A stretch of DNA of 64,000 nt, taken from contig NZ_JAMTCJ010000002.1 in assembly GCF_024171815.1 (NCBI RefSeq), forward strand, positions 1,116,001 through 1,180,000. The letters run 5' to 3'. This stretch comes from Williamsia maris. Its GTDB lineage: Bacteria > Actinomycetota > Actinomycetes > Mycobacteriales > Mycobacteriaceae. The notes beneath the pieces are model-generated. The model saw nothing but the letters and a program-made list of their open reading frames with translations. It was not told the DNA's origin and did not search any database. Both the position numbers and the translations under genes were made by a program. Below, one piece after another: positions 1 to 64,000 of the stretch (the first letter of the stretch is position 1; each line of letters begins with the position of its first letter).

Positions 1-981
<981 letters not shown>

Positions 982-1020
982 CCCCGCCCCGCGTGTAGCG
1001 CGCGGCGCCCGGCGCGACGT

Positions 1021-1410
1021 CTACCCGACGTCGTGCCGGGCGTTGTCGTCTCGCGCGTCGTCGTTGCGTGCGTTGGCCGCCTGCACCTCGGGCACGTGCG
1101 ACTCCGCCCAGGCGCGGACCGCGGCCAGGGGTTCGAGAAGCGAGTGTCCCAGGTCGGTGAGGGCGTATTCGACGTGCGGTGGCTGACCGCCGAAGTCCCT
1201 CCGGTCGATCAGACCGTCATGGTGCAACGCACGCAGGGTCTCGGTGAGGACCTTGGGCGTGATGCCCTGGATGTGGGTCTTCAACTCGCCGAACCGCATC
1301 GGGCCCGATGCCAACGCGGTGACGACGAAGACCGTCCACCGGGCGCCGATCCGGTGCAGCACGACGCGACTCGGGCAGGTCGGCGCCATCACGTTGTAGG
1401 CCTTCGACAT
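1021..1410 (-). CDS. HxlR-family transcriptional regulator
   Basis: The 129-residue protein is one winged-helix HxlR domain. It has the conserved cysteine near the N-terminus (TCPSR), the helix FGELKTHIQGITPKVLTETLRAL and the wing VEYALTDLGHSL. HxlR proteins are small dimeric regulators, often redox- or aldehyde-sensing, encoded beside an oxidoreductase they control. This gene is divergent from two short-chain dehydrogenase genes with a 100-base intergenic region between them, so it most likely regulates them. The C-terminal tail is rich in Asp, Asn, Arg and Ala (about residues 112-129) and is probably disordered. Confidence 0.9.
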   Translation of the reverse strand: MSKAYNVMAPTCPSRVVLHRIGARWTVFVVTALASGPMRFGELKTHIQGITPKVLTETLRALHHDGLIDRRDFGGQPPHVEYALTDLGHSLLEPLAAVRAWAESHVPEVQAANARNDDARDDNARHDVG

Positions 1411-1446
1411 CGCGTGTCCCTCCTGGTGGTCGACGGTTTCGTTGTA

Positions 1447-1470
1447 GATACCGGTATCAAATTCATACCG
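1447..1470. promoter_or_regulatory. Palindrome in the hxlR/SDR divergent promoter region
   Basis: GATACCGGTATC at 1447-1458 is a perfect 12-base palindrome. Its right half overlaps a second inverted pair, GGTAT (1454-1458) and ATACC (1466-1470). It sits midway between the divergent hxlR and SDR starts. I infer that it is the HxlR operator. Confidence 0.5.
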
Positions 1471-1510
1471 TCTCTGGTGGAAACACTACGACACCACAGG
1501 AGGAACGGAC

Positions 1511-2230
1511 ATGGCGCAGACGTTGGACGGGCAGACGGTATTGGTGGTCGGCGGTGCGAAGAACCTGGGACTGGCGATCGCGACGCGCGCTTCCGAACTG
1601 GGCGCACAGGTCGTCATCGGGGCACGTGACGACGATGCCGCGGTCACGGCGGCCGCCGCCGTTCACAACGCCCGGCCCATCACCATCGACATCACCGACG
1701 AGGCGAGCATCGCGGCCGCGGCCGCCGAACTCGGCGCCGTCGACCACATCGTCGCCACCGCCGCAGCACACCACAACGTCGCGGTGACCGCGCTGGACCA
1801 CGACAGGGTCGTGACGGCGTTCGAGGCCAAGGTGATCGGCCCGCTGATGCTGGCCAAGCACTTCGCGCCGACCATGCCGCCGTCCGGGTCGATCATCCTG
1901 TTCTCCGGTGTCGCGGCATGGAAGCCGTCTCCGGGCAAGTCGATCATGGGCATCACCAACGGTGCGGTGGCGTTCGCCGTCGACCACCTCGCCGCGGAAC
2001 TCGCACCCCTCCGCGTCAACGCGATCTCACCCGGCATCGTCGACTCCGGGACCTGGGACGGACTCCCCGACGCCGACCGCGCCGCCCTGTTCGACGGCGT
2101 CGCGGGCAGCATCCCGGCCGGCCGCGTCGGCACGACTGCCGACATCGTCGATGCGGCAACATGGTTGTTGACCGCCGGTTTCATCAGCGGCGAGACCATT
2201 CACGTCGAAGGAGGCGCACGCAGCGCATGA
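1511..2230 (+). CDS. Short-chain dehydrogenase/reductase (SDR), atypical
   Basis: This 239-residue SDR has a modified glycine-rich nucleotide motif (VVGGAKNLGLAIA near residues 12-24) and an RVNAISPGIVDSGTW segment. A GETIHVEGG C-terminal strand is also present. In place of the usual YxxxK it has GKSIMGITNGAVAF, so the catalytic tyrosine appears to be missing, although the fold looks intact. It may therefore be a divergent or inactive SDR, or use another proton donor. A strong AGGAGG (1498-1503) precedes the ATG. Its stop overlaps the next SDR start (ATGA), so the two are probably translated together. Confidence 0.85.
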   Translation: MAQTLDGQTVLVVGGAKNLGLAIATRASELGAQVVIGARDDDAAVTAAAAVHNARPITIDITDEASIAAAAAELGAVDHIVATAAAHHNVAVTALDHDRVVTAFEAKVIGPLMLAKHFAPTMPPSGSIILFSGVAAWKPSPGKSIMGITNGAVAFAVDHLAAELAPLRVNAISPGIVDSGTWDGLPDADRAALFDGVAGSIPAGRVGTTADIVDAATWLLTAGFISGETIHVEGGARSA

Positions 2231-3009
2231 GCACCACCAACACATACGCAGTCAGCGACAAGGTCGTGGTCATCACCGGCGCGGGAACCGGCATCGGGCG
2301 CTCGATCGCCCGGGCATTCCTCGCCAACGGCGCGAAGGTCGTCGTCTCGGGCCGTCGTCGTGACCCGCTGGAGGAGACGGTCGGCGACGCCGCCGACGGT
2401 CACGCCCTGGTGGTTCCCGGTGACGTGTCGAAGCGGGCCGACGTCGACGCCCTCGTCGTGGCGACCCTCGAGGAATTCGGCCGGATCGACGTCGTCGTCA
2501 GCAATGCCGGGGTCCACGACGGTGGCGGCGACATCACCGACATGTCCGACGACAGCTGGGCGCTGCTGCGCGGGGTGAACATCGACGGCTTCGTGCACGT
2601 CGCGCAGGCGACGCTGCCGGAACTGGTGAGAACCGGCGGGAACCTCGTCGCGGTGTCGTCGGTGTCCGGGATCGGCGGTGACTGGGGGCAGGCGGCCTAC
2701 AACGCCACCAAGCACGCGGTGAACGGTTTCGTGCGTTCCCTCGCACTGGATTACGGCGGTCGCGGCGTGCGGATCAACGCTGTCGGACCGGCGTTCACCC
2801 TCACCGAGATGACCGAGGGGATGGGCCGCGACGAGAAGTCGTTGGCCCCGTTCGTCAATCGCATCGCGCTGGGCCGACCCGGTGAGCCCGACGACGTCGC
2901 GCCGGCGGTGCTGTTCCTGGCGTCCGACGATGCCCGCTACATCACCGGCACCATGCTCACGGTCGACGGCGGGACGAGTGCGTCGACGGGACAACCGCAC
3001 GTCGAGTAG
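2227..3009 (+). CDS. Short-chain dehydrogenase/reductase (SDR), classical
   Basis: This is a classical SDR of 260 residues. It has the TGxxxGIG cofactor motif (ITGAGTGIGRSIA, about residues 16-28), NAG (SNAGVHDGG), catalytic Ser (SSVSGIGG), YNATK as YxxxK, and the closing VDGG segment. It should be an NAD(P)-dependent alcohol or keto reductase; the substrate cannot be read from sequence. The start ATG overlaps the stop of the preceding SDR by four bases. That close coupling, with the partner lacking the catalytic Tyr, would allow a heteromeric enzyme. Probable control is by the divergent HxlR protein. Confidence 0.92.
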   Translation: MSTTNTYAVSDKVVVITGAGTGIGRSIARAFLANGAKVVVSGRRRDPLEETVGDAADGHALVVPGDVSKRADVDALVVATLEEFGRIDVVVSNAGVHDGGGDITDMSDDSWALLRGVNIDGFVHVAQATLPELVRTGGNLVAVSSVSGIGGDWGQAAYNATKHAVNGFVRSLALDYGGRGVRINAVGPAFTLTEMTEGMGRDEKSLAPFVNRIALGRPGEPDDVAPAVLFLASDDARYITGTMLTVDGGTSASTGQPHVE

Positions 3010-3028
3010 CTCCGGTCGGACGACACAC

Positions 3029-3062
3029 GAAGGGCCGCCTCGATGTCTCGGGGCGGCCCTTC
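3029..3062. terminator. Bidirectional hairpin terminator
   Basis: GAAGGGCCGCC (3029-3039) pairs perfectly with GGCGGCCCTTC (3052-3062) around a 12-base loop. It sits between the convergent SDR and MFS genes. The T-tract is short (TTCGTTGTT), as is common in high-GC actinobacteria. Confidence 0.8.
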
Positions 3063-3080
3063 GTTGTTCACCTGCGTGGG

Positions 3081-4598
3081 TCAGGCGACGAGCAGGGGAT
3101 CGGGCGACTCGTCGGCCAGATCCTGCTTGCGCATCCGGATGGTGACCAGCGCGACCACCAGCGCCACGGCCATGAAACCGGCGCCGGAGTAGAACGCGAC
3201 GTCGTAGCTGAAGATGTTCGCCTCCTTCAGACCGTCCGGCGTGTTGGTGTTCGGCCGACCGGCGAACACCTGCGCCACGATCGTGCTCAGCAGCGCCAGC
3301 CCGATCGAGCCACCGATCTGCTGGGTCGTGTTGACCAGCGCACTGGCCACGCCCGAGTCGTCGGCGTCGACGCGGTGCAGCGCAACCGTCTGCATCGAGA
3401 CGAACACCAGTCCCATGCCCGCGGCGATGAGGATCATCGCGGGGAGGACGTTGACCAACCACGTCGAGTCGGTGTCGAGCTGGGCCAGGTACAGCAGGCC
3501 GGCGGTGGCCAGGGCCGAACCGCCCACCAGCAGTGCACGCGGTCCGAAGCGCGGGAGCAGCGAGCTGGCCAGCCCGGCACCGATCACGATGAAGATCGGG
3601 AACGGGAGGAACAGGACGCCGGTGCGCAGTGGGGTCTCACCCAACGTGTTCTGGAAGTAGTAGCTCAGGAACAGGAACATCGCGAACATGGGGATGGGCA
3701 CGATGAACGAGATCAGGAACGCACCACCGCGGTTGATCTCTCCCGGGATCCGCAGCGGCAGCAGCGGATTCGACACGCGCATCTCGATGGCGATGAACGC
3801 TGCGAGGAGCACGACGCCTGCGACCAGCAGCGACACTGTCGACGCTGCGCCCCAACCGGATTCGGCGGCCTTGGTGAATCCGTAGACGAGGCTGACCAGA
3901 GCTGCGGTGACCGTGACGGCGCCGGGCAGGTCGTAGCTGCCGCGTCGGGTGACGGGCTTGTCGCGGATCACCAGGATCAGTCCGCCGATGGCGGCGATCA
4001 GGGCGATCGGGGTGTTGATGAGCAGGGTCCAGCGCCACGAGAAGTACTCGGTGAGTGCACCACCGGCGATCAGGCCGATCGCCGCGCCACCACCAGAGAC
4101 GCCGGCGTAGACGGCCAGCGCACGGGCGCGTTCCTTCTGCTCGACGAACGTCACGGTGATCAGCGAGAGCGCTGCGGGGGCGAGCATCGCGGCGAAAACG
4201 CCCTGCAGTGCGCGACCGGCGAAGAACGACGCGCCGTTCCAGGCGAGTCCCGCTGCGGCCGAGGACAATGCGAAGCCGGCGAGTCCGATGAGGAACATCT
4301 TGCGGCGTCCGAGATAGTCGGCCATGCGACCGCCGAGGAGCAGCAGTCCGCCGAACAACAGCGTGTAGGCGGTCAGTGCCCACTGGCGGTTGGCGTCGGA
4401 GATGCCGAGATCGGTCTGGGCGAACGGCAGCGCGATGGTGATGATGGTGGCGTCGAGGACGACCATCAACTGCGCAAGGGCGATGATGCCGAGCGCCCAC
4501 CATTTGCGGTTGCTCTTCGGCTCGGTGGCCGACGTGTGGGACGACCGAGTCGTGTCGAGTTCGGTGTCGTCGAGTTCTGGGGGATTGGTGAGTGCCAC
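3081..4598 (-). CDS. DHA2-type MFS multidrug exporter (14 TM)
   Basis: This is an EmrB/QacA-type drug:H+ antiporter. Diagnostic segments are LDATIITIALP (motif D1), GGRMADYLGRRKMFL (motif A) and GVSGGGAAIGLIAGGALTEYFSWRWTLLINTP (motif C). About 14 hydrophobic segments follow, with a short charged tail. The longest frame begins at a GTG at 4661, but that codon lies inside the palindrome at 4659-4674. I prefer the GTG at 4598, which has GAGGAA six bases upstream and gives about 505 residues. It is divergent from a TetR gene, the usual arrangement for a repressor-controlled exporter. Confidence 0.9.
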   Translation of the reverse strand: MALTNPPELDDTELDTTRSSHTSATEPKSNRKWWALGIIALAQLMVVLDATIITIALPFAQTDLGISDANRQWALTAYTLLFGGLLLLGGRMADYLGRRKMFLIGLAGFALSSAAAGLAWNGASFFAGRALQGVFAAMLAPAALSLITVTFVEQKERARALAVYAGVSGGGAAIGLIAGGALTEYFSWRWTLLINTPIALIAAIGGLILVIRDKPVTRRGSYDLPGAVTVTAALVSLVYGFTKAAESGWGAASTVSLLVAGVVLLAAFIAIEMRVSNPLLPLRIPGEINRGGAFLISFIVPIPMFAMFLFLSYYFQNTLGETPLRTGVLFLPFPIFIVIGAGLASSLLPRFGPRALLVGGSALATAGLLYLAQLDTDSTWLVNVLPAMILIAAGMGLVFVSMQTVALHRVDADDSGVASALVNTTQQIGGSIGLALLSTIVAQVFAGRPNTNTPDGLKEANIFSYDVAFYSGAGFMAVALVVALVTIRMRKQDLADESPDPLLVA

Positions 4599-4658
4599 GA
4601 TTCCTCGAATCTGGAGAGGGTGTGCCAGGCGGCGCTCGGCAATAGTGGCAGGGTCAGA

Positions 4659-4674
4659 CACTTGACGTCAAGTG
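4659..4674. promoter_or_regulatory. Likely TetR operator, perfect 16-bp palindrome
   Basis: CACTTGACGTCAAGTG is a perfect palindrome between the divergent MFS exporter and TetR genes. A near copy of its core (TTGACTTCAAGTG, 12 of 13 bases) lies at 5828-5840, just upstream of the SnoaL-like gene. Confidence 0.7.
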
Positions 4675-4734
4675 CCAGAAGACGGTGAGTGACATTTGAC
4701 GGTTTGCGGCGCTTGTCTCCGTCGGACGGGTACG

Positions 4735-5391
4735 ATGGTGCTCGTGACGGTGGTGGATACCGAGAAGCCGCAGGCCAGAGCCGGTCTGCGTGAGCGCAAG
4801 AAGGTACAGACGCGGGCTCGGTTGATTGATGTCGCGCTCGAACTGTGCGATTCGCAGGGGTTCGACGCGACCACGGTCGAGCAGATCTCCGACGCCGCTG
4901 ACATCTCGCCGCGCACGTTCAACCGCTACTTCGCGACCAAAGAGGACGTCATCCTCGCCCCCATCGACGACATGGTCGCCGCCGTCGCGGCCGCGATGGA
5001 CGCTCAGCCGCGCACAGGCAACGAGTTCCAGGCGCTCCTCGACGCGCACCTCTCGGTGATGTGCGGCGGGTGTCCGGAGATCTCCAGCCTCGACCTCGAC
5101 CGCTTCGAGGTGATGAACCGCATCGCGCAGTCATCGCCGTCGGTGAGTGGTCGCAGCGCCGAGATGGGTGAGATCAAGTTCCGCCGCCTCAGCGAGAAGA
5201 TCGCCGAACGCACCGGTGCGAGCACCGACGACATGCAGGTGCGCGTCATCGCGACCGTGTGGTTGTCGCTGATGCACCTGGCCATGGACAAGTTGTGCGG
5301 CGCTGGAGCACAGTTGGGCAGCCAGGCCGCACGTGCCGATGCGCTGCAGTCGACCTACGACGCGTTCCGCGTCGCGGTCAAAGACATCTGA
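4735..5391 (+). CDS. TetR-family transcriptional repressor
   Basis: This 218-residue regulator has an N-terminal TetR helix-turn-helix: TRARLIDVALELCDSQGFDATTVEQISDAADISPRTFNRYFATKEDV, about residues 28-73. The C-terminal ligand domain is variable. The ATG at 4735 is chosen over an upstream in-frame start because it leaves room for the promoter. It probably represses the divergent DHA2 exporter through the 16-bp palindrome at 4659-4674. It may also control the nearby VOC/SnoaL pair through the related site at 5828-5840. Confidence 0.92.
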   Translation: MVLVTVVDTEKPQARAGLRERKKVQTRARLIDVALELCDSQGFDATTVEQISDAADISPRTFNRYFATKEDVILAPIDDMVAAVAAAMDAQPRTGNEFQALLDAHLSVMCGGCPEISSLDLDRFEVMNRIAQSSPSVSGRSAEMGEIKFRRLSEKIAERTGASTDDMQVRVIATVWLSLMHLAMDKLCGAGAQLGSQAARADALQSTYDAFRVAVKDI

Positions 5392-5394
5392 TTC

Positions 5395-5748
5395 TCAGTA
5401 CGTCTCGCGGAAGCTCCCGATGACGGTGATCGTGTTGCCGTCGGGGTCGGTGATGGCCGACAGCTGAACGCCCTTCGTCACGGTCTGGATCTCGCCGGTG
5501 GTGAGTCCGCGTGCGGCCAGCTCGGTCACGTGCGTGTCGATGTCGTCGACGGCCAGGTTGAGCAGACCCGACCCGGCTCGTTCGGTGTCGACACTGACCT
5601 GTACCCAGCCGTGGTCGGTGACCTGCCACTCGACCAGGCTCGGCATCGGGTTGTTGTCGGCGGGCCGACCGAAGAGCCCCTCGTACCAGCTGTTCGCGGT
5701 CGCGAGGTCGGACACGGGTACCACTGCGAGCAGATGCACTATGGACAT
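5395..5748 (-). CDS. VOC/glyoxalase-family protein
   Basis: This 117-residue protein is a single vicinal-oxygen-chelate domain. It opens with HLLAVVPVSDLATANSWYEGLFG and ends with LSAITDPDGNTITVIGSF, the usual beta-alpha-beta-beta-beta pattern. Family members bind metal and act as glyoxalases, dioxygenases or drug-binding resistance proteins; which applies here is unknown. The gene is convergent with tetR (stops 3 bases apart) and divergent from the SnoaL-like gene. Confidence 0.85.
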   Translation of the reverse strand: MSIVHLLAVVPVSDLATANSWYEGLFGRPADNNPMPSLVEWQVTDHGWVQVSVDTERAGSGLLNLAVDDIDTHVTELAARGLTTGEIQTVTKGVQLSAITDPDGNTITVIGSFRETY

Positions 5749-5827
5749 GGTTCGTCCTTTCGTCTGGGGAGTCCGTACACAGATACCGACCCGGCGAGGC
5801 GTCGGAACTCATCGGTCATCGACGACA

Positions 5828-5840
5828 TTGACTTCAAGTG
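5828..5840. promoter_or_regulatory. Second TetR-type operator core
   Basis: TTGACTTCAAGTG differs at one base from the core of the perfect palindrome at 4659-4674. It lies 25 bases before the SnoaL-like start and about 80 bases before the divergent VOC gene start. The inference is that one TetR protein controls both promoter regions. Confidence 0.5.
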
Positions 5841-5865
5841 GCGTTGAGGTCCTACCGTCGCCGCC

Positions 5866-6297
5866 ATGGATACGCACAACGACCGGACCCACCGCCCGTC
5901 GCTCGACAGCGGCGAACACCGTGACGCGATCACGCACCTCATCGACCACCTGCAGCGTGGTCACGACACCGGCGACGCCGACACCTACGACGGGCTGTTC
6001 GCCGGCGACATCCTGTGGGGTTCACCGAAAGGTCAGGTGCTGCAGGGGTTCGCGCCCCTCAACGCGATCCATCGCACTCAGCTGACGGGGGCGCCGGCGT
6101 CCCCGGTCTCGGTGTTCGAACTCGCACAGGCGTCGGCACCCACCGACGACGTCGTGATCGCGCAGATCCGCAGGCGTGCCCTCAGCGGCGCCTTCTCGGA
6201 GATGGCGATGTACGTGCTCGTGCGTCGTGACGATCGGTGGTGGCTCGCCGGCGGCCAGAACACCCCGATCACCGACGTGCTCCCGGCTCTCGACTGA
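5866..6297 (+). CDS. SnoaL/NTF2-like protein (DUF4440 type)
   Basis: This 143-residue protein has the NTF2-like pattern. It starts with a helix (DAITHLIDHLQRGHDTGDADTYDGLFAGDILWGSPKG), has a cone-forming sheet and ends with YVLVRRDDRWWLAGGQNTPI. Relatives are small stress-linked or polyketide-modifying proteins of mostly unknown substrate. No catalytic residues are recognisable. The TetR-type operator core just upstream suggests it responds to the same signal as the DHA2 exporter. Confidence 0.8.
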   Translation: MDTHNDRTHRPSLDSGEHRDAITHLIDHLQRGHDTGDADTYDGLFAGDILWGSPKGQVLQGFAPLNAIHRTQLTGAPASPVSVFELAQASAPTDDVVIAQIRRRALSGAFSEMAMYVLVRRDDRWWLAGGQNTPITDVLPALD

Positions 6298-6337
6298 AAG
6301 CGGCAACTGTCGCCTCGCGGTGCGATAATCCCCGGGT

Positions 6338-6987
6338 ATGACATCCAGACTCCTCGGCCTCGGGGCCGCTGTTCTCGTCGCACTCTCCGTCGCGGTGCCG
6401 ACCGCGTCGGCAGCACCCGCGAGGCGGCCGAGGGGCTGCACCGGGCACAACTGCACTTCCTGCTGCAGGGGTACTCGCTGAAGGTGTACGACTGCTACCG
6501 CCCGCAGCGCGCGGTCAACGACTTCGTCGCGTGGGCGAAGAAGCTCGACGACCAACGGATGAAGGCCGAGTTCTACTCCGGCGTGGACAAATCGAATCTG
6601 TTCCGCGACGGCTACATCGCCGAGCAGTCCGGGCACAGTCGCGGGAGCACGATGGACCTGACCCTCGTCCGGTTGCCGGCCCGGCCGACGCGGCCGTATG
6701 TGCGTGGACAGCGACTCGTGGACTGCACGGCACCGCAGGCAAAACGCTTCGCAGACAACTCGATCGACATGGGCACTGGCTTCGACTGCTTCAACACCCT
6801 CGCGTGGCCACTGGATTCTCGCGTCGGGGGCCAACAGCTTCGGAACCGTGTCCTGCTCCTCAACGGACTGGTGCAGCAGGGATTCGCCCCGTACCCCTAC
6901 GAGTGGTGGCACTTCACCTACAAGCCGGAACGGTTCGGCAACACCTACTTCGACTTCCCGGTCGCCCGGTCGTCGCTGCGGAGGTAG
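6338..6987 (+). pseudogene. VanX-type D-Ala-D-Ala dipeptidase (M15), internally deleted and frameshifted
   Basis: A good secretion signal begins at the ATG at 6338 (MTSRLLGLGAAVLVALSVA...ASAAPA), but its frame ends at a TGA at 6479-6481. The enzyme body continues in the next frame from about 6428. It reads REAAEGLHRAQ, then YDCYRPQRAV, the zinc/catalytic SGHSRGSTMDLTLV and the EWWHF motif (catalytic Glu and zinc His). Intact family members have about 40-50 residues between the signal and REAAEGL, including an RYAT-type segment. That part is missing, so an internal deletion that shifted the frame is the simplest reading. A product starting at the GTG at 6484 would lack the export signal. VanX/DdpX enzymes cleave D-Ala-D-Ala in the cell envelope. 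Confidence 0.7.
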
Positions 6988-6990
6988 CCG

Positions 6991-7671
6991 TCAGTCGAAG
7001 TCGCTGCTGGGCACTTCGCGTTCGCCGCCGGTGATGGCCGACACGACGCGTTTCGCAACCGCGTCCGGCGCGATCCCCTCGGGCATCTTCGGTGGCTCGC
7101 CGGCGATGGCCCGGTCGACCAGTCCGGTCTCGGTGTGCGGCGGTCGGACGTCGACCACGCGGATCTTGTTGCGGCGCGCCTCTTTCGCCGCCGCGATGTA
7201 CAGCGTGGACGCGGCCGCCTTCACCGCGGAGTACGTCGCCATCCCGGCGACGGGCTGTTCGGCCAGCACCGCGCTGATCCCGACGATGACGCCGCCCTCC
7301 TCGACGGCGGACAACGCTGCCCGCAGCAGACGCAGCGGTCCGAGGAAGTCGATCAGCACCAGGTCGTCGACGGTGTCGTCGTCGATCTCGGCCACCGGCC
7401 CGAAGGCCGCGACCCCGGCCGCGTTCACGACGCCGTCGATACGACCGTGCTCCTCCTTGGCGGCGTCGATCACCTGCGCCGCCGCGGCCGGCTCACGCAG
7501 ATCCGCGGTGACGATGTGTGCGCCGTCGATGCCCAGGGCGTCGAGTTTGTCGGCGGACCGGCCCGAGATCGTCAGAGTCGCGCCGGCGTCGGCGAGCAAC
7601 GTGGCGATGCGGGAACCCAGGGCGCCGGTGGCGCCGACGACGACGAACACCTTGCCGGATAAATCAGTCAT
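6991..7671 (-). CDS. Short-chain dehydrogenase (SDR)
   Basis: This 226-residue SDR has VVGATGALGSRIA (cofactor motif, residues 9-21), VNAAGVAAFG, a Ser site in GISAVLAEQ and YSAVKAA as YxxxK. The ATG at 7671 is preferred over the long upstream extension because the extension lacks SDR features. It reads leftward and ends 3 bases from the dipeptidase relic; the DUF998 gene ends just upstream in the same direction. The substrate is unknown. Confidence 0.88.
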   Translation of the reverse strand: MTDLSGKVFVVVGATGALGSRIATLLADAGATLTISGRSADKLDALGIDGAHIVTADLREPAAAAQVIDAAKEEHGRIDGVVNAAGVAAFGPVAEIDDDTVDDLVLIDFLGPLRLLRAALSAVEEGGVIVGISAVLAEQPVAGMATYSAVKAAASTLYIAAAKEARRNKIRVVDVRPPHTETGLVDRAIAGEPPKMPEGIAPDAVAKRVVSAITGGEREVPSSDFD

Positions 7672-7688
7672 CACCCCATAGTGCACTT

Positions 7689-8342
7689 CTACCGGTGGGG
7701 TGGGGGCTGAGCAGTTCGCCGACCTGGCAGGACGAGCAGCAGGATCACCAGGCCGGTGACGATGTCCCAGCCGATGATCGAGTACACGGCGCCGCGCTCG
7801 ACGGCGCCCTCGAGGCCGGTGTCCGCACCTGCGATGGCGAGCAACGCGATGAAGCTCGCGATACCGACGACTCCCGCGAGACAGGAGGCGACGCAGTACC
7901 AGCGCGGCGCCCCGATCTCGGCGAACACCCCGCCGGCGACGATCATCGCGGCGTTGCCTCCGACGATCGCGAGCAGGGCGCCGAAGCCGTGCAGGGGACT
8001 GGCCCCGGCGTGGAACACCCCGACGAGGACGTTGCCGATGCCGTTGACGACGGTGAGCACCACGAACGCGGTACGTCCCCGACTCGTTCGCCCGATCGCG
8101 TGCACGAGGAGGATGCCGCCGGCGGCGAACAGGATCCCGTGGACGATGAACGCGCCGAGGTTCATCAGTGCCGCCGACGGCGAGGAGCTCGGGACGCCGA
8201 GAGCGCTGATGTAGTCCCGCGAGTAGCTGTAGTCCGGATAGCGCACGGCGGCCACGGCCTCGGTGACGAAGTAGACGACGCCGCCGATCAGCCACGCCCA
8301 CGCCGCGGATCGAACACCCGACGGCCGGTCGATCACCGACAC
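7689..8342 (-). CDS. DUF998 family membrane protein
   Basis: This is a 217-residue integral membrane protein with about six hydrophobic segments. It has the DUF998 signature: WLIGGVVYFVTEAV, PDYSYSRDYISALG, then GILLVHAIG, NVLVGVFHAGASPLHGFGALLAIVGGN and a C-terminal TM pair. The function of DUF998 is unknown. The GTG start at 8342 follows the dihydroxyacetone kinase stop after one base, so it is almost certainly coupled to that gene. Confidence 0.85.
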   Translation of the reverse strand: MSVIDRPSGVRSAAWAWLIGGVVYFVTEAVAAVRYPDYSYSRDYISALGVPSSSPSAALMNLGAFIVHGILFAAGGILLVHAIGRTSRGRTAFVVLTVVNGIGNVLVGVFHAGASPLHGFGALLAIVGGNAAMIVAGGVFAEIGAPRWYCVASCLAGVVGIASFIALLAIAGADTGLEGAVERGAVYSIIGWDIVTGLVILLLVLPGRRTAQPPPHR

Positions 8343-8343
8343 G

Positions 8344-10020
8344 TCAGGCAACGTCGGCGGCAGCGCCGAAGAACCACGAGATGACCAGCGCGCCCGGATC
8401 GACGACACCGCGCGCCCGGTCGCCGACGTAACTCGCGCGGCCCCGTGACGCCACGAGCTCGCGGGTGGACTCGGCGCCGTCGGCGGATGCCGCGGATACG
8501 TCGGGGAGCGACGATCCCTCGGCGAGGGCATCGGCCGCGGGCGACAGTGCGTCGACCAGCGTGTTGTCCCCGACGTGCGCGCCGCCGAGGTCCTGGATCT
8601 GGCGTAGGGCCTCGGCGACGCCGGTGCGCAGGGCGCCGGTGCGATCGCTCGACTCGTCGAAGGCGCGGGCGAGTTCGGCGAAGAACAACCCGAACAGCGC
8701 TCCTGACGTGCCGCCGGCACGGACGAGGAACGACGTGCTCAGGGCGCGTAACACGTCGGGGTCCGTCCCTCGCAGCGGAAGGGGGAAATGACGCAGGGCC
8801 GCAGCCATGTTCGTGCCGAAGTCGCCGTCGCCGGCCTGACGGTCGAGTTCGGTCAGCTCGTCGATCGACTCCTGGACCCGTCCGACGAACGTGGACAACC
8901 AGCGCGATTCGTCGCCGGTGTCGGCCGAGTCGTCGGGCTCGGCGAAGCCCACGTCGACCGGGCGTGACCCGCCGGTGGCCGCCTGCGCGGGCCAACCCGG
9001 GGCGCCGGTCGGCGCATCGAACAGCTCGACGATCTCGTCGTCGCAGCGCACGAGTGTGATGGAGAAGCCGGCCATGTCCAGTGCCGTGACCAGTGTGCCC
9101 ACGACGTTGCGGCGGATCTCGTGCCCGCGGTCGGTGAGTTGTCGGACGACCTGGTCGAACACCACGTTGAGCTCAAGCGGGTGTGCTGCGCCCAGACCGT
9201 TGACGAACGCGATCAGCGGCTCGCCGTCGTCGGGCGCCAGCGACGCGAGGATCCGGTCGAGCATGCCGGCGACGAGCTCGTCGGCGGGCTGCTGCGGTAA
9301 CCGGTCGACGCCGGCCTCACCGTGGATTCCGACGCCGAACTCCATGTCGCCTGGCGGGAGATCGAAACTCGGTCGGCTCGCGCCGGGCACGGTGCAGGGC
9401 GCGAACGCCACGGAGAAGCTGCGCGATCCGGCGGCGACCCGGCGGCCGAGTTCGGCGACGGTGCGCAGATCGTCGCCGCGGGCGGCGGCTGCGCCACATA
9501 TCTTCTCGACGATCACCGTCGCCCCGGTTCCGCGTCGGCCGGGGCCGTCGTGATCGGACTCGGTGGCCACGTCGTCGTCGATCAGCACGTGGTCGGTGGC
9601 GACCTCGTCGCGCACCATGTTCCGCGCGACCCGAAAATTCATCACGTCGCCGGTGTAGTTCTTGACGATGTGCAACACGCCCGCCCCGCGGTCGGCGTGC
9701 CGGGTGGCGCCGGCGATCTGCAGGGCGTTGGGGGAGGTGAAGACCAGTCCCGGGCACGCGGCGTCGAGCATGCCGGACCCGATCATCGCCGCGTGCATGG
9801 GTTCGTGGCCGGACCCGCCGCCCGACACCAGGGCCACGCCGTCGTCGGTGCGGTCGGTCCGGTGCAGGAATCCCGGGTCGGACTCCCACGCGATGTGGTC
9901 CTGCGCTGCGACGAAGCCGGCGATCGCGTCGGTGAGGAACCGATCGGCGTCGACCGACACGTAGGTGTGGGCTGGCCGATCGGCGTGGGGGTCGTTGTCA
10001 GACAAGCGAATCCTTTTCAT
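8344..10020 (-). CDS. Dihydroxyacetone kinase, fused DhaK-DhaL
   Basis: This 558-residue, ATP-dependent single-chain enzyme phosphorylates dihydroxyacetone to DHAP in the cytosol. The N-terminal DhaK domain shows GGGSGHEPMHAAMIG and the substrate-binding histidine in FGVGIHGEAGVDR. The C-terminal DhaL domain begins around residue 360 and has the Mg-ATP motif DRQAGDGDFGTNM and GGTSGALFGLFF. The ATG at 10020 overlaps the end of the upstream permease gene by 23 bases, and the DUF998 gene follows after one base. These three genes form an operon. Pairing a DHA kinase with an amino-acid permease is unusual. Confidence 0.93.
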   Translation of the reverse strand: MKRIRLSDNDPHADRPAHTYVSVDADRFLTDAIAGFVAAQDHIAWESDPGFLHRTDRTDDGVALVSGGGSGHEPMHAAMIGSGMLDAACPGLVFTSPNALQIAGATRHADRGAGVLHIVKNYTGDVMNFRVARNMVRDEVATDHVLIDDDVATESDHDGPGRRGTGATVIVEKICGAAAARGDDLRTVAELGRRVAAGSRSFSVAFAPCTVPGASRPSFDLPPGDMEFGVGIHGEAGVDRLPQQPADELVAGMLDRILASLAPDDGEPLIAFVNGLGAAHPLELNVVFDQVVRQLTDRGHEIRRNVVGTLVTALDMAGFSITLVRCDDEIVELFDAPTGAPGWPAQAATGGSRPVDVGFAEPDDSADTGDESRWLSTFVGRVQESIDELTELDRQAGDGDFGTNMAAALRHFPLPLRGTDPDVLRALSTSFLVRAGGTSGALFGLFFAELARAFDESSDRTGALRTGVAEALRQIQDLGGAHVGDNTLVDALSPAADALAEGSSLPDVSAASADGAESTRELVASRGRASYVGDRARGVVDPGALVISWFFGAAADVA

Positions 10021-11398
10021 CGGTGGGGTCGCTCGCGGCGCTCGAGCTACCCAACGTGCGTTGCCGGTAGATGCCGATCGCGATGATGATCACGGCCGAC
10101 GCGAGGGAGAACGAGATGGCCTGCTGTTGGTTCTCGTCGAAGGCCATCAGCGCCAGCACGGCGACGATGAACACGATGACGCCCGACGTCGCGTACGGGA
10201 ACAGCCACATGCGGACCGGGGGAACCTCGCCGCGGGTGCGCATGGTGCGTCCCAGACGCAGCTGGCTCACCGCGATGGCGAGGTAGATGAACAGCGCGAC
10301 CGCGCCGCTGGTGGCCAGCAGGTATCCGAAGATCTTGTCGGGCAACACGTAGTTGCCGATCACGGCGACGAAACCGAGCGCCATCGAGGCGATGACGGCG
10401 ACCCACGGGACGCCGTTGCCGGTCACCTTGCGCACGACCGCGGGCGCGTCGCCGCGGGTACCGAGAGAGAACAGCATGCGTGAGGCGGTGTACAGCGCAG
10501 AGTTCAAGCAGGATGCGACCGCAGTGAGGACGACGACGTCCATGATGCGGGCCGATCCCGGAATGCCGATGGCCTGCAACACCGTCTGGTAGGAGCCGTC
10601 GTCGAGCCGGTCGTAGGGGACCAGGGCCACGACCACGAAGATCGAGCCGATGTAGAACAGGAAGATCCGCCAGATCACCGAGTTGACCGCGCGGCTGATG
10701 CCCTTGGCCGGGTCGGGCGACTCGGCGGCGGCGATCGTGACGATCTCCGATCCCATGAACGAGAACATGGTGGTCAGCATCGCGGCGATCACCGCGCCGA
10801 ACCCGTTGGGCAGGAACCCGTTCGGTTCCCACAGCTTGCTCACGCCGCTCACGTCCGAGCCGGGGAAGACGCCCACGATGGCCAGAACGCCGATCGCGAT
10901 GAAGGCGACGATGGCCACAACCTTGATCAGCGCGAACCAGAACTCGAACTCGCCGTAGTTGCCGACGCTGGCGAGGTTCGTCGCCGTGAGCAGCACGGTG
11001 ACCGCGAGAGCCCACACCCACTGCTCGCTGCCGATCACCCGGCTGAGGATCGATGCGGCGGCGGTGGCCTCGACCGGGATCACGAGAACCCAGAACCACC
11101 AGTACAACCAGCCGACCGAGAAGCCGGCCCACCGTCCCATGGCGCGTTCGGAGTAGACCGAGAACGACCCGGTGTCGGGGTTGGCGGTGGCCATCTCGCC
11201 GAGCATCCGCATCACGAACACGACGAGCGTCCCGGCGAGCGCGTAGGAGATGATCACCGCCGGGCCGGCGGCCTCGATGGCGGTGGCGGATCCGACGAAG
11301 AGGCCGGCGCCGATGACCCCGGCGATCGAGATCATGGTGATGTGTCGTGGCTTCAGGCTGGCTCCGAGTGAACCGGGCTCGCTCTTGGTGGTGGTCAT
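9998..11398 (-). CDS. APC-superfamily amino-acid permease
   Basis: This 466-residue transporter has about 12 TM segments and belongs to the AAT/GABA-permease group (GabP, AnsP, CycA). Seen features are KPRHITMISIAGVIGAGLFVGSA at the first TM (the GxG unwound helix), FSVYSERAMGRWAGFSVGWLYWWFW, EIVTIAAAESPDPAKGI, and the C-terminal pair of TM segments. It imports an amino acid or GABA by H+ symport; specificity cannot be read. It heads the operon with dihydroxyacetone kinase and the DUF998 protein. Confidence 0.9.
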   Translation of the reverse strand: MTTTKSEPGSLGASLKPRHITMISIAGVIGAGLFVGSATAIEAAGPAVIISYALAGTLVVFVMRMLGEMATANPDTGSFSVYSERAMGRWAGFSVGWLYWWFWVLVIPVEATAAASILSRVIGSEQWVWALAVTVLLTATNLASVGNYGEFEFWFALIKVVAIVAFIAIGVLAIVGVFPGSDVSGVSKLWEPNGFLPNGFGAVIAAMLTTMFSFMGSEIVTIAAAESPDPAKGISRAVNSVIWRIFLFYIGSIFVVVALVPYDRLDDGSYQTVLQAIGIPGSARIMDVVVLTAVASCLNSALYTASRMLFSLGTRGDAPAVVRKVTGNGVPWVAVIASMALGFVAVIGNYVLPDKIFGYLLATSGAVALFIYLAIAVSQLRLGRTMRTRGEVPPVRMWLFPYATSGVIVFIVAVLALMAFDENQQQAISFSLASAVIIIAIGIYRQRTLGSSSAASDPTDEKDSLV

Positions 11399-11490
11399 GT
11401 GCCCTCATCACGTGGTCGGTGATCGTCTCGGGTTCGCGTCGGTGGTGGTTTCACGCGCTCGCGAGGAATCACTCTGGCACAGTGAGGCGC

Positions 11491-12375
11491 GTGACGTACC
11501 GATTCGATGACCAGGCGCGCGCTCGCGCTCGTACCGCCTACGAGACGCTGGAGCCGTTGCACGTATTGGCGTATTTCAACTCCGGCCTGCAGCAGGCGCA
11601 ACAGGACACCGGTCTCGACGCCTACGCCTGGTACGTCGGGGCGCGGGGGGCGCCGCTGGGTGACTGCGTGCCGTCGGTGGTGTCGGCGGCGTTCTTCAAC
11701 TTCAGCCCGTCGGTGATCCATCCGGGGTGGATCGCGTCGAAGGAGTACGGACTCGACCGGGTCTCCGAGCGTCGCTTTCAGATGCTCGACGAGGTGCTGA
11801 CGATCGCCCTCGGCGACCGGGCATCCGATCCGGGCCTGGTCACCCTCGCCGACCGCTTCTACGAGATCGCGGAGTCGGTCCCGTACGCCGGGCGCACCCT
11901 CGCGTCGGCGTGGGCCGAGTCGACGCCGCCCGAGCAGCCCCACGTGCGGCTGTGGCATGCGACGGCCATCCTGCGTGAGTGGCGCGGTGACGGTCACATC
12001 GCCGCCCTGGTCGACGCCGGGTTCGACCGTCTCGAGGCCGTCGTGTTCCACGAGGCACGTCACCCCGACCCGTCGGTGCGCAAACGCGGTCTCGGCAAGA
12101 AGCTGTCGCAGATCACCCGCGGGTGGTCGGACGAGCAGTGGGAGGTCGCCGCGGACGCGCTGGCGACCCGCGGTCTGGTCGACCGCGACGCCGACGGTGA
12201 GATCCTCAGCGCGGGCGGGGCGGAGACGTACGCCGACATCGAGGCCGTCACCGACGACGCCGCGGCAGGCGCCTGGGCCGGTCTGGCCGACTTCGACGAC
12301 GTCATGGCCGCGGCCAAGACCTACGTCAAGCCCGTCATCGACTCCGGCATGCTCCCGGGCACGAAGAAGAAGTAA
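11491..12375 (+). CDS. SCO6745-family HTH-containing protein
   Basis: This 294-residue cytosolic protein resembles an actinobacterial family of unknown function (SCO6745-like). It has an N-terminal all-helical half (RTAYETLEPLHVLAYFN, FFNFSPSVI) and a C-terminal winged-helix-like region (WSDEQWEVAADALATRGLVD). It ends in a lysine tail. The GTG at 11491 sits after GTGAGGCGC with no good ribosome site, so it may have a very short leader. The gene is divergent from the permease operon across 92 bases. Confidence 0.75.
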   Translation: MTYRFDDQARARARTAYETLEPLHVLAYFNSGLQQAQQDTGLDAYAWYVGARGAPLGDCVPSVVSAAFFNFSPSVIHPGWIASKEYGLDRVSERRFQMLDEVLTIALGDRASDPGLVTLADRFYEIAESVPYAGRTLASAWAESTPPEQPHVRLWHATAILREWRGDGHIAALVDAGFDRLEAVVFHEARHPDPSVRKRGLGKKLSQITRGWSDEQWEVAADALATRGLVDRDADGEILSAGGAETYADIEAVTDDAAAGAWAGLADFDDVMAAAKTYVKPVIDSGMLPGTKKK

Positions 12376-12426
12376 TCGGCGCCTTGGGCCGGCTGCGATG
12401 TCCGACCCCGGTGGCATCCTGCGCCC

Positions 12427-13056
12427 ATGTCGTTGGACACCTGGGAGCATCCCGCGCGGTGGCGGATTCACGAGTGGGCTGAGTACGGACTCGACCAGGG
12501 ATTGGACGCCACCCTGGCCGAGATCGACGCGCAGTCGTGGAGCGACGGTCGAACCGGGTGCATCGACGAGTCGATGGCCTCGTTCAACTCCGATGAAGCC
12601 TGGATCGCCCGTGTGCTCGCCGCCGAGGGGCACACCGTCATAGCGCTCCCGCGGTCGCTTCGCGAGGGGGTCAAGTCGGCCGACGCGAGCGTGTCCGGTC
12701 TGCTCACCGAATTCAAGACCTACTCGGGGATCAGCTCGAAATGTCTGTCGAACAAAGTCGTCTGCGGGCTACGACAGGCAGATCGGGTGGTCGTGCGTGT
12801 GACGGCCGGACTCGGCGACCCGACCGAGGTCCGTCAGGTGTTCGATTCCAGGGTGCGTGCGTCGGGTCGCGGGCGAATGCGGGGGCTCAAGTTCATCGGC
12901 GATGATTTCCACTTCGAATGGGGTTCGTGGAACCGACATGTCTGCGACCCGTCGAGCGATACGGTCGCCCGCGAACCCGGCGCGCAGTCGATTTGTTGCG
13001 TTGGCCGCAACGACTCGGCGGCTGCCGTGAAAAGCTTTTCACCTGCGTCGACGTAG
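12427..13056 (+). CDS. Stand-alone PD-(D/E)xK nuclease resembling a CdiA toxin C-terminal domain
   Basis: The 209-residue protein has no signal or TM segment. Around residues 58-103 it reads DEAWIARVLAAEGHTVIALP..., then KSADASVSGLLTEFKTYSG. The spacing A-x-x-G-H-x-V-x-x-L-P, then a D, then G-x-x-x-EFK, matches the pattern I know from tRNase domains at the C-terminus of contact-dependent inhibition CdiA toxins. In this reading D and E-x-K are the metal site. The rest (FDSRVRASGRGRMRGLKFIGDDFHFEW) may complete the fold. No immunity-like gene is beside it, and it is not fused to any delivery protein. It could be a restriction or housekeeping nuclease. Family assignment is moderate; function is unproven. 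Confidence 0.55.
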   Translation: MSLDTWEHPARWRIHEWAEYGLDQGLDATLAEIDAQSWSDGRTGCIDESMASFNSDEAWIARVLAAEGHTVIALPRSLREGVKSADASVSGLLTEFKTYSGISSKCLSNKVVCGLRQADRVVVRVTAGLGDPTEVRQVFDSRVRASGRGRMRGLKFIGDDFHFEWGSWNRHVCDPSSDTVAREPGAQSICCVGRNDSAAAVKSFSPAST

Positions 13057-13094
13057 CGGTTTTCGCGTTCGCTGTCGCGTGTCATCATCGCCAC

Positions 13095-13850
13095 ATGACG
13101 GATGAGGCTGGCCAGATCGGCATCGGGATGGTGTGTCCCTTCGACATGGCCCTTGACCGCGAACTCTGGCGGTGGATGCCCGACTCCGTCTCCTTGCCCT
13201 TCACCCGGACCCCATATCTGCCGCATCCGGTAGACGTCGAACTCTGCTCGGAACTCGCCGACCTCGCGACCATCGACCAGGCCGTGCGATCGGTGATGGC
13301 GGTACGCCCGTCGGCAGTCGGATACGCATGTGCGTCCGGCAGTTTCGTCCGCGGTATGTCCGGCGCGAGCGCCATCTCGACCTGCATGCGGATGGCCGGT
13401 GCGCCTGCGGCCGTCACCACCTCCGAGGCGCTGCTGCGGGCGCTGGATGTGATGGATCTCGGCCGCATCTCGGTGGCGACGCCCTATGTGACGGCGTTGA
13501 CCGATCTGCTCTGTGACTACCTCGCCGAGTCGGGACGCGCGGTGGTCAACCAGACCGGGCTCGGTCGCGACCACGACATCTGGACCATCCCGTACGAGGT
13601 CACCTGCGATCTGATCCGCGCCGCCGACTCCGACGACGCGGACGCGGTCTTCGTCTCGTGCACCAACCTGCCGACCTACGATGTGTTGTCGATGTTGGAA
13701 CGCGAACTCGGCAGGCCGGTGCTCTCGGCCAACCAGGTCACGGCGTGGGCGGCACTACAGGACGCGGTCCGCGTCGAGGAACGCTCCACCATCGCAACGG
13801 GTTACACGTTCGCCGAGCAGTCGTTGTTCGCCCGGGGTTCAGCCGCCTGA
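13095..13850 (+). CDS. Maleate isomerase / arylmalonate decarboxylase family protein
   Basis: This 251-residue enzyme belongs to the Asp/Glu racemase superfamily, maleate cis-trans isomerase branch. Both cysteine motifs of the active site are present, YACASGSFVRG (about residue 80) and FVSCTNLPTYDVL (about residue 190). The closing segment SANQVTAWAALQD is also typical. Members isomerise maleate to fumarate or decarboxylate arylmalonates without cofactor. The gene stands alone, 38 bases after the nuclease-like gene, and is convergent with the amidase. Confidence 0.88.
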   Translation: MTDEAGQIGIGMVCPFDMALDRELWRWMPDSVSLPFTRTPYLPHPVDVELCSELADLATIDQAVRSVMAVRPSAVGYACASGSFVRGMSGASAISTCMRMAGAPAAVTTSEALLRALDVMDLGRISVATPYVTALTDLLCDYLAESGRAVVNQTGLGRDHDIWTIPYEVTCDLIRAADSDDADAVFVSCTNLPTYDVLSMLERELGRPVLSANQVTAWAALQDAVRVEERSTIATGYTFAEQSLFARGSAA

Positions 13851-13863
13851 TCTGCGCAACGCA

Positions 13864-15297
13864 TCAGTCGGGGTCCTGGATCCGGCGGAAGGGCTTCGCT
13901 GCCTCGAGTTCGAAGGCGACCTCGAGCATCGCGGCCTCGTCGCCGTGGTCGGCGGCGAGCTGTACCCCGATCGGCAGGCCCGTGCTGGTGCGTCCGGTCG
14001 GCAGCGAGATGGCCGGCCCACCGGTCGCGTTGTTGAGCGGTGTGAAGCTGACGTAGGCGAGCAGCCGGGGGAACAGGACATCGAATCCGTTTGCCGGAGA
14101 GAGATGTCCGATCTCCGGTGTCGTGTGCGCGAGGACCGGCGAGACCATCAGGTCGACGTCGGCAAAAGCCCTGTGATGTTTGGCCTCGGACTGTCGGAGC
14201 CGCCAGATCGCCTGCGGTGTGCGCCAGAAGTGACGGAGGAACATCCGTGACAGCCCCTGCGTGAGCGCATCGGTCTTCGTCGGGTCGAACCCGGGCCCCA
14301 TGACGCGCTTGCCGAACTTCTGGATCCCGAAGCCCATCATTCCCCAGAGGTGCACGAAGTCCTGTCGAAACGCCTCGAGGTCCTTCTCCGAGAGCGGCAG
14401 TCCGATCTCGGTGACGTCGTGCCCGAGATCGGCGAGGACGCGCGCGGTCTCACTGACCGCGGCCTGCGTCTCGGTGTCCACCGGGATGTCCGGGAGCGAC
14501 TGGTTGACGACCCCGATGCGCAACCGCCGTGTGCCCGGCCCCTCGATCAGGCCCACCGGCTCGAGGTGGGCGACCGGGCGATAGCGCTCGATCTGGGCGA
14601 TGAAGGTGGCGGTGTCGCGCACCGTCCGGCTGACGACCCCGTTGGAGATGATGTTGACCGGCAGGTCGGCGGCGTGGGCGTCGATGATCTCGCGACCGCG
14701 GGTCATCTTGAGCCCCACGAGTCCACACGCCGCGGCCGGGATGCGGATCGATCCACCGCCGTCGTTGGCGTGCGCGATCGGCACCACGCCGGAGGCCACC
14801 AGCGCAGCCGAACCACCCGACGATGCGCCGCTGGAATAGCCAGTGTGCCAGGGGTTCCGGGTCGGGGGCAGCGTCTCGTACTCGGTACTGGCGTTGAACC
14901 CGAACTCCGGCAGCGTCGACTTCCCGAGGTTGATCATCCCGGTGGACAGGAACTGATCGGTGAACCCGGCGTTGCGCGGCGCGGGCGTCGCGTTGATCGA
15001 CAGGGAGCCCTGATCGGTGGGCAGCCCGGCGACGTCGGTGTTGTCCTTGACGAAGGTCGGCACCCCGGCGAACACCCCGGCGCCGGGGCTCCGGGCGAAC
15101 CCGCGGGCGCGGTCGAAGTCGGGGGTCTGGATGGCGTTGAGCCGGTCGTTCACGGCCTCGGCGCGTGCGATGGCCGCGGTGACGGCGTCCACCGAACTGA
15201 TGTCGCCCGACGCGATCGCGGAGGCGACCCCGGTGGCATCGAGATCGCCCAACGCGTCGTCGGTGAAGGCGTGGACCCGGCTCGCTTCGGTGGTCAT
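13864..15297 (-). CDS. Amidase signature (AS) family amidase
   Basis: This is a 477-residue amidase. The Ser-cisSer-Lys catalytic region is seen: Lys in GVPTFVKDN (about residue 80) and the GSSGGSAALVASG loop (about 155), followed by DGGGSIRIPAAACGLVGLK. AS amidases hydrolyse carboxamides, amino-acid amides or nitrile-derived amides; GatA and AtzF are relatives. The ATG at 15297 is used because the longer upstream frame runs through the GntR operator. It is divergent from gntR, so control by that protein is likely. Confidence 0.92.
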   Translation of the reverse strand: MTTEASRVHAFTDDALGDLDATGVASAIASGDISSVDAVTAAIARAEAVNDRLNAIQTPDFDRARGFARSPGAGVFAGVPTFVKDNTDVAGLPTDQGSLSINATPAPRNAGFTDQFLSTGMINLGKSTLPEFGFNASTEYETLPPTRNPWHTGYSSGASSGGSAALVASGVVPIAHANDGGGSIRIPAAACGLVGLKMTRGREIIDAHAADLPVNIISNGVVSRTVRDTATFIAQIERYRPVAHLEPVGLIEGPGTRRLRIGVVNQSLPDIPVDTETQAAVSETARVLADLGHDVTEIGLPLSEKDLEAFRQDFVHLWGMMGFGIQKFGKRVMGPGFDPTKTDALTQGLSRMFLRHFWRTPQAIWRLRQSEAKHHRAFADVDLMVSPVLAHTTPEIGHLSPANGFDVLFPRLLAYVSFTPLNNATGGPAISLPTGRTSTGLPIGVQLAADHGDEAAMLEVAFELEAAKPFRRIQDPD

Positions 15298-15402
15298 CCG
15301 ACCGACTCTAGCAACGTGGTACACGAACGTTCCGCCGGTGGCGGCCGTTCGGAGCCGTACGTGCCGATGGATTGAACCGCTGGCACCCGGTACGGTCACC
15401 GG

Positions 15403-15424
15403 GGTAGATTGTCGACAATCTACC
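15403..15424. promoter_or_regulatory. GntR-type operator, perfect 22-bp palindrome
   Basis: GGTAGATTGTC is followed directly by its exact reverse complement, so all 22 bases are symmetric. The core ATTGTCGACAAT fits the TTGTnnACAA pattern of FadR/FCD-type GntR regulators. It lies 39 bases upstream of gntR and 106 bases upstream of the divergent amidase start. Autoregulation and amidase control are inferred. Confidence 0.75.
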
Positions 15425-15463
15425 AAGCAGGGAACGCTGCTGTCCCGAACGAATCGAGGAGAC

Positions 15464-16216
15464 ATGAGCGACGGCGTTGTGAGCGGCGCGCCGCAGTCCG
15501 ACACCGGGGGTGTCCTGTCGGGGACGGCGCGCAAACGCGTGCTCGAACCGCTGGTCCAGGAGTCGACGCCCGCAATCATCGCGCGCAAGCTGCGAACGGC
15601 CATCGCGGCCGGTGATTTCCCGCCGGGATCGCAGCTCACCGAGGCCGGACTCGCCGCCGATCTGGGGGTGAGCCGCGGACCGTTGCGCGAGGCCATGCAG
15701 CGCCTCACACAGGAGGGGTTGCTGGTCAGCTACCGCAACCGAGGACTGTTCGTCATCTCCATGGACGACGCCGACATCAACGACATGTACGTAGCACGGT
15801 CGGCGGTCGAACGCGCCGCGTTGGCGCAGGTCGTCTCGCGTCGCGATCCCGACGACATCGCGGTGTTGAACGAGGCCATCGATCGGATGCAGTCCTTCGC
15901 CGATGCCCCCAACGGTCCGGAGATAGCGGACTCGGACATGAACTTTCATGCGCTGCTCGTCGAATGTGCCCGCAGCCCTAGGCTTTCACGCATCCACGAG
16001 ACCATCCTCGTCGAGACGAGAATGTGTTTGGGCGCCATGCGCGGCACGTATGCGTCGGCGCAGGCGCGCATCGACGAGCACACCGACATCGTCGCGGCCA
16101 TCGTCGACGGCGACACATCGCGTGCAGATGAACTGATGATCGCGCACATGCGGGACGGGTTGGCGCGGCTGCTGCCGGACGAAACCTCGCTCACCGCACC
16201 GGTACATCGCACGTAA
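15464..16216 (+). CDS. GntR-family regulator with FCD ligand domain
   Basis: This is a 250-residue FadR-subfamily regulator. The winged helix covers about residues 37-100 (IIARKLRTAIAAGDFPPGSQLTEAGLAADLGVSRGPLREAMQRLTQEGLL). The FCD domain supplies metal/ligand-binding residues (D and H in DSDMNFHALLVECARSPRL, then H in IDEHTDIVAAIVDGD, then HMRDGL). FCD-type regulators usually sense carboxylates or amino-acid catabolites. The perfect palindrome upstream is its likely operator. The same core lies in front of the six-gene catabolic operon at 30.1 kb, and an MHS transporter follows directly, which suggests one regulon. Confidence 0.93.
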   Translation: MSDGVVSGAPQSDTGGVLSGTARKRVLEPLVQESTPAIIARKLRTAIAAGDFPPGSQLTEAGLAADLGVSRGPLREAMQRLTQEGLLVSYRNRGLFVISMDDADINDMYVARSAVERAALAQVVSRRDPDDIAVLNEAIDRMQSFADAPNGPEIADSDMNFHALLVECARSPRLSRIHETILVETRMCLGAMRGTYASAQARIDEHTDIVAAIVDGDTSRADELMIAHMRDGLARLLPDETSLTAPVHRT

Positions 16217-16379
16217 GGCGTGGTAGGGCGCTTTTCTGCGGTGTCCGATAGGTCTTTTCGATCCTGTGAACCACTGCGTTCGGTTCCCATCCACCACGCG
16301 GACGGGCTACGGTCGAAACAATGTCCACTGCGAAAACATCTGCACAAGCGACAGCTGTTCTGCCATTCCGGGAGGCACG

Positions 16380-17762
16380 ATGACCACGAACACTGCCAAG
16401 GGATCGGGGTCGTCGACCGCGCTGCCGGACCCCGAGACACCGGAGGGCCGCAAGCTCCTCCGCAAGGCGATCGGCGCATCTGCCATCGGCAACGCGACCG
16501 AGTGGTACGACTACGGCGTCTACGCGGCGACCGCGACATACCTGACGCAGGCGTTCTTCCCGGGTGACCTGGGGACGATCGGCACCATGCTCGGTTTCGC
16601 GGTCTCGTTCGCGCTCCGCCCGCTCGGCGGCATGGTGTGGGGTCCGATCGGCGACCGCATCGGCCGCAAGGCCGTCCTCGCGATGACCATCATGCTGATC
16701 TCGATCGCCACCGCGTTGATCGGTGTGCTCCCGACCCACGCCGTGGCGGGCGTCTGGGCGCCGATCCTGCTGATCGCGCTCCGCGTCGTGCAGGGCTTCT
16801 CCACCGGCGGCGAGTACGGCGGCGCGGCCACCTTCATGGCCGAGTACGCACCCGACAAGAAGCGCGGCAAGTACGGATCGTTCCTCGAGTTCGGCACTCT
16901 CGCCGGCTTCGTCATGGGTACCGCGTTCGTCCTGTTCCTGGAGCTCGGTCTCACCGACGATCAGATGCAGACCTGGGGCTGGCGCATTCCGTTCTTCTTC
17001 GCACTCCCGCTCGGGCTCGTCGGCCTGTACCTGCGGAACCAGATGGAGGACACCCCGGTGTTCCGTGAGATGGAGCAGAAGGGCGAGATCGAGGGCACCG
17101 CGTGGACCCGCTTCGTCGATCTGCTCCGCGACTACCGTCGCCCCATCCTGATCATGTTCGGGATGGTCATCGCGCTGAACGTCGTGAACTACACGCTGTT
17201 GGCGTACCTGCCGACTTACCTGCAGAACAACATCGGCATGTCGACGACTACCGGAACCGTCACCATCCTCATCGGCGAGCTGGTGATGATGGCGCTCATC
17301 CCGTTCTTCGGACAGCTGTCGGACCGCACCGGACGCAAGCCGCTGTGGTGGGGGTCGTTGATCGGCCTGTTCATCTTCGCGCTGCCGCTGTTCTGGCTGA
17401 TGGGGCAGGGATTCGTCTGGGCCATCATCGGATTCGTGATCCTCGGCGTGCTCTACATCCCGCAGCTGGCGACGATCTCCGCGACATTCCCGGCCATGTT
17501 CCCGACGCAGGTCCGCTACGCCGGGTTCGCGATCTCCTACAACGTCGCCACCGCGGCGTTCGGTGGCACGGCGCCGCTGGTCAACGATGCGGTCACGCAG
17601 AACGACGGGTGGGACCTCTTCCCGGCCGGCTACATGATGATCGCGTGTGCGATCGGCATGATCGCGCTGCCGTTCCTGCGGGAGACCGCGGGCTGCTCGA
17701 TCCGCGGTACCGAGATCCCCGGCGAGGAGACCGACGCCGAGAAGTCCCTCACCAACGCCTGA
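16380..17762 (+). CDS. MHS-family (ProP-like) metabolite:H+ symporter
   Basis: This is a 460-residue MFS protein with 12 TM segments. It belongs to the metabolite:H+ symporter group that includes ProP (proline/betaine/ectoine) and KgtP. Diagnostic parts are SAIGNATEWYDYGVYAATATYL (TM1), GDRIGRKAVLAMTI (motif A), VQGFSTGGEYGGAATFMAEYAPDKKRGKYGSF and the central DTPVFREMEQKGE loop. A GGAGG lies 5 bases before the ATG at 16380. Its position after the GntR regulator, and the ProP-like family, make it a candidate importer for the substrate of the operon at 20.5-30.1 kb. Ectoine or betaine transport is inference only. Confidence 0.88.
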   Translation: MTTNTAKGSGSSTALPDPETPEGRKLLRKAIGASAIGNATEWYDYGVYAATATYLTQAFFPGDLGTIGTMLGFAVSFALRPLGGMVWGPIGDRIGRKAVLAMTIMLISIATALIGVLPTHAVAGVWAPILLIALRVVQGFSTGGEYGGAATFMAEYAPDKKRGKYGSFLEFGTLAGFVMGTAFVLFLELGLTDDQMQTWGWRIPFFFALPLGLVGLYLRNQMEDTPVFREMEQKGEIEGTAWTRFVDLLRDYRRPILIMFGMVIALNVVNYTLLAYLPTYLQNNIGMSTTTGTVTILIGELVMMALIPFFGQLSDRTGRKPLWWGSLIGLFIFALPLFWLMGQGFVWAIIGFVILGVLYIPQLATISATFPAMFPTQVRYAGFAISYNVATAAFGGTAPLVNDAVTQNDGWDLFPAGYMMIACAIGMIALPFLRETAGCSIRGTEIPGEETDAEKSLTNA

Positions 17763-17766
17763 GCCC

Positions 17767-17820
17767 GCGGGTTGGGCCGTCGTTCTCGCGGGTTGGGCCC
17801 TAGTTCCCGCCGGTTGGGCC
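17767..17820. repeat. 21-bp periodic repeat array, locus 1 (3 units)
   Basis: GCGGGTTGGGCC occurs at 17767 and 17788, and GCCGGTTGGGCC at 17809. The starts are exactly 21 bases apart. The array lies directly after the MHS transporter stop, before the convergent flavin reductase gene. It is the reverse-complement orientation of the arrays at 20403 and 32038. Confidence 0.9.
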
Positions 17821-17851
17821 GATGTCGGCGCCTCGTCGGGCGTTGTGCGCG

Positions 17852-18457
17852 TCAGTGGGGCCGATCGAGGTCGACGGTGTCGCCGGGCAGGCCCCACTCG
17901 ATGCGACCGAGGCGACTGACCGCGGCGAGCTTGTCGTAGTCGGGGAGTCCGTCGTCGGCGACGATCGACGGATCGACGGTGAGCGCGACGACCTCGCCCA
18001 TCACGACCACCGAGTTGCCGACCTCGACAGCGCGGTGGAGGCGGCACTCGATGGCTATCGGTGAGTCGGCGACCCGCAGGCAGTTCACTACCGTGGCCGG
18101 CGTCGACGGGATGCCCGCCTCGACGAACTCGTCGATGTCGGAGTCGAACCCGGCCGAGCTGGCGTTGGCCAGGTGCATCAACGACTTCGAGACGATGTTG
18201 ATGACGAACTCGCCGGTGTCGATGGCGTTGCGTGCGCTGTCCTTCGCGCCACCCACCGAGGTGAACTGCACAACCGGTGGCGTGGTCGACGACACCGAGA
18301 AGAAGCTGTACGGCGAGAGGTTGTCGACGCCCCCGGTACTGCGGCTCGACACCCAGGCGATGGGGCGCGGGACGATCGACGCGGTCAACAGCTTGTAGAA
18401 GTCGCCCGGGTCGACCGTGGCGGGGTCGTGGACGATCCGGTCAGTGGGTGTACTCAT
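17852..18457 (-). CDS. Flavin reductase-like FMN-binding protein
   Basis: This is a 201-residue protein of the flavin reductase / DUF447-type split-barrel family. Seen motifs are FYKLLTASIVPRPIAWVSSRS, NLSPYSFFSVSSTTPPVVQFT, GAKDSARNAIDTGEFVINIVS and a closing RLGRIEWG. It binds FMN and may reduce flavin for a partner monooxygenase; none lies nearby. The ATG at 18457 overlaps the last 17 bases of the upstream ArsR-type regulator gene, so the pair is co-transcribed leftward. Confidence 0.9.
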   Translation of the reverse strand: MSTPTDRIVHDPATVDPGDFYKLLTASIVPRPIAWVSSRSTGGVDNLSPYSFFSVSSTTPPVVQFTSVGGAKDSARNAIDTGEFVINIVSKSLMHLANASSAGFDSDIDEFVEAGIPSTPATVVNCLRVADSPIAIECRLHRAVEVGNSVVVMGEVVALTVDPSIVADDGLPDYDKLAAVSRLGRIEWGLPGDTVDLDRPH

Positions 18458-19472
18458 GCTTCCAGTCTGCACGAGACCGCGTCGGACGGTCGGCGCCGTC
18501 GACGAGGCGACGGCCCGTCTCGGACAGCCGGTACAGGACCTCGCGGCCGTGACGGCTGCTCTCCACCAGGCCGTTCTCGCCGAGTACCCGCAGATTCTGC
18601 GACACCGCACTCGGGGTGACCGAGAAGCGGTGTGCCAGTTCCGACGTCGAGGCCGGCTCGGACAATGCGCACAAGATGTCCGACTTCGGCCCGCCGACGA
18701 GATCGCACAACGCGCTGTTCCGCACGACGGCCGGTGTTCCCATCAGGAGCCCCGCTCCGCGTGCGGGATACGACACCCACGGCTGGGTGCACTCGGCGTA
18801 GCGCCAGCTGACCGCGCGTCGGGTGAACACGCTGGGGGTGAGCACCACCCCGTTCCCCTTCGCGTGGCTCTCGTCCTCGCGGTCGCAGGACATGGTCACC
18901 TCGATGGTGCCGTCGTCGAGCCATCGGATCCCTTCGGTGAGGCCGTCGAACAGGCCGGCCACGCCGCGTTGTCCGAACTCGCGTCCACGGAAGGTGATGT
19001 CGGACTCCAGGACTCGGGCGATCTTGGACCAGTACGGTGCGATCACCACCTCGTGATAGTTGCGGAGGGCGTCGGCAACGACCCGACCTGCGTTCGCGGG
19101 ATCGTCGAGCAGCGCCGCGATCTCGGGGCGGGGCTCGAGGCCGTCGCAGATGGCGGTGAGGTCGCGGACGACCAGGTCGGTCCGGGTGTTCGCGATGAGT
19201 TCGTACTCGTCGTCGAGACCGGGGCGCGTGGTTCGCAGAGGCGGGTTGATGAAGTCGGGCATGCTGAAGCCGGAAGGGGACACCAGCGCCGTCAGCAGCG
19301 CGAAGTCGTAGTCATCCCGACGTGCCATCGCGTTCTCGTGCCACGGTGCGAGGTACGGACGCCCCATCGGACCGAGGACAAGCGACCACAGACTCAGCGA
19401 CGTCTCGCCCATTGGCGAGATCGCCAGTCGCACGCGGGCGAGGTCGTCGGTCCCCAGGTGATAGGTCAGCAT
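18441..19472 (-). CDS. ArsR-type regulator with N-terminal DUF5937 domain
   Basis: This 343-residue protein has a long N-terminal domain (MLTYHLGTDDLARVRLAISPMGETSLSLW onward, DUF5937-like). A C-terminal ArsR winged helix follows (PKSDILCALSEPASTSELAHRFSVTPSAVSQNLRVLGENGLV, about residues 265-310). No cysteine metal site is visible in the HTH helix, so it is probably not a metal sensor. It overlaps the flavin reductase gene by 17 bases and presumably regulates that operon. Confidence 0.88.
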   Translation of the reverse strand: MLTYHLGTDDLARVRLAISPMGETSLSLWSLVLGPMGRPYLAPWHENAMARRDDYDFALLTALVSPSGFSMPDFINPPLRTTRPGLDDEYELIANTRTDLVVRDLTAICDGLEPRPEIAALLDDPANAGRVVADALRNYHEVVIAPYWSKIARVLESDITFRGREFGQRGVAGLFDGLTEGIRWLDDGTIEVTMSCDREDESHAKGNGVVLTPSVFTRRAVSWRYAECTQPWVSYPARGAGLLMGTPAVVRNSALCDLVGGPKSDILCALSEPASTSELAHRFSVTPSAVSQNLRVLGENGLVESSRHGREVLYRLSETGRRLVDGADRPTRSRADWKHEYTH

Positions 19473-19753
19473 CTCAGCAGAGAAAGTAGGTCCGTTTCCG
19501 GGCCGGCACCAGACTTTTTCGCACGCTGCGTCACCTGCGCCGCGATGACCCCGGTCGGCCCGCGTCGCCACCATGCCGCGATCCGGTTGACGGTTCGCAT
19601 CAGCGGTCCGGGCGATGCGTGCACGCGGGGGTCGTCGGGATCGAGGTGTCGATGCCGTTGTGCTGAGTCGTGTCGATCGGCGATCCGTGCGTAGGCGATG
19701 GCAGTCGTCGGGTCGGTGGCGAGATGGTGGTGGCGCCGGTGGTCGTTGTCCAT
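19466..19753 (-). CDS. Possible small hypothetical protein, 95 residues
   Basis: This is the only plausible gene in the 450 bases between the ArsR-type regulator and the OsmC gene. It starts MDNDHRRHHHLATDPTTAIAYARIADRHDSAQRHRHL, has a histidine- and arginine-rich N-terminus and no recognisable domain. It overlaps the regulator start by seven bases, as a co-transcribed leader gene would. There is no clear ribosome site. It may be a chance ORF. Confidence 0.4.
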   Translation of the reverse strand: MDNDHRRHHHLATDPTTAIAYARIADRHDSAQRHRHLDPDDPRVHASPGPLMRTVNRIAAWWRRGPTGVIAAQVTQRAKKSGAGPETDLLSLLRC

Positions 19754-19924
19754 GCGTGTGAGCCAACGCCGTCATCGCGCCGCCGAGAATTGATTAAGCC
19801 TGCGGCTACATCGTCGGGTTGCAAGCCGGGCGGCACCTGTCGATCGGCGGATCAAAAACCGATGTGAATCGACGCCATCGGGCGATACCGTCCGAACGAC
19901 AAAGCGTCTTGGAGAGGCAGGGCC

Positions 19925-20401
19925 ATGGCTCGAGAACATCAATACCGACTGGACGTGACCTGGACCGGAAATCAGGGTGCGGGTACCGCGAACTACCGCG
20001 GCTACAGCAGGGATCACACCGTGGAGAGCGAGAATACCGAGGCAGTCCTGGGATCTGCAGATGCAAGTTTTCGTGGCGATGCGACCCGATGGAACCCTGA
20101 ACAGCTGTTCCTCGCGTCGATCGCGAACTGTCATATGCTCTGGTACCTCCATCTCGCCGTGCGCGCTGGAGTGGTCGTGACGAACTATCGGGACAAGCCG
20201 ACGGCCACGATGCGTGAGGACACCGACGGCGGAGGTGAGTTCACACTCGTCGCGCTGCATCCCCATGTGACCATCAGCGGATCGTCCGATGTGGACGTTG
20301 CGGCCAAGCTTCATGGCGACGTCGCCCAGTTCTGTTTCATAGCCAGATCCGTACGCGTACCCATCGAGCACCACCCGGTAATAGAGGTTGCGCTTCACTG
20401 A
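19925..20401 (+). CDS. OsmC-family peroxiredoxin
   Basis: This 158-residue protein has the OsmC/Ohr fold, with both redox cysteines in family-typical positions: ASIANCHMLWYLHLAV (about residue 75) and GDVAQFCFIARSV (about residue 138). The Arg/Glu region NPEQLFLASIANC is typical of the OsmC branch. It reduces organic hydroperoxides in the cytosol. The gene stands alone and ends at the repeat array, convergent with the M20 gene. Confidence 0.92.
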   Translation: MAREHQYRLDVTWTGNQGAGTANYRGYSRDHTVESENTEAVLGSADASFRGDATRWNPEQLFLASIANCHMLWYLHLAVRAGVVVTNYRDKPTATMREDTDGGGEFTLVALHPHVTISGSSDVDVAAKLHGDVAQFCFIARSVRVPIEHHPVIEVALH

Positions 20402-20402
20402 G

Positions 20403-20513
20403 GGCCCAACACGAGGGGATGAGGGCCCAACGCGGGGCGACGAGGGCCCAACAGGGAGCAAGGACGGCCCAACGCGGGGAGTGCTGCCCAACTGGGGGTG
20501 TTACGTGCCCAAC
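20403..20513. repeat. 21-bp periodic repeat array, locus 2 (6 units)
   Basis: GGCCCAAC starts at 20403, 20424, 20445 and 20466, followed by TGCCCAAC at 20485 and 20506. The steps are 21, 21, 21, 19 and 21 bases. The bases between copies vary but are often CGCGGGG-like. The array fills the space between the convergent OsmC and M20 genes. Confidence 0.92.
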
Positions 20514-20520
20514 TGGCGGG

Positions 20521-21738
20521 TCAGCCGAGCATGCGCAGGGCGAGCAGGGCATACGCCCGGGCCGCGATCACCAGGTCCTCGATCAGCACCGACTCGTCGG
20601 GCTGGTGGGCCTGGTTGTTGATGTCACCGGGGCCCAGCACGATGCACGGGATGCCGAGGTCACGGTGGACGAACCCGCCGTCGCACGCCGCGGTCCATCC
20701 GCCGATGGCGCTCGTGCCGCCCGCGGCGGTGACCGAGTCCACCGCCGACAGCACGAGTCCGTGCCTGCGATCGGTGCGGAAGCCGGGCATCGACATCGTC
20801 ATCGAGATGTCCACCTCGATGCCGTCGGTGTCGATGCCGTCGACCGCGACGCGTGCACGCAACCGGGCCGCGATCTCCTCGGCGTCCTCGTCGGGCATCA
20901 GCCGACGATCGATGCCGATCGACGCGTTCGGTGCGACGGCCGAGATGCCCTGCCCGCCGCTGATGGTCCCGATGTTCCAGGTCCCCGCGCCGAGCAGGGG
21001 GTCGAGGTCGGACTGCATCGCGTCGTGGTCGGCGCGGATGATCTCGATGATCCGCGCCGCGGCGTTGATGGCGTTGCGTCCATCGGCGGGCCGGCCGGAA
21101 TGGGCTGCGCGACCACGGATCTCGATCTCGATGTAAGACGCCCCGCGACAGGCGATGACGGTGTCGAGGTCGGTGGGTTCGGCGACGACGCATCCGGCGA
21201 ACTCGCCGGCTCGTCCACGACCCACGAAGTCGCGGACACCGAGACCGTGTTCCTCCTCGTCGACCGTGCAGACCAATTGCACCGGGCCGGAGAGGTTCTC
21301 GTCGGCCAACGCGCCCGCGGCCACGATGATCGCCGCGAGGCCGCCCTTCATGTCGGTGGCGCCGCGACCGATGATCCGGTCGTCGACGACGCGGGACACG
21401 AACGGGTCGGCGGTCCAACCGGGCCCCGGCGGGACGACGTCGGAATGGCCGAGGAACATCAGGCCCGGCCCGTTGCCACCGGGCAGCGTCGCCACCAGGT
21501 TCGGGCGGTCCGTCGCCACCTCGTGGGTCTCCACGGTGCATCCCGCATCTGCGGCGGCGGCCGCCAGGACCGCGACGGTCCCGGCCTCGGTCCCGCCCGG
21601 GTTCACACTGGGGACATCGACGAGTGCGCGGGTCAGCGCGACCACCGATTCCGCGGTGATGCGATCGAGAACGGCCCGCTCACGTGCGCTCAGCGGGCTC
21701 GTCTCGATCGGCCGCGCGGTCTCGGTGGTCTCACTCAC
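20521..21738 (-). CDS. M20 family deacylase (ArgE/DapE type), possible N-acetyl-diaminobutyrate deacetylase
   Basis: This 405-residue zinc hydrolase has the M20 motifs GHSDVVPPG (metal His/Asp), GRGATDMKGGLAA (bridging Asp), the catalytic pair in VDEEEHGLG, and a dimerisation domain with HSGRPADGRNAI. M20 ArgE/DapE enzymes remove acetyl or succinyl groups from amino acids. As the last gene of an operon containing an ectoine-hydrolase-like enzyme, it would fit the deacetylase step that releases L-2,4-diaminobutyrate. That role is inferred. The start overlaps the preceding aminotransferase stop by four bases. Confidence 0.9.
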   Translation of the reverse strand: MSETTETARPIETSPLSARERAVLDRITAESVVALTRALVDVPSVNPGGTEAGTVAVLAAAAADAGCTVETHEVATDRPNLVATLPGGNGPGLMFLGHSDVVPPGPGWTADPFVSRVVDDRIIGRGATDMKGGLAAIIVAAGALADENLSGPVQLVCTVDEEEHGLGVRDFVGRGRAGEFAGCVVAEPTDLDTVIACRGASYIEIEIRGRAAHSGRPADGRNAINAAARIIEIIRADHDAMQSDLDPLLGAGTWNIGTISGGQGISAVAPNASIGIDRRLMPDEDAEEIAARLRARVAVDGIDTDGIEVDISMTMSMPGFRTDRRHGLVLSAVDSVTAAGGTSAIGGWTAACDGGFVHRDLGIPCIVLGPGDINNQAHQPDESVLIEDLVIAARAYALLALRMLG

Positions 21739-22961
21739 GCGATCATCTTCTCAAGGCTGCCCGTCAGCCGCTTGATGCCCTCCTCGATGCGCTCGGGGGT
21801 GCTGGAGGCGAAGCAGAGGCGCAGGGCGTTGCGGAATCGCCCACCGGGCGAGAGGGCCGGCCCGGGGATGAACGCGACGCCGTCGGCGAGCGCGACCTCG
21901 AACAGCTCGCGGGTGTCGATCCCCTCGAACTCACCGGCGAGGGTGAGCCACAGGAAGAACCCGCCCTCGGGGTTGGTCGTGGTGACCCGGTCACCGAGAT
22001 GCCGTGCGATCGAGTCGAGCATCGCGTCCTTGCGCTCGCGGTAGAGCACGCGGATCGAGGCGAGGTGGTCGTCGAGTCCACCGCGGGCGATGTACTCGGC
22101 GACGATGTGCTGGTTGGGCACATTGGTACAGGTGTCCATCGCCTGCTTGCCGTTGATGAGCAGCTGGCGGATCGACGGGTCGGCGTCGACCCAGCCGACG
22201 CGCCACCCCGGCGCGAGGATCTTGGAGAAGGTGCGGACCGAGAACAGCAGCGGGTCCTGCGGGCTGAGCGTCTGGAAGGTGGGGATGTCGTTGCCGGAGA
22301 AGCGCAGCAGGCCGTACGGGTCGTCGTCGATGATGATCGAACCCCAGCGATGGGCCAACTCCAACAACGCCTTCCGGCGCTCCAGCGACAGCGTCACGCC
22401 GGACGGGTTCTGGAACGTCGGGATCGTGTAGATCGCCTTGGGCGGGCGGTGATGATGTCCGACGAGGTCCTCGAGCTGATCGACGAGCATGCCGTCTTCG
22501 TCCATCGGGACCTCGAGCAACTGCGCGCCGTAGGACAGCGCCGTCGCGCTGCCGTTGGTGTAGGTCGGCGACTCGACGACGACCAGATCGCCCGGGTCGA
22601 TGAACAGCTTGCAGGCGAGGTCGAGTCCCTGCATGCCGCCGGTGGTGATGACCAGACGGTCCTCACTCGACGGATCGGGGGTGCCGGCAAGGTACTTCAC
22701 CAGCAACTCGAGCAGTCGCGGCTCGCCTTCGGTGGCGCCGTAGGTGAACGACGACGCGTCGAGGATGGTGCCTGCGATCTCGCGGAACTCCTCCGACGGC
22801 ACCGCCTCGTCGGCGGGCGACCCCATCGCGAAGCGCACGATGTCGTGGGTCTGCGCGGCGAGCAGCGAGGTCGACGAGTCGATCATCGACCCGACGAGAT
22901 CCTTTGCGCGCCCGGCCAGGGGCAGGGTGGGGGCTTGGTTGGCGATGATGCTCGCGGTCAT
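21735..22961 (-). CDS. Class I/II PLP aminotransferase (MocR/LysN-like, no HTH)
   Basis: This 408-residue fold-type I aminotransferase has TYGATEGEPRLLELL, TTGGMQGLDLACKLF, the DDPYGLLRF segment, PLP lysine in SVRTFSKILAPGWRVGW and a GGFFLWLTL C-terminal motif. It resembles 2-aminoadipate aminotransferases and the catalytic half of MocR regulators, but has no DNA-binding domain. It probably transaminates a dicarboxylic or diamino acid in the operon pathway. It overlaps the M20 gene by four bases (ATGA). Confidence 0.92.
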   Translation of the reverse strand: MTASIIANQAPTLPLAGRAKDLVGSMIDSSTSLLAAQTHDIVRFAMGSPADEAVPSEEFREIAGTILDASSFTYGATEGEPRLLELLVKYLAGTPDPSSEDRLVITTGGMQGLDLACKLFIDPGDLVVVESPTYTNGSATALSYGAQLLEVPMDEDGMLVDQLEDLVGHHHRPPKAIYTIPTFQNPSGVTLSLERRKALLELAHRWGSIIIDDDPYGLLRFSGNDIPTFQTLSPQDPLLFSVRTFSKILAPGWRVGWVDADPSIRQLLINGKQAMDTCTNVPNQHIVAEYIARGGLDDHLASIRVLYRERKDAMLDSIARHLGDRVTTTNPEGGFFLWLTLAGEFEGIDTRELFEVALADGVAFIPGPALSPGGRFRNALRLCFASSTPERIEEGIKRLTGSLEKMIA

Positions 22962-22990
22962 GGGTGCTCCTTCGATCTCAGGAATCGTGG

Positions 22991-24184
22991 CTATTTGCGG
23001 ATCAGCTCGCGCGGGAAGCTGGTGAATGTCTCGACGCCGGTGGCGCTGACGCGGACCGACTCGGACAACTCGAATCCGTATCCGTCCATCCACATCCCAC
23101 AGACGATGTGGAACGTCATGTTCTCCTCGAGGACGGTCTCGTCCTCGGTACGGATGCTGATGGTGCGCTCGCCCCAGTCCGGCGGGTAGCCGATCCCGAT
23201 GGAATAGCCCAGGCGCGAGGGCTTCTCGAGTCCGTACTTGGCCAGAGTCCAGTTCCAGGTCGACGCCAGCTCGCGGGTCGGGACGCCCGGTCGGATCGCG
23301 TCGAGCACGTTGTTGAGTCCCTCGGCGGTGGCACCGGCCACGTAGTCGACGTCCTTGCTCGGCGTGCCCAACGACACCGTCCGCGCGAGCGGGCAGTGAT
23401 ACCGGTTGTGGGCGCCGGTCAGCTCGATCACGACCGCCTCGTCGTCGTTGAACGTGCCCTGATGCCACGTCAGGTGCGGGGTGTCGGCCGCCGCACCGGT
23501 CGGCATCATCGGCACGATGGCCGGGTAGTCGCCGCCGAAGTCGTCGGTCCCGGTGATCTGGGCCTGCGAGATCGCCGCCGCTGCATCACACTGCCGTACG
23601 CCGACCTCGATGGTGTCGATGGCCGCGCGCATCGCCTGCGAACAGACCATGCCCGCCTGCCGCATCAGCTGGATCTCGGCGTCGGACTTCACCGACCGCA
23701 CCCAGTTGACGAGCTCGAAGCTGTCCACGAGCTTCCACTCCGGGATCGCGTTGTACAGCGCGCGATAGGCCTTGGGGGTGAAGAAGTGCGAGTCCATCTC
23801 CAGACCGACCGACCCGGTCCGCGACGCGGGCGCGATCTGGTGACGCTGTCGCAACGCCCACGCCACCCAGTCGAAAGGGTGCAGGTGCGGGCGGTGGACG
23901 TAGCTCTCCGGGTAGCCGACGATCTGCTCGGCGGGCAACCACGTCGTGCGGTGTGCCCCATGGGCATCCATCTCGCGGGCGAAGAACACCATCTCGCCCT
24001 CGATGGGCACGAACAACATCTGCGGGGTGTAGAACGACCACGCGTTGTAGCCGATCAGGTAGAAGATGTTCGCGGGGTCGGTGACGATGACCGCCGAGAG
24101 TCCCTGCCGCTCCATCAGGACACGGACCTTGCCCAGACGCTCGGTGTACTCGGCGTCGGAGAACAACTGATGTCCCAGGTACAA
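22991..24184 (-). CDS. doeA: M24 family hydrolase, ectoine hydrolase DoeA/EutD-like
   Basis: This 397-residue protein has the creatinase/aminopeptidase-P fold. Segments I associate with ectoine hydrolase are NIFYLIGYNAWSFYTPQML, GFGG-type DDFGGDYPAIVPMMPTG, PHLTWHQGTF, HNRYHCPLARTVSLG and GYPPDWGERT. These differ from ordinary Xaa-Pro dipeptidases. DoeA opens the ectoine ring to N-acetyl-2,4-diaminobutyrate in the cytosol. I chose a TTG start at 24184 because AAAGAGGTG lies just upstream and the protein then has the family length; the frame itself extends further up. The subfamily call rests on recalled motifs and needs a tree. Confidence 0.72.
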   Translation of the reverse strand: MYLGHQLFSDAEYTERLGKVRVLMERQGLSAVIVTDPANIFYLIGYNAWSFYTPQMLFVPIEGEMVFFAREMDAHGAHRTTWLPAEQIVGYPESYVHRPHLHPFDWVAWALRQRHQIAPASRTGSVGLEMDSHFFTPKAYRALYNAIPEWKLVDSFELVNWVRSVKSDAEIQLMRQAGMVCSQAMRAAIDTIEVGVRQCDAAAAISQAQITGTDDFGGDYPAIVPMMPTGAAADTPHLTWHQGTFNDDEAVVIELTGAHNRYHCPLARTVSLGTPSKDVDYVAGATAEGLNNVLDAIRPGVPTRELASTWNWTLAKYGLEKPSRLGYSIGIGYPPDWGERTISIRTEDETVLEENMTFHIVCGMWMDGYGFELSESVRVSATGVETFTSFPRELIRK

Positions 24185-24216
24185 CTCACACCTCTTTCTC
24201 GAGTGCGGACAACCGG

Positions 24217-25680
24217 TCAGGTACGCGGAATGGCGAGGTATTTGACCTCGAGGAACTCGTCGATGCCGATCCGACCGCCCTCGCGGCCGAGGCCGGACTC
24301 CTTGACCCCGCCGAACGGCGCGGCCGGGTTCGACACCAACCCGGTGTTCAGTCCGACCATCCCGACCTCGAGCGCCGAGGAGAGCCGCAGCGCACGGTCG
24401 ATGTCCTGGGTGAACAGGTATCCGACGAGACCCCACTGGGTGTCGTTGGCCATCGCGATCATCTCGTCCTCGTCCTCGAAGGGGATGACCGGCGCGACGG
24501 GCCCGAAGATCTCGGTCGACATGAGGTCCGACTCCGGGCTCACGTCGGCGAGGACGGTGGGCGGGTAGAAGTGGCCCGCGGTGTCGGGGGCGATGCCGCC
24601 GCACATGATGGTCGCCCCGCGTCCGACGGCGTCGGCCACCAGGTCGCGCACCTTGTCCAGCGCCTTCGACTCCACCAGCGGACCCACCTGGGTGCCGTCC
24701 TGCGCGCCGTCACCGACCACGAGCGCACCCATCCGCGCACTGAGCTTCTCGGCGAACTGATGCGCGACCGACCGGTGCACGAACAGGCGGTTGGCGGCGG
24801 TGCACGCCTCGCCCATGTTGCGCATCTTGGCCACCATGGCGCCCTCGACGGCCTTGTCGATGTCGGCATCGGCGCAGACGATGAACGGGGCGTTGCCGCC
24901 CAGTTCCATCGACGTGCGCATCACGGTGCGAGATGCCTGCTCCAGCAACAGCTTGCCCACCTGGGTGGAGCCGGTGAAGCTGACCTTGCGCGCGAGTCCG
25001 CTGTCCATCCAGGTGGTGACGACCGGGCCCGGGTTGTTGGTGGTGACGATGTTGAGGACGCCTTTGGGCAGACCGGCCTCGGTGAGGATGTCGGCCAGCG
25101 CGAGTGCGGTCAGCGGGGTGAGCTCGGCGGGTTTGAACACCATCGTGCAGCCTGCGGCCACCGCGGGCCCGATCTTGCGGGTCCCCATGGCCAGCGGGAA
25201 GTTCCACGGGGTGATCAGGACACACGGACCGACCGGCTCCTTGGTGACGAGGATGCGGTTGGCGCCGTCACCGGTGGTGGTGTGGTCGCCGTTGATGCGG
25301 ACGGCCTCCTCGGCGAACCAGCGGAAGAACTCGGCGCCGTAGGTCACCTCGCCCTTCGCCTCGGCGAGTGGCTTGCCCATCTCGGTCGTCATGATCAGGG
25401 CGAGGTCGTCGGCGCGCTCGAGGATGAGCTTGTGCGCGCGGTAGAGGATCTCGCTGCGTGAGCGGGGAGAGGTCGCGGCCCACGACTTCTGGGTCGCGGC
25501 GGCGGTCTCGATGGCGCGCTGCGCGTCGACCGCGCCACCGTCGGCGACGGTGGCGATCTGCTCGCCGGTGGCCGGGTTCTCCACGACGAACGTCGAACCG
25601 GACTCGGCGGACGACCATGCGCCCCCGATGAACAGTCCGGTGTTGAGCTTGCCGATCAGTTCGGCAGCACGGTTCGTCAT
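24217..25680 (-). CDS. NAD(P)-dependent semialdehyde dehydrogenase (GabD/DoeC-like)
   Basis: This 487-residue aldehyde dehydrogenase has the cofactor region ITPWNFPLAM, FTGSTQVGK, catalytic Glu in MELGGNAPF and catalytic Cys in GEACTAANR. It ends with the GVKESGLGREGG signature of succinate-semialdehyde dehydrogenases. In this operon the likely substrate is succinate or aspartate semialdehyde made by the class III aminotransferase. Its ATG overlaps the upstream dehydrogenase stop by four bases, so translation is coupled. Confidence 0.92.
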   Translation of the reverse strand: MTNRAAELIGKLNTGLFIGGAWSSAESGSTFVVENPATGEQIATVADGGAVDAQRAIETAAATQKSWAATSPRSRSEILYRAHKLILERADDLALIMTTEMGKPLAEAKGEVTYGAEFFRWFAEEAVRINGDHTTTGDGANRILVTKEPVGPCVLITPWNFPLAMGTRKIGPAVAAGCTMVFKPAELTPLTALALADILTEAGLPKGVLNIVTTNNPGPVVTTWMDSGLARKVSFTGSTQVGKLLLEQASRTVMRTSMELGGNAPFIVCADADIDKAVEGAMVAKMRNMGEACTAANRLFVHRSVAHQFAEKLSARMGALVVGDGAQDGTQVGPLVESKALDKVRDLVADAVGRGATIMCGGIAPDTAGHFYPPTVLADVSPESDLMSTEIFGPVAPVIPFEDEDEMIAMANDTQWGLVGYLFTQDIDRALRLSSALEVGMVGLNTGLVSNPAAPFGGVKESGLGREGGRIGIDEFLEVKYLAIPRT

Positions 25681-28600
25681 GCGTGGTCTCCTCGTGGTCG
25701 TGCGGCGGATTCGCCGCTGGGGTGCGGATCGAGCAACTGTGCCAGGTGGGTGCCGGTCACGGGGCGGATCCGGTCATCGACGGCGACGAGCTGTTGCACG
25801 GCCATGGCGCAACTGAACCCGTCGGTCAGCACCGGCTCGTCGTCGACCCGTGCGCGCAGAGCGGGCGCGAGGGCCTGTTCGCCCACGGCCATGCTGACCT
25901 CGTAGTGACCGCGTTCGAAGCCGAAGTTTCCTGCGACACCGCAGCATCCGTCGGCGGTGGTGACCGTCGAGACGCCGAGTCGGCGCAGCACCGACGCCTG
26001 GGTGGCCGGGCCGAACACGGCGTACTCGTGGCAGTGGGTCTGCACCGTCACGGCGTCGGGCATGGTGGGTGGCTGCCACCCGTCGTCGAGCATCTCGCCG
26101 ACGTGGGCGGCGAAACTGCGCACCCGCTTTGCCACCCGGCGTGCGGCGTCGGTGTGCACCAACTCGGGCATGTCCTTGTACAGCGCCGCGGCGCAACTCG
26201 GTTCCGGGACGACGATCGGTCGGTCGGTACCGTCGTCGAGGGCCTCGGCGGTCTTGGTCAGCACCTTGCGGGCGTGGTCGAGTTGCCCGGTGGAGATCCA
26301 TGTGAGCGCGCAGCAGTTGTCCTTCTCGCAGCTCACTCCCGTCGACGCGGATCCAGGGCTCGTGGTCGAACCGGGACTCGAGTGGTTTGCGAGAACCCGC
26401 GCTGCGGCGGCCCCGACCTCGGGTCGGAACGCCTTGGTGAACGAGTCGAGGAACAGCACGGTGCCGGCGTCGGTGTCCTTCGTGAGGCCGCGCAGGTGAT
26501 TGCGGACCTCCTTGCGTCGCGAGAACTGCGGCATCGCCCGGCGCGCGTCGAGGCCGGCCAGCCGCGCGGCCGCACCGGAGAGCTTGGTGGCCAGCACGGC
26601 GTTGATCATCGGCGCCATCGTGGTGGCGGGGCGTAGCCAGGCCGGCATCCAGCCGAGGGCGTAGTGCGACATCGGCCGTACGCGCCGACGGTAGTGGTGG
26701 TGCAGGAACTCCGAACGGTAGGTGGCCATGTCGACGCCGGTGGGGCAGTCGGTGGAACACGCCTTGCACGACAGGCACAGGTCCATCGCCTCGCGGACAT
26801 CCTCCGAGCGCCAACCGCTCTCGACGTCGGGAGCGTTGCGGATCATCTCCTGCAGCACCCGCGAGCGTCCGCGGGTGGAGTCCTTCTCGTCCTTGGTCGC
26901 GCGGTAGCTCGGACACATCACCCCGCCGGAGTGCGAGCGACAGCGCCCGACCCCGATACACGCCTGGGTGGCGTGCACGAACGGGTCGAGGCCGTTCTTG
27001 GCGTGCGGGTGATCGGCTCCACTGCTGTGTCCGTGGTCGGCGCCGGGACCCGGGATACCGAGATCGAAAGCGGTCGACCAGGTTCGGCTGGGGATGTCGG
27101 CCAACGCGAGGTTGTCGCCGATGGCGTCGGGCTCGACGATGCTGCCGGGGTTGAGCAGTGCAGTCGGATCCCAGATCCGTTTGAACGCACCGAACAGCCC
27201 CATCATCTGCGGCGAGTACATGATCGGCAGGAGCTCCGATCGGGCCCGACCGTCACCGTGCTCACCCGACAGCGAACCGCCATGGGCCACCACGAGATGC
27301 GCCGCGTCCCGACAGAAGGCGAGCATCGTCGCGCGGCCGGACTCGCTGCGCTGATCGAACGTGATCCGGACGTGCATGCAGCCGGCACCGAAGTGCCCGT
27401 ACATGACACCGGTCAGACCGTGCTGCGCGAGGAGCTCGGTGAACCCCTCGAGATATTCGGGGAGGTTCTCCGGCGCGACGGCGGAATCCTCCCAGCCGGG
27501 CCACGACTCGTAGCCGCTGCCCGCATCGGGATCGTCGAGATCGACCAGTCGCGAGGACAACCCGGCGCCGTCCTCGCGGACGCGCCACAGCATCGAGCGC
27601 TGCGTGGGGTCGGTGACGGTGCGAGCGTCGACGAGTCGACCCTCGGCGCGCAACTTCTCGAGGAGATCGGAGATCGCGGCGGGCACGTCGTCCGCGCTGA
27701 ACTCGTCGAGTTCGACGTAGATCCAGGCGTGTCCGTCCGGCAGGCCCTCGACCGAGGAGCGTCCGCGGCGGGCGCGCATGGTGGCGACGATCCGCTCGTC
27801 GATGCCCTCGATGGCCGACGGGGAGAAGCTGAGCATGACCGGGACGTCACGCGCCGCGTCGACGACGTCGCGGTAGCCGAGGCACAGCAGCTGTGGGTGC
27901 TGGGCCACCGGCACCAGACCGACCACGGCGGACACGACGAGAGCGCAGGTCCCCTCGCTCCCGACGAGTGCTCGGGCGACGTCGAAACCGCGCTCGGGCA
28001 ATAGATGCGCGAGGTGATATCCGGACACCTGCCGGGGGATGCGTTCGAGTTCGGTGCGCAGCGGGGCGAGATTGGCACTGACGAGATCACCGAGGGCAGA
28101 GGCGATCTCCTCGGCACGCCGGACCGCCGCCGGGTCGGTGGGGTCGGTGGCGCGCAGCCCGGTGCGGGTCGCGGTGACGCGCAATCCGTCCGCGGTCACC
28201 AGATTGGTCTCGACGACGTGATCGGTGGTGCGCCCGTAGCGCACCGAGTGGTTGCCGCAGGCATCGTTGCCGATGGCGCCGCCGAGCGTCGCACGGGACT
28301 GGCTCGACGGGTCCGGCGCGAACGTCAACGCCCCGTCGGTGTCGGTGCGGACGGCCTTCTGCAGCTCGGTCAGCACGACCCCGGCCTGCGCCAAAGCGGT
28401 GCGATGCTCGGCGTCGACGGTCACGACACGGGTCATGTGGCGGGACAGGTCGATGACCACGCCTTCTCCGATGGCGTTGCCGCCCATGCCCGTTCCGCCG
28501 CCGCGCGGGATGACGGGGATGCCGACGGAGTGGCAGTGCGCCACGGTCGCGGCCACCTCGACATCGTCGTGCGGGAAGACCACGCACAGCGGTGACAGGC

Positions 28601-28739
28601 GGTAGTTCGACGCGTCGTAGGAGTACTCGGCACGCCGACGGGACGAGTCGTCGGCGTCGAGGCCCAGGGCCCTGAGGTCGGACCCGACGCGGGACCGGTC
28701 GTCGACGGAGGTCAGTTCGCCGGCGGGTGCATTCGACAT
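25677..28739 (-). CDS. YdiJ-like FAD / Fe-S D-2-hydroxyacid dehydrogenase
   Basis: This is a large 1,020-residue fusion. The N-terminal FAD-binding type 4 domain has PRGGGTGMGGNAIGEGVVIDL and DPSSQSRATLGGAIGNDACG (about residues 75-170), followed by the FAD-linked oxidase C-domain with GEHGDGRARSELL. The C-terminal half has cysteine clusters CIGVGRCRSHSGGVMCPSY and CLSCKACSTDCPTGVD for Fe-S centres, and two CCG-type segments. Length and order match YdiJ, a D-2-hydroxyglutarate dehydrogenase. It may pass electrons to the respiratory chain. Its place in this operon suggests that D-2-hydroxyglutarate or another 2-hydroxyacid arises in the pathway. Confidence 0.9.
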   Translation of the reverse strand: MSNAPAGELTSVDDRSRVGSDLRALGLDADDSSRRRAEYSYDASNYRLSPLCVVFPHDDVEVAATVAHCHSVGIPVIPRGGGTGMGGNAIGEGVVIDLSRHMTRVVTVDAEHRTALAQAGVVLTELQKAVRTDTDGALTFAPDPSSQSRATLGGAIGNDACGNHSVRYGRTTDHVVETNLVTADGLRVTATRTGLRATDPTDPAAVRRAEEIASALGDLVSANLAPLRTELERIPRQVSGYHLAHLLPERGFDVARALVGSEGTCALVVSAVVGLVPVAQHPQLLCLGYRDVVDAARDVPVMLSFSPSAIEGIDERIVATMRARRGRSSVEGLPDGHAWIYVELDEFSADDVPAAISDLLEKLRAEGRLVDARTVTDPTQRSMLWRVREDGAGLSSRLVDLDDPDAGSGYESWPGWEDSAVAPENLPEYLEGFTELLAQHGLTGVMYGHFGAGCMHVRITFDQRSESGRATMLAFCRDAAHLVVAHGGSLSGEHGDGRARSELLPIMYSPQMMGLFGAFKRIWDPTALLNPGSIVEPDAIGDNLALADIPSRTWSTAFDLGIPGPGADHGHSSGADHPHAKNGLDPFVHATQACIGVGRCRSHSGGVMCPSYRATKDEKDSTRGRSRVLQEMIRNAPDVESGWRSEDVREAMDLCLSCKACSTDCPTGVDMATYRSEFLHHHYRRRVRPMSHYALGWMPAWLRPATTMAPMINAVLATKLSGAAARLAGLDARRAMPQFSRRKEVRNHLRGLTKDTDAGTVLFLDSFTKAFRPEVGAAAARVLANHSSPGSTTSPGSASTGVSCEKDNCCALTWISTGQLDHARKVLTKTAEALDDGTDRPIVVPEPSCAAALYKDMPELVHTDAARRVAKRVRSFAAHVGEMLDDGWQPPTMPDAVTVQTHCHEYAVFGPATQASVLRRLGVSTVTTADGCCGVAGNFGFERGHYEVSMAVGEQALAPALRARVDDEPVLTDGFSCAMAVQQLVAVDDRIRPVTGTHLAQLLDPHPSGESAARPRGDHA

Positions 28740-28750
28740 CGTCGGAGGCG

Positions 28751-30094
28751 TCAGCCGAGCACGGAGGACAGGGCGGCGTCGAAACGCGATAGCCCCGTGG
28801 TCATCTCGTCCTCGGTGACGACGAGCGCGGGGATCAATCGGATCACGTTGGCCAGCGGTCCGCAGGTGAGCGTGAGCAGACCCTCGCCGATGCACGCCTG
28901 CTGGACCTTGGCGGCCGACGCGGCGTCGGCCACCGGGGCGGACGAGGTGGCGGTGGGGTCGATGAACTCGATGCCGGCCATCAGTCCGAGGCCACGGACG
29001 TCACCGATCTGCGGGAACTTCGCCGCGATCTTCTGCAGGCCGGCCAGCATCTGCTCGCCGCGCAGGCGGGCGTTCTCGACGAGGTTCTCCTCGTGGATGA
29101 CCGCGAGGGTGGCGACACCCGCGGCGGCCGCGACCGCGTTGCCGCCGTACGTGCCGCCCTGCGAGCCGGGCCACGCCTTGGCCATCAGCTCGGTGGGCGC
29201 GGCGATCGCCGAGATGGGGAAGCCGGACGCGAGACCCTTTGCGGTGATGATGATGTCGGGGACGAGGCCGACGGTGTGCTGGTGGCTCCAGAACTTGCCG
29301 GTGCGGCCGAACCCGGCCTGCACCTCATCGGCGATCAGGATGATCCCGTGCTTGTCGGCGCGCTCGCGCAGGCCGGCGAGGAACGCCGGGGGAGCGGGCA
29401 GGTAGCCGCCGTCGCCGAGGACGGGCTCGATGAGCATCGCGGCGGTGTCGTTGGGGGCCACGCGAGAGGCGAAGAGGTAGTCGAGCTCACGCAGGGCGAA
29501 CTCCACCGCGGTGTCCTCGTCGAAGCCGTACCGGTAGGCGTACGGGAACGGGGCCATGTGCACGCCGCTCATCAGCGGGGAGAAGCCGGCCGAGAAGCGG
29601 GTGCCCGCGGTGGTGAGGCTGGCCGCGGCGACGGTCCGGCCGTGGAACCCGCCCTGGAACACCACGATGTTGGGGCGACCGGTGGCCATGCGGGCCAGGC
29701 GGATCGACGCCTCGACGGCCTCCGAGCCGGAGTTGGCGTAGAAGATCGAGTCGAGCCCGGTGGGCAGCACCTCGCCCAGCTTCTCGGTCAGTTCGAGCAG
29801 CGGCTGGTGCATGACCGTCGTGTACTGCGCGTGGATGATCTTCCCGCACTGCTCCTGCGCGGCCGCGACCACGCGCGGGTGGCAGTGTCCGGTGCTGGTC
29901 ACGCCGATTCCGGTGGTGAAGTCGAGGTAGGACTTGCCGTCGGTGCCGTGGATCCACGAGCCGGTCGCGTGATCGACCACGACGGGGGTCGCCTGCTTGA
30001 GCCCGGGACTCAAGGTGGCGCGGTTTCCGGTCGGGGCCGGAGTGGTCCCACCGGTCGCAGAGGCGTTCACATCCGAGGTCAGCGTCGAGGTCAT
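28751..30094 (-). CDS. Class III aminotransferase (GabT/DoeD-like)
   Basis: This 447-residue PLP enzyme has GIGVTSTGHCHPRV, NSGSEAVEASIRLAR, FQGGFHGRT, the DEVQAGFGRTG motif and PLP lysine in IITAKGLASGFP. Class III omega-aminotransferases of this type act on 4-aminobutyrate or 2,4-diaminobutyrate. In the ectoine model it would convert diaminobutyrate to aspartate semialdehyde, the substrate of the dehydrogenase two genes on. It is the first gene of the six-gene operon. A GntR-type operator core lies 28 bases upstream of its ATG. Confidence 0.92.
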   Translation of the reverse strand: MTSTLTSDVNASATGGTTPAPTGNRATLSPGLKQATPVVVDHATGSWIHGTDGKSYLDFTTGIGVTSTGHCHPRVVAAAQEQCGKIIHAQYTTVMHQPLLELTEKLGEVLPTGLDSIFYANSGSEAVEASIRLARMATGRPNIVVFQGGFHGRTVAAASLTTAGTRFSAGFSPLMSGVHMAPFPYAYRYGFDEDTAVEFALRELDYLFASRVAPNDTAAMLIEPVLGDGGYLPAPPAFLAGLRERADKHGIILIADEVQAGFGRTGKFWSHQHTVGLVPDIIITAKGLASGFPISAIAAPTELMAKAWPGSQGGTYGGNAVAAAAGVATLAVIHEENLVENARLRGEQMLAGLQKIAAKFPQIGDVRGLGLMAGIEFIDPTATSSAPVADAASAAKVQQACIGEGLLTLTCGPLANVIRLIPALVVTEDEMTTGLSRFDAALSSVLG

Positions 30095-30121
30095 GGGTAC
30101 ACGGTGACGGGGGATGGTCTG

Positions 30122-30133
30122 ATTGTCAACAAT
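30122..30133. promoter_or_regulatory. GntR-type operator core before the catabolic operon
   Basis: ATTGTCAACAAT differs at one base from the core of the 22-bp palindrome beside gntR (ATTGTCGACAAT at 15408-15419). It lies in the 67-base gap upstream of the aminotransferase start, where a repressor would block transcription of the operon. Only the inner 12 bases are conserved. Confidence 0.6.
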
Positions 30134-30161
30134 TGGACTATCGGCCCGTGCGGGCCTCGGC

Positions 30162-30986
30162 TCAGCGCCGTGAGCGCTCCTGTTTCAGCGCCGGGTGCGC
30201 CTTGGCGAGCACGGGCAGGAGGAGGCGTCGCGGTAGGTGACGAAACGCTGTCGCGGCGATCCGATTGGGAAGGCCGGGCACGACGGTGCCGTGGTCCTCG
30301 GCGATCGCGTCGACTCCGAGATCGGCGACCTCGCGGGCCGGAACCCACATGAACTCCGGGAACGCCTCGGCGAACGTCCCCTCGTCCATACCGGCCGTCT
30401 GGAGGAACTCGGTACGCACCGGACCGGGGCACAACGTCGCCACCGTCACCCCGGAGCCGTGGAGTTCCGCCCGCAACGCCTCGCTGTACGTGACGACGAA
30501 CGCCTTCGATGCCGCGTACCCGGCCTGACCGGGAAACGGGTTGTAGGCCGCGGTCGAGCCGACGTTGAGAATCGCACCTCGCCCGCGGGGCACCATCTGG
30601 GCGACGGCGCGGGTGCACAGGTCGATCACCGCCTCGACGTTGACGCGCACCATCGACAGCTCGGCGTCCACGGTGCTCGTCGCGACCGATCCGATGGTCC
30701 CGACACCGGCGTTGTTGACGAGGATGTCGAGGGTCAGCCCACGTTCGGCGATGGTGTCGAGGAGCGTCGCCCGGGCGGATGCGTCGGCCATGTCGCACGC
30801 CACCACCTCGATGCGCACCGAGCCGGACAGTTCGTCGGCGAGCGCGCGCAGGCGGTCCTCACGTCGGGCGACGAGTGTCACCCCGTGCCCGCGTCGCACG
30901 AGCTCACGGGCGATGTCCGCGCCGATGCCCGACGAGGCGCCGGTGACGAGTGCGGTGGCGGTCGGGGAGGGAGTGGGGAGAGCCAT
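30162..30986 (-). CDS. Short-chain dehydrogenase (SDR), DltE/SDR12-like
   Basis: This 274-residue SDR has ATALVTGASSGIGADIA (cofactor), VVACDMAD, LVNNAGVGTIG, Ser in NVGSTAAYNPF and YAASKAF as YxxxK. The C-terminus (LPRRLLLPVLAKAHPALKQERSRR) is basic and hydrophobic and may contact the membrane. The ATG at 30986 gives the usual length; two in-frame ATGs slightly upstream (near 31000) overlap the inverted repeat. The substrate is unknown. Confidence 0.9.
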   Translation of the reverse strand: MALPTPSPTATALVTGASSGIGADIARELVRRGHGVTLVARREDRLRALADELSGSVRIEVVACDMADASARATLLDTIAERGLTLDILVNNAGVGTIGSVATSTVDAELSMVRVNVEAVIDLCTRAVAQMVPRGRGAILNVGSTAAYNPFPGQAGYAASKAFVVTYSEALRAELHGSGVTVATLCPGPVRTEFLQTAGMDEGTFAEAFPEFMWVPAREVADLGVDAIAEDHGTVVPGLPNRIAATAFRHLPRRLLLPVLAKAHPALKQERSRR

Positions 30987-30997
30987 CCCCCGAACGT

Positions 30998-31015
30998 ACA
31001 TACGCATGGGTATGT
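30998..31015. promoter_or_regulatory. Inverted repeat in divergent SDR / 2-hydroxyacid dehydrogenase promoter
   Basis: ACATAC (30998-31003) and GTATGT (31010-31015) are perfect inverted arms around six bases. This size is typical of TetR-type operators. No regulator gene is adjacent, so the binding protein would be encoded elsewhere. Confidence 0.4.
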
Positions 31016-31060
31016 TCACCGCCGTGTCGCGATGATTGCCGCGTTCTCTACCGTGACATC

Positions 31061-32035
31061 GTGACTTCCGAACCGACCCTGCGCCTGACCGTCCTCACCC
31101 GCGACGACCTCGATCCGCCGCACAACCTGGCCGAGATCGAGGAGCTGGCCCGGGTCAGGATGGTGACCGCCGACGAGCTGGCCGACGCGCTGCCGGGCAC
31201 CGAGATCCTCATGTTCTGGGACTACTTCTCGGCCTCGTTGCGCGATCACTTCGACAGCGCCGACGCGTTGGCCTGGATCCATGTCTGCGCGGCCGGCGTC
31301 GACGCGATCATGTTCGACGGTCTGCGCGAGTCGGACGTGACCGTCACCAACGCCCGCGGGGTGTTCGACGGCCCCATCGCCGAGTTCGTTCTCGGATCGA
31401 TCCTCGCGTGGGACAAACGCCTGCACGAGTCGCGCGCCTTCCAGAACGACAAGCAGTGGGAGTGGCGGGAGACGCGCCGCACCACCGGCTCGACCGCGCT
31501 GGTGGTCGGGACCGGCGGCATCGGACGCGCTGTGGCCCGTCTGCTGCGTGCGGCAGGCCTCGAGGTCACCGGCGCCGGACGCACCGCGCGCTCGGGTGAT
31601 CCCGACTTCGGCGACGTCATCGCCACCGACGACCTCGTCGAGCACGTCGGCGGCTTCGACAACGTCGTCATGATCGCGCCACTGACCGAACAGACGTCGG
31701 GCCTCGTCGACGCGCGCGTGCTGCAGGCGATGAAGCCGACCGCCCACCTGATCAATGTCGGGCGTGGCCAGCTCGTGGTCGAGGACGACCTGATCGAGGC
31801 GCTGCGCTCCGGGACGATCGCCGCCGCGTCGCTCGACGTCGTCGAGACCGAGCCGCTGCCGGAGTCGAGTCCGCTGTGGGCCATGCCGCAGGTGGCCATC
31901 TCGCCGCACATGAGCGGTGACGTCGTCGGGTGGCGCGACGAGCTGGCCGACCGGTTCCTGGACCGTCTGCGCGGATATGTCGCGGGCGACGAGTTCGAGA
32001 ACCAGGTCGACAAGTCCCGCGGATACGTCCACTAG
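31061..32035 (+). CDS. D-isomer-specific 2-hydroxyacid dehydrogenase
   Basis: This 324-residue protein has the NAD-binding motif VVGTGGIGRAVARLLRAAGLEV (about residues 148-169), INVGRGQLVVEDDLIEAL, catalytic Glu in DVVETEPLPESSPLW and the catalytic His in ISPHMSGD. The N-terminal substrate domain begins with a short beta strand (LRLTVLTRDDLDPP). It reduces 2-oxoacids or oxidises D-2-hydroxyacids; the closest look is to glyoxylate/hydroxypyruvate reductase-like members. The GTG at 31061 follows GTGACATC. The gene ends directly at a 21-bp repeat array. Confidence 0.9.
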   Translation: MTSEPTLRLTVLTRDDLDPPHNLAEIEELARVRMVTADELADALPGTEILMFWDYFSASLRDHFDSADALAWIHVCAAGVDAIMFDGLRESDVTVTNARGVFDGPIAEFVLGSILAWDKRLHESRAFQNDKQWEWRETRRTTGSTALVVGTGGIGRAVARLLRAAGLEVTGAGRTARSGDPDFGDVIATDDLVEHVGGFDNVVMIAPLTEQTSGLVDARVLQAMKPTAHLINVGRGQLVVEDDLIEALRSGTIAAASLDVVETEPLPESSPLWAMPQVAISPHMSGDVVGWRDELADRFLDRLRGYVAGDEFENQVDKSRGYVH

Positions 32036-32037
32036 GG

Positions 32038-32151
32038 GGCCCAGCCCGACGGCAACGAGGGCCCAACACGGGGGAACGAGGGCCCAACGCGCGACGACAA
32101 CGGCCCAACGCGGAGAAACTGCGGCCCAACGCGCGACGACGACGGCCCAAC
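32038..32151. repeat. 21-bp periodic repeat array, locus 3 (6 units)
   Basis: GGCCCAGC at 32038 is followed by GGCCCAAC at 32060, 32081, 32102, 32123 and 32144. The steps are 22, 21, 21, 21 and 21 bases. Several units continue as CGCGCGACGAC. The array begins three bases after the dehydrogenase stop and lies before a same-strand gene, so it is not limited to convergent gene pairs. Confidence 0.92.
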
Positions 32152-32270
32152 ACGGCGTTCTCAGGCCGGGTGGTGCGACATTCACAGTCCGTTCTCAGGC
32201 TCTGCTCTTAGCCTCGGGAACACGTTCGGGCATCGAGCGGTCGAGAACCACGGAGGAGGTCGGTGCAGCG

Positions 32271-32798
32271 ATGAACCGACCACGGTTCCGCAGGGAGGGC
32301 CGCGACGGCATGCGGTCGGGTACCGCAACCACTCTGCTCTGCATGGCCGGCCTCGTCGTCGCAGGTCTGGGCCTCGCGTACTGCGTGCACCTCGGTGCCG
32401 AACGCGGTGACGAGAACGACCAGGAGTCGACGTCCGCCGCGGCGCTGAAGTACATCGCCCCCAGCAATGCGCCCACCGCGATGCCCTCCACCGTGGGCGC
32501 CGCGCCCGCGCCGTCGACGGTGTCACCGAACGGTGGCCTGTCGGTGACACGGTCGAAGATGCTGCTCGGCACGGTCGACCGGCTCACCGGAACCGAACTC
32601 GGCATCCACATGAGCGACGGCCGACGACACACCATCACCGTCACCCCCGACACCCATTTCGAGTCGGCCCATAGTTCGTCGTCGCCCACGGTGCGCATCG
32701 GGGACATCGTGGTGGTGCACGTGCTGATCAAGGGCGACGAGATGGTCGCCGACCTCGTGGTGGACGGACGCGTGACGGCGTCGAGTCCGGGGAACTGA
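32271..32798 (+). CDS. Membrane-anchored hypothetical protein with DUF5666-like domain
   Basis: This 175-residue protein starts at an ATG with GGAGGAGGT upstream. A single TM anchor (TTLLCMAGLVVAGLGLAYCVHL, about residues 20-41) follows a basic N-terminus. Then come a Ser/Pro/Ala-rich linker and an extracellular beta domain, about residues 95-170 (KMLLGTVDRLTGTELGIHMSDGRRHTITVTPDTHF...RIGDIVVVHV). That alternation of polar strands resembles DUF5666/OB-type domains. The function is unknown. Confidence 0.75.
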   Translation: MNRPRFRREGRDGMRSGTATTLLCMAGLVVAGLGLAYCVHLGAERGDENDQESTSAAALKYIAPSNAPTAMPSTVGAAPAPSTVSPNGGLSVTRSKMLLGTVDRLTGTELGIHMSDGRRHTITVTPDTHFESAHSSSSPTVRIGDIVVVHVLIKGDEMVADLVVDGRVTASSPGN

Positions 32799-32876
32799 CA
32801 CCGGCGACGACCGGTAACCAGCGATGATCACCATGGGCTACCGGGCCGTCGCGCCCCCGAGTGGATAAGGTATTCC

Positions 32877-33818
32877 GTGATGACCGCCGTCTACTTCGTG
32901 ATCGCCGCGCTGGCACTGATCGGCGCGGCCCTTTTGTTGTGGCTCGACCGCCGTCGAACCGCAGTGGTGCGCCGCGAGCGAGCGGTGTGGGGTGACGGCC
33001 ACGGCTTCCGCTACGCCGCCTCCGAGCGTGACGACGCCACCGGCCTGCGTGACATGCGCTCCGAGCTGCACCGCGCCACCATGGACCTCGCCGACCACGT
33101 CGAGATCTCTGACCTGACCTACGGCCGGTACTACGGCGAGGAAGCGATCGCCTTCGACCTCACCGACGTCGCCACCGTGGTCGCGATCCGTCGCTCCAGC
33201 GCCTCGAGCGTGGTGATCGACGTCCGCCAGGAGAAGGTGCTCGCGCCCGCCGAGGACGACGTCGAGCTGCTCGGCGCGATGGGTCGCCGGGTGATGTTCT
33301 CCACACACCTCGACATCGCGCGCCGCGTCTGCGACCGCCGCATGGTCGCGCTGGCGAGCAACGCGCCCGACTACATCGAGGTGCTGTGGAACGAGGGCCA
33401 CTGGGCGGTGGCGTCGATGCCGCTGACCAACGACCCGGTCCGCCTCGACACTGCGCTCGAGACCGTCCGCCGTTTCACCGATCTGCTCCGGGTCCTGCCG
33501 CCCGTGCTCGACCCCTCGCGGACGCCGGATCCGCGTGACCCGTCGTCTCCCACCGGCCGCGGCCGTCGGGGGCTCGACGAACCCAAGACCGAGGCGATCT
33601 CGCGTGATCAGCTGCGTCCGCAGTCGACCGAGGGATCACCGTCGCGCCCGTCGGGTCCGCCGTCCGGTCCGTCGCAGTCGGCGCGCCCGTCCGGCCCGCA
33701 TCAGCAGCAACAGCCGCCGACCACCGGGCCGAAGCCCGCGGCGTCGGACACCGGTCGTCGGATGCAGCCGATGCCGGTGCGCCGCAGGACCGAACGCCCC
33801 ACACGCCTTGATGATTGA
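32877..33818 (+). CDS. Rv0383c-like membrane-anchored protein
   Basis: The protein has 313 residues. One N-terminal TM segment (AVYFVIAALALIGAALLLWLDRR) is followed by a conserved cytosolic or exported domain (GYRYAASERDD-like start, RYYGEEAIAFDLTDVATVVAIRR, RRVMFSTHLDIARRVCDRRM). A Pro/Ser/Gln-rich tail, about residues 205-313, ends it. Its place directly before pyrE matches Rv0383c in M. tuberculosis, a conserved protein of unknown function. GTG at 32877 or the adjacent ATG at 32880 starts it. Confidence 0.82.
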   Translation: MMTAVYFVIAALALIGAALLLWLDRRRTAVVRRERAVWGDGHGFRYAASERDDATGLRDMRSELHRATMDLADHVEISDLTYGRYYGEEAIAFDLTDVATVVAIRRSSASSVVIDVRQEKVLAPAEDDVELLGAMGRRVMFSTHLDIARRVCDRRMVALASNAPDYIEVLWNEGHWAVASMPLTNDPVRLDTALETVRRFTDLLRVLPPVLDPSRTPDPRDPSSPTGRGRRGLDEPKTEAISRDQLRPQSTEGSPSRPSGPPSGPSQSARPSGPHQQQQPPTTGPKPAASDTGRRMQPMPVRRRTERPTRLDD

Positions 33819-33851
33819 GTTCGTCACCACCGCAACGAGGAGATCGATCGC

Positions 33852-34382
33852 GTGAGCAGGGAACGTCTGGCCGAACTCGTGGCGGAACTGGCCGTGGTGC
33901 ACGGCAAGGTCACACTCTCGTCCGGCAAGGAAGCCGACTACTACGTCGACCTGCGCAGGGCCACACTGCATCACGAGGCGTCTGCTCTCATCGGCTCACT
34001 CATGCGCGAGCTCACCGCCGACTGGGACTACGCCGCCGTCGGTGGACTCACGCTGGGTGCCGATCCGGTCGCGACCTCGATCATGCACGCGTCCGGCCGC
34101 GACATCGACTCGTTCGTCGTCCGCAAGGCGGCGAAAGCCCATGGGATGCAACGCCAGATCGAGGGCCCCGACATCGTCGGTAAGCGTGTGCTGATCGTCG
34201 AGGACACCACAACCACCGGCAATTCGCCGCTGACCGCCGTGCGCGCGGCCCGCGAGATCGGCGCCGAGGTGGTCGGCGTCGCCACCGTGGTCGACCGCGC
34301 GACCGGCGCCGACGCCGTCATCACCGCCGAGGGCGTGCCGTACCGATCGCTGCTGGGACTGGCCGACATCGGCCTCGCGTAG
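33852..34382 (+). CDS. pyrE: Orotate phosphoribosyltransferase
   Basis: This 176-residue enzyme of pyrimidine synthesis joins orotate and PRPP to make OMP. The PRPP loop is VLIVEDTTTTGNSPLTAV (about residues 112-129), and the N-terminal HGKVTLSSGKEADYYVDLR and GGLTLGADPVATSI segments are typical. A GTG start with GAGGAG-like spacing 33 bases after the previous gene suggests cotranscription. The next gene (SpoU methyltransferase) begins 6 bases after its stop. Confidence 0.96.
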   Translation: MSRERLAELVAELAVVHGKVTLSSGKEADYYVDLRRATLHHEASALIGSLMRELTADWDYAAVGGLTLGADPVATSIMHASGRDIDSFVVRKAAKAHGMQRQIEGPDIVGKRVLIVEDTTTTGNSPLTAVRAAREIGAEVVGVATVVDRATGADAVITAEGVPYRSLLGLADIGLA

Positions 34383-34388
34383 CTCGCG

Positions 34389-35063
34389 GTGACGTCGGAC
34401 TCGCCGGAGGTAGGGCCGACCGAATGGGTGACGCCCGCTGATCCGGTCGGGCTGGGGCCGTGGGAGATCGAGCGTGGCACACCGCTTCCCGACGACGACC
34501 ACTACGACCCGGAACTGCTGGCCGACGGCGATCGACGCAATGTCGTCGACCGCTACCGGTACTGGACGCGCGAGGCCATCGTCGCCGACCTCGATACCCG
34601 GCGCCACCCGTTCCACGTCGCCATCGAGAACTTCGCGCACGACGCCAACATCGGCACCGTGGTCCGGACCGCCAACGCCTTCGGTGCCGCCGCGGTGCAC
34701 ATCGTCGGACGCCGACGCTGGAATCGGCGGGGCGCCATGGTCACCGACCGCTATCAGCACGTCGAGCACCACGCCGACGTCGACGCACTGCTGACCTGGG
34801 CGCACGGTGCGGGGCTGTCGGTGGTGGCCGTCGACAACACCCCCGGGTCGACACGACTCGAGACCGCCGACCTCCCCCGCGGGTGTGTGCTGCTGTTCGG
34901 TCAGGAGGGGCCCGGCGTCAGCGAGGACGCGCGCGAGCGGGCGGATCTGACGGTGTCGATCGCGCAGTTCGGCTCGACGCGCAGCATCAACGCCGGCGTG
35001 GCAGCGGGCATCGCCATGCACGCGTGGATTCGCCGGCACGCCGATCTCGACGCAGCCTGGTAG
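34389..35063 (+). CDS. TrmH/SpoU-family RNA 2'-O-methyltransferase
   Basis: This 224-residue protein has a C-terminal SPOUT knot. Motif 1 is FAHDANIGTVVRTANAFGAAAVHIVG (about residues 80-105), motif 2 is LLFGQEGPGVS, and motif 3 is ISIAQFGSTRSINAGVAAGIAMHAWI. It methylates tRNA or rRNA ribose using SAM; the exact site is unknown. Its position after pyrE matches Rv0380c in M. tuberculosis. The N-terminal 65 residues are acidic and specific to this group. Confidence 0.92.
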   Translation: MTSDSPEVGPTEWVTPADPVGLGPWEIERGTPLPDDDHYDPELLADGDRRNVVDRYRYWTREAIVADLDTRRHPFHVAIENFAHDANIGTVVRTANAFGAAAVHIVGRRRWNRRGAMVTDRYQHVEHHADVDALLTWAHGAGLSVVAVDNTPGSTRLETADLPRGCVLLFGQEGPGVSEDARERADLTVSIAQFGSTRSINAGVAAGIAMHAWIRRHADLDAAW

Positions 35064-35081
35064 CTCCCTCGCCGTGCGCGG

Positions 35082-35984
35082 TCAGGAGTCGATCTGGGGG
35101 ACCCCGGTGACGTCGACACCCGGGTGCAGACGCTGCTGGAGATCGGCGAGTGCGGCGTCGTCGAGGACGAGGCCGTAGAGGTCGACAGCCCAGTCGTGCT
35201 CGGGCGTCGACCACGTCTGCGCGTCGTCCTGCCATTCCTCCTCCCACGGCAACGACGACCGTCGACGACGTGCGAGGAGGCCTGACACCGGACCCCACCC
35301 GAGACGCGCGATGAAGGACCCGTTGTCGTCGAAGGCGTCGAGGTGGATCAGGCTGAGATCCACGCGCACCGACACCACGAGGTCGAGCTCGGTGACATTG
35401 CTGTGAAACCAGTTGAGCTGCTGATGTTTTCGTTCCGCGTGGCTCGGTACCGCGGGCGACCGGACATCGGGTACCTCCCACGGTTCGGGTGTGTGGATCT
35501 CGCCGGTCCAGGTGAAGACGGTCCCGTCGACAGGGATGCCGGCGGTGAACTCGACGAAGCTCACCGCCATCCCGAAACCGTCGTTGCGCTCGTCGAGGAC
35601 CACGCCGGTGCGCTGATCGACAACCATCTGCATCGGATGCAGCTTGTGCGCCGGAGGGGCCAGTTCGAACGACCAGCAGGCACGACCGAGGAACTCGACC
35701 TCCTCGATCGGTCCGAGGGGCTGTGCGAAGTCGTCGCCGATCCACCTCGACGGGGGACGGGTGGTGAGCAACTCGCTCCCCAGTCCGTAGTAGGTCAGCT
35801 CGCGCATCGAGCCCAGCAGGGGGAGCTCGTGGCCGAAGGCCCACCGCCACGAGTGCTCGCCGTCGGTCCTCGCCAGCGGCGCGCCGTCGGCGGTGTCGAC
35901 CCGGACGCACGGGCCGTCGCGCCACACCTGTAGGTCGTCGACGCCGTTGACGTAGACCGGCGGGATGTCGCCACCGAAACTCAC
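35082..35984 (-). CDS. Conserved hypothetical protein, 300 residues
   Basis: I do not recognise this protein. It has no signal or TM segment. It is rich in Trp, Asp and Pro and shows alternating beta-like stretches (DLQVWRDGPCVRVDTADG, VVDQRTGVVLDERNDGF, GTVFTWTGEIHTPEPW) that suggest a lipoprotein-like or LolA-like sheet. The GTG start directly abuts the TAG of a 31-codon ORF. It is convergent with the SpoU gene. Confidence 0.7.
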   Translation of the reverse strand: MSFGGDIPPVYVNGVDDLQVWRDGPCVRVDTADGAPLARTDGEHSWRWAFGHELPLLGSMRELTYYGLGSELLTTRPPSRWIGDDFAQPLGPIEEVEFLGRACWSFELAPPAHKLHPMQMVVDQRTGVVLDERNDGFGMAVSFVEFTAGIPVDGTVFTWTGEIHTPEPWEVPDVRSPAVPSHAERKHQQLNWFHSNVTELDLVVSVRVDLSLIHLDAFDDNGSFIARLGWGPVSGLLARRRRSSLPWEEEWQDDAQTWSTPEHDWAVDLYGLVLDDAALADLQQRLHPGVDVTGVPQIDS

Positions 35985-36080
35985 CTAGGGCTCCACCGGT
36001 CCGGTGCGCCGGATCGTTCCCTGGATCGGCAGCGACGGTGCGTCGACCATCTTCACGAGGACTTCGACCCAGGCGACCAT
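35985..36080 (-). CDS. Possible 31-residue ORF directly upstream of the hypothetical gene
   Basis: An ATG at 36080 preceded by AGGCGG opens 31 codons (MVAWVEVLVKMVDAPSLPI..., ending RTGPVEP). The TAG at 35987-35985 is followed without a gap by the GTG of the next gene. It could be a translated leader peptide, or the beginning of a longer ancestral protein cut by a stop. A chance ORF is also possible. Confidence 0.3.
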   Translation of the reverse strand: MVAWVEVLVKMVDAPSLPIQGTIRRTGPVEP

Positions 36081-36116
36081 CCGCCTACGGTGTCACAGCC
36101 GTGCCGGTGCGGACGG

Positions 36117-36824
36117 TCAGGAAGCGTCGGCCTCGACCGGGGGCGGCGGGCCTGCGGCCTTGCGGCGCTTGTAGTACTCCCAGATGATCGGGACGATCGA
36201 GATCAGCACGATCAGGATGAAGATGGGCTCGATGAGCTTCTGGATGATCTCGAACTGGCCGAGCCAGTAGCCCAGCAGCGTGATGCCACAACCCCAGACG
36301 ATGGCGCCGAGCACGTTGTAGGCGGTGAACAGAGCCGCGTTCATACGGGCCGCGCCGGCCACGATCGGGGCCAGGGTGCGCACGATCGGGACGAAACGCG
36401 CCAGGAAGATCGTGATCGGGCCGCGCTTCTCGAAGAACTCGTGGGCCTCGTCGATGTAGCGCTTCTTGAGGACGCGGTTGCCCTCGGCGAACATCGCGGT
36501 CCCTGCGTACCGGCCGATCCAGTAACCGATCTGACCACCGATGATGGCGGCGATCGGGATGAACACGAGTAGCTGCCACAGCGACGCGAACTTGCTGACC
36601 TCGGCGGACTCACCCGCGGCGACCAGGCCGGCGACGAACAGCAGCGAGTCACCCGGCAGGACGGGGAACAGCACGCCGGACTCGATCAGGATGACGGCCA
36701 GCAGACCGACCAGCGCCCACGTGCCGAAGTATCCGAGCAGCGTGATCGGGTCGAGGAAGCCCGGGAGCAACGCGAGGTTGGTGGTCGTGTGGCTCGCGGC
36801 ATCGGCCAGGACGGTGGAATTCAC
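36117..36824 (-). CDS. DedA-family membrane protein
   Basis: This 235-residue protein of the DedA/VTT family has LIESGVLFPVLPGDSLLFVAG (re-entrant helix), GQIGYWIGRYAG, FFEKRGPITIFLARFVPIVRTLAPIVAGAARM (conserved Arg residues) and two C-terminal TM segments. DedA proteins are lipid-related transporters or scramblases needed for envelope function. The GTG at 36824 is used. It is divergent from fba, as Rv0364 is in M. tuberculosis. Confidence 0.92.
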   Translation of the reverse strand: MNSTVLADAASHTTTNLALLPGFLDPITLLGYFGTWALVGLLAVILIESGVLFPVLPGDSLLFVAGLVAAGESAEVSKFASLWQLLVFIPIAAIIGGQIGYWIGRYAGTAMFAEGNRVLKKRYIDEAHEFFEKRGPITIFLARFVPIVRTLAPIVAGAARMNAALFTAYNVLGAIVWGCGITLLGYWLGQFEIIQKLIEPIFILIVLISIVPIIWEYYKRRKAAGPPPPVEADAS

Positions 36825-37013
36825 GGGACCGACAATAGCGGGTCGGTCCTGAGGAAACGCTGTGCGTGCGGTGGTCGTCGGCACCGGAGCGGGACGCGGG
36901 CGGTTGTGAGTTGCCATACTGTTCGCGAGCGTCTGCGCCCACAGTCCACGATCGGACGGGCGGCGGACCGACTCGCGCACTGATTCAGACCTACCCGGTT
37001 GGAGGACAACCCG

Positions 37014-38051
37014 ATGCCCATCGCCACCCCCGAGCAGTACGCCAAGATGCTCGACAGCGCCAAGAAGGGCGGCTACGCGTTCCCTGCGATCAACTGCACT
37101 TCGTCCGAGTCGATCAACGCGGCCCTCAAGGGCTTCGCCGACGCCGGCAGTGACGGCATCATCCAGTTCTCCACCGGTGGCGCGGAGTTCGGCTCCGGAC
37201 TCGGAATCAAGGACATGGTGACCGGCGCAGTCGCGCTCGCCGAGTTCGCGCACGTGGTCGCGGCGAAGTATGACGTCACCGTCGCGCTGCACACCGACCA
37301 CTGCCCGAAGGACAAGCTCGACACCTACGTCCGCCCCCTGATCGCCATCTCGCAGGAGCGTGTCGACAACGGTCAGAACCCGCTGTTCCAGTCGCACATG
37401 TGGGACGGCAGCGCGGTCCCGCTCGACGAGAACCTCGAGATCGCCAAGGACCTGCTGGCCAAGGCGGCCTCGGCCAAGATCATCCTGGAAATCGAGATCG
37501 GCGTCGTGGGTGGCGAGGAGGACGGTGTCGAGAACGAGATCAACGACAAGCTGTTCACCACCGCCGATGACTTCGAGAAGACCGTCGACGCCCTAGGAGC
37601 CGGCGATGCGGGCAGCCGGTACCTGCTGGCCGCGACGTTCGGCAACGTCCATGGCGTCTACAAGCCGGGCAACGTCAAGCTCAAGCCCGAGGTGCTCAAG
37701 CTCGGTCAGGAGGTCGCCGAGAAGAAGCTCGGAGAATCCGCAGGCGAGAAGCCCTTCGACTTCGTCTTCCACGGCGGATCGGGCTCGCTGAAGAGCGAGA
37801 TCGACGAGGCGCTGGGCTACGGCGTCATCAAGATGAACGTCGACACCGACACCCAGTACGCCTTCACCCGCCCGCTGGCCGGCCACATGCTCGCCAACTA
37901 CGACGGCGTCCTCAAGATCGACGGCGACGTGGGCAACAAGAAGGTCTACGACCCGCGCAGCTACCTCAAGAAGGCCGAGGCCGGGATGACCGAGCGCGTC
38001 GTCGAGGCCTGCAACGACCTCAAGTCGGCCGGGAAGTCCATCAGCGCCTGA
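37014..38051 (+). CDS. fba: Class II fructose-1,6-bisphosphate aldolase
   Basis: This 345-residue zinc aldolase of glycolysis cleaves fructose-1,6-bisphosphate to DHAP and glyceraldehyde-3-phosphate. Seen motifs are YAFPAINCTSSESINA, the zinc/catalytic HTDHCPKD, EIEIGVVGGEEDGVE, FGNVHGVYKPG and FVFHGGSGS with the phosphate site NVDTDTQYAFTRP. A GGAGGA precedes the ATG. The same gene lies beside DedA in M. tuberculosis (Rv0363c/Rv0364). Confidence 0.97.
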   Translation: MPIATPEQYAKMLDSAKKGGYAFPAINCTSSESINAALKGFADAGSDGIIQFSTGGAEFGSGLGIKDMVTGAVALAEFAHVVAAKYDVTVALHTDHCPKDKLDTYVRPLIAISQERVDNGQNPLFQSHMWDGSAVPLDENLEIAKDLLAKAASAKIILEIEIGVVGGEEDGVENEINDKLFTTADDFEKTVDALGAGDAGSRYLLAATFGNVHGVYKPGNVKLKPEVLKLGQEVAEKKLGESAGEKPFDFVFHGGSGSLKSEIDEALGYGVIKMNVDTDTQYAFTRPLAGHMLANYDGVLKIDGDVGNKKVYDPRSYLKKAEAGMTERVVEACNDLKSAGKSISA

Positions 38052-38070
38052 CCTCCCCGCCAGACGAACA

Positions 38071-38102
38071 CGGCCCCCGTCGCGCGATGCGATCGGGGGC
38101 CG
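38071..38102. terminator. Hairpin terminator after fba
   Basis: CGGCCCCCG (38071-38079) pairs with CGGGGGCCG (38094-38102) around a 14-base loop. There is no T-tract. It sits between the convergent fba and Rv0361-like genes and could serve both. Confidence 0.7.
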
Positions 38103-38138
38103 CGTCGTGTGCGGTGTGGTCGTGTCCGGTACGGGTGG

Positions 38139-39443
38139 TCAGCCCGCGGTGCAGACCTTCCAGTCGTCGCCGTCCTTGCGCAGACGCAGGGCGACGTCGG
38201 TGGTCTTCTCCGGTGTACCGGTGTTGAACGCGGTCACCTCGACGACGGCGTCGGACCCGTCGACCCGTGCCGCCTTCACACCACGCACATCGACCAACTC
38301 GTTGTTGGCCTTCTGCGTCTCGAACTGCTGGCGGAACGCCTCGTCGCTGACGGTGTCGTAGAACTGCTTGCGCTCGCCGCAGGTGATCGAGCGCAGGGTG
38401 GACAGGTCGCCGTTGCTCAGAGCGGTCGTATAGGTGGTCGCGGCGTCGGCCGCCTGGTCGGCGTCGGGCTTGGCGGGTTCTCCGCGGGTGGCGACGAGGG
38501 CGATGACGACGGCTGCGATGGCGACCACGATGACCACGATCGACGCGACCCACAGCACCACGCGACGAGACCGTCCGACGGCTGCGGCCTTCGTCGACGT
38601 GGTTGCGGGCGGGATGTACTGCGGTGCAACCGAATCCGACCGCCAGTTGGCGTCGTCCGCGGTGGACGGCGCCGATGCGGCCGCCACGGGGGCGATCTTC
38701 TCGGTGGGCAGATCGGTGGGCTCTGGGTCTGGGTCGGCCGCGACCGGCGGTGTCGTGTCCTCGGGCTCGGCGGCGGGGGCTTTCACCACGGAGATCGGCT
38801 CGGTCTCGTCCGGCGTCTCGTCGACGACCGGGTCTTCGACAACGGGCTCCTCGACGACCGGTGCCACGGCGTCGTCGGGCCGGCCCGCTTCGGTCGTGTC
38901 CTCGGCAGGCTCGTCGACCGGGATCTCGGCGTCGGCGAGTTCAGCGGCGGCCAGTTCGGCCTCGGTCGGTTCGATGTCGACGGGCGGGGCCGCCTGCTCC
39001 TCGACGACCGCGGCATCGGTCTCCGCCGACGGGATCTCGTTCTCGGCGTTCTCCGGGTCGTCGTCGAGGTCGACCTCCGGGGTCACCGCGCCGGGCGCGT
39101 CCTGCGCCTCGTCGACATCGTCGGACTCGGGTTCGATCGCCTGGCCGTCAGGAGCCTCGGTCGATTCCGCCGAAGTCTCGGCCTCGGGCTCGTCCGCCGC
39201 CGGGTCGTCGTCGGCGACCGCCTCGGAGTCCTCCTCGGGATCGGTGGTCCCCGGGATGTCGGCCGGCTCGGACGGCGTCACGGCGGATGCGTCCTCGGTG
39301 TTCGCGCGCGGGGCGGGGGCGACGGACTGGTCGGCGGCCGGTGACGGCTCGACGGTCGCGCCCGTGGTCGGTCGCCTCAGACGTCGGATGGCCGAGAGCG
39401 CCTTGCCCACCGCCGAGTTGCCCGTGTCGTCCGGATGCGACAT
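38139..39443 (-). CDS. Rv0361-like membrane protein with acidic low-complexity region
   Basis: The protein has 434 residues. After a short basic start (IRRLRRPTTG), a strongly acidic Glu/Asp/Ala/Pro-rich region covers about residues 30-285. One TM helix follows (RRVVLWVASIVVIVVAIAAVVIALVATR, about 298-326), then an extracellular domain of about 105 residues. That domain has an NTF2-like pattern (AATTYTTALSNGDLSTLRSITCGERKQFYDTVSDEAFRQQF...) with paired cysteines near its start and end (ITCGE, KVCTAG). It matches Rv0361 in position, but the acidic part is much longer than I would expect. Function unknown. Confidence 0.8.
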   Translation of the reverse strand: MSHPDDTGNSAVGKALSAIRRLRRPTTGATVEPSPAADQSVAPAPRANTEDASAVTPSEPADIPGTTDPEEDSEAVADDDPAADEPEAETSAESTEAPDGQAIEPESDDVDEAQDAPGAVTPEVDLDDDPENAENEIPSAETDAAVVEEQAAPPVDIEPTEAELAAAELADAEIPVDEPAEDTTEAGRPDDAVAPVVEEPVVEDPVVDETPDETEPISVVKAPAAEPEDTTPPVAADPDPEPTDLPTEKIAPVAAASAPSTADDANWRSDSVAPQYIPPATTSTKAAAVGRSRRVVLWVASIVVIVVAIAAVVIALVATRGEPAKPDADQAADAATTYTTALSNGDLSTLRSITCGERKQFYDTVSDEAFRQQFETQKANNELVDVRGVKAARVDGSDAVVEVTAFNTGTPEKTTDVALRLRKDGDDWKVCTAG

Positions 39444-39629
39444 CCGTGTCCTCGCCTTCGTCGTGTGGCTGGGTGGCTCCGGCCGTCGCCGCGCCGCTCC
39501 GTCGAGCCCACGGCGAGCAGAGCATCGGCCCGCAGTCGCTCACCCTATCGAACGTGCGATGGGCCGTCGCACCATCTGTTCGTGCTGCCGGTGGCGCCGC
39601 CCGGACCTGTCGGTGTGCACAATGGGGCG

Positions 39630-40046
39630 GTGACGTCCTTCGGAGATCTTCTCGGTCCACAGCCCACCCTGCTCACCGGTGACGACGACGCCGAATCGGA
39701 TCTGCTCAACGGAACCGACGCGAAGACCGTCGCCGCCGCGCACCCCACCGCGTCGATCGCGTGGGCGTACCTGGCCGAGGCGGCCTTCGATTCCGGCGAG
39801 GTCATCACCGCCTACGCCTACGCCCGCACCGGGTACCACCGCGGCCTCGACCAGCTGCGACGCCACGGATGGAAGGGCTTCGGCGCCGTTCCGTGGAGCC
39901 ACGAGCCCAACCGCGGCTTCCTCCGATGCGTCGCCGTGCTCGCCCGTGCGGCCCAGTCCATCGGCGAGAACGACGAATACCACCGTTGCCTCGATCTCCT
40001 GAACGACAGTGACGAGACCGCAGCGGCGGAACTCGGCCTCGCCTAG
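39630..40046 (+). CDS. DUF3151 family protein (Rv0360c-like)
   Basis: This 138-residue cytosolic protein has the DUF3151 signature: FGDLLGPQPTLL, ASIAWAYLAEAAFDSGEVITAYAYARTGYHRGLDQLRRHGWKG, and PWSHEPNRGFLRCVAVLARAA. The helical pattern is TPR-like. Function is unknown, but its place between the Rv0361-like and Rv0359-like genes is conserved. The FUSC gene begins inside its last 38 bases. Confidence 0.9.
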   Translation: MTSFGDLLGPQPTLLTGDDDAESDLLNGTDAKTVAAAHPTASIAWAYLAEAAFDSGEVITAYAYARTGYHRGLDQLRRHGWKGFGAVPWSHEPNRGFLRCVAVLARAAQSIGENDEYHRCLDLLNDSDETAAAELGLA

Positions 40047-41196
40047 AGGTCCGAGTACCGGCGGCGCGTCCGACAACGCGCCGCTACAGGCGCTCTTGGC
40101 GTCTCTGCGTCGACGACACAACCAGCTCCCACCCGCCGTCCGCACGCGCACCCGTCGCGTGTGGCTGTCGCTGTTGCCCATCGCGCAGTGCTCGCTTGCG
40201 GCCGGCGCCGCCTGGGCGATCGCCACGCATCTGTTCGGCCACCCCACCCCGTTCTTCGCGCCGATCGCCGCCGTCATCTCCCTCGGACTCTCGCTGGGCC
40301 AGCGGTGGCGCCGCGCGGTCGAGATGGTCGGTGGTGTCACGGTCGGCATCGGGGTCGGCGACCTCCTGGTCCGATGGATCGGCTCGGGCTGGTGGCAGAT
40401 CAGCGTCGTGGTCGCGCTGGCGATGGTCGTCGCGGTCTCCCTCGACCGCGGCCCGCTCGTACCGATCCAGGCCGCGAGCTCGGCCGTCCTCGTCGCCACC
40501 CTTCTGCCTCCCGGTGGGGCGGCCGGGTTCAACCGCATGATCGACGCCCTCATCGGTGGCGTCATCGGGGTGTTCATCGTGGCCCTGATCCCGACCCACC
40601 CGGTGCTGCGGGCACGACGTGACGCGGCCGCGGTCCTCGCGACGATGGGACTCGTGGTCGACGGCGTGGTCGAGGGGCTGCGGTCGTCGGACGCCGACGT
40701 CATCTCCGGTGCCCTGAGTCGCGCCCGTGGGACGCAGGGAGCGATCGACACCATGCGCGCCGACATGAGCGGCGGCAAAGAGATCAGCCACATCTCGCCG
40801 CTGTACTGGAACTCACGGCACCGGCTGTCGCGGCTCGCGGCCACCGCGGACCCCATCGACAACGCGGTCCGCAACATCCGGGTGATGGCTCGCCGGGCGC
40901 TCTCGGGGATCCAGCACGGCGAGCAGATGCACTCCGACGTCATCGACGTGGTGGCCGAGCTGGTCGCGGCGCTGGAAATCCTCCGCCGGATGCTGCTCGC
41001 CGACCCCGGCGAGTCGCCGGACGGGGCCGACGCCGCCCGGGTGCTGCGGAGCATCGCGCGCAAGGCGAAACCCGAACTCGTGGCCGGGAGCGGGCTGTCG
41101 GAGACGGTGATCCTCGGGCAGGTGCGGTCGATCATCGTCGACCTGCTGATGGTGGCCGGTCTCAAGCGGGAATCCGCGATCGCCACGCTCCGCTGA
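40009..41196 (+). CDS. FUSC / aromatic-acid-exporter-like membrane protein
   Basis: The 395-residue protein has about six TM segments in its first half (SLLPIAQCSLAAGAAWAIATHLF, PFFAPIAAVISLGLSLGQRWRRAVEMVGGVTVGIGVGDLLV, then WWQISVVVALAMVVAVSL). A cytosolic helical domain forms the second half. The APIAAV...GQR..RA.E...G...G motif is typical of FUSC and aromatic acid exporters (AaeB, YhfK-type). The substrate is unknown. The first GTG overlaps DUF3151 by 38 bases; a later start is possible because the first 35 residues are low-complexity. Confidence 0.82.
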   Translation: MTRPQRRNSASPRGPSTGGASDNAPLQALLASLRRRHNQLPPAVRTRTRRVWLSLLPIAQCSLAAGAAWAIATHLFGHPTPFFAPIAAVISLGLSLGQRWRRAVEMVGGVTVGIGVGDLLVRWIGSGWWQISVVVALAMVVAVSLDRGPLVPIQAASSAVLVATLLPPGGAAGFNRMIDALIGGVIGVFIVALIPTHPVLRARRDAAAVLATMGLVVDGVVEGLRSSDADVISGALSRARGTQGAIDTMRADMSGGKEISHISPLYWNSRHRLSRLAATADPIDNAVRNIRVMARRALSGIQHGEQMHSDVIDVVAELVAALEILRRMLLADPGESPDGADAARVLRSIARKAKPELVAGSGLSETVILGQVRSIIVDLLMVAGLKRESAIATLR

Positions 41197-41234
41197 CCGC
41201 CGAGCGTGCCGAAACAAACCCGCCGAGCGTGCGA
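41197..41234. repeat. Two-copy 23-bp direct repeat downstream of FUSC gene
   Basis: CCGCCGAGCGTGC occurs at 41197-41209 and again at 41220-41232, separated by GAAACAAAC-type bases. It is a different sequence from the 21-bp GGCCCAAC arrays but has a similar period and also starts right at a gene end. Confidence 0.6.
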
Positions 41235-41264
41235 TGCCAGACAGTTCTCCCAGGCCCGTTGTCT

Positions 41265-41286
41265 TATATGCGCGAATGCGCATATA
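41265..41286. promoter_or_regulatory. Perfect 9-4-9 palindromic operator before the CDF transporter
   Basis: TATATGCGC (41265-41273) and GCGCATATA (41278-41286) are exact inverted arms around GAAT. The site ends 8 bases before the CDF start codon. The ATATGCG...CGCATAT form is what I know from SmtB/ArsR-type metal sensors such as KmtR or NmtR in mycobacteria. No sensor gene is adjacent. Confidence 0.75.
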
Positions 41287-41294
41287 TTGACGAC

Positions 41295-42209
41295 ATGGGC
41301 CACGGACACAGTCACTCCCACGCGCCATCGGCGGATTCGGTCGGCAACCGTCGCCTCTGGCCGATGGTCGTCGGCATGGCGATCATCGGCACGTTCTTCG
41401 TGGTCGAGGTGGTCGCCGGTGTCCTGGCGAACTCGCTCGCACTGCTCGCCGACGCCGGCCACATGCTCACCGACGTCCTCGCCATGGCGATGGGACTCGT
41501 CGCGCTGTTGCTGGCTCGACACGGCAGCTCCGAGGGGGAGAAGACCTTCGGGTGGCACCGCGCCGAGGTGTTCACCGCGGTGGCGAACGCCGTCCTGCTC
41601 ATCGGCGTCGCGGTCTTCGTGCTGTACGAGGCGATCGAGCGCCTGGGGACCGATCCACAGGTCCCCGGCCTCACCCTGATCGTCGTGGCCCTCGTCGGGC
41701 TCGCCGCCAATCTGGTGGTGATGCTGTTGCTGCGCAGCGACTCCGAGAAGAGCATCGCGGTCCGCGGCGCCTACATGGAGGTGCTCGCCGACGCGGTCGG
41801 CAGCGTCGGCGTCCTGATCGCCGGCATCATCGCGCTGACCACGGGTTGGGGCTACGCCGACATCGTCGTCGCCGTGCTGATCGCCCTGTGGGTCGCGCCG
41901 CGGGCCATCCGCCTTGCGCTCGACGCCCTGCGCATCCTGTCGCAGCGGGCGCCCGCGCATGTCGATGTCGCGGCCGTGCGCGCCGAACTCGAGGCGCTGC
42001 CCCAGGTGCACGACGTCCACGACCTGCACGTGTGGACCCTGACCACCGGCATGGACGTGGCCACTGTGCATCTCGGCAGTGACCAGCCGAACGCTGACGT
42101 GCTGACCGCGGCGCGCGCGGTCCTCGAACGGCACGGTCTCGATCACGCGACCGTCCAGGTCGATCCCATCGAGATCCAACGCGCCTGTCACCGCGACCTC
42201 ACCTGGTAG
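41295..42209 (+). CDS. CDF-family divalent metal cation exporter
   Basis: This 304-residue cation diffusion facilitator has a His-rich N-terminus (MGHGHSHSHAP), six TM helices and the metal sites ALLADAGHMLTDVLAMAMGL (TM2) and GAYMEVLADAVGSVGVLIAG (TM5). The C-terminal cytosolic domain includes VHDVHDLHVWTLTTGM. It exports Zn, Co, Ni or Cd by H+ exchange. The ATG at 41295 is chosen over an upstream start because the upstream frame runs through the operator palindrome. The leader is extremely short. Confidence 0.93.
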   Translation: MGHGHSHSHAPSADSVGNRRLWPMVVGMAIIGTFFVVEVVAGVLANSLALLADAGHMLTDVLAMAMGLVALLLARHGSSEGEKTFGWHRAEVFTAVANAVLLIGVAVFVLYEAIERLGTDPQVPGLTLIVVALVGLAANLVVMLLLRSDSEKSIAVRGAYMEVLADAVGSVGVLIAGIIALTTGWGYADIVVAVLIALWVAPRAIRLALDALRILSQRAPAHVDVAAVRAELEALPQVHDVHDLHVWTLTTGMDVATVHLGSDQPNADVLTAARAVLERHGLDHATVQVDPIEIQRACHRDLTW

Positions 42210-42264
42210 CACCGGGGCGAAACTCGCTGGCCAGGCGCGCCGACCGTCGGACAGGATGGGCGTC

Positions 42265-42885
42265 ATGAGCACCGACGCGTTGAGCCGACTACACCGCAAA
42301 CCCGACCGCGGCGGCGACCGAGCGCTGCTCGACGAGATCCTCGACGAGGTGAAGGTCGGCACGTTGTCGACGGTCGTCGACGGGTTGCCGTGGTCGGTGC
42401 CGATGCTGTTCGCCCGTGACGGTGACCGGATCCTGCTCCACGGATCGACCGGGGCCGGAGCGCTGCGGCATGTGGCGACCGGTGCTCCGGTGACGCTCAC
42501 CGCCTTCGTGCTCGATGGTCTCGTGGTCGCCGACACCCTCTTCGACCACTCGGCCAACTATCGTTCCGCCGTCGTCCGGGGAACGCTCGACGAGGTCGAC
42601 GTCGATCCATCGCATGCGCTGGACGTGCTGTCGGACAAGCTGATCCCGGGCCGAACCGACGAGGTGCGCGCCCACACCGGCAAAGAGATCGCCGCCACCG
42701 CGGTGCTGGCGTTGGAGATCCGGGACGGTCAGTGGATCACCAAGGCGCGCAGCGGACCGCCCGGCGAACCGTCGGAACCCGTCTGGACCGGGGTCGTTCC
42801 GACCCGGATCGTGTACGGAGAGCCTGTCGGTGCCACGGACGGCGAGGTCCCTGCGTCGGTGCGGGGCCTGACGACCCGCGACTGA
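42265..42885 (+). CDS. Pyridoxamine 5'-phosphate oxidase-like flavoprotein
   Basis: This is a 206-residue split-barrel FMN-binding protein. Seen features are VGTLSTVVDGLPWSVPMLFARDGDRILLHGS, the FDHSANYRSAVVRGTLDEV segment and the closing GEPSEPVWTGVVPTRIVYGEP. Members of this branch (FlaRed/Flavin-nucleotide-binding type) bind FMN or F420; the reaction is unknown. Either the ATG at 42256 or at 42265 may start it; the second has better family agreement. Confidence 0.85.
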   Translation: MSTDALSRLHRKPDRGGDRALLDEILDEVKVGTLSTVVDGLPWSVPMLFARDGDRILLHGSTGAGALRHVATGAPVTLTAFVLDGLVVADTLFDHSANYRSAVVRGTLDEVDVDPSHALDVLSDKLIPGRTDEVRAHTGKEIAATAVLALEIRDGQWITKARSGPPGEPSEPVWTGVVPTRIVYGEPVGATDGEVPASVRGLTTRD

Positions 42886-42933
42886 CCCCGCTCGTGGGGT
42901 GTGACCACGGTTCATTCCGTTACCGACACTCAC

Positions 42934-42963
42934 ATTTACATTTCGTATGCAATCGGTTTCTAC
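42934..42963 (+). promoter_or_regulatory. Promoter-like element before the small VCBS gene
   Basis: The element begins ATTTACATTT and contains TGCAATC before a TTCTAC hexamer. TTTACA (42935-42940) and TTCTAC (42958-42963) are 17 bases apart, as for -35 and -10 boxes. It aligns with the element at 47284-47312 in 23 of 29 positions. It ends about 10 bases before the ATG at 42973. Confidence 0.6.
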
Positions 42964-42972
42964 CCTTGCCGC

Positions 42973-43695
42973 ATGAGTACCGGATGCGTCAGCGCGACGA
43001 TGATGCGCCACCCGCACACGAACAATCCCGTCCGCCGGGCGGCGGAATGGTTCCGTTGCCGGTTCGGTCCGACGGCGACCGAGATGGGTGCGCAGAGCGT
43101 CGACACGCTGACCGGCGCCGTCACCGGTCGCGTCCGGTTCGTTAGCCGTTCCGATACCCCGCTCGCCGTCGGTGTCGGCGCCGCGAGCGACGGGACCGTG
43201 TTCGTGGAGACCGACGGGACCTACGTCTACGCCCCGATCTCCGCGGCACGCCACAAGGTGCGCCAGGCCGGTGTATCCGGCACCGACCGGTTCACGCTCA
43301 CCGCACGCAACCGCTTCGGCCGGTGCGCGGTGACGGTCCGGGTGCCGATCGTCCCGACCAACCGGGCGCCGTTGCTCGGGTCGGTGTCGGTGAACGTCCC
43401 GGATCGCGTCACCGGCGCGGTCACGGGATCCGTGTGCGCACTCGACCGGGAGGCCGACGCGGTCACCTGGTCCGCGTCGCGCCCACACCGGGGTCTGGTG
43501 ATGATGGCCTGCGACGGGACCTTCGTCTACGTGCCCACCCCGGAGGCGCGGGTGGATGCGGCGGCCCGCGGTGGGTCGACCAGCACCGCACACCACGACT
43601 CTTTCCTCATCGTCGCCGGCGACGGGCACGACGGGGTCACCTCGACCGAGGTGGTCGTCGCGATCAGCCCGGCGACGAATGCGCCGGTCGGCTGA
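42973..43695 (+). CDS. Small two-module VCBS/Ig-like protein, paralogue of the giant adhesin
   Basis: This 240-residue protein consists of a short leader and two VCBS/Ig-like modules: about 40-128 (DTLTGAVTGRVRF...DGTYVYAPI...DRFTLTARNRFGRCAVTVRVPIVP) and about 129-235 (DRVTGAVTGSVCALD...DGTFVYVPTPEAR...DSFLIVAGDGHDG). The NPVRRAAEWFRCRFGP lead-in resembles the NPLGDLVAAVFRRFQSVF segment of the 2,018-residue protein. Unlike that protein it has no visible signal peptide or Ser/Thr-rich stalk. It also has several cysteines, and its repeats are more diverged. The ATG at 42973 is chosen because the longer frame runs through the promoter element. Confidence 0.75.
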   Translation: MSTGCVSATMMRHPHTNNPVRRAAEWFRCRFGPTATEMGAQSVDTLTGAVTGRVRFVSRSDTPLAVGVGAASDGTVFVETDGTYVYAPISAARHKVRQAGVSGTDRFTLTARNRFGRCAVTVRVPIVPTNRAPLLGSVSVNVPDRVTGAVTGSVCALDREADAVTWSASRPHRGLVMMACDGTFVYVPTPEARVDAAARGGSTSTAHHDSFLIVAGDGHDGVTSTEVVVAISPATNAPVG

Positions 43696-46600
43696 TCGGA
43701 CGCAACGCGTCGATTCGGCGCCGCACCGCGGTGGCGGCGACGTCGTCGGCCAGGCGCCGTGCGCGTCCGATGGTCGCGTCCGATGCCTGTCCATCCCGTC
43801 TGACCTCGAGGAGAGTTGCGAGATAGGCGGTCTCGGCGTACCAGCCCATGAAGCCGCGTCGCTCGTGTTCGGTGAAGGCGACGTCGAGGTGGGCGGCGGC
43901 CCGGTCGAATCGACCGAGTGCGATCGCCAGTTCGGTCAGGTGATGGTCGACGACGCCGTAGATCGACGCCCACGTGATGGTGCTCTCGCCGGAGTGATCG
44001 AGGAGGAGGTCGTAGGCGATCTGGCAGACCTCGGCGTTCCCCACCTGCGCGGCCGCGCGCCCGATGGTGGCGATGGTGGCCAGCCACATGTGGTTCCTGG
44101 GGATCTCGTTGATCCGTCGCCGGTCGTACCAGTCGACGAGTTCGACCGCGGCGCCACGGTTCCCGACGTCGACGTACGCGGTCGCGAGGCAGACGCGGTA
44201 GGTGTCGACGATGTCGAGGCGCTCGATGATGCCGTCGGCCGCGGCCACGATCTCGGACATGTCGCCACGCAACGTCCGAAGGGCGAACAGCTGACCCAGC
44301 AGACGGCCGTAGGTGTAGGTGACCGCGGGTGAGGCGGGGATGTCGCGTAGCGCATCGAACGTCGATTCACACCGCTGGAGTCGACCGGCGGCCAGATCGA
44401 TCGAGAAGTCGATGTTGCGCACCAGCCAGGCCAACTCCGGGTCACGGGACACCCGTGCCGGGGTCAGTCCGGATCTCGTGCGTGCGGCAGCGGTGAGGTG
44501 TCCGTACTCGATCTGGTTGCGCGCGATCCACGTCGACATCAACGCGTCGACCCGCCGCGCCGGTGAATCGTCGAGCACGGTCATCAGCTCGGTGTACGCG
44601 GCGCGTCGCATCTCCGTGCAGAGCGGCGCCCGCAGGGCCACCAGGACCGCGGACAGGGCTGCGACGAGCGCCTCCTGGTCGCCGGAGACACGCGCCGCCC
44701 CGATGGATCGTGTCAGCAGATCGCGGAGCACGCGCGAATCGGCCAACCAGAGAAGCTCGATGGCCAACTGCGCCAACAGGCGCGCGGCCGCGGATCCGTC
44801 ACCGTGACCGTCTGACTCGAGGACATGGAGCGCGTCGTAGAGGGTGTCGATCCGCTCGTGATCGGAGTGGATGTGCACGTAGAGGGTGCCCGGCTGGTCG
44901 TTCGCCAGCGTCGCCGTCACCTGTAATTCGGTGTCGCCCAGCCGTTTGGCCATCGTGACCGCATCGAACAGCGTGGGTCGGAACGCCGGGTCACGCGCTT
45001 TGCGCTGTGCGCGACCGAGGTCGACGAGCAGCCGACATCGTTGGGCCGAATCGCCACGCGGGAGAAGTTGCTCGGCCGCACTCGTGTAGAACACCACCGC
45101 GTCCTCGTAGGCGCCGATCGACATCGCGCTGTCGCCGGCCCTGCGGGAGAACTCGGCTGCGCGCGGGCGCTCGGAGTCCAGGCCACGGCTGAAGTGGTAG
45201 GCGAGCCGGGAGTAGTCCTCGGCGGCCGTGACACCACCCAGATGCTCCGAGGTCCGCGCCACCCGGGTGTGCATCTCCGCTCGCCTGCGGCCGGTGACGC
45301 CCTCGTAGACTGCCTCCTGCACCAGCGGGTGGCGCAACCGGACTTTGGTTTCCGTCGGGTTCTCGGTCACGAGCCGGTTGCGCACCAGCTCGTCGAGCGC
45401 GTCGGCGAACGCGATGTCGTCGAGATCGGATGCGACGGAGCGCAACACGAGACGCTGCGACACCATGCCGACCACCGAGCACAGTTGCAGCAGCACGAGC
45501 GCGGCAGGGGACAGCAGTCGCTCCCGCTGGGCGACAGACTCGGCGACCGACGCAGGTAGCGTGCCGCCGGCACCCGGTTCGTAGGAACCGATCAGCGAGG
45601 CCACGAACAGCGGGAGCCCGTCCGTGCGTTCGTAGAGGGTGACCGGATCGAGGGCGGTGTCCGCGGCGTCGACCAGCGCACCGATCTCGGCGAGGCTGAA
45701 CCCACCCAGATGCAGGCGCTGCACCCCGCTCGACCGGGTCGGCGCCGCCAGGGTCGCGCGGATGTCCGCGCCGTCCGCGAGCTCGTCACGCACTGTCGCG
45801 ACCACGCACAGCCGGCTCTGCTCGGATGCGTGGATCAGGTAGCGGATGACCGCCAGCGTCGCGGCCGACGCCCAGTGCAGGTCGTCGATCACCAGAACCG
45901 TCGGCCCCGACCTGACCGGCGACGTCAACCAGTCGAGAACGGCGGTCATGATGACTGCGCGCTCATCGACTTCGGTTCGTGCGGGTGCCATCTCACCGAA
46001 GCGTCGCACTGCGTTGGGGACCAGGCGCAGGATGTCGGTGCCGTTGCTGCGCAACCATTGACGGGCCTCGGTCATGCCCAACGCGTCGAGTTCGCGACCG
46101 ACGGCCTCGACGAACGGTTCGAAGGGCACGACGGCCTCGTCGCTGCACCGGCCGAAAAGGATGTGGGCCCCGGCCGCATGCGCACGCCTCATGACCTCGA
46201 GCGCGATGGTGGTCTTGCCGCTGCCGGCCTCCCCGGCGACGACGACGAACTGTCCGCGGCCCCGGTCGGCACGACCGATGGCCTCGGTGATGGTCACCAA
46301 CTCGGCTCCGCGACCGACGAAGTCGTCGCCGATGTCGATGGTCGGCGATGGCACCCCAGAGCCGGCCAACGCAGAGCCGGGCACCGCAGAGTCGGGCTCG
46401 TCGGCCCGGAGTATCTGCAGGTAGAGGGATTCGGTCTCGGCCGACGGCGCGACCCCCAGCTCGTCGTCGAGGATCTGACGGCACCGGGCGGCCACCTGCA
46501 GTGCCTGCCCTCGTTCGCCCAGGGCCAGGTATCCGCTCATCGCCGTCCGATAGGCGCTCTCGCGCAACGGGTCGAGTGCGAGGAGCCCCTCGGCCGATGC

Positions 46601-47161
46601 GATCGCGCGCGCGGGTTCGCCCAGTGTCAGTGACCCGCTCGCATCGATCTCCAGAGCCCGTCGGCGCAGGTGTTGGGTCTCGGTGCGGACGTCGTCGGCC
46701 CACGCCCCCGCGGCGCCGGCCAGAGCGGGGGCGGCGGTGAGGTCGAGCGCTCGGCGGGCGTTCGCTACGGCCACACCCAGGTCGGCGTCGGGTGCGGCGC
46801 AGTAGCGCCGGACGAGTTCGATGTCGGTCATGAACCCGTCGGGCAGCGACAGCCGCACATTTCCGCCGCGCGACCGGACACTGCCGGCCGGCATCGCCGC
46901 CAACTCCATGGTGTCGCGCACGCGGGAGAGCACGCCGCGCAGAGCGGCGTTCCAGGACTGGGGGCGGTTGTCGGACCAGAGCAGACCCGCGAGCTCGTCC
47001 TGTGGGATCTCCCGGTGCCGGTTGACCGCCAGGTAGGCCAAGACCTCGACGCAGCGCGCGCCCCCGACCACCCGCGGGTGGACGACGTGTCCCCCGTGCA
47101 CGACCCGCACCTCGCCGATGAGGCGAATCGCAACCGCCTCGTCCAATTCCATTGTCACCAC
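43664..47161 (-). CDS. BTAD/SARP-type AAA-ATPase TPR transcriptional regulator
   Basis: This regulator has 1,165 residues. The N-terminus is an OmpR-like winged helix (IRLIGEVRVVHGG...GGARCVEVLAYLAVNRHREIPQDELAGLLW, about residues 10-100). A BTAD helical domain follows (about 110-250, ALDPLRESAYRTAMSGYLALGERGQALQVAARC). An AAA/STAND ATPase has Walker A VVAGEAGSGKTTIA (about 310) and Walker B TVLVIDDLHWASAATLAV (about 425). A long TPR-like C-terminal half ends it. Such proteins activate transcription in response to an unknown ligand. The gene is divergent from the giant adhesin gene, and its last 32 bases overlap the end of the small VCBS gene. GTG at 47161 or ATG at 47152 starts it. Confidence 0.9.
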   Translation of the reverse strand: MVTMELDEAVAIRLIGEVRVVHGGHVVHPRVVGGARCVEVLAYLAVNRHREIPQDELAGLLWSDNRPQSWNAALRGVLSRVRDTMELAAMPAGSVRSRGGNVRLSLPDGFMTDIELVRRYCAAPDADLGVAVANARRALDLTAAPALAGAAGAWADDVRTETQHLRRRALEIDASGSLTLGEPARAIASAEGLLALDPLRESAYRTAMSGYLALGERGQALQVAARCRQILDDELGVAPSAETESLYLQILRADEPDSAVPGSALAGSGVPSPTIDIGDDFVGRGAELVTITEAIGRADRGRGQFVVVAGEAGSGKTTIALEVMRRAHAAGAHILFGRCSDEAVVPFEPFVEAVGRELDALGMTEARQWLRSNGTDILRLVPNAVRRFGEMAPARTEVDERAVIMTAVLDWLTSPVRSGPTVLVIDDLHWASAATLAVIRYLIHASEQSRLCVVATVRDELADGADIRATLAAPTRSSGVQRLHLGGFSLAEIGALVDAADTALDPVTLYERTDGLPLFVASLIGSYEPGAGGTLPASVAESVAQRERLLSPAALVLLQLCSVVGMVSQRLVLRSVASDLDDIAFADALDELVRNRLVTENPTETKVRLRHPLVQEAVYEGVTGRRRAEMHTRVARTSEHLGGVTAAEDYSRLAYHFSRGLDSERPRAAEFSRRAGDSAMSIGAYEDAVVFYTSAAEQLLPRGDSAQRCRLLVDLGRAQRKARDPAFRPTLFDAVTMAKRLGDTELQVTATLANDQPGTLYVHIHSDHERIDTLYDALHVLESDGHGDGSAAARLLAQLAIELLWLADSRVLRDLLTRSIGAARVSGDQEALVAALSAVLVALRAPLCTEMRRAAYTELMTVLDDSPARRVDALMSTWIARNQIEYGHLTAAARTRSGLTPARVSRDPELAWLVRNIDFSIDLAAGRLQRCESTFDALRDIPASPAVTYTYGRLLGQLFALRTLRGDMSEIVAAADGIIERLDIVDTYRVCLATAYVDVGNRGAAVELVDWYDRRRINEIPRNHMWLATIATIGRAAAQVGNAEVCQIAYDLLLDHSGESTITWASIYGVVDHHLTELAIALGRFDRAAAHLDVAFTEHERRGFMGWYAETAYLATLLEVRRDGQASDATIGRARRLADDVAATAVRRRIDALRPISRPAHSSPG

Positions 47162-47283
47162 ACCACAGGCGGCCAGGACTGGGATTGCCGGTCGGTGCGC
47201 GCGATGCGGGCTGGTGCATCCACGTCCATTTAATCGAGCATAAACAACTGGCGATACCTAAGGAAATCATTGCTCCGGCGTAG

Positions 47284-47313
47284 ATTTACATTTTCTTTGC
47301 AATCCGTTCTTAG
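47284..47313 (+). promoter_or_regulatory. Promoter-like element before the giant adhesin gene
   Basis: This AT-rich element begins ATTTACATTT and contains TGCAATC. TTTACA (47285-47290) is spaced 17 bases from TCTTAG (47308-47313). It shares 23 of 29 bases with the element before the small VCBS gene. It lies 126 bases upstream of the giant gene ATG and 123 bases upstream of the divergent regulator start. Confidence 0.6.
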
Positions 47314-47438
47314 TGTGTCGGCGTAGCCCCGGGTGGTTGTGCTCGTCGTCGAATGATCAGTGCAGAAGTTGCTGGTAGCGCGGTGTGTGGTGTCTGGTCC
47401 GGGTTGTGCGCGAGGGCGCACCGACGAAACAGGGATCG

Positions 47439-50400
47439 ATGAGTACTCACCGGGTGAACAATCGTGCGAAGGCCAAGGCTCGTGCCGCGAAGGCGGCGAA
47501 GGCGGGTCAGGGTCGGCATCGCAGTCCGCAGCATCACGAGGTGCCGACCTGGGTGAAGACCAGTGCGTTGACCGTCGGCTTGGGTGCGGTGCTGATCAGC
47601 GGATCAGGTCTCGCGAACGCCGAGACGGCGACCGGTGGCGGCGCGTCCTCGGGTGGGGCCAGTTCGTCAGACGATTCGTCGTCGACGACCCGGACGGTGT
47701 CGCCGGCGTCGACGTCGGCCGCTGATTCTGCGACCGGTTCGTCGACGAGTGCGGCGTCGGGCACCCAAACCGGGACCGCGGGGAGCGGTTCGACCTCCAC
47801 TACCAGCGACAGCTCGGGTGCGCCGAGCACGTCGAGCAGTACGGGTATCGGCGGGACCTCGACCACCACTCCGGCGCCAGAGGAGAAGTCGTCTGAGGGG
47901 TCGACTCCGACCTCGACCGGTTCGGGGTCGACGTCGGGTTCGGGCTCGACCGGGGCCACGGCGCCTGCTGCGTCGACGCCGCCCGCCTCGACGCCGCCCG
48001 CCTCGACGCCGACTGCATCGGGGTCGGCCGGCTCCTCGTCCGGTGGTTCGGGGTCGAGTGCTCCGACCACCGCACCGACAACACCGGCATCGACGTCGTC
48101 GGGCACGCCCGGCATCACGTCGGGTCCGTCGTCGACTCCGTTGATCCCGTCGTCGACGTTGCCGGTGATGGGTTCGGCTCCGGCCGTCACAACGACGGGT
48201 GGGGGTTCGTCGGCGGTGTCGCTGGCCTCGGTGTCGGCTGTGTCGTCGTCGGCTCCGATGGTCGCGCCGGCGTCACAGGCGGTGGTGACGCCGTTGACGG
48301 CGTTGGCCGCTGTCGTCCTGTCGATCTTCGGTCTCAACGCGGGCAATGCGTCGACGACGCCGGTCGCGCCGGTGGCTCCGCCGAATCCGCTGGGCGACTT
48401 GGTCGCTGCGGTGTTCCGTCGGTTCCAGTCGGTGTTCTCGCCGTACCCGACGGTGCAGGGCCCGCAGATGGTCGATCCGTTGACAGGTGTGGTGACCGGT
48501 AGTGCGCAGTTCACGAGCCCGTTCTGGTTGCCGCAGTGGTACACCGTGACTGCGCCGACCAACGGCACCGTCACCATCGACAAGAACGGCCGGTACGTCT
48601 ACACGCCGTCGAAGACAGCGCCGATCACCGTGACCGGCGATTCGTTCACCGTCACCGCGCGCAACTGGATCTCGAAGTCATCAGTGACCGTGCAGGTCCC
48701 GATCGTCGCGACTGCACCTCCGACGCCGACCACCCCTGTTGTCGGCACCCCGGACCCGACGTCCGGTGCGATCACCGGGTCGGTGTCGGCGGGATCGAGC
48801 AATGGCACCCCGGTCACCTACATCGCTCCGTCGGCGACGAGCACCAAGGGCGGGACGGTCACCGTCACCGCCGGAGGCGCCTACACCTACACGCCCACCG
48901 CCGATTCGCGCCATCAGGCCGCGAAGACCGGTGCGCCGGCGTCGGCGACGCAGGACACGTTCACGGTGAACGCGACCGACGGACGTGGCGCGACGACGCA
49001 GATCGTGGTCACCGTCCCGCTGACCCCGCTCAACGCGGCCCCCGTCGCTCCCGCCACTCAGCCTGCCGGACAGACCAACCCGGCCACGGGGGCGGTCACC
49101 GGGACGGTGACGGTCACCGACGGCGACAAGGACCCGGTGAAGTACACGGGTCCGACGACCACCGCGGGAGGTACCGGTTCGTTGACGGTCAACCCCGACG
49201 GCACCTACACCTACACCCCGACCGCGACCGCCCAGCACAACGCGGCGTCGGCAACAGGCGCGAAGAGTGACACGTTCACTATCGTTGCTGATGACGGTTT
49301 CGGTGGCACTACCGAGATTGTGGTGACGGTCCCGATCACCGCGGTCAACGCCAATCCCGTTGGCGGCGTGCAGACGCCGGGGACCGTGGGTGCCGGTGGT
49401 GTGGTGAGTGGTGCGGTCACGACCACCGATGGTGACAACGACCCGGTGAAGTTCGCTCCGGCGACGACCACCAGCGCGAGCGGCACGTTCACGGTGAACG
49501 CGGACGGCAGCTACACCTACACCCCGACCGCTACGGCGCAGCACAACGCGGCCTCGGCGACGGGTGCGAAGAGCGACTCGTTCACCGTGGTCGCCGATGA
49601 CGGTTTCGGTGGCCGCACGGAGATTGTGGTGACGGTCCCGATCACTGCGGTCAACGCGAATCCCGTTGCCGAGGCTCCGACGCAGAGCGCCCCGGGTGTC
49701 GGTGGCGTGGTCACCGGCGCGGTGACGGTCACCGATGGCGACGGCGACACGCCCACCTACTCGGGCCCGACGGCCACCGCGGGAGGTACCGGTTCGTTGA
49801 CGGTCAACCCCGACGGCACCTACACCTACACCCCGACCGCGACGGCGCAGCACAACGCTGCGTCGCCCAACGGTGCCAAGACCGACACCTTCACCGTCGT
49901 CGTCGATGACGGTTTCGGTGGCACGACTCAGATCGTGGTGACGGTCCCGATCGCCGCAGTGAACGCGAATCCTGTTGCCGGCGTCCAGGCGCCCGGAACG
50001 GTGGGTGTCGGTGGTGTGGTGACCGGTGTGGTCACGACCACCGATGGCGACAACGACCCGGTGAAGTTCACTCCCGCGACGACCGTCAGCGCGAGCGGCA
50101 CGTTCACGGTGAACGCGGACGGCAGCTACACCTACACCCCGACCGCGGCGGCGCAGCACAACGCGGCCTCGGCGACGGGTGCGACGAGCGACTCGTTCAG
50201 CGTGGTCGCCGATGACGGTTTCGGTGGCCGCACGGAGATCCTGGTGACGGTACCCATCACCCCGGTCAACGCGGCTCCGGTGGTGTCGACGTCACCGTCG
50301 GTGTCGACGGTCGGCGTGGGCTACTTCCCGACCGGGGTACTGGTCGGGTCGGATGGTCGGACCTACGTCGTCAACCTGAGCAGCAATTCGGTGTCGGTGA

Positions 50401-53400
50401 TCGAGAACGGCGTCGTGGTCCAGACCATCGACGTGGGTAGCAGTCCACTCAGCGCCGCCGTCGGCTCGGACGGCAAGATCTACGTCACAAATCAGGGTGG
50501 CAACTCGGTGTCGGTGATCAACAACGGCGCGGTGGAGACGACGATCGATCTGGGTGTTCGTCCGGTCGGTATCGCGGCCGGAACTGACGGGCTCATCTAC
50601 GTGGCCACCGGCAGCGGCGTGTCGGTGATCAGCAATGGTGTGGTGGAGTACACGATTCCGCTCGGGGCCGGCCCGGACGGCATTGCAGTCGGCACGGACG
50701 GTCGGGTCTATGTCGCGCAGATGGGCGGCGGATCGGTCGCGGTTATCCGGAACGGCGTCGTGGAATCGACGATCACAGTGGGTGCCGGTCCGGACGGTGT
50801 CGCCGTCGGACCGGACGGCACCGTGTATGTCACCAACAGTCAGTCGAACTCGGTGTCGGTGATCAAAGACGGTGCGGTGGTGTCGACGATCTCCGTGGGC
50901 ACCACCCCGAATCGTGTTGCTGTGGGCCAGGACGGCACCGTGTATGTCACCAACAGCGGTTCCGGCACGGTGTCGGTGATCAAGAACGGTGTAGTCGAGT
51001 CGACCATCAACGGGTTCGACTTCCCCTTCGGCGTTGCGGTGGGTTCTGACGGCATCGTCTATGTCACCAACCTGTTCGGCAGCACCACAACGATCATCAG
51101 GCCCGCCGACGTCACGGTCGGGGACCCGGACAGCTCGACCGGGGCGGTGTCGGGAACGGTGCGGGGATCGGACGCCGATGGTGACACCCTCACCTTCAGC
51201 GGTTCCGGCGCAACAACTTCCGGTGCCGTGGTGATCGATCCCGCGAGCGGGAAGTTCATCTACACCCCGACTGATGCGGCGCGGCACACGGCGGCGTCGG
51301 CAACAGGCGCGAAGACCGACACCTTCACGGTCACGGTGACCGACGGTTTCGGCGGATCGACCCCGGTGACCGTGACGGTCAACATCAGTCCGGTCAACGC
51401 GCCGCCGACGGTCACAACGTCACCTACGGTGTCGACGGTCGGTGTGGGTACCACTCCGACCGGTGTCGCGGTCGGTGCGGATGGTCGGACGTATGTCGTC
51501 AATCTGAGTAGCAACTCGGTGTCGGTGATCAGCAACGGCGTCGTGGTCGAGACCATCGGCGTCGGCGGTGGTCCACTGAGTGCAGTGGCCGGTTCGGACG
51601 GCAAGATCTACGTCACCAATCAGGATGGCAACTCGTTGTCGGTGATCAACGACGGTGCGGTGGAGACGACGATCGATCTGGGTGTTCGGCCGGTCGGTAT
51701 CGCGGCCGGTACTGACGGGCTGGTGTATGTGGCCACCGGCAGCGGGGTTTCGGTGATCAGCAACGGCGTCGTGGAGTCCACGATCCCGGTCGGCGCCGGC
51801 CCTGATGGCATTGCAGTCGGTTCGGATGGACGGGTGTACGTCGCGCAGATGGGCGGCGGATCGGTCGCGGTGATCAGGAACGGCGTCGTGGAGTCCACGA
51901 TCAAGGTGGGTAGTGGCCCAGATGGGATCGCAGCCGGGCCGGACGGCACGGTGTACGTCACCAACAGTCAGTCGAACACGGTGTCGGTGATCAAGAACGG
52001 TGTGGTGGTGTCGACGATCGATGTGGGCATCAACCCGAACCGCGTTGCGGTGGGCCCGGACGGCCGGGTGTACGTCAGCAACAGTTCGTCGAACACGGTG
52101 TCGGTGATCAACAACGGTGTGGTCGAGTCGACCATCGGCGGGTTCTCCTTCCCGTTCGGTGTGGCGGTGGGGTCGGATGGCATCGTCTACGTCACCAATC
52201 TGGCCGGCGGCAGTGCCACGGTGATCACGCCCGCGGGTGCCACCGTCAGCATTCCCAGTGCCTCCACCGGGGCGGTCTCGGGCGTTGTTCGAGTCACGGA
52301 CACCGATGGCGACACCCTTACCTACAGCGGTTCCGGGGCAACGACTTCCGGTGCTGTGGTGATCGATCCGGCGACCGGGAAGTTCATCTACACCCCGACC
52401 GACGCGGCACGGCACACCGCGGCGTCGGCTGCGGGTGCGAAGACGGATGCGTTCACCGTCACAGTGGACGATGGCCACGGCGAATCAACCCAGGTGATGG
52501 TTACCGTCGACATCAGTCCGACCAATGCCGCGCCGACCGTCGGGACGCAGATGGCCGGGACGGCCAACGCCATCACCGGTGTCGTGACCGGAGTGGTGTC
52601 AGTGACCGACGGCGACAGCGATGTCCTCACCTACTCCGCCCCGGCGAGGTCCGTGGGCGGCGGTGCCGTGTCCATCGATGCCCAGGGGAAATACACCTTC
52701 ACTCCGACGGATGCGGCGCGGGTGATCGCGACGTCAATGACGACGGATTCCTTCGTCGTCACCGTGTCCGACGGCCACGGCGGCGAGGTGCCGGTCTCAG
52801 TCGTTGTGACTGTTGCGCCTACTGCTTCGACCGGGGTCGCCGGGTCCACAGGGGTGTCGGGACCCGCGGGCAGCTCTGGCGCGACGGGCGTGACCGGCAC
52901 GGCGGGGCCAGATTTCGGGGCGATCGGTCTGGCCGGCCTGCCCTCGAACCCGACGAACGGTGCGGTGTCGGGTTTCCTGATCCCGGCGAACACCAGTGCA
53001 GGACCGTTCTCGTACTCAGCGCCGGCGAACAGTCCGGCGACCGGATCGGTGACGGTCACCTCCGGCGGTGTCTGGACGTTCACGCCCACCACGGCCGCAC
53101 AAGCGGCCGCAGCATCGGGCGGGGCCACCACCGATTCTTTCGTCATCACCGTGTCCAACGCGCAGGGCGCATCGACAGCTGTGACCATCGAGGTCCCGAT
53201 CACCACTGTCGCCTCGGGTACCGGCCCCGGCACGAAAGCCTCCTACTGCACCGGCAGACTCGTGACCACGTCCTCGACGCCGAGGTCATCGGGCGGCGTA
53301 TACGTCCCCCCATCGGGCGGCCTATATGTTGACGTCGGATCGGGCGCTATTTATAACGTCCCATCGGGCGGCGTGAATGTCCCCCCACCGGGCCCCGGGT

Positions 53401-53495
53401 TCCCGACCACCACGCCCGGACAGTTCAGCCTGCCGCCTGTGTTCAACGCGCCGACCACCACCAGCAACTACGTCGTTGACTGCGAGGTCCGCTGA
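47439..53495 (+). CDS. Giant exported VCBS-module / beta-propeller repeat protein (2,018 aa)
   Basis: A basic extended N-region (MSTHRVNNRAKAKARAAKAAK) precedes a signal segment with likely cleavage after ANA at residue 61. A Ser/Thr/Gly/Pro-rich stalk (62 to about 280) and a hydrophobic stretch (TALAAVVLSIFGLNAG) follow. Six VCBS/Ig-like modules occupy about 343-947, with recurring TGAVTGTV, DGTYTYTPTA and DTFTVVADDGFGG. Then come a seven-bladed YVTN-type propeller (950-1226), module 7, a second propeller (1327-1598) and modules 8-9. A collagen-like GxxG stretch, module 10 and a tail with SGGVYVPP repeats and two Cys end it. No LPXTG or anchoring TM helix is visible at the C-terminus. It is probably a surface or matrix adhesin; the ligand is unknown. 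Confidence 0.9.
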   Translation: MSTHRVNNRAKAKARAAKAAKAGQGRHRSPQHHEVPTWVKTSALTVGLGAVLISGSGLANAETATGGGASSGGASSSDDSSSTTRTVSPASTSAADSATGSSTSAASGTQTGTAGSGSTSTTSDSSGAPSTSSSTGIGGTSTTTPAPEEKSSEGSTPTSTGSGSTSGSGSTGATAPAASTPPASTPPASTPTASGSAGSSSGGSGSSAPTTAPTTPASTSSGTPGITSGPSSTPLIPSSTLPVMGSAPAVTTTGGGSSAVSLASVSAVSSSAPMVAPASQAVVTPLTALAAVVLSIFGLNAGNASTTPVAPVAPPNPLGDLVAAVFRRFQSVFSPYPTVQGPQMVDPLTGVVTGSAQFTSPFWLPQWYTVTAPTNGTVTIDKNGRYVYTPSKTAPITVTGDSFTVTARNWISKSSVTVQVPIVATAPPTPTTPVVGTPDPTSGAITGSVSAGSSNGTPVTYIAPSATSTKGGTVTVTAGGAYTYTPTADSRHQAAKTGAPASATQDTFTVNATDGRGATTQIVVTVPLTPLNAAPVAPATQPAGQTNPATGAVTGTVTVTDGDKDPVKYTGPTTTAGGTGSLTVNPDGTYTYTPTATAQHNAASATGAKSDTFTIVADDGFGGTTEIVVTVPITAVNANPVGGVQTPGTVGAGGVVSGAVTTTDGDNDPVKFAPATTTSASGTFTVNADGSYTYTPTATAQHNAASATGAKSDSFTVVADDGFGGRTEIVVTVPITAVNANPVAEAPTQSAPGVGGVVTGAVTVTDGDGDTPTYSGPTATAGGTGSLTVNPDGTYTYTPTATAQHNAASPNGAKTDTFTVVVDDGFGGTTQIVVTVPIAAVNANPVAGVQAPGTVGVGGVVTGVVTTTDGDNDPVKFTPATTVSASGTFTVNADGSYTYTPTAAAQHNAASATGATSDSFSVVADDGFGGRTEILVTVPITPVNAAPVVSTSPSVSTVGVGYFPTGVLVGSDGRTYVVNLSSNSVSVIENGVVVQTIDVGSSPLSAAVGSDGKIYVTNQGGNSVSVINNGAVETTIDLGVRPVGIAAGTDGLIYVATGSGVSVISNGVVEYTIPLGAGPDGIAVGTDGRVYVAQMGGGSVAVIRNGVVESTITVGAGPDGVAVGPDGTVYVTNSQSNSVSVIKDGAVVSTISVGTTPNRVAVGQDGTVYVTNSGSGTVSVIKNGVVESTINGFDFPFGVAVGSDGIVYVTNLFGSTTTIIRPADVTVGDPDSSTGAVSGTVRGSDADGDTLTFSGSGATTSGAVVIDPASGKFIYTPTDAARHTAASATGAKTDTFTVTVTDGFGGSTPVTVTVNISPVNAPPTVTTSPTVSTVGVGTTPTGVAVGADGRTYVVNLSSNSVSVISNGVVVETIGVGGGPLSAVAGSDGKIYVTNQDGNSLSVINDGAVETTIDLGVRPVGIAAGTDGLVYVATGSGVSVISNGVVESTIPVGAGPDGIAVGSDGRVYVAQMGGGSVAVIRNGVVESTIKVGSGPDGIAAGPDGTVYVTNSQSNTVSVIKNGVVVSTIDVGINPNRVAVGPDGRVYVSNSSSNTVSVINNGVVESTIGGFSFPFGVAVGSDGIVYVTNLAGGSATVITPAGATVSIPSASTGAVSGVVRVTDTDGDTLTYSGSGATTSGAVVIDPATGKFIYTPTDAARHTAASAAGAKTDAFTVTVDDGHGESTQVMVTVDISPTNAAPTVGTQMAGTANAITGVVTGVVSVTDGDSDVLTYSAPARSVGGGAVSIDAQGKYTFTPTDAARVIATSMTTDSFVVTVSDGHGGEVPVSVVVTVAPTASTGVAGSTGVSGPAGSSGATGVTGTAGPDFGAIGLAGLPSNPTNGAVSGFLIPANTSAGPFSYSAPANSPATGSVTVTSGGVWTFTPTTAAQAAAASGGATTDSFVITVSNAQGASTAVTIEVPITTVASGTGPGTKASYCTGRLVTTSSTPRSSGGVYVPPSGGLYVDVGSGAIYNVPSGGVNVPPPGPGFPTTTPGQFSLPPVFNAPTTTSNYVVDCEVR
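49041..50275. repeat. Tandem ~310-bp coding repeats (VCBS modules 3-6)
   Basis: Four successive modules of about 100-105 codons, starting near 49041, 49361, 49673 and 49981, keep long nearly identical DNA runs, for example around the GACGGCACCTACACCTACAC segments. This suggests recent duplication or gene conversion. Confidence 0.85.
50281..52535. repeat. ~1.1-kb duplicated unit (propeller plus VCBS module)
   Basis: Two successive units, about 50281-51411 and 51412-52535, each encode one seven-bladed propeller plus one VCBS module. They remain very similar at DNA level. Blades are about 39 codons long, so the region is also repetitive at a 117-base scale. Confidence 0.85.
53287..53387. repeat. 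24-27 bp minisatellite encoding SGG(V/L)YVPP repeats
   Basis: Four units near 53287, 53311, 53338 and 53362 share CATCGGGCGG. They encode SGGVYVPP, SGGLYVDVG, SGAIYNVP and SGGVNVPP near the protein C-terminus. Their A/T-rich codons (TATATGTT, TATTTATAAC) stand out against the GC-rich surroundings. Confidence 0.75.
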
Positions 53496-53521
53496 CGGCA
53501 GCCGCAACTAACCCCGCCCGA

Positions 53522-53563
53522 AACCGACGAACCCGCCTCGTGCACGAGGCGGGTTCGTCGGTT
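53522..53563. terminator. Perfect 42-bp palindromic terminator
   Basis: The 21 bases starting AACCGACGAACCCGCC are followed directly by their exact reverse complement. This forms a very strong hairpin between the convergent giant adhesin and M50 protease genes. No T-tract is needed in either direction. Confidence 0.88.
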
Positions 53564-53575
53564 CGTGGCGGGAAC

Positions 53576-54354
53576 TCAGCGCCAGAAGACGACCAGGTTA
53601 TAGCCGATGGATGCCAATGTAGAACTGACACCTGACAACTCGAAGAACCAGTAGATGATGTCGAAGAAGGTCCGGTTCAGCGGCGGCAGCAACAGCACCA
53701 GGAACACGAGCAGGAAGCCGTACTGGCCGACCGGGGCGAGCTTGCGGCGCGTCTCCAGCGACAGATACGGCTCGATCGCGCCGTAGCCGTCGAAACCGGG
53801 GATCGGGATCAGGTTGAGCACGGCTGCGGTGATCTGCAGCAGCGCCAGCATGCCCAGCGCCGACCACAGGTTGATCGTCGCGGCATCGATCGAGTTGACC
53901 TTCGCACGGATCACGGTCAGCAGCACCACGCCCACGACGATGTTCGCGAACGGACCGGCCAACGACACGATCGTCCGCTGCGCCTTGGAGAACCCGGCCT
54001 GGTTCACGTACACCGCGCCGCCGGGAAAACCGATGCCGCCCAACAGGATGATCACCAGCGGCAGCGTGATCGACAACCCCGGATGGGCGTACTTCAGGGG
54101 ATTCAACGTGAGGTATCCGCGGTTCTCGGCATTTTTGTCGCCGAAGGCGAATGCGGTCACCGCGTGGCCGAACTCGTGAAGGCACAACGAGATCACCCAG
54201 CCGCCGATCACCAGCAGCAGGGCCCCGACGATGGACGTCGCGTTGCGGCCCGGTGTGGACTGCGCCAGCAACACCCCGCCGGCGACAGCGGCAGCGACCA
54301 CGCCGAGGAACACCGGCCCCGGTCGCACCGAGCGAGCGATCTGAGTCGCGGTGC

Positions 54355-54358
<4 letters not shown>
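53576..54358 (-). CDS. M50 site-2-protease-like membrane metalloprotease (Rv0359-like)
   Basis: This 260-residue protein has about six TM segments. The zinc motif HEFGH lies in WVISLCLHEFGHAVTAFAFGD (about residue 60). The second metal ligand region is NLIPIPGFDGYGAIEPYL (LxPxPxxDG, about residue 188). No PDZ domain is present. It would cut peptides within the membrane; the substrate is unknown. It overlaps the preceding Rv0358-like gene by four bases, matching the Rv0358-Rv0359 pair in M. tuberculosis. Confidence 0.9.
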
Positions 54359-56455
<2,097 letters not shown>

Positions 56456-56531
56456 GCTGGTGACGCCCGGGCAGCGGGGTGACGGGTCGCGTGACGTCGA
56501 ACCCATCGAGGGTCGTCCGTGGATCTCGCGG

Positions 56532-57122
56532 ATGTCGACACCGTCGAGTCGGGTCAAGCGCATCATCGCGGTAATCGGTGCGCTGGCGATCATCGGGGTC
56601 GCCGTCCCGTTGTTCATCTCGCTGTTCACCGGCGGCGGTTCCGATGACGATGCGGCGCAGGCGCCTTCGTCGTTGCCGCCGGTGACCTCGGTTGCTCGTT
56701 CGGCCGAGCCGATGTACTCGAGTCCCGGCGAGTGTGTGTCGCTCACCGCCACCGATCGGGGCATCACCCCGCAGAAATCGAGCTGCACCGCGGCGGGTTT
56801 CACGTTCATCGTCGCGTCTGCGTTGCAGCAGGCGTCAGATGACTGCGGTGTCGGCCAGTACTCGCAGCTCACCCAGCCGGGCTTCGGGAAACTCTGCATC
56901 GTGCCGAACTTCTCCGCGGGTGAATGCTATTCGGTGCCCTCGGCCACGGGAACTCTCGTCGACTTCCGTGCCGCGCCCTGCAACGCCGCAGCCGCTGATC
57001 GCACCCAGGTGATCCGCGTCCAGGGGCGAGCGCCGGCGGCGACCATCGACTGCCCCGGCGGTCAGGTCGTCTCGTTCGCCAAGCCCAGCGCGCTCAGCTA
57101 TTGCATCGCCCCGGCCACCTGA
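56532..57122 (+). CDS. Membrane-anchored protein with LppU-like cysteine domain
   Basis: This 196-residue protein has an N-terminal TM anchor (RIIAVIGALAIIGVAVPLFISLF, about residues 10-32). An extracellular domain with six or more cysteines follows: PGECVSLTATD, KSSCTAAGF, DDCGVGQYSQ, KLCIVPNF, GECYSV, APCNAAAADRTQVIRV, then a tail with two more. The CxxLT...C, C..Y, LC..P, GxC pattern resembles LppU/SCO3897-type secreted domains of actinobacteria. Function unknown. It follows purA by 76 bases. Confidence 0.75.
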   Translation: MSTPSSRVKRIIAVIGALAIIGVAVPLFISLFTGGGSDDDAAQAPSSLPPVTSVARSAEPMYSSPGECVSLTATDRGITPQKSSCTAAGFTFIVASALQQASDDCGVGQYSQLTQPGFGKLCIVPNFSAGECYSVPSATGTLVDFRAAPCNAAAADRTQVIRVQGRAPAATIDCPGGQVVSFAKPSALSYCIAPAT

Positions 57123-57127
57123 TTCAT

Positions 57128-57143
57128 TCGAACACATGTTCGA
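57128..57143. promoter_or_regulatory. LexA SOS box
   Basis: TCGAACACATGTTCGA is a perfect match to the mycobacterial/actinobacterial LexA site TCGAAC(N4)GTTCGA. It lies 45 bases upstream of the DUF222-HNH gene start, in the promoter position. Confidence 0.88.
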
Positions 57144-57188
57144 TCATTGTGGTAGAGTTGTCGTATCGAACCGCCGGGGGGAGGCATC

Positions 57189-58697
57189 GTGGACGTTCAC
57201 CAGCAGTCAACGCTCGAAGCGGATTACGCTGCCCTGGAACTCCTTCTGGACAAGATCGCCGCCGCGGATTCGACCCCGTGCACCGATGCGGTCGTCGCGG
57301 GGCTGGCCGAGCGCCACGAGCGAGCGGTCCGACGCATGGAATCCATCGGCAATCGCCGCATCCTCGAGGTCTCCGATCGCGAGGCGTTCCGCGCCTCGGG
57401 ATGCCAGTCGATCTCCGAGTTCGTCGCCACCACGCTGCGGATCACCCAACCGAAGAAGCGGTTACGTGCAGTCCAGTCCCTCGAGTCGCTGCATGCGATG
57501 ACGGGCGAGAAGATGGCGCCGACGTGCCCGAACACCGCCCGCGAATTGGCCGCCGGCTCAATCGGTGCCGATCACGTCAACGTCGTCCTCGACGTGATGG
57601 CGAGGATCCCGGCCGCTGTCACGCCCGAGCGGCGCGAGTTCGCCGAGAAGTCCCTCGCCGAGTACGCGACCACTCTGACCCCGAGAAAGCTGACCGCTGC
57701 CGGGGTTCGCATCCTCGCCCACCTCGACCCCGACGGAACCCTGACCGACGACCGTGATCGCGCGCGCAACCGGAAGCTGTCACTGGGCAGCCAGGACTCG
57801 CAACTCATGTCGAAACTGTCCGCGACCCTGGATCCGACCACCCGGGCACTGTTCGATGTGGTGTTGGCCGCATGGGCTGCACCCGGGATGAACAACCCCG
57901 ACGACGAGAACTCGCCCCGCGGTGACAAGTCGGATGCCGGTCCCGAGGCCGTACGCGAGGCGGCGGACCGTGATCACCGCAGCCAGCTGCAGCGCAACCA
58001 CGATGCACTCGCGGCGTTGTTGCGTTCGGCCGTCGACGGTGGGCTGCTGGGTACCTCGCATCGCGGTCTACCGCCGCACGTCATCATCTCGATGACCGAG
58101 ACGCAGTTGCGAGAGCGTGCGGGCGTCGTCCGCACCGCCACCGGAACCGACCTTCCGATCAGCGATGCGCTCACCCTCGCCGCTGACGCCCAGATGCACC
58201 TCGCCGTGTTCGACGACCACACCGACGAGGCCCTGTTCTATGGACGTTCGCGCCGCCTGGCGTCGCAAGCCCAGCGCTTCGTCGCGTTCGCGAAGTACCG
58301 AGGCTGCAGCAAGGACGACTGCAGTGTTCCGTTCGCGCACACAGAGATGCACCACGCCGAGAAAGACTGGGCTGACGGCGGCCGCACCGACTCCAACCAT
58401 CTGGCGCCCGCGTGCGGACCGCACAACCGTGCCGTGGGTCCCGAACCGCACCAGTGGACGACCGAGAAGATCACCGAGGGCCCCGACCGCGGACGCTACG
58501 GATGGCGCCGCAACACCGACCCACCCGACCGCTTGCGCGCCAACCGCCTCCACCGCATCGACGAACTCCTCGACCGGCACCGTGCCTCGCGCGACGGCCC
58601 TCGAGGCGAAGAACCGTGCCATGCCGTCGTGACACCGCTGTCGCCCCCGGGGTTCGACATCGCGTGGCCGACGCCGGTGATCCGCTGGGCCGCATGA
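57189..58697 (+). CDS. DUF222-HNH endonuclease-like protein (13E12 family)
   Basis: This 502-residue protein has an N-terminal DUF222 helical region (SDREAFRASGCQSISEFVATTLRIT, then ARELAAGSIGADHVNVVLDVMARIP). Its C-terminal HNH motif is CSKDDCSVPFAHTEMHHAEKDWADGGRTDSNHLAPACGPHNR, with paired Cys, His-His and Asn. The 13E12 family is common and repetitive in mycobacteria, and its members there often sit behind LexA boxes. A perfect SOS box lies upstream here too. The natural role is unsettled; a mobile or DNA-damage-linked nuclease is likely. The GTG start follows GGGGGGAGG. Confidence 0.92.
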   Translation: MDVHQQSTLEADYAALELLLDKIAAADSTPCTDAVVAGLAERHERAVRRMESIGNRRILEVSDREAFRASGCQSISEFVATTLRITQPKKRLRAVQSLESLHAMTGEKMAPTCPNTARELAAGSIGADHVNVVLDVMARIPAAVTPERREFAEKSLAEYATTLTPRKLTAAGVRILAHLDPDGTLTDDRDRARNRKLSLGSQDSQLMSKLSATLDPTTRALFDVVLAAWAAPGMNNPDDENSPRGDKSDAGPEAVREAADRDHRSQLQRNHDALAALLRSAVDGGLLGTSHRGLPPHVIISMTETQLRERAGVVRTATGTDLPISDALTLAADAQMHLAVFDDHTDEALFYGRSRRLASQAQRFVAFAKYRGCSKDDCSVPFAHTEMHHAEKDWADGGRTDSNHLAPACGPHNRAVGPEPHQWTTEKITEGPDRGRYGWRRNTDPPDRLRANRLHRIDELLDRHRASRDGPRGEEPCHAVVTPLSPPGFDIAWPTPVIRWAA

Positions 58698-58739
58698 GCC
58701 GTTTGGTCGATCGCGCGTAACCTCGCGTTCGCTTCCGGG

Positions 58740-60302
58740 GTGAAGGATCGTCGGGTGTCTGTCTCTCGTCGTGCTCTGCTGCGTTCGTCCGCAGCCGCCG
58801 GACTGCTGATCCCCGCGAGCGGACTGCTCGCACCACATGCGTCGGCAAGCCCGACACTGACCCGCGCACGGCCCACGCTGTCGCACGGCATCGCCTCCGG
58901 TGACCCACGTACCGACGGCGCGCTGATCTGGGCGCGCTCGGACAGCCCGGCGCGGATGATCGTGGAGACCTCGCTGTTCGAGAACTTCGCGTTCCCGCGC
59001 CGCTTCACCGGCCCGCTGCTGACCCCGGCCACCGACGGCACCGGACGCGTCCGGGTCACCGGGCACCCCGCCGGCGCCACCATCCACTACCGGGTCACAC
59101 TCGTGTCCGACCGCGGCACCCGATCGCAGCCGCTGACCGGGACCTTCCGGACCGCGCCCCTGCTGCCGGGAGCGGTGAAACTCAACTGGTCCGGCGACGT
59201 CGTCGGCCAGGGCTGGGGCATCAACGAGGCCATCGGCGGACTGCACGGGTTCTCCACACTGGCCGACCGCAACGCCGACCTGTTCCTCCACTCCGGCGAC
59301 ACCGTCTACGCCGACGGGCCGCTGAAGGAGACCGTCACGCTCGACGACGGTCGCGTCTGGCGCAACATCGTGACCGAGGCGAAATCCGATGTGGCACAGA
59401 CCCTCGACCAGTACCGTGGCAACCACAGCTACAACATGACCGACCAGAACTACCGCCGGTTCGCCGCGTCGACCACCCAGCTCGTCCAGTGGGACGACCA
59501 CGAGACGTTCAACAACTGGTTCCCCGGCGAGATCGTCGCGAACCCCGCGTACACGCAGGAGAAGCGTGCCGACGTCCTCTCGGCCCGTGCGCTGCAGGCG
59601 TTTCACGAGTGGCAGCCGGTCAGCCGCGTCGACGCCGTCGACGGCCGCGTCTACCGCAAGGTGTCCTACGGCCCGCTGCTCGACATCTTCGTCCTCGACA
59701 TGCGCAGCTACAAGGACTCGAACTCCAACGCCCGCACACAGTCCGGGCACATCCTCGGTGCCCGGCAGGCGCGATGGCTGGTCGACGGCCTCAACTCCTC
59801 ACGCGCGGTGTGGAAGATCGTCGCCAACGACCTACCGCTCGGGATCGTCGTCCCCGACACAACGTACGGCGACAAGGACGGTATCGAGGCGGTCGGGCAG
59901 GGCGACAACGGTAAGCCACTCGGCCGCGAAACCGAACTGGCGCAGATCCTCTCGCGCACCAAGCGGGTCCGCAACGTCGTATGGCTGACCGCCGACGTCC
60001 ACTACACCGCGGCCAACCGATACGACCCCTCGCGCGCCGCGTTCACCGACTTCCACCCGTTCTGGGAGTTCGTCTCCGGACCGCTGCATGCGGGTGCGTT
60101 CCCGGCGGGCAAACTCGACGGCACCTTCGGCATCGACCAGGTCTTCGTCCACGCCCCGACCACCGCGAACGTCTCACCCATCACGACGGAGTTCCAACAC
60201 TTCGGCGAGGTGCGCATCGACGGCCTCGGTGGCACGTTCACCGTCGACCTGTGCGACACCAGCGGCAAGGTCCTCCACCGCACGGTGATCCCGCGTGAAT
60301 GA
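58740..60302 (+). CDS. Tat-exported PhoD-like phosphatase
   Basis: The 520-residue protein has a Tat signal (SRRALLRSSAAAGLLIPASGLLAPHASA, residues 9-36). An N-terminal beta domain follows (LSHGIASGDPRTDGALIWARSD), then the PhoD catalytic domain. That has metal-site segments SGDVVGQGWG, FLHSGDTVYADGPL, VQWDDHETFNNW, LDMRSYKD, the GARQARWLVDGLNSS loop and WLTADVHYTAANRY. PhoD enzymes are Ca/Fe phosphodiesterases/phosphomonoesterases that release phosphate outside the cell. GTG at 58740 is the first start; a GTG at 58755 is also possible. Confidence 0.92.
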   Translation: MKDRRVSVSRRALLRSSAAAGLLIPASGLLAPHASASPTLTRARPTLSHGIASGDPRTDGALIWARSDSPARMIVETSLFENFAFPRRFTGPLLTPATDGTGRVRVTGHPAGATIHYRVTLVSDRGTRSQPLTGTFRTAPLLPGAVKLNWSGDVVGQGWGINEAIGGLHGFSTLADRNADLFLHSGDTVYADGPLKETVTLDDGRVWRNIVTEAKSDVAQTLDQYRGNHSYNMTDQNYRRFAASTTQLVQWDDHETFNNWFPGEIVANPAYTQEKRADVLSARALQAFHEWQPVSRVDAVDGRVYRKVSYGPLLDIFVLDMRSYKDSNSNARTQSGHILGARQARWLVDGLNSSRAVWKIVANDLPLGIVVPDTTYGDKDGIEAVGQGDNGKPLGRETELAQILSRTKRVRNVVWLTADVHYTAANRYDPSRAAFTDFHPFWEFVSGPLHAGAFPAGKLDGTFGIDQVFVHAPTTANVSPITTEFQHFGEVRIDGLGGTFTVDLCDTSGKVLHRTVIPRE

Positions 60303-60372
60303 TGCCGGGGGAGGGGTCAACATGACAAAGGTGCTCGGCCACTCGGGAACCTCCCGGTAGATTGCTCGCAGA

Positions 60373-60393
60373 CGCTGCGGGAGTGCCGCAGCG
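60373..60393. other. Hairpin in the leader of the adenylate cyclase gene
   Basis: CGCTGCGG (60373-60380) and CCGCAGCG (60386-60393) form a perfect 8-bp stem with a 5-base loop. It lies 22 bases before the preferred start at 60416. It could shape translation or end upstream transcription. Confidence 0.45.
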
Positions 60394-60415
60394 CATGCCG
60401 CTGATCAGGGGAGCC

Positions 60416-61978
60416 ATGCGCCTGTTGAACCGCAGGGACGCCGACTACGGCTCGATCCTGTTGGGCTCCACGAAAGACACCCCGCGCATCCAGCGCATCC
60501 GCATCCAGATCCTGCTGACCGGGTCGATCCTGCTGTCCAACGCGATCGGCGCGATCATCGCGGTCGTCCTGGCCAGTGTCGGCATCCCCGAACCGAGCGT
60601 GTTCGACGAGAAGTTCTGGTGGGTCAACTTCATCGCGCTGCCCATCTACATCGGGTGTGCACTGCTCATCGGCGCGGTGGTCGGAACCACCATCATCGTC
60701 CGACAGCTGCGTTGGTCGATCCAGGACCGCATCCCGACGCCGCGCGAGGCCCGCAAGGCGCGGCGAATCCCGTGGAAACTGACCGCTTTCCAGTCGATCT
60801 TCTGGATCGGCGCGGTCATCCTGTTCACCATCTCCTACGGCGTTCTCGATCCGATCCTCATCCCCAAGGTGTTCCTCGTCGTCGGGTTGAGCGGCACCGT
60901 CGTCTGCGCCATCTCATACCTGCTCAGCGAGTTCTCCCTGCGCCCGGTCGCGGCCCAGATCATCACCGCGGACCTGCAACTGCGCCGCAAGCGCAGCGCG
61001 CTGCGGACCCGCGCCCTGATCTCGTGGATGGTCGGATCCGGGGTGCCGATCGCGGGCATGTTCCTGGTCGTCGTCTTCTCACTGCTGCGTGAGCAGACGT
61101 CGAAGACCGACGTGTTCGTCGGCATCACCGTGCTCGTGGCCACCGCCCTGTTCACCGGACTGTTGCTGACCGTGCTCAACACCTCACAGGTCGTCGCCCC
61201 GGTCCGCAGCGTTCGCAACGGGATGAAGAAGGTCAGCGCTGGTGAGACCGATGTCGAGGTGGTCATCTTCGACGGCACCGAGCTCGGTGAGCTGCAGGCC
61301 GGGTTCAACTCGATGGTCACCGGACTGCAGGAACGGGAACGGTTGCAGGACCTCTTCGGTCGGCACGTCGGCAAGGACGTCGCCGAGGCCGCACTGAGCC
61401 GCGACCCCGAGCTCGGCGGCATGGAACGCACGGTGGCAGTGGTGTTCGTCGACGTCATCGGCTCGACCAAGCTCGCCTCCGACCGGCCGCCGTCGGAGGT
61501 CGTCACCATCCTCAACCGGTTCTTCGCGGTCATCGTCCAGGAGGTCGAGGCGCGCAGCGGGCTGGTCAACAAGTTCGAGGGTGACGCGGTGCTCGCGGTG
61601 TTCGGGGCGCCCATCGACCTCCAGGACACCGCCGGCGCCGCTCTCTCGGCCAGCCGGGAGATCTCCCGACGCCTGGCCGAGGAGATCCCCGAGCTCAGCG
61701 CGGGGATCGGCGTCAGTCACGGACCGGTCGTCGCCGGCAACGTCGGTGCGATCCAGCGATTCGAGTACACCGTCATCGGCGATGCGGTGAACGAGTCGGC
61801 GCGGCTGTCGGAACTGGCCAAGCGCGACCCGACCCGACCGCTCGCCTCGCAGCGCGCGGTGGACGCGGCGGCGTCGGAGAGCGAGCACTGGGAGCGCATG
61901 GAGAGCCAGACCCTGCGGGGTCGGTCGGAGGAGACCACGGTCTTCGCGGCCCACACCCCGGTCACCGAGCCCGCCTGA
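60416..61978 (+). CDS. Class III adenylate cyclase with six TM and HAMP domain
   Basis: This protein has 520 residues. Six TM helices lie in the first 290 residues. A HAMP linker follows (VVAPVRSVRNGMKKVSAGETDVEVVIFDGTELGELQAGFNSMV). The cyclase homology domain is about 335-500. It has the metal Asp residues in VVFVDVIGSTKLAS and NKFEGDAVLAVFGAP, and the transition-state region VIGDAVNESARLSELAK. The layout matches the M. tuberculosis Rv1318c-Rv1320c/Rv3645 group, which make cAMP. The ATG at 60416 has AGGGGAG just upstream and is preferred over 60395. Confidence 0.93.
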   Translation: MRLLNRRDADYGSILLGSTKDTPRIQRIRIQILLTGSILLSNAIGAIIAVVLASVGIPEPSVFDEKFWWVNFIALPIYIGCALLIGAVVGTTIIVRQLRWSIQDRIPTPREARKARRIPWKLTAFQSIFWIGAVILFTISYGVLDPILIPKVFLVVGLSGTVVCAISYLLSEFSLRPVAAQIITADLQLRRKRSALRTRALISWMVGSGVPIAGMFLVVVFSLLREQTSKTDVFVGITVLVATALFTGLLLTVLNTSQVVAPVRSVRNGMKKVSAGETDVEVVIFDGTELGELQAGFNSMVTGLQERERLQDLFGRHVGKDVAEAALSRDPELGGMERTVAVVFVDVIGSTKLASDRPPSEVVTILNRFFAVIVQEVEARSGLVNKFEGDAVLAVFGAPIDLQDTAGAALSASREISRRLAEEIPELSAGIGVSHGPVVAGNVGAIQRFEYTVIGDAVNESARLSELAKRDPTRPLASQRAVDAAASESEHWERMESQTLRGRSEETTVFAAHTPVTEPA

Positions 61979-61990
61979 ACGGTCCTGTTC

Positions 61991-63595
61991 TCAGTCGCGC
62001 TTCTTCGACGATCGGTCCGAGAGGCCCTCGGCGAGGTCGAGTTGGCGCAGCACGCCGCGCAGCACCTCGTCGTCGATGCGGCCCGCGTCGCGTTCGTTGA
62101 TGAACACCTCGCGCTGCACTTGCAGCAGCTCGGTACGCATCCGCCCGAACGCCACCGTGGGGCTCTCGCCGAGCTCCTCCTCGCCGCGGCCGAGTTCCTC
62201 CCACGCGAGGTTCTTGCGTGATCGGATCCAACGCTGCAGGATCTGGACCTGCTCTTTCATGGCGTCGCTGTCGGGAATCTCCTCGGCCATCTCCTCGAGA
62301 CGTTTCCCGGCCGCACGTCCGGCGCGGTCCTGCGCCGCGGCGAGCGCGAGCAGGTCGGTCCGTCGTTCGTCGCTGTGCACACCGAGGACCCGGATCAGCA
62401 ACGGCAACGTCGTCCCCTGGATCAACAGCGTGCCGACCACCACGACGAACGTCAGGAAGATGATCTCGTCGCGCGCGGGGAACGGCATGTTGTCGTCGGT
62501 GGTCAGCGGGATCGCGAACGCGGCGGCGAGGCTGACCACACCGCGCATGCCCGACCATGCGATGACGAAGACCGAACCGGGCGTCGGCGCCGGCTCGCGC
62601 TCACGTATTCGGCGCGAGAGCAGCCGCGGCAGATACGTGGCCGGGAACATCCACACGATGCGCACGACGATCACCGTGGCCAGGACCGCGACGCCCGACC
62701 AGATGATCACCCCGACCGAGCGGCCCTTCAGGCCGTCGAGCACCTCGGGGAGCTGCAGACCGATGAGCAGGAACACGAACGACTCGAGCATCACGTCGAT
62801 CGAGCGCCATACGGCGTTGTCCTGTAGTCGCGTCGCGTAACCCTCACGCGCCGAGCGCTGGCCGAGATAGAGGCCGACCACGACGACGGCGATGACGCCC
62901 GAGGCGTGCACCTCCTCGGCGACGAAGTAGGTCGCGAACGGGATCACGATGCCGAGCGCGGTCTCCATCGGCGGATCGGTGAGCCACTGGCGCACCTTGG
63001 CGATGACGACGCCCGCGACCAGTCCGACCAGCACGCCGCCGAACGCGGCCTCGGCGAAGAGCACGATGCCGCCCCATGCGGTGGTGGTGGCACCGACCGC
63101 AGCGCCCAGCGCCAGCCGGTAGGCGGTCAACGCGGTCGCGTCGTTGAGGAGGCTCTCGCCGCCGAGCAACGTCGTCATCCGACGCGGCAGGCCGAGTCGA
63201 CGACCGATGGCGGTGGCCGACACGGCGTCCGGGGGAGCGACGACAGCGCCGAGGACAAACGCCGCGGCCAGCGGCAGCTGGGGCAGCGACCAGTAGGCCA
63301 CGAACCCCACGACCACCGCGCTGAGCAGCGGCAGCGCGACCGCGAGCAGTCCGACCGCGCGCATGTTGCGGCGCAGTGCGACGTAGGAACTGTCCTGGGC
63401 GGCCGAGTACAGCAGGGGCGGCAGGATCACGAACAGCACGACGTCGGGGTCGAGTTCGGGGGTCGGCAGACCGGGGATCCAGCACACCCCGAGTCCGCAC
63501 AGGACCAGTACGAGCGGCGACGCGAACTGATATCGGCGCGACAGCGCGGCGATGGCCAACGACACCACGATGACGACGAGCAGAGCGGAATCCAC
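61991..63595 (-). CDS. CPA1-family Na+/H+ antiporter
   Basis: This is a 534-residue antiporter with about 12 TM segments (NhaP/YjcE type). Seen motifs are FVILPPLLYSAAQ, AVVAPPDAVSATAIGRRLGLPRRMTTLLGGESLLNDATAL (ion-binding Asp residues), ESFVFLLIGLQLPEV and IAWSGMRGVVSLAAAFAIP. A charged cytosolic helical tail of about 120 residues follows. It exchanges Na+ or K+ for H+. I chose GTG at 63595 because GGAGAGG precedes it and the protein then starts directly with TM1. Confidence 0.93.
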   Translation of the reverse strand: MDSALLVVIVVSLAIAALSRRYQFASPLVLVLCGLGVCWIPGLPTPELDPDVVLFVILPPLLYSAAQDSSYVALRRNMRAVGLLAVALPLLSAVVVGFVAYWSLPQLPLAAAFVLGAVVAPPDAVSATAIGRRLGLPRRMTTLLGGESLLNDATALTAYRLALGAAVGATTTAWGGIVLFAEAAFGGVLVGLVAGVVIAKVRQWLTDPPMETALGIVIPFATYFVAEEVHASGVIAVVVVGLYLGQRSAREGYATRLQDNAVWRSIDVMLESFVFLLIGLQLPEVLDGLKGRSVGVIIWSGVAVLATVIVVRIVWMFPATYLPRLLSRRIREREPAPTPGSVFVIAWSGMRGVVSLAAAFAIPLTTDDNMPFPARDEIIFLTFVVVVGTLLIQGTTLPLLIRVLGVHSDERRTDLLALAAAQDRAGRAAGKRLEEMAEEIPDSDAMKEQVQILQRWIRSRKNLAWEELGRGEEELGESPTVAFGRMRTELLQVQREVFINERDAGRIDDEVLRGVLRQLDLAEGLSDRSSKKRD

Positions 63596-63707
63596 GAGTG
63601 CTGCCTCTCCATACGGCGACCGCTCGGACCCGGGGGTGGTCACCGGGTGGCCGAACCCGTCAAAGATACGGGACAATGGCGGAGTGCGATCTATCAGACG
63701 GTCGGTG

Positions 63708-64000
63708 ATGCACCGACTCATCAGCCCCAGCGATGTCGAGCCCGAGGGGTGCGACGACCTACGCGCCACGGCGGCCGATCCCGCGGACGACCCGATGCCG
63801 GGCCCGCAGAACGCGTGTCAGGGCTGTGCGGAGGAGGGCGTCGAGCACTGGGCGCATCTGCGACGCTGCCTGAGCTGCGGATACATCGGTTGCTGCGATT
63901 CGAGCCCGCGGAAGCACGCGACCGCCCACCACAAGTCCACCCACCACCCGGTGATGCGATCGGCGGAACCGGGCGAGACCTGGCGCTGGTGCTACGTGCA
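63708..64000 (+). CDS. UBP-type zinc-finger protein, cut by window end
   Basis: At least 97 codons are open to the window edge. After an acidic N-terminus the protein shows NACQGCAEEGVEHWAHLRRCLSCGYIGCCDSSPRKHATAHHKSTHHPVMRSAEPGETWRWCYV. This is the ZnF-UBP pattern: CxxC, CxxCGxxGCCDSSxxxHAxxHH, then HP and a W-rich end. Bacterial members are small proteins of unknown role, often near CPA1 antiporters. Here it is divergent from the antiporter gene. ATG 63708 or an in-frame GTG at 63684 may start it. Confidence 0.85.
   Translation, partial: MHRLISPSDVEPEGCDDLRATAADPADDPMPGPQNACQGCAEEGVEHWAHLRRCLSCGYIGCCDSSPRKHATAHHKSTHHPVMRSAEPGETWRWCYV

Follow-up and report, generated by a model that had tools for sequence, protein, structure and literature searches.

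The question raised by this stretch of Williamsia maris DNA (64,000 nucleotides, hereafter the window) is what a regulator of the SARP/BTAD type, a family known chiefly as antibiotic switches, does between two genes encoding VCBS-type proteins. An earlier note had proposed a regulator dedicated to surface repeat proteins and controlling both genes. On the promoter evidence described below, we consider it likely that the block is a local regulon of an AfsR-type large SARP which would activate the giant VCBS/propeller gene, the small VCBS gene and an unlinked PA-IL-like gene. If true, a conserved Mycobacteriales SARP clade with its own box and a secreted/surface regulon would widen the role of this family, the box would serve as a sequence handle for finding such secreted/surface genes, and what large SARPs sense would become testable away from antibiotic clusters.

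The three genes of the block (Table 1) are real, as dN/dS values between this genome (G000) and G001 of 0.29 for the small gene, 0.31 for the giant gene and 0.12 for the regulator put their coding status beyond chance. The regulator gene is, as had been stated, divergent from the giant gene and convergent with the small gene, with which its 3' end shares 32 bp (43664-43695). Insertion between the DUF3151 and M50 genes had been described only loosely, as FUSC, cation-efflux and PPOX genes separate the DUF3151 gene from the block and the true junction is PPOX-M50; in G002 and G003 this junction is empty, the PPOX-like gene abutting the M50 gene. The window contained no Rfam match at gathering scores and no tRNA.

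Table 1. Coordinates of the block, its borders and the predicted promoter elements in the window.
Feature	Position	Strand	Remarks
Left border gene, PPOX-like (Pyridox_ox_2)	42256..42885	+	Pfam 105.9 bits, cut-off 27
Predicted SARP box of small gene	42935..42966	+	TTTACAT-ttcg-TATGCAA, 8 bp, -10 TACCCT (42961-42966); identical in G001
Small VCBS protein, 240 aa, two Ig-like modules	42973..43695	+	Conserved start 42973
Large SARP-type regulator, 1,162 aa from ATG	43664..47152	-	Winged-helix/BTAD region, AAA_16 ATPase with Walker motifs, C-terminal half
Predicted SARP box of giant gene	47285..47316	+	Sequence TTTACAT-tttc-TTTGCAA, 8 bp, -10 TAGTGT (47311-47316)
Giant VCBS/propeller protein, 2,018 aa from ATG	47439..53495	+	VCBS repeats, Big_9/cadherin-like modules, YVTN/Vgb propeller repeats
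Tandem propeller+VCBS blocks in giant gene	50129..52541	+	~81% identical, 50129-51413 vs 51257-52541 (self-blastn)
Right border gene, M50 peptidase-like	53576..54490	-	Pfam 43.5 bits, cut-off 27.2

The regulator (1,165 aa if started at GTG 47161) matched the Pfam families BTAD (71.6 bits, cut-off 22.1) and AAA_16 (96.4 bits, cut-off 32.6) and carries Walker-type motifs at residues 310 and 422. Two parts of the proposed BTAD-AAA-TPR architecture were thereby confirmed, whereas no Pfam TPR family was found at E<=0.01. At the same threshold the protein showed no separate Pfam DNA-binding domain beside BTAD and no GerE/LuxR match of the kind expected for the C-terminal LuxR HTH of LAL-type proteins. 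Residues 9-252 align to AfsR (E 6.7e-13) and residues 30-252 are homologous to EmbR (2fez), which has the SARP fold; by homology, the protein is an AfsR/EmbR-like large SARP. In Streptomyces coelicolor, AfsR and its afs box share with it the SARP region, the nucleotide-binding domain and 11-bp direct repeats placed 8 bp from the -10, but the AfsR heptamer is of CGTTTATC type as against TTTACAT/TTTGCAA here; further differences are that the neighbours and predicted targets here are surface/secreted proteins, and that TPR is unconfirmed. EmbR of Mycobacterium differs by a C-terminal FHA domain and has no ATPase part of this kind, whereas the SARP-LAL regulators PimR, SanG and PolR are likewise large, join a SARP to an ATP-binding part and use heptamer repeats with 4-bp spacers, their known targets being antibiotic genes. 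A BTAD protein in a non-antibiotic locus is also described for extracellular contractile injection loci (PMC8213781), but no injection-system gene was present among the window neighbours searched. That paper on injection systems was also the only literature match combining VCBS with 'transcriptional activator domain'. A SARP/BTAD regulon of surface/secreted proteins did not appear among the literature matches listed, which does not establish its absence from print.

The small protein matched Big_9 (35.7 bits, cut-off 23.6) and, scored as a 264-aa frame, the VCBS model TIGR01965 (24.7 bits against a domain cut-off of 15.5), with which the giant protein reached 225.7 bits. Two segments of the giant protein picked by hand show 41% and 37% identity to the small one, which, together with the common Big_9 modules, upholds the view that the two genes are paralogous in their modules. 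The giant protein has a basic N-terminus, a signal-peptide-like stretch and a Ser/Thr-rich segment; the small protein has no recognisable signal peptide, and the label of surface protein is thus unsupported for it. Large adhesins such as SiiE, Bap and SraP also contain Ig-like modules, and the small protein shows weak fold similarity to such adhesins (best TM 0.46). The giant protein differs from them by its propeller blocks, by lacking an LPxTG-type sortase motif (pattern LP.T[GANS]) and by scoring 19.8 bits, below the cut-off of 180, with the BapA/Bap/LapF C-terminal model NF045619. The modules suggest that the locus may act in adhesion or matrix formation. With the giant N-terminal 68 aa as query, relatives were detected in four of 61 genomes (E<=1e-5); G006 has two giant relatives unlinked to its regulator, one with a box (C7) and one without (C4).

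The small-gene region had been drawn from 42934, where the codon is ATT and unusable as a start. A start at GTG 42901 was also dropped, since that frame begins with a part that differs from one species to another and next runs through the box. The stretch 5' of the conserved start contains the promoter element, upstream of which conservation drops.

Both VCBS genes are preceded by one common element, TTTACAT-N4-TWTGCAA-N8-TANNNT. The SARP site layout published in PMC10936776 consists of 11-bp direct repeats, the 3' repeat lying 8 bp from the -10, and both promoters match it. In G000 and G001, each of the four promoters agrees with a TANNNT placed 8 bp behind the second heptamer; reading TTTACA as a -35 with 17-bp spacing was dropped because the -10 fits poorly. 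The -10 lies 122 bp from the ATG of the giant gene and only 6 bp from that of the small gene, whose transcript is thus probably leaderless.

The seed motif is rare. With up to two mismatches, it occurred in 151 genomes twice in G000, twice in G001 and once each in four others; with up to three, our genome yielded the two VCBS sites, that of the unlinked lectin-like gene and one weak site. Within the genus, 13 sites with <=2 mismatches faced no control sites; five of them misfit: two in G007 and one each in G004 (C12), G002 and G005 (C99; 35.1 bits, before a gene without signal peptide). That two AT-rich promoters in a GC-rich genome look alike by chance, the SARP layout being coincidental, might be argued from the genus count at <=3 mismatches, only 32 sites against 19 in the control. 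This seems very improbable to us given the empty control at <=2 mismatches, the spacing specificity and the reversed-matrix control. Across 27 regulator loci the core occurred 16 times at the SARP spacing (N6), 12 of these outside G000 and G001, compared with 18 times summed over 25 other spacings (strict core, 7 versus 0). A matrix search at >=14 bits gave 37 sites, 12 of them training sites, as opposed to four with the reversed matrix, and a same-strand gene start lay near 27 of the 37 (random rate 0.209); eight of the 27 loci had no site. With a matrix built from other genera, the giant-gene box ranked first of 127,936 positions (15.0 bits) and the small-gene box seventh (10.4 bits; 28.8 bits as a training site). 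The earlier idea that the regulator controls both VCBS genes is thus supported by a predicted SARP-type element common to them and rare elsewhere in the genome. Furthermore, signal-peptide-like N-termini were enriched among genes behind boxes, at 19 of 26 against 53 of 394, as called by a crude rule, L088/L089 being counted on a doubtful N-terminus.

The unlinked gene of this genome that carries a predicted box (P0008) encodes a secreted protein which we name lectin-like only, because it stays below the Pfam PA-IL cut-off of 22.5 (19.5 bits, E 0.0011; LecA chain, E 0.014). Of 401 family genomes, 10 contain its family, and every one of these 10 belongs to the 20 that have the regulator, a distribution not independent of kinship. 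In G294 and G373 the lectin-like gene adjoins the regulator and carries the box, and five of the 10 lectin-like genes are without one.

These data also bear on a rival reading in which the element is bound by a different protein, such as either of the two further BTAD proteins of this genome; the SARP gene would then be a mere neighbour, and paralogy would explain the common promoter. Besides those two genes, a strong site (35.4 bits) in G002, which has no regulator at E<=1e-100, speaks for such an explanation. We regard it as unlikely, since other genera also have the element around orthologues of the regulator, where unrelated genes follow it, since the lectin-like family goes with the regulator, and since the two other SARPs carry recognition segments unlike that of the window regulator. 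The latter's DNA-recognition segment is identical over 22 residues in L026 and L029 and differs at one residue in G001 and at three in L027.

In relatives (whose gene calls come from a simple script based on codon usage, so that some starts may be wrong) the proposed co-occurrence of the three genes gave a mixed picture. The block is present in G000 and G001, and G004 has on another contig an analogous arrangement of VCBS/propeller gene, regulator and VCBS/propeller gene, the flanking proteins being 513 and 566 aa long and without signal peptides. G188 and G286 have VCBS-like 230-aa genes next to the regulator, G165 contains a relative, and tblastn revealed the VCBS-like gene of L090. At the remaining regulator loci examined the partners are mostly other proteins; the regulator is thus not VCBS-specific, and 'dedicated to surface repeat proteins' was too narrow. 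Alternatively, the regulator might repress, or serve an antibiotic-type pathway elsewhere, the VCBS boxes not being its main function. In favour of this, described SARPs mostly serve antibiotic clusters, and some clade loci have no box and lie next to transporters or enzymes. We give this little credence, because no biosynthetic family was detected among the neighbour genes searched and the box position suits an activator replacing the -35. A large-SARP regulon for surface/secreted proteins is the probable reading.

Under this regulon model, a signal would switch on the ATPase and C-terminal part of the regulator. Two SARP domains would then bind next to each other on TTTACAT/TWTGCAA, the 11-bp repeats that end 8 bp before the -10, and bring RNA polymerase to promoters that lack a good -35. 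In this genome the giant VCBS/propeller, the small VCBS and the unlinked secreted PA-IL-like protein would be activated, while relatives would have retained the regulator clade and the box and swapped the genes behind it, mostly for other secreted/surface proteins. A speculative and rather doubtful extension is that the signal-peptide-less VCBS/propeller proteins adjoining the regulator in G000, G001 and G004 are its cytoplasmic partners. As internal counterparts of the surface modules, they might bind either its ATPase or its C-terminal part and adjust its output to the condition of the giant protein outside, forming a feedback switch on the production of surface proteins. As to autoregulation, no strong box directed at the regulator was seen within the window; in G001 such a box (L031, 8635, + strand) scored 20.5 bits, and 23.0 bits with the other-genera matrix.

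The regulator has BTAD and AAA_16 domains, both above the Pfam cut-offs, and aligns over residues 9-252 with AfsR and over residues 30-252 with EmbR, also in profile comparison. An earlier note had called it a BTAD-AAA-TPR regulator; its C-terminal half gave no TPR match in Pfam. Two further BTAD genes are present in the 4.93 Mb Williamsia maris genome that contains the window (G000). The upstream sequences of both VCBS genes match each other (shared element TTTACAT-N4-TWTGCAA-N8-TANNNT; see table), and SARP promoters described in PMC10936776 carry direct repeats spaced 11 or 22 bp, with the 3' repeat 8 bp from the -10; judged from the sequence, the layout at both VCBS genes is that SARP promoter layout. 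As the -10 of the small gene ends 6 bp before the ATG, its transcript is suggested to be leaderless. With AfsR as the model for two-domain occupancy of such a box, the regulator would most likely act likewise: two SARP domains would occupy the box, replace the -35 and touch RNA polymerase, while the ATPase and the C-terminal part would control their action. The analysis itself establishes the anatomy of the locus, the homologies, the box and its statistics; we infer that the regulator binds the box, activates transcription in response to a signal and has a role in adhesion.

Features of the locus in the window and genes found behind predicted boxes (G, genomes; C, contigs)
Feature	Position in the window	Box sequence, genomes or records	Remark
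PPOX-like left border gene	42256-42885		
Box of small gene	42935	TTTACAT-ttcg-TATGCAA-tcggtttc-TACCCT	
Box of giant gene	47285	TTTACAT-tttc-TTTGCAA-tccgttct-TAGTGT	
Long tandem repeat of giant gene	50129-52541	also in G001	blocks 81% identical
M50-like right border gene	53576-54490		
Giant VCBS protein		G000, G001	unlinked relative in G006 C7
Small VCBS protein		G000, G001	
513- and 566-aa VCBS/propeller proteins		G004	flank second, 46%-identical regulator on both sides (L036 4825-11925 for the whole block)
859-aa protein		G006	similar-looking protein in G005
CDGP-domain protein; double-ABM protein		mycobacterial records	
VCBS-like 230-aa protein		G188, G286	Big_9 17 bits, under cut-off; G165 has a 51% relative
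Small secreted-looking proteins			
PA-IL-like proteins			

Allowing up to two mismatches, the seed motif gave, among 151 genomes, two sites in G000, two at matching places in G001 and one each in four others. At the same tolerance the N-free motif TTTACAWWWWWTTTGCA gave 13 sites in the eight genomes of the genus versus none for the reversed pattern. Genes of VCBS, lectin-like or (as judged by eye) PGRS-like type follow eight of them; the other five, of which G007 has two and G004 C12, G002 and G005 C99 have one each, do not precede such a gene. At most one mismatch left a site in five of the 151 genomes, four of them among the nine that carry the regulator at E<=1e-100. At up to three mismatches, a noisy threshold, 32 sites in the genus stood against 19 in the control, and G000 had four: those of the lectin-like, giant and small genes and one weak site (10.3 bits). 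Boxes that have diverged further would go undetected.

Across the 556,334 bp of 27 regulator loci, which were picked for their protein homology, there were 16 occurrences of the core TTRCA-N6-WTGCA, 12 of them outside G000 and G001, against 18 summed across 25 other spacings; the strict core occurred seven times against none. A 12-site matrix found 37 sites of at least 14 bits in 31 loci, its 12 training sites included, and its reversed version four (best 15.4). Such sites were present in 19 of the 27 regulator loci and absent from L032, L035, L037, L038, L085, L091, L097 and L098; the four remaining scanned loci held one in L055 and none in L053, L054 and L056. A matrix from eight sites of other genera ranked the giant box first and the small-gene box seventh among the window's 127,936 positions. 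A same-strand gene starts at -120 to +450 of 27 of the 37 sites (random rate 0.209), and a signal-peptide-like N-terminus was found in 19 of 26 box genes versus 53 of 394 other genes of at least 100 aa in the loci. The double-ABM protein, which has a membrane-like C-terminus, lies behind a 0- and a 1-mismatch box in two mycobacterial records (L027 17806 (-) and L029 2016 (-)).

The unlinked lectin-like gene of G000, whose PA-IL score is below the Pfam cut-off, was first spotted through a perfect box 99 bp 5' of its ATG and is a predicted third target. At E<=1e-8 its protein family occurs in 10 of 401 genomes of the bacterial family, all ten among the 20 carrying the regulator at E<=1e-150 (hypergeometric 7e-15, kinship ignored), and within the genus in six of six genomes with the regulator and neither of the two without. 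It adjoins the regulator divergently in G294 and G373, with the box present. A strong box (27.2-32.3 bits) precedes five of the ten genes; the other five scored at most 5.1 bits within ~1.5 kb.

Between the PPOX-like and M50-like genes, the window encodes a 240-aa protein, the 1,162-aa regulator on the strand opposite to it, and a 2,018-aa protein. The border genes adjoin directly in G002 and G003, reflecting either insertion in the other genomes or loss in these two. At this junction G004 and G005 each carry a regulator without a called target gene, its frame seemingly broken in the DNA-binding part (G004, L035 8282-11590) or after BTAD (G005, L032 8343-11878); these breaks may be real or draft assembly errors. 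The G006 junction holds the regulator, an 859-aa protein (PGRS 18.5 bits, under cut-off) and a 258-aa protein, and that of G007 the regulator, a multicopper oxidase and small proteins. Multicopper-oxidase-like Tat-type proteins recur close to regulators of this clade (L034 by Pfam; L086, L092 and L096 by eye). Three records titled Mycobacterium or Mycolicibacterium contain a regulator homologue (70-77% identity). G001 has a tandem regulator pair (L031 8720-15673), its copies 58% identical to one another and a single one being the close orthologue (91%) of the window regulator.

The small protein (dN/dS 0.29) consists of two VCBS/Ig-like modules; its model, built from an alignment of three window sequences, has a mean pLDDT of 73.6, two beta modules and disordered residues 1-34, and among solved structures it comes nearest, with weak similarity (best TM 0.46), to Ig-like modules from adhesins and other proteins. 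Like the small protein, the two VCBS/propeller proteins of G004 lack a signal-peptide-like start by our own rule. A novel but improbable reading is that VCBS modules inside the cell would serve the regulator as a feedback partner. The giant VCBS/propeller protein has a signal-peptide-like N-terminus, and its tandem repeat is likely prone to copy-number change.

G002, in which no regulator was found at E<=1e-100, has a 35.4-bit site (L118 1501). This and a 32.0-bit site in G007 (L057 1501) are operator-like, have similar surroundings and point into an open frame on the opposite strand.
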